Below, piece after piece: positions 1 to 9,577 of a DNA stretch of 9,577 nucleotides (its first letter is position 1; each line of letters begins with the position of its first letter). A program made the position numbers and the translations under genes. Origin of the DNA: Nitrospirota bacterium (GTDB taxonomy: Bacteria; Nitrospirota; Thermodesulfovibrionia; Thermodesulfovibrionales; JdFR-88); contig JAKAMR010000088.1 of NCBI GenBank assembly GCA_021812785.1, positions 1 through 9,577 on the forward strand, in the 5' to 3' direction. Below the pieces are notes generated by a model, which worked only from the letters and a program-made list of their open reading frames with translations, was not told the DNA's origin and did no database searches.

Positions 1-675
1 AGCCAATCGCCTGTACATCTGCTCCAGGGTCAAACCCTTGACTACGCCGCCATAAGCAGCCTGGTAACAAAGAGCGGCGGTATCCAAATAATCGTTCAGA
101 GATATTCCGCCGGACTTTTCGTCCCTTTTAATATGATCTTCATATAGCCTTAAAACCTCTTTCTTTGTCTCTTCAGGCAGCAGCAGAGGTTTTTCCATGA
201 CGTATTTCCCGATCACGCGCCCGGTCCGGATATCATAAGGGACTGCCCTGGTGACGATCTGGGGATTTTCCTTGAGTATCCCGGTAAATTCCAAGGTCTG
301 GGCCATTAGGCCACGGTAAAACTCGTCTTTTTCCTTGCCTTTTGATACCTCGATTTCGGAATCCATGAAATGCAAAAAGAATTTCTTCTCATACAGGATT
401 ATCGTCATCGGCACCAGGATAAAATATTGCCTCCTTTTTAGGGGTAGATAGAAGGCCGTCCACCTTTTATCATAGCGGCCTTTTTCGGTAGGATACGCCT
501 GGGCCGTCAGCGACCCGACCGTTTTATATAGCCCGCTGTCTTCTATTTTTTGCGATTTGAACTGGCCAGGCAGATGCTGCTTCAGCTGAGAAAAGGTGTA
601 TTTGGGCTCAAAGCCGTGCTTCTGCTTGAACTCCGCGAGCGTCATGCTATGATGTCTCTTATCACTTTTTCCCAT
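1..675 (-). CDS. Unrecognised soluble protein, 3' end cut by window edge
   Basis: An open frame starts at ATG 675 and stays open to base 1, giving 225 residues with no stop, so the C terminus lies outside the window. GAGGG about six bases upstream is a fair ribosome binding site. The start overlaps the end of the upstream membrane-protein gene by 14 bases, so the two are probably translationally coupled. The protein is mixed charged and hydrophobic, with no signal peptide or convincing membrane span. Visible pieces are a basic N terminus (MGKSDKRHHS), a central hydrophobic stretch near residues 85-105 (QYFILVPMTIILYEKKFF), and a C-terminal part containing NDYLDTAALCYQAAYGG and KGLTLEQMYRRLA. 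I do not recognise the family. By position it is cargo of the Tn7-like element or part of a small module with the membrane protein; this is inference. Confidence 0.75.
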   Translation of the reverse strand, partial: MGKSDKRHHSMTLAEFKQKHGFEPKYTFSQLKQHLPGQFKSQKIEDSGLYKTVGSLTAQAYPTEKGRYDKRWTAFYLPLKRRQYFILVPMTIILYEKKFFLHFMDSEIEVSKGKEKDEFYRGLMAQTLEFTGILKENPQIVTRAVPYDIRTGRVIGKYVMEKPLLLPEETKKEVLRLYEDHIKRDEKSGGISLNDYLDTAALCYQAAYGGVVKGLTLEQMYRRLA

Positions 676-943
676 TTGAGCCCTCTTTTCGCTCTTTATC
701 TTTGCCGTCAGCAAGAAACTTCCTGAATTCTCCTATGATAAAGGATGGAAACAGCGCCAAGAAAAACAATACCGGGATGAACAGGAAACAACTGGCCAAC
801 CATAGTTTCTTTTTCCATCTCTTGTCCATGACGGATGGATATTTCTCCTCAAATATCCCCGCCATTGTCGTAAGCAGCAAAAAAGACATGAGCACCGCGC
901 TAAGATAGGCTATTGTCACGTCAATATATGGGAAGTGCCTCAT
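662..943 (-). CDS. Small membrane protein with two predicted transmembrane helices
   Basis: This 93-residue protein has two strongly hydrophobic segments, about residues 9-31 and 47-71. A charged loop (EEKYPSVMDKRWKKK) joins them, and the tail is very basic and hydrophilic. The start is well supported: AGGAG lies eight bases upstream of ATG 943. Its 3' end overlaps the next gene by 14 bases. Both the loop and the tail carry positive charge, so orientation cannot be read confidently. No enzyme motif is visible. Small two-helix proteins coupled to a larger soluble partner occur in many defence and toxin modules, but nothing here identifies such a system, so the function is unknown. Confidence 0.7.
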   Translation of the reverse strand: MRHFPYIDVTIAYLSAVLMSFLLLTTMAGIFEEKYPSVMDKRWKKKLWLASCFLFIPVLFFLALFPSFIIGEFRKFLADGKDKERKEGSNGKK

Positions 944-1000
944 TTACAAGCTCCTCTCGATTTCCAATGTTTCCCCCAGCGAAGTCCGCCCCGGCATCAT
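944..1000 (-). CDS. Possible 18-residue peptide between antitoxin remnant and membrane protein
   Basis: A short frame (MMPGRTSLGETLEIERSL) begins at tandem ATG codons just after TAGGAG, which also contains the stop codon of the preceding frame. Its TAA is immediately followed by the ATG of the two-helix membrane protein. The arrangement fits a translational relay in a polycistronic message. The peptide is too short for family assignment and may be chance; it has no independent support. Confidence 0.22.
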   Translation of the reverse strand: MMPGRTSLGETLEIERSL

Positions 1001-1004
1001 ACTC

Positions 1005-1142
1005 CTATGAATAAACACCGTGTTCCATTCTGCCAAGCAGATTTTTCACTGCGTCATACCCGGCGTAAGTCTCGATCAATTCCAGGGGTCTATATCTACC
1101 GAGCTCGGGTTGGGTATGGGTGATCCAATTTCTCGCCGCCTC
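1005..1142 (-). pseudogene. C-terminal DUF2384 (toxin-binding) half of the split Xre/MbcA/ParS antitoxin
   Basis: Directly after the TAA at 1143-1145, the same reading frame continues for 45 codons to a TAG at 1005-1007. The translated pieces EAARNWITHTQPELG, RPLELIETYAGYDAVKN and LLGRMEHGVYS match the pattern of the C-terminal toxin-binding domain of MbcA/ParS/Xre antitoxins (known style: tryptophan, PxLGG, PLELL, and LLGRxEHG near the end). Domain order and frame are exactly continuous with the upstream HTH half, so one nonsense codon separates the two halves. There is no start codon with a ribosome binding site for this half alone. It is either a dead fragment or is made by readthrough. 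Confidence 0.75.
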
Positions 1143-1427
1143 TTAGCTTTCAAATACCTTTTCGGCTAAAACGATTACATAGGCTAGCCGAAAAAGGCGG
1201 TCTCCCGAATAAGTAGAAAGTCTTCTTTGTTCTTTTTTCATGCGGCGAAGGGTGCTTACGCTGATTGCAAGAAGCCGTGCAAGTTCGGTATCGGAGAGTT
1301 TCATGAGGCGCTGTACCCTTCTTGCCATGGTCAAGGGAAAACCTTCCAGGATTTTATAGTGGAGATACATGAATAGAGATTCTTTGATCTTGCGTCTGAT
1401 CCCCAAAACCTTCAATATGTCATACAT
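1143..1427 (-). CDS. Xre-family HTH protein, N-terminal part of an MbcA/ParS/Xre (DUF2384) antitoxin, cut by an in-frame stop
   Basis: The 94-residue frame carries a lambda-Cro/Xre-type helix-turn-helix at about residues 44-70 (LSDTELARLLAISVSTLRRM) and the following conserved run DRLFRLAYVIVLAEKVF. Both are typical of the N-terminal half of antitoxins that neutralise RES-domain toxins. It ends at a TAA where family members continue, and the missing C-terminal domain follows in the same frame, so a full protein of about 140 residues was once encoded. GGAG lies 11 bases before ATG 1427, a somewhat long spacing. No RES-domain toxin gene follows; the next genes encode a membrane protein and an unknown protein. 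The truncated HTH could still bind DNA. It is a candidate repressor for the palindromes at the tnsA promoter, but that link is inference only. Confidence 0.72.
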   Translation of the reverse strand: MYDILKVLGIRRKIKESLFMYLHYKILEGFPLTMARRVQRLMKLSDTELARLLAISVSTLRRMKKEQRRLSTYSGDRLFRLAYVIVLAEKVFES

Positions 1428-1465
1428 GGAAATTCATTCTCCTTCACCCAAGCTTTTGAAATTAA

Positions 1466-1495
1466 CCTACCCCGAGCCAAATCGCCCGGGGCAGG
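1466..1495 (-). terminator. GC-rich hairpin after tniQ, weak terminator or processing site
   Basis: A nine-base stem, CCTGCCCCG against CGGGGTAGG when read on the minus strand with one G-T wobble, and a 12-base loop lie in the 79-bp gap after tniQ. The following bases TTAATTT are only a poor U-tract. It could partly terminate or stabilise the transposition transcript before the downstream genes. Confidence 0.4.
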
Positions 1496-1506
1496 TGCCT
1501 CGGTCC

Positions 1507-3843
1507 TTAGGCTGCTTCCCTCAAAACCGCCTGCTTAACCTTGAACAACACAAGCTGGCAACCTCGCGAATCTGTTTGCTCTTTAAACCTTTCCGTTTTA
1601 TATTTGGAAAAGGTCGGCTTCACATTGCTTATGTCTTTAAGCCGGATTGCCACGCGTTCAGCATCGAACAGCGCTAATTGACTTTCTTTAATGGCTTTTA
1701 GCTCTTTGAACCTCTCGACCTGCTCTTGAGAAAAGAAGTATCTGGAGCCCTTTTCATCTACATTTCGCAGGACGAGTTTTGGAAAAATCCAGCCTTCCCG
1801 CAGGATGCCGTCTATTTCGGCCACCGTGTACCCGGCTATATCCGCCAGCTGTCTTTTACTGACCAAGCCTCTGTTATTTATTTGCTGAATATTAGTGATT
1901 GCCTTCGGAAAAACTTTTGCTAAATCGATTGTTTCAAGATCGGCCTTTTTGAATAAATAAATTCTACCTCCGTCAATTTTCGGCCCGCTTAGCGGCATCA
2001 CCCCATTGGCCATCAGTCTATCTACAACCCCTCGGGTATTTGTACCCATAGCTTCGACAAGCCAGCCCATAGTGCTATAAGTACTTTTAAAGCGTTCAAT
2101 CTCCTCTCTGGATATTTCCCACGCGACTCTGCCTATACTGGCTTTTTTAGCGTTCAATAATCCATGATTAATGAGAAAAAAGACCTCCTCGGTCGATAGA
2201 CGCAAAATTCTGGACGCCTCTTGCATGGTGTGATTATCGTCCCTGCGCTTGGCGGATTCTGAAATTGAGAATTGCTCTATTTCGGCAGGATCGAAAAGGA
2301 GCGAGCTGAGTCCTGCCCCCTCGCTTTTCTCTATAGGGGTTATCTTTCCATTAAGAATCAGCTGAATGAACTCAGCAATTTCGATGCTCAGCTTTGACAA
2401 TTTTTTAATGGCGGAATGAAAACTGACGTGAGCGGTCAAAATTTTATCGCTCCCGGCGATCTTTTTATCAATAAGAGTTAAAAGCCTCTGGATTTCCGGC
2501 TGTTCGAATTTCCACGCAAGTTGTCCTGTGGCGGATGGCCCCTGTATGGCAGTCAGACAGCCGTTGCGAACAAGGTCCGCCACGGCTCTTCGGCCTATGC
2601 CTAATTTTTCCCCTGCCCGAGCAGCCGTGATGGATTTGTCCCATTTTTCCTTCAGCTCTCGCACGCTGTCCGCCTCGATCATTCGACGACTCCTATTGAC
2701 CCACGGAAAATATGGCCCCCTTAAATAGCCTTTTTCGTGTAAAACATCGACTGTATGGGTTCCGACATGTAAGAACCTGGCGGTCTCATGCTTGGTCATA
2801 TACCTTTTCAGGTGAACGTCTCCTTTAGAAATATTGCTGTACCATCCCGCATAGCCGCCGTCCCATCGGGTGACAACGTACTTATTAAAAGCTTCACGTA
2901 TGAATTCCGGCAAGGGATTGCCCTTTCTGACAAACAGGGGGTCATATAATTTGCCGAAATCCCTGGGCAACCCGGTTTGACTGCTCCCTTTGGATACCTG
3001 CCCCCTGATTTCTTCCAGGAAGGCATGAAAATTATCGGGCCAGTCATCGAAAATGGGCATCGCCTTCACGAGGACCTTATGCAGGTCCTCGTGCGGCAGC
3101 TTGCAGGCAAACTGTTTGCCGGTGGCGTCAACCACCCCGTTCTGCTGACCGGCGATAAAGTACACGGCGGACAGCAGTTCCCCAAGGCCCACACGCGAAA
3201 GAGGATTCATTTGGGGGTCACCTAGGGCCTCGGGGCCTGCGGGCACTTCCCCGGCTCCTCGGAGCCCACAGGTCTCCAAAATCAGACTGGAAAGGGTGGT
3301 TTCACCCTCAGGGACTTCCGAAATGGCTACTTCCCGCCAATCCCGGCCGCAATGCGAACATATGCTGACCCCTGGCCGGTTCCAGGATATCTTATTGCCG
3401 CATTCCGGGCATTTGTCAGAAAGCAGGACCCCGTGTTTGGGACAGCACGTGAAGGCGGCCAGGTCCCATATTTTCCGCGCGTAATTGGCCTCTCGAAGGC
3501 AGTCCGGGCAGACCTTCGGCTTAGTCGTCCGAACGGAATATTTATATACCCTGTGCCCGAATATGTTGTATGCCTCCGGCGGCGTCCCTTCGATTCCGGT
3601 CAGGCAGGCCAAATCCCGCAGCGTAGGGACATCAAGATTGAGCATTTCCGAAAGGTTCTGTAGCCGCTGCTCCGTATATATGCTTATGCCGGTCCTTTCA
3701 TCCACTCTAACTTCGGCCAGGGAAAGGAGATGCGCAGCCGTTTCATAGGCGTTCTCCTCTGCGGCCCTGATTATAAGTCCCTTGAGGTTTTCGTCTTCAT
3801 ACGGACGCGGGGTCCTGAGAAGCCTTCTGTCAAAAGATTCCAT
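1507..3843 (-). CDS. tniQ: TniQ/TnsD-family target-selection protein with tandem HTH array and clamp-binding-like tail
   Basis: TniQ/TnsD proteins choose the insertion site and recruit the TnsC ATPase. At 778 residues this one is much longer than a minimal TniQ. The N-terminal domain has two zinc fingers: C112/C115 with C134/H137, and C145/C148 with C162/C165. Residues about 349-713 contain six similar helix-turn-helix modules, each ending in an acidic helix such as EIQRLL, EIEQF, EIERFK or QVERFK. They start near residues 349, 405, 471, 538, 591 and 661 and resemble excisionase/MerR-like winged helices. The tail is an internal duplication: ERFKE at 710 and 751, then QLALF (722-726) and QLVLF (763-767), both close to the beta sliding clamp-binding consensus QL(S/D)LF. 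GGAGGGG precedes ATG 3843, ten bases after the tnsC stop. The protein ends in Ala-Ala. TniQ/TnsD identity is firm; the clamp role is inferred. Confidence 0.93.
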   Translation of the reverse strand: MESFDRRLLRTPRPYEDENLKGLIIRAAEENAYETAAHLLSLAEVRVDERTGISIYTEQRLQNLSEMLNLDVPTLRDLACLTGIEGTPPEAYNIFGHRVYKYSVRTTKPKVCPDCLREANYARKIWDLAAFTCCPKHGVLLSDKCPECGNKISWNRPGVSICSHCGRDWREVAISEVPEGETTLSSLILETCGLRGAGEVPAGPEALGDPQMNPLSRVGLGELLSAVYFIAGQQNGVVDATGKQFACKLPHEDLHKVLVKAMPIFDDWPDNFHAFLEEIRGQVSKGSSQTGLPRDFGKLYDPLFVRKGNPLPEFIREAFNKYVVTRWDGGYAGWYSNISKGDVHLKRYMTKHETARFLHVGTHTVDVLHEKGYLRGPYFPWVNRSRRMIEADSVRELKEKWDKSITAARAGEKLGIGRRAVADLVRNGCLTAIQGPSATGQLAWKFEQPEIQRLLTLIDKKIAGSDKILTAHVSFHSAIKKLSKLSIEIAEFIQLILNGKITPIEKSEGAGLSSLLFDPAEIEQFSISESAKRRDDNHTMQEASRILRLSTEEVFFLINHGLLNAKKASIGRVAWEISREEIERFKSTYSTMGWLVEAMGTNTRGVVDRLMANGVMPLSGPKIDGGRIYLFKKADLETIDLAKVFPKAITNIQQINNRGLVSKRQLADIAGYTVAEIDGILREGWIFPKLVLRNVDEKGSRYFFSQEQVERFKELKAIKESQLALFDAERVAIRLKDISNVKPTFSKYKTERFKEQTDSRGCQLVLFKVKQAVLREAA

Positions 3844-3853
3844 CTGGCCCCTC

Positions 3854-4879
3854 CTATTTCCGCAACACAGCGGATATGTTTTCTTTCACTGCGCCGTTTT
3901 TCCCATGCCTGCCTCTTCTGCCGACCCCGTCTCCGGAATCGATCGGCGTCGGCCGCTTGAACGGATCAAGGTTTTCCGCATCCGTATGAAAAGGATTAAT
4001 GCACCCGGGAGCGCTCAGGGCCAACTCTTCATTGTAGGCCAGAGCCAGGAGGTCGTTAGTGATGCTCCCAAATCCTTTCTTGAAAGCCTTCTCAGCCGCC
4101 TTGCTTATCAGCTTCTTTACATTCGAGATAATCCCCTGGGTGGCGCAGAATAACCTCAAAGGCATCTGCCCGCTGAAGAGATTCGACGGCTTCGGCAACG
4201 GCAGCGCCTTTTCAAGGACAATCAAAAAATTCGTGAATTCCTGTTGTTCCGTGGGGTTCGACCATCCGAAGTCCTTCAATTCGTTTATTGAAGAAAACCT
4301 CCTCTGGAGCTGGTCGTTTGCCCTCAGTATGTTTACGGACCACGGCATGCCCATCAAGATTATGGGCACGCCGGTTTCGTTCAGAATGTGTTTAAGCCAA
4401 TCCGCAGAAGACCGCAGCACTTTTTTCTTGTCCTCGTCTACCAAGTGCTGGAACTCATCCAGAATTATCAGCTCGACACGGCATCCCTTAATGAGCCTGC
4501 ATAGCCTCCTGGTAAGGCTAGGTATCGAACCCCGCTCCGGAAGCGGATCTCCTAAATCCCCCAGCAACTGGCTGGCCATGCCCTTGATAGTCGCGGGCGC
4601 GGAAACACTCGACCGCAGTACCGTTATAATCGTCCCTTCATCGTTAACTATTCTCTGGTATTTCCTCTCGTAATATTTCGCTATCGTCGTTTTTCCGCGT
4701 CCCGTTTCGCCAATGATGAGCAGACATCTCGGCTCGGTAGTGTATTTCGACCTCTCGTGGCACTCGGTTATTCTCTGGATGATTCTCTTGAACCGAGGAG
4801 ATTCAACTATAGTGTTCTCGATAAGCATCACTTTATCTTCAAGGGACGGCTGTTGGCGATGGCCTTCCTTATGCGGCAT
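3854..4879 (-). CDS. tnsC: TnsC-family AAA+ ATPase, transposition regulator
   Basis: This 341-residue ATPase links the target selector (TniQ) to the TnsA/TnsB transposase and is expected to coat target DNA as an ATP-bound oligomer. The Walker A motif is GETGRGKTT at residues 57-65. Walker B is VELIILDEFQHL, with D141 and E142. A sensor-like strand VPIILMGMP lies at 171-179 and candidate arginine fingers at R193/R194. Length and motifs fit TnsC/TniB-type AAA+ proteins. The start at 4879 overlaps tnsB by 11 bases and is served by AAAGGAGG inside the tnsB 3' end, indicating tight coupling. The tail is basic and proline/glycine rich, so it is probably flexible. Unlike TnsA, TnsB and TniQ, it ends in Arg-Lys rather than Ala-Ala. 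Confidence 0.94.
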   Translation of the reverse strand: MPHKEGHRQQPSLEDKVMLIENTIVESPRFKRIIQRITECHERSKYTTEPRCLLIIGETGRGKTTIAKYYERKYQRIVNDEGTIITVLRSSVSAPATIKGMASQLLGDLGDPLPERGSIPSLTRRLCRLIKGCRVELIILDEFQHLVDEDKKKVLRSSADWLKHILNETGVPIILMGMPWSVNILRANDQLQRRFSSINELKDFGWSNPTEQQEFTNFLIVLEKALPLPKPSNLFSGQMPLRLFCATQGIISNVKKLISKAAEKAFKKGFGSITNDLLALAYNEELALSAPGCINPFHTDAENLDPFKRPTPIDSGDGVGRRGRHGKNGAVKENISAVLRK

Positions 4880-6941
4880 CTTGTTCTCCTCCTTTTCTTA
4901 AATCTACGTAGCTGACACCCCAGTCGGACAGATCGTCGGTTTCCTCATCTAATGGGTCTGTTGCGATTGCATTCGCCCGGCCTGGGGCCGATTGCGCGCC
5001 CCGGTTTACGTCTATGTGCTTCTTTTTCGGTCTCCCCCGCCGTTTCTTCGGCTGTTCGGGCAGGAAGCCCCCTTTTTCGGATGTTTGCTCACCCGGGTCT
5101 CCCGCGCCTCTATCATTCATGACCGATCCGATATTCGATATCGAGTTAGCGGCGTGATGGTCGGCCGAAGGCAAAACGGGTTCATAGGGTTGTGTTGTTG
5201 CCTTCGGTTCCTGAGGAATCACCACTTGGCCGGTTTCTACTATTTTTCCGTAATCTTCCTGGCACACGCCGAACAGCCGTCCTATTTTCTGCCGGGACCC
5301 CGTCCTTTTCGTGAGGTTCCACTCGGCAGCGGCCAGCTTCCATATCTCTTCCTTGGCCAGAGCAAGACTCACGATGTCGTAGTCGAGCTTGAGCTGCTCC
5401 TTGGCGTACCGGCAGATGACCTTGTGTGCCCATAGATTCAGGCCCTGCGTATAGCTCTGGCTGACGGCCTTCACCGTCACATAAGCTTTCTTGTCCTCGT
5501 CCAGCACATGGATCTCGGAAAGATCGGTCGGATCGTACTTGACCTTTACCTTTTTCCCGATGCCGTTTTTGTATTGCCGTTTCAAGGCCGTAAGGTTGAC
5601 ATCGTTATAAAAGAGGTTGTGTAGTTCTATACCGGAGGTGGTTATAGTCCTCCATTCGACCATCCCAAGCATTACCTCCAAAGCCTTCCTGCTTTCAGGA
5701 AGGGCCGGCTCGCACTCCTGCACCCCGATCTGCCAGACTTTGGCCGGTGTACTAATCAGTCCTTTATGTTTATCCTGGTGGTATACGTCGACGACCCACT
5801 TATGCACCATTTCCATAAAGGTTTCATAGCTGATAACCGCGTTCTTCTTAGGGTCGTAATCATCCTTTTCAAAGATATTAGAAAATGAGGTACCCTTTTG
5901 TTGGTGTAGAAGCCCGGTATTTTGAATTCCGAAAAAGCGTTCGGCCGAGGGCTTGTACCAGGGACACTTTACCGGGGCATACTGAACAACGATGCCCAAC
6001 TGAAGACAGGCATCGGTAAGGTCCTGGCTATGGAACTCTTTTCCGTTATCCACCACAACCGTCTCCATAAGGCCGTATGCGTCCCAGGTATTCTTTATGC
6101 TGGGGTACCTTTTCCTGATATAGCCCTTCGGAGATATCGCATGTATCAGGCAATGCATCACGCTGTGATACGATGGCGGCACGAACCCGATGAAGATACC
6201 GGCCACGCATTTGCTATAGACGTCTATCGCCAGGGTCATCCAGGGGCGCCCTATCGGCATCCTCCGTTCCAGATCCACCACGAAGAGATCGAGCTTCGTG
6301 TGGTCCATCTCAACGCGTTCCAGAGGTCTTGTTGGACGCACACCCTCTTTTTTAGGCATGAACTTGGCATCGGCATGCCGTTTTCCGAACCTAGCCTTCG
6401 CCACCTCGTAGGGGTCGAGCTTCGAGATAATCCGGTGGATAGTCGAAGGGTCGGGAAACCTCAGAAGGACATCGTTGCCTGCCGCTTTCCTCAAATCGTT
6501 CTCATGCTTGATCCTGGCAACGACCGCGTCAAATATCGCGGACTGCGTTACACGTTCGCGCACGAGAAATCTCTCGGCGATGACCTCGTCCGTTATCTCC
6601 TGCACCTCAACTTGTATTTTGTTTTCACGGTTGCCCTTCAGGCTGCGCCTAGGGAAAAGGGACCGTATGTTCTCTCCCGAATCCAGATAGTCCGTATACC
6701 AGCGGTATACCTGCCAGAAAGACGGCGGATTCTCATCCCCAACCGTCCTGGCGATCGTATCGATAAGCGGCTGAAAGACCCTCTTCGTCTTCCTGTCCAC
6801 GCCGGCATCCAAAAGACTTGTCAAATAAGTGAATTTTCTTCTCGTCTTGGCCCTGAGGTCTTCGGGTAATTCCGTCAAGTCTGCTTCGAGGAGGCCCCCA
6901 ACCTTCTTTTTTGCGAAGGATTCCTCCGCCTCGTCGCCCAT
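4869..6941 (-). CDS. tnsB: TnsB-family DDE transposase (main open frame; N terminus displaced by an amber codon)
   Basis: TnsB binds the transposon ends and performs 3'-end cleavage and strand transfer. The 690-residue frame has the retroviral-integrase-type DDE core: D213 (VEMDHTKLD), D298 (VVVDNGKEF) and E334 (PSAERFFG), giving DD35E spacing. Conserved WMTLAIDVYSK lies at about 234-244. A Mu-transposase-like beta-barrel follows near 455-495 (KKVKVKYDPTDLSEIHVLDE). The C-terminal tail is low-complexity and holds an AT-hook-like block KKRRGRPKKK at about 632-641, then an acidic stretch; it ends in Ala-Ala. ATG 6941 has only a poor ribosome binding site. The frame is open upstream for another 46 codons to a better-placed ATG at 7079, interrupted by one TAG at 7020-7022. 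The native protein was therefore probably about 736 residues. The catalytic core is intact; activity depends on restart or readthrough. Confidence 0.93.
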   Translation of the reverse strand: MGDEAEESFAKKKVGGLLEADLTELPEDLRAKTRRKFTYLTSLLDAGVDRKTKRVFQPLIDTIARTVGDENPPSFWQVYRWYTDYLDSGENIRSLFPRRSLKGNRENKIQVEVQEITDEVIAERFLVRERVTQSAIFDAVVARIKHENDLRKAAGNDVLLRFPDPSTIHRIISKLDPYEVAKARFGKRHADAKFMPKKEGVRPTRPLERVEMDHTKLDLFVVDLERRMPIGRPWMTLAIDVYSKCVAGIFIGFVPPSYHSVMHCLIHAISPKGYIRKRYPSIKNTWDAYGLMETVVVDNGKEFHSQDLTDACLQLGIVVQYAPVKCPWYKPSAERFFGIQNTGLLHQQKGTSFSNIFEKDDYDPKKNAVISYETFMEMVHKWVVDVYHQDKHKGLISTPAKVWQIGVQECEPALPESRKALEVMLGMVEWRTITTSGIELHNLFYNDVNLTALKRQYKNGIGKKVKVKYDPTDLSEIHVLDEDKKAYVTVKAVSQSYTQGLNLWAHKVICRYAKEQLKLDYDIVSLALAKEEIWKLAAAEWNLTKRTGSRQKIGRLFGVCQEDYGKIVETGQVVIPQEPKATTQPYEPVLPSADHHAANSISNIGSVMNDRGAGDPGEQTSEKGGFLPEQPKKRRGRPKKKHIDVNRGAQSAPGRANAIATDPLDEETDDLSDWGVSYVDLRKGGEQDAA

Positions 6942-7079
6942 TAGCCATAAATGTCCGTCAAACAGAAGGTCGATAAGCTCTTCCCGGGATTTCGTTATGA
7001 AAGTATTCAGCGCGATATCCTAAAGCTGCAACTGCCCGCCGGAAACACTCTGCTCAATCACGTATTCCCTTTCTCCCAT
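6942..7079 (-). pseudogene. tnsB: 5' part of tnsB upstream of the main frame, containing an in-frame TAG
   Basis: ATG 7079 lies 35 bases after the tnsA stop, with AGAAGG six bases upstream. It opens a frame that reads 19 residues (REYVIEQSVSGGQLQL at the end), a TAG at 7020-7022, then 26 more residues (ITKSREELIDLLFDGHLWL at the end) directly into the main tnsB frame. The phase is exact (138 bases). The pattern of a short beta-rich segment followed by a (S)REELIxLLxxGxL helix is what TnsB/TniA-type transposases have at their N termini, as I recall the family. A CAG to TAG change would explain the stop. No alternative start with a good ribosome binding site lies between the TAG and 6941. Confidence 0.7.
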
Positions 7080-7114
7080 GACTACCTTCTGTCCCTTTGC
7101 GAATCTGCGAATTT

Positions 7115-7759
7115 TCAAGCCGCCCTATCCCCGCTTTTAAGAAGCATTAGCGACAGTCTCACCTCGGTCTCAGGATTAATCGGCCGAGACAAATCGATAG
7201 ACAGGATTCCGTGAAAAATGGAGGCATATACCGTGGCCGCCCTCAGTCCCTTCGAGGCGAATCCCCTGATAATTTCTCTCAACGTCAACGTCTCCCTATC
7301 CTCGAACATCGAGTAAAGGAGGATTTGGTGCGCCGTCGTGACAGGCGTTTTGGCATACTTGTACAGCAGCTTTACGTTTTTGAGCCGGGGCTGAATGCGG
7401 ATCTCCCGGTCCGTCACCACGATGAATTCGTAGCCCTCTTGAGCGCAAATTGGCCCGATCCGTCTGAATAATTCGACATACTCTTCCTTTTTAGCTTTTT
7501 TTGCGTCTTTGACCTCGACGATTTGTTTCCTGTCCGTCCTTATGACTCGGAAGTCCGGAGTGTATTTATGGACCTTCCCGTCTGAAAAGTACTCGATTTT
7601 CAGCGGCTGCTCCTCATAGCTGAGGACATCCGGATCGATTTCGATCAGATATAGGAAGTCGCGTTCGAGCTGCGACTCCCACCAGACCATCTTGCCGCAT
7701 TTGATGCTCGGGAATTTCCCGATTACTTTCCTGCCGCCGTTTGTGATTCTTCTTATCAT
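7115..7759 (-). CDS. tnsA: TnsA-family endonuclease, 5'-end cleavage subunit of the transposase
   Basis: TnsA cuts the 5' ends of the element alongside TnsB, giving cut-and-paste rather than replicative transposition. The 214-residue protein has the restriction-endonuclease-like core: E32 in WWESQLERDF (E28 is an alternative), D69 in YTPDF, and E82-V-K84 in IVEVKDAKK. The central block DPDVLSYEEQPLKIEY is typical of TnsA. The C-terminal half (about 125-214) would be the winged-helix domain that contacts TnsC. It is the first gene of the operon. ATG 7759 sits 12 bases after GGAG, a long spacing, and overlaps in ATGA fashion the end of a short upstream frame, so start efficiency may depend on coupling. 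The protein ends in Arg-Ala-Ala. Confidence 0.94.
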   Translation of the reverse strand: MIRRITNGGRKVIGKFPSIKCGKMVWWESQLERDFLYLIEIDPDVLSYEEQPLKIEYFSDGKVHKYTPDFRVIRTDRKQIVEVKDAKKAKKEEYVELFRRIGPICAQEGYEFIVVTDREIRIQPRLKNVKLLYKYAKTPVTTAHQILLYSMFEDRETLTLREIIRGFASKGLRAATVYASIFHGILSIDLSRPINPETEVRLSLMLLKSGDRAA

Positions 7760-7965
7760 TTTTCTGCGAGTCTCCTTAATTTTGTGTTTTTACCCATTTG
7801 CTGCCCCTCGACGCGGTTCCGCCGCAGCAATAAAAACCTTATTAGCCTCCGTGCGCACTGATAGATTGAAACCGGCATTCGGAAAAACCGCAGAAAGCTT
7901 AATGGCTCGAAGGCGGGGTTGTTTACATTCTGAAAAAACGTCTTTGGTATCATTACGGTACTTCT
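7760..7965 (-). other. Leader of the tnsABC-tniQ transcript with hairpin and possible minigene
   Basis: About 200 bases separate the inferred transcription start from tnsA. A perfect seven-base stem, TTGCTGC/GCAGCAA, pairs 7798-7804 with 7824-7830. Its 19-base loop contains a GC-rich inner segment. A 13-codon frame (MGKNTKLRRLAEK, ATG 7797, preceded by GAGGGG) ends with TGA overlapping the tnsA ATG. Both features could govern tnsA translation, but neither is proven. The longer 65-codon frame in this leader looks non-coding. Confidence 0.35.
7946..7962. promoter_or_regulatory. Second operator-like site (imperfect palindrome)
   Basis: GGTATCATTACGGTACT matches the perfect palindrome at 7977-7993 in most positions, including TATCAT and TACT. 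Its centre (7954) is 31 bp from that of the first site, about three helical turns, so proteins on both would face the same side. It covers roughly +3 to +19 of the inferred transcript, a repressor-like position. Confidence 0.55.
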
Positions 7966-7971
7966 TAATTG

Positions 7972-8002
7972 ATTATAGTATCATAATGATACTGAATGTC
8001 AA
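7972..8002 (-). promoter_or_regulatory. Promoter of the transposition operon
   Basis: On the minus strand, TTGACA (8002-7997) and TATAAT (7977-7972) are both perfect sigma-70 hexamers separated by 19 bp rather than 17. Transcription would start near 7965. Spacers of 19-20 bp are known for promoters activated by MerR-family regulators that untwist the spacer. Here the spacer is almost entirely filled by a 17-bp palindrome, so the promoter looks strongly regulated. Confidence 0.7.
7977..7993. promoter_or_regulatory. Perfect 17-bp palindromic operator inside the tnsA promoter spacer
   Basis: AGTATCATAATGATACT has eight-base arms around one central base. It lies between the -35 and -10 boxes of the operon promoter and touches the -10 box. 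With the partial copy at 7946-7962 it forms a two-site operator. Candidate binders in the window are the Xre-type HTH protein (1143-1427) and TniQ, with its MerR/excisionase-like modules; neither assignment is shown by sequence. Confidence 0.65.
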
Positions 8003-8066
8003 TCCCGTAAGCTCAAGTCCTGGATACTTCCAGAACCACTCCTCGGATATCGGCCTATAAAAGAAA

Positions 8067-8129
8067 CTATGGCGGCCGAGGTCTGCGTCCAGATGGGAAT
8101 GCCCTTTCCCGCTTCTCTTTTTTAAACAT
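8067..8129 (-). CDS. Possible 20-residue basic peptide with strong ribosome binding site
   Basis: AAAAGGAGG followed by AAGCAT and ATG 8129 is a near-ideal translation start. The frame gives only 20 residues (MFKKEKRERAFPSGRRPRPP) before TAG. It is very rich in Lys/Arg. It could be a leader peptide, a genuine microprotein, or the stub of a decayed gene. No homology can be judged at this length, and no clear promoter was found upstream. Confidence 0.3.
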   Translation of the reverse strand: MFKKEKRERAFPSGRRPRPP

Positions 8130-8273
8130 ATGCTTCCTCCTTTTGAATTTGTTTACCAAAGACTGCCTAATCTTTTTGAACAGCCTCTATGTATATAAGG
8201 ACATCTCGTCAACAACTTTTCCCACATTTCTTAAAAAGACTTATTTTTCAGGAAGTTACAAATAACATTTTTC
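8130..8273. other. Intergenic AT-rich stretch with no recognised gene
   Basis: This part of the divergent intergenic region is AT-rich, with repeated short TTTTGAA words (8141, 8174, 8281). It has no coding frame, tRNA or strong structure that I can support. A transposon end with TnsB-binding sites would be expected somewhere upstream of tnsA, but no convincing repeated 20-bp motif is visible here. Confidence 0.4.
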
Positions 8274-8304
8274 TTGCACTTTTTGAAATTCGATTTGTTA
8301 TAAT
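8274..8304 (+). promoter_or_regulatory. Promoter of the sigma-like gene
   Basis: TTGCAC (8274-8279) and TATAAT (8299-8304) are separated by 19 bp. TG at 8296-8297 makes an extended -10 element, which would offset the long spacing. The inferred start near 8311 gives a leader of about 200 bases before the proposed GTG at 8514. Confidence 0.6.
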
Positions 8305-8342
8305 GAGCCGGAGTCGTATGGTTCTTTGAAAATGCGATCTCG

Positions 8343-8368
8343 CCCTCCGTAACGGGTTAAACGGAGGG
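8343..8368 (+). promoter_or_regulatory. Leader hairpin upstream of the sigma-like gene
   Basis: CCCTCCGT (8343-8350) pairs perfectly with ACGGAGGG (8361-8368) around a ten-base loop. It lacks a following T-tract, so it is not a plain terminator. CCTCC inside the stem could alternatively pair with the GGAGG at 8462-8466, hinting at a switchable leader, but five pairs are weak evidence. No known riboswitch consensus was recognised. Confidence 0.4.
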
Positions 8369-8472
8369 GCTGGCCGTTCCCTTTTCATGCCTTTCCGATA
8401 TACCTTTTATCTGCCAGAATGTGCGAATCTGCAATGCTTCAGGGAAATTTTCATTTACAAAGGAGGTGCTTT

Positions 8473-8601
8473 ATGAGCCGTACCTGGAGGCTAGCGGGCC
8501 ACAGGAGGCATACGTGTTCAGTAATAAAGAACTCGCCGAAGCCTACGGCTGCGGCAAATACAATGAAAATGACCATGACATCATTGCGGATGCATACATA
8601 A
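8473..8601 (+). CDS. Short upstream ORF overlapping the sigma-like gene in another frame
   Basis: AAAGGAGG (8459-8466) with a six-base gap to ATG 8473 is the best ribosome binding site in this part of the window. It opens a 42-codon frame, not the sigma frame. The peptide (starting MSRTWRLAGHRRHTCSV) looks like an out-of-frame translation. Either it is a regulatory upstream ORF, or a one-base error or lesion separates this start from the sigma-like frame. Confidence 0.35.
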   Translation: MSRTWRLAGHRRHTCSVIKNSPKPTAAANTMKMTMTSLRMHT

Positions 8602-9203
8602 AGGCCAGGGAAACTTTCCATTTTAGAGATGATTCTTCGATGACCAGAAGTCAGGCCCGCAGATACCATTATCAAAATGTTTTTAAAAATGGTCAAAAGA
8701 GTCATTTTAGGAAGGAAAAGAAAAAGGTATATTTTGATGATTATAAGGCGCTATTGGCACTTGATGATGAATGGTCCTCTGATGAACTGAAGTCCCGTGC
8801 TTTTCCGGGGCAGTATGAATACTCTTTCAATCCGGAAAGGGTCCTGAACAAGTTGCTGGTGAAGAAAGTTAAATCTATAACCTGCAATTTGCTTTCAGAC
8901 CACAAAAGAGAAATTCGAGTGATGCTCTACCTGTATTATGGCAAGGAATTCACATTCGCTCAGATAGGGAAGATAGTCAACTGTTCGAAAAGCACGGTGG
9001 AGCGGACAATCAAAAGGGCAATTTCGCAATTGAGCGCCAGCGTCGAGCGGAAAGGGCTTGTGTATCAGGACTACACAAGAATCGAATCGAAGTTCATAGA
9101 ATTAAAGGTTTGCGGATCGCATCAACCGGAACCTAAGGAAAAACCAGGAGAGATTAAGTATTATTTTTATGCTCAACCGCCTTTGGCGGCCAAAGCAGCC
9201 TAA
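8514..9203 (+). CDS. Sigma-70 family (ECF-like) RNA polymerase sigma factor or related HTH regulator
   Basis: The proposed GTG start at 8514 follows AGGAGG with a five-base gap and gives 229 residues. The frame is open back to 8361, and a GTG at 8421 without a ribosome binding site would add 31 residues. Residues about 126-180 look like sigma region 4: LLSDHKREIRVMLYLYYGKE, then the HTH FAQIGKIVNCSKSTVERTIK (148-167), then AISQL. The N-terminal part (DHDIIADAYIKARETFHF, later FRKEKKK) may be a diverged region 2, with weaker support. The tail (KYYFYAQPPLAAKAA) ends in Ala-Ala like three of the transposition proteins. The gene is divergent from the tns operon with its own promoter and terminator. 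It may be a regulator carried by the element or a flanking host gene. Confidence 0.72.
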   Translation: MFSNKELAEAYGCGKYNENDHDIIADAYIKARETFHFRDDSSMTRSQARRYHYQNVFKNGQKSHFRKEKKKVYFDDYKALLALDDEWSSDELKSRAFPGQYEYSFNPERVLNKLLVKKVKSITCNLLSDHKREIRVMLYLYYGKEFTFAQIGKIVNCSKSTVERTIKRAISQLSASVERKGLVYQDYTRIESKFIELKVCGSHQPEPKEKPGEIKYYFYAQPPLAAKAA

Positions 9204-9243
9204 ATAAATTTTCCGAAGAGGCCCGCGGCCTTCAGACATTCAC

Positions 9244-9284
9244 AAAAAGGCGATCATTATGAAATTCATGGTGATCGCCTTTTT
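9244..9284 (+). terminator. Rho-independent terminator of the sigma-like gene
   Basis: AAAAAGGCGATCA (9244-9256) pairs perfectly with TGATCGCCTTTTT (9272-9284). More pairs, including two G-T, extend the stem into the loop, and a T-rich run follows (to 9291). It sits 40 bases after the stop at 9203. The A-tract on the left arm would also allow some termination on the minus strand. Confidence 0.9.
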
Positions 9285-9372
9285 TATTTTTAAAGCGCTC
9301 TATAACAAAATATGCCTCTCGGCCATTCCAAATAAAATCCTCGTTTAAAAACATATTTTTACCCAACTTCCA

Positions 9373-9403
9373 TTGCCACTTACAATTCAAAAAGATTTAT
9401 AAT
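9373..9403 (+). promoter_or_regulatory. Candidate promoter towards the right edge
   Basis: TTGCCA (9373-9378) and a perfect TATAAT (9398-9403) lie 19 bp apart. The spacing is the same as in the two other promoters proposed here, but no gene is visible downstream within the window, and AT-rich DNA readily gives chance matches. Confidence 0.35.
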
Positions 9404-9414
9404 TAGTTTCTGTT

Positions 9415-9433
9415 GCGGAAGCCGTTTTTCCGC
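9415..9433 (+). other. Small hairpin
   Basis: GCGGAA (9415-9420) pairs with TTCCGC (9428-9433) around a seven-base loop, just downstream of the candidate promoter. It is followed by an A-tract, so on the plus strand it is not a terminator. On the minus strand no T-run follows either. Confidence 0.35.
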
Positions 9434-9489
9434 GCAAAAATTACTAATGGAGGGGTACATATTGGGAGGTGTTGCTACGTCTAATAGCC

Positions 9490-9577
9490 GTCATTCCCGA
9501 GGTAGTAATCGGGAATCCAGTGACTTTTTTTGTTTTAAAATCAAAGGCAACGCCGCTGGATTCCCGCTTAAGACATG
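9490..9577. repeat. Dispersed inverted (MITE/REP-like) repeat, cut by right edge
   Basis: ATTCCCGA (9493-9500) and TCGGGAAT (9509-9516) form a perfect hairpin with an eight-base loop. CGGGAATCCAG (9510-9520) recurs as its exact inverse CTGGATTCCCG at 9556-9566, where a second hairpin appears to begin before the sequence ends. The GTCATTCCCG...CGGGAATCCAG design is a widespread dispersed repeat in several environmental bacterial lineages. The open frame running through it (containing VIGNPVT) is the usual spurious translation of such repeats. Confidence 0.75.

Follow-up and report, generated by a model that had tools for sequence, protein, structure and literature searches.

A clamp-binding-like peptide on the C-terminal tail of a long TniQ target selector from a Tn7-like element

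Organisation of the Tn7-like locus

The window, by which we mean the whole stretch of 9,577 nucleotides analysed here, carries on its minus strand a Tn7-like core in the order tnsA-tnsB-tnsC-tniQ, which the list of open reading frames (ORFs) and the Pfam matches place in one operon. The TnsA endonuclease (7115..7759, minus strand) is recognised by PF08722 (2.6e-14) and by NF033179 (4.4e-22; 78.6 bits, under the model's 110-bit cut-off), the TnsB transposase (4869..6941, minus strand) by PF09299 (2.8e-11) together with a PF00665 match that is under its cut-off (3.4e-5), and the TnsC/TniB AAA+ regulator (3854..4879, minus strand) by PF05621 (1e-29). The fourth gene (1507..3843, minus strand) encodes a long TniQ target selector of 778 aa, assigned from Pfam and Foldseek. 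A Pfam scan of eight window ORFs recognised no TnsE, and TniQ is without a TnsE domain match; a PF18623 (TnsE_C) search of two genomes, G001 (the genome of the Nitrospirae record L001, used below for comparison) and G121, matched no control and is thus uninformative on the absence of TnsE there.

With the first ATG beyond an in-frame TAG taken as its start, the window TnsB has 690 aa, against 750 aa in its L001 relative. The tnsB frame extends upstream of this ATG (window 6942-7130), with the in-frame TAG at a place where the L001 relative reads through, so the window copy may be inactive or begin at the later ATG. At window 1005-1427 an Xre-like HTH ORF (1143-1427) ends in TAA and is followed in the same frame by a 45-residue stretch matching Xre_MbcA_ParS_C (PF09722, 1.6e-10); an Xre_MbcA_ParS_C protein occupies the equivalent position after tniQ in L001. 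The Pfam scan of the window ORFs recognised no toxin gene. Given the in-frame stops in tnsB and in this antitoxin-like gene, the copy of the element in the window may be decaying.

A sigma-70 region 4-like protein is encoded divergently from tnsA both in the window (8421-9203) and in L001 (3434-4006), the two being 26% identical (E 4e-14). Window 7946-7993 holds two palindrome-like sites: AGTATCATAATGATACT occupies 7977-7993, and a degenerate version of it occupies 7946-7962. The site at 7977-7993 is contained in a match to a sigma-70-like promoter upstream of tnsA, of a kind for which chance predicts 1.2 matches. L001 also has a similar palindrome pair upstream of tnsA (about 5831-5876), and a conserved operator is therefore possible. 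As to the ends of the element, no convincing pair of terminal inverted repeats with a 5-bp target duplication was found in the window or in L001, the best pairs matching at 14/20 positions in L001, 13/20 in the L001 control region and 12/20 in the window.

Architecture of TniQ and its duplicated tail

The minus-strand tniQ product consists of the TniQ domain at residues 10-141 (PF06527, 62.9 bits against a cut-off of 27), an HTH_17 domain at residues 539-587 and a MerR_1-like HTH at residues 665-727 (both by Pfam), followed by a tail of low model confidence. A Foldseek search with the predicted structure returned solved TniQ chains as top matches (6v9q_J, E 3.5e-8), with the TnsD chain 8v32_J at rank 17 (E 2.7e-3), and PF15978, the C-terminal domain of TnsD, gave no match up to E 0.1.

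Two pentapeptides that resemble clamp-binding motifs lie at the C-terminus: QLALF (residues 722-726; 1666..1680, minus strand), which sits 52 residues from the end and aligns with the single motif of relatives, and QLVLF (residues 763-767; 1543..1557, minus strand), a second copy, specific to the lineage, which lies 11 residues before the end. The preliminary description placed both in an ungapped repeat, and this is borne out, as ERFK at 710 and 751 sets a 41-residue register with no gap. The duplication, given there as residues 710-735 against 751-776, extends further: the ungapped match spans 689-734 against 730-775 with a BLOSUM62 score of 58, compared with shuffle maxima of 36 (300 shuffles of the 98-residue tail) and 48 (40 shuffles of the whole protein). 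The non-overlapping units form a 41-residue (123-bp) tandem repeat with 13/41 identities, in which copy 1 (residues 694-734; 1642..1764, minus strand) comprises the end of the MerR-like domain, a linker and QLALF, and copy 2 (residues 735-775; 1519..1641, minus strand) has kept ERFKE and QLVLF but not much besides.

For a protein of TniQ composition QLxLF is expected 0.0099 times; at least one occurrence was seen in 177 of 20,000 shuffles and two in none of them. Together with the presence of the motif in homologues, the shuffles rule out a chance origin of both pentapeptides. A wider clamp-like regular expression picks out QLALF and QLVLF and nothing else in TniQ, and in the seven other window ORFs tested it matches QSAIF at residue 133 of TnsB and QMPLRL at residue 238 of TnsC, both internal.

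The repeat copies are identical at 64 of 138 nucleotides over the 46-residue match, so the duplication is old. One copy may be a neutral remnant of the tandem duplication, an extra motif without a role, to which we give somewhat less than an even chance. The nucleotide divergence agrees with such a remnant, as do the little that copy 2 retains of the MerR-like part and the occurrence of two motifs in just two of the 18 long TniQ proteins compared below, the window protein (P0001) and P0002, which is 85% identical to it. What speaks for retention instead is the distribution of the identities between copies, 9 of 13 of which fall in the 10 positions of ERFKE and QLxLF (hypergeometric P 1.8e-5, with the positions picked post hoc; P 0.028 for QLxLF alone).

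Conservation of the motif among long TniQ proteins

The family comprises 18 long TniQ rows (P0001-P0017 and P0031) drawn from a protein search and a profile search, the latter contributing one row, P0031, which is without its N-terminus; the 17 rows other than the window are 52-86% identical to the window TniQ. At the C-terminus Q[LMIF]xLF is present in 12 of the 18 (the strict QLxLF in 8) and QLxLSF in two, so that a recognised form is kept in 14 rows, and neither is present in P0007, P0008 (KPVLF), P0011 and P0017. QLxLSF fits the form QxxL(x)F given in PMC5371812. In all 12 rows the C-terminal-most Q[LMIF]xLF lies 3-11 residues from the end, and in the window this is the second copy. A conservation ranking of the 20 columns 716-735 on 16 rows, P0002 being left out, puts the four defined positions of the motif 3rd to 6th, with the two columns closest to the MerR-like helix ahead of them, and the x position of the motif is variable, its commonest residue reaching 19%. 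The preliminary description had looked to both pentapeptides being conserved on a variable background; this applies to one motif, kept in most relatives, but not to the pair, which is confined to the two rows named above, and four rows have neither form.

The tree, built from 17 family rows and an outgroup with P0031 omitted, is star-like, with motif-bearing rows in every multi-row branch and the four motif-less rows as separate single tips; good support is limited to 5 of the 15 inner branches, and the deep forks are unresolved. An ancestral motif with four losses is the simplest reading of this pattern, short of proof. No homologues of the window TniQ were found in IMG/VR or in phage records, its 29 matches in plasmid records are each below 60% identity, and among 395 genomes of the phylum of G001 a match at E <=1e-20 was found in G001 only.

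For comparison we assembled a background of 50 TniQ-domain proteins, 47 of them from genomes of the phyla of L001 and of Skermanella, plus L002-L004, taken from the matches listed (30 loci for 61 matches in one search) and excluding L025 and L048, which are the same genes as L001 and L002. Five of the 50 are cut by the end of a sequence stretch and were left uncounted. Among these listed matches, none of the 45 complete PF06527 proteins has Q[LMIF]xLF in its last 90 residues, and none of 13 distant relatives (P0018-P0030) has Q..[LMI]F there. Fisher's test of 12/18 against 0/45, again with a background from the matches listed, gives P 7e-9 with kinship ignored; since the family rows are related to each other, the counts and Fisher values overstate independence. 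The looser QxxLF occurs in the last 90 residues of L015 (62 from the end), L020 (57 from the end) and L019, and other near-matches are QLSIDL in L054 and, inside the 571-residue L016, a QLRLF at residue 422. The motif was not seen in either of these background sets, and on this sample we reject it as a general trait of TniQ.

Predicted structure of the tail

In the AlphaFold2 model of the window TniQ (24 sequences, mean pLDDT 74.8) residues 723-778, which cover the whole of QLVLF and all but one residue of QLALF, are all below 50, with block means of 45 for residues 721-730 and 42 for residues 761-770. A second model, led by P0016 (23 sequences, mean pLDDT 78.5), has its QMVLF at residues 721-725, in a block (721-730) with a mean of 48. 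On these models the tail that bears the motif is probably disordered. The preliminary description had named burial of the motifs in a folded domain as a danger to its reading; by pLDDT the motif lies outside any confidently predicted domain in either model, with a helix drawn to 725 in that of the window.

This helix, the last of the MerR-like domain, ends at or in the motif (residues 706-725 in the window model, 705-723 in that of P0016), and the models allow that the motif could pack as a helix end. The peptide would then be the terminus of the helix, packed against its own TniQ molecule or against a partner, for instance TnsC or another TniQ, and its likeness to clamp-binding motifs would be incidental. 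The reach of the helix and the mostly conserved F712 (11/17) and L715 (15/17), which precede the motif on it, fit such packing. However, the linker that joins helix and motif is of variable length, with three residues missing in P0005 and P0006, the F of the motif is displaced by one place in the two QLxLSF rows, and model confidence falls at the motif. Moreover, a peptide of the same kind is borne by the tail of a TnsD that has no MerR-like match, as described below. We consider packing as a helix end improbable on balance.

A TnsD clade with a C-terminal GQxxLF

The L019 match leads to a second kind of selector. In genome G121 a TnsD (L019:1468-3366; L068:10295-12193) ends in GQQGLFGAEGGGW; it has the PF15978 domain, and its gene follows another TnsD gene in a tandem pair, the first member of which has no Q..[LMI]F. 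A matching protein, P0032, is named as coming from Nitrospira lenta. Just after the second TnsD gene, a 213-aa ORF (L068:12532-13173) matches positions 295-355 of PF15978 only and ends in GQQGLFDASEGGW.

We compared this protein with nine closest and 111 other TnsD rows (120 of 168 rows, among the matches listed). Within these listed matches GQxxLF is present 7 or 18 residues from the end in 8 of the 9 closest rows, P0033 having QGSWF instead, and in 1 of the 111 others there is a motif, a non-terminal QEGIF 36 residues from the end. The motif is borne on a C-terminal tail of ~50 residues, which two less related aligned rows are without. Across nine aligned rows, several of which are near-relatives of each other, the tail is mostly variable outside the motif, apart from an invariant F..RR..W block at its start and one invariant R before the motif. 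Proteins of this clade (L019, P0032-P0040) have one motif each and differ from the window TniQ in this and in the presence of PF15978, while sharing with it a C-terminal motif, here GQxxLF, in a tail. The TnsD tail appears from these alignments to have been gained separately from that of TniQ, and a separate clade with its own C-terminal QxxLF strengthens the reading of the TniQ motif as a clamp-binding-like peptide.

Replication proteins of the same hosts offer a comparison. The DnaE open frame of G121 contains GQTSIFGDE at residue 916, against GQQGLFGAE in the TnsD tail, and that of G001 contains GQQSIFGGG at residue 907; QTSIF and QQSIF are the single Q..[LMI]F matches in their respective frames. 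By comparison with E. coli DnaE, the GQTSIF and GQQSIF stretches are putative clamp-binding sites. G001 also has a DinB with QYSLF and a recognisable DnaN. The likeness of the TnsD tail to the putative DnaE site of its own host, seen in one genome, hints most pointedly at clamp mimicry.

Proposed mechanism and its relation to known systems

Tn7 is described as dividing sequence-specific targeting, by TnsD, from targeting of replication, by TnsE. According to PMC5371812, TnsE selects replication forks as targets and makes contact with the beta clamp; it has a clamp-binding consensus motif, the form of which is given there and in PMC4549789. The window TniQ resembles TnsE in being a Tn7-type target selector with such a motif, but TnsE is a separate protein, whereas here the motif is joined to HTH domains on TniQ. 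With the TnsD/TniQ proteins of Tn7-like elements (PMC10293859) it shares a TniQ core and C-terminal HTH domains, as well as the Foldseek matches to TniQ and TnsD chains; it differs from them in its lack of PF15978 and in the motif, as PMC10293859 describes no clamp motif and words beginning with clamp occur 0 times in it. A precedent is given in PMC4549789, where an IS1634 transposase binds beta via a motif at its C-terminus, binding is lost in a double mutant, and some members have a second motif at the C-terminus; the likeness to the window protein lies in a QLxLF-like motif at the C-terminus, although there it belongs to the transposase of an insertion sequence and here to a target selector. 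The passages found in the full-text papers searched, which take in a minority of subscription papers, connect neither TniQ nor TnsD with the clamp, DnaN or the replisome. Those joining TnsD and the sliding clamp tie the clamp to TnsE (PMC5371812, PMC4363357), and in PMC11406308 the passages with TniQ and replisome are reference-list entries that make no such claim.

Our main reading, which we put at a probability of roughly 0.7, is that the window TniQ carries a peptide binding DnaN, the beta sliding clamp, on a disordered C-terminal tail. It has in common with clamp-binding proteins a motif of the form QLxLF or QxxL(x)F, the setting of the motif in a low-pLDDT tail and its conservation against variable surroundings. 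Against this reading stand the four of 18 rows without the motif, the restriction of the strict QLxLF to 8 of 18, the confinement of two copies to 2 of 18, the looser matches in the background, the helix that runs into the motif and the possible inactivity of this copy of the element. The preliminary description went further and proposed a TnsE-like ability in a TnsD-like protein; this is supported in part, by a clamp-binding-like peptide conserved in most relatives, but by Pfam the protein is not a TnsD.

On the clamp-peptide reading, the folded part of TniQ, made up of the TniQ core and a succession of excisionase/MerR-like HTH domains, would bind TnsC as well as the target DNA, in the manner of TniQ/TnsD proteins, and the tail Q-phi-x-L-F would enter the hydrophobic pocket of the host clamp. 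This contact would recruit TniQ-TnsC-TnsAB preferentially to clamp-loaded DNA, either replicating or under repair, and would work as the clamp contact of TnsE does but built into TniQ, the protein itself not being a TnsE. That the tail peptide directs targeting to replication in this way we hold to be nearly an even proposition, falling just short of it. The motif may alternatively bind the clamp for purposes other than target choice, such as gap filling or clamp handling after insertion, or tying activity to ongoing replication. Its location on the target selector argues against such a role, which we think rather unlikely, and the rest of the machinery is indecisive: the regular expression has no matches in TnsA, TnsB and TnsC of L001 and of the Nitrospira element (whose genes were named by Pfam, TnsB on no more than a weak rve_3 match and its place in the gene order), and the two in the window are internal.

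For targeting by TniQ through the clamp, the second motif copy, derived from the old 123-bp tandem duplication in the window lineage, could add avidity across the dimeric clamp by means of the 36-residue linker. A function of the duplicated tail as a bidentate clamp binder is, in our opinion, a doubtful extension. Equally speculative is a broader scheme, in which TniQ/TnsD selectors have gained clamp-binding tails more than once and depend on a loaded clamp as well as on a DNA site read by the HTH array; homing would then take place only at the passage of a fork, with the duplicated tail of the window lineage holding both clamp protomers via its linker.

The peptide of TniQ, kept in most relatives, and the apparently independent gain of such a peptide by a second selector suggest, at the level of sequence, that target choice and DNA replication may be linked in a new way. 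If TniQ or TnsD docks on the clamp, sequence-specific targeting and replication targeting would be merged in one protein, and this could account for the access to replicating DNA of elements in which no TnsE is recognised. Being short and portable, a peptide of this kind on a disordered tail could be a general handle that couples TniQ-type targeting to replication.
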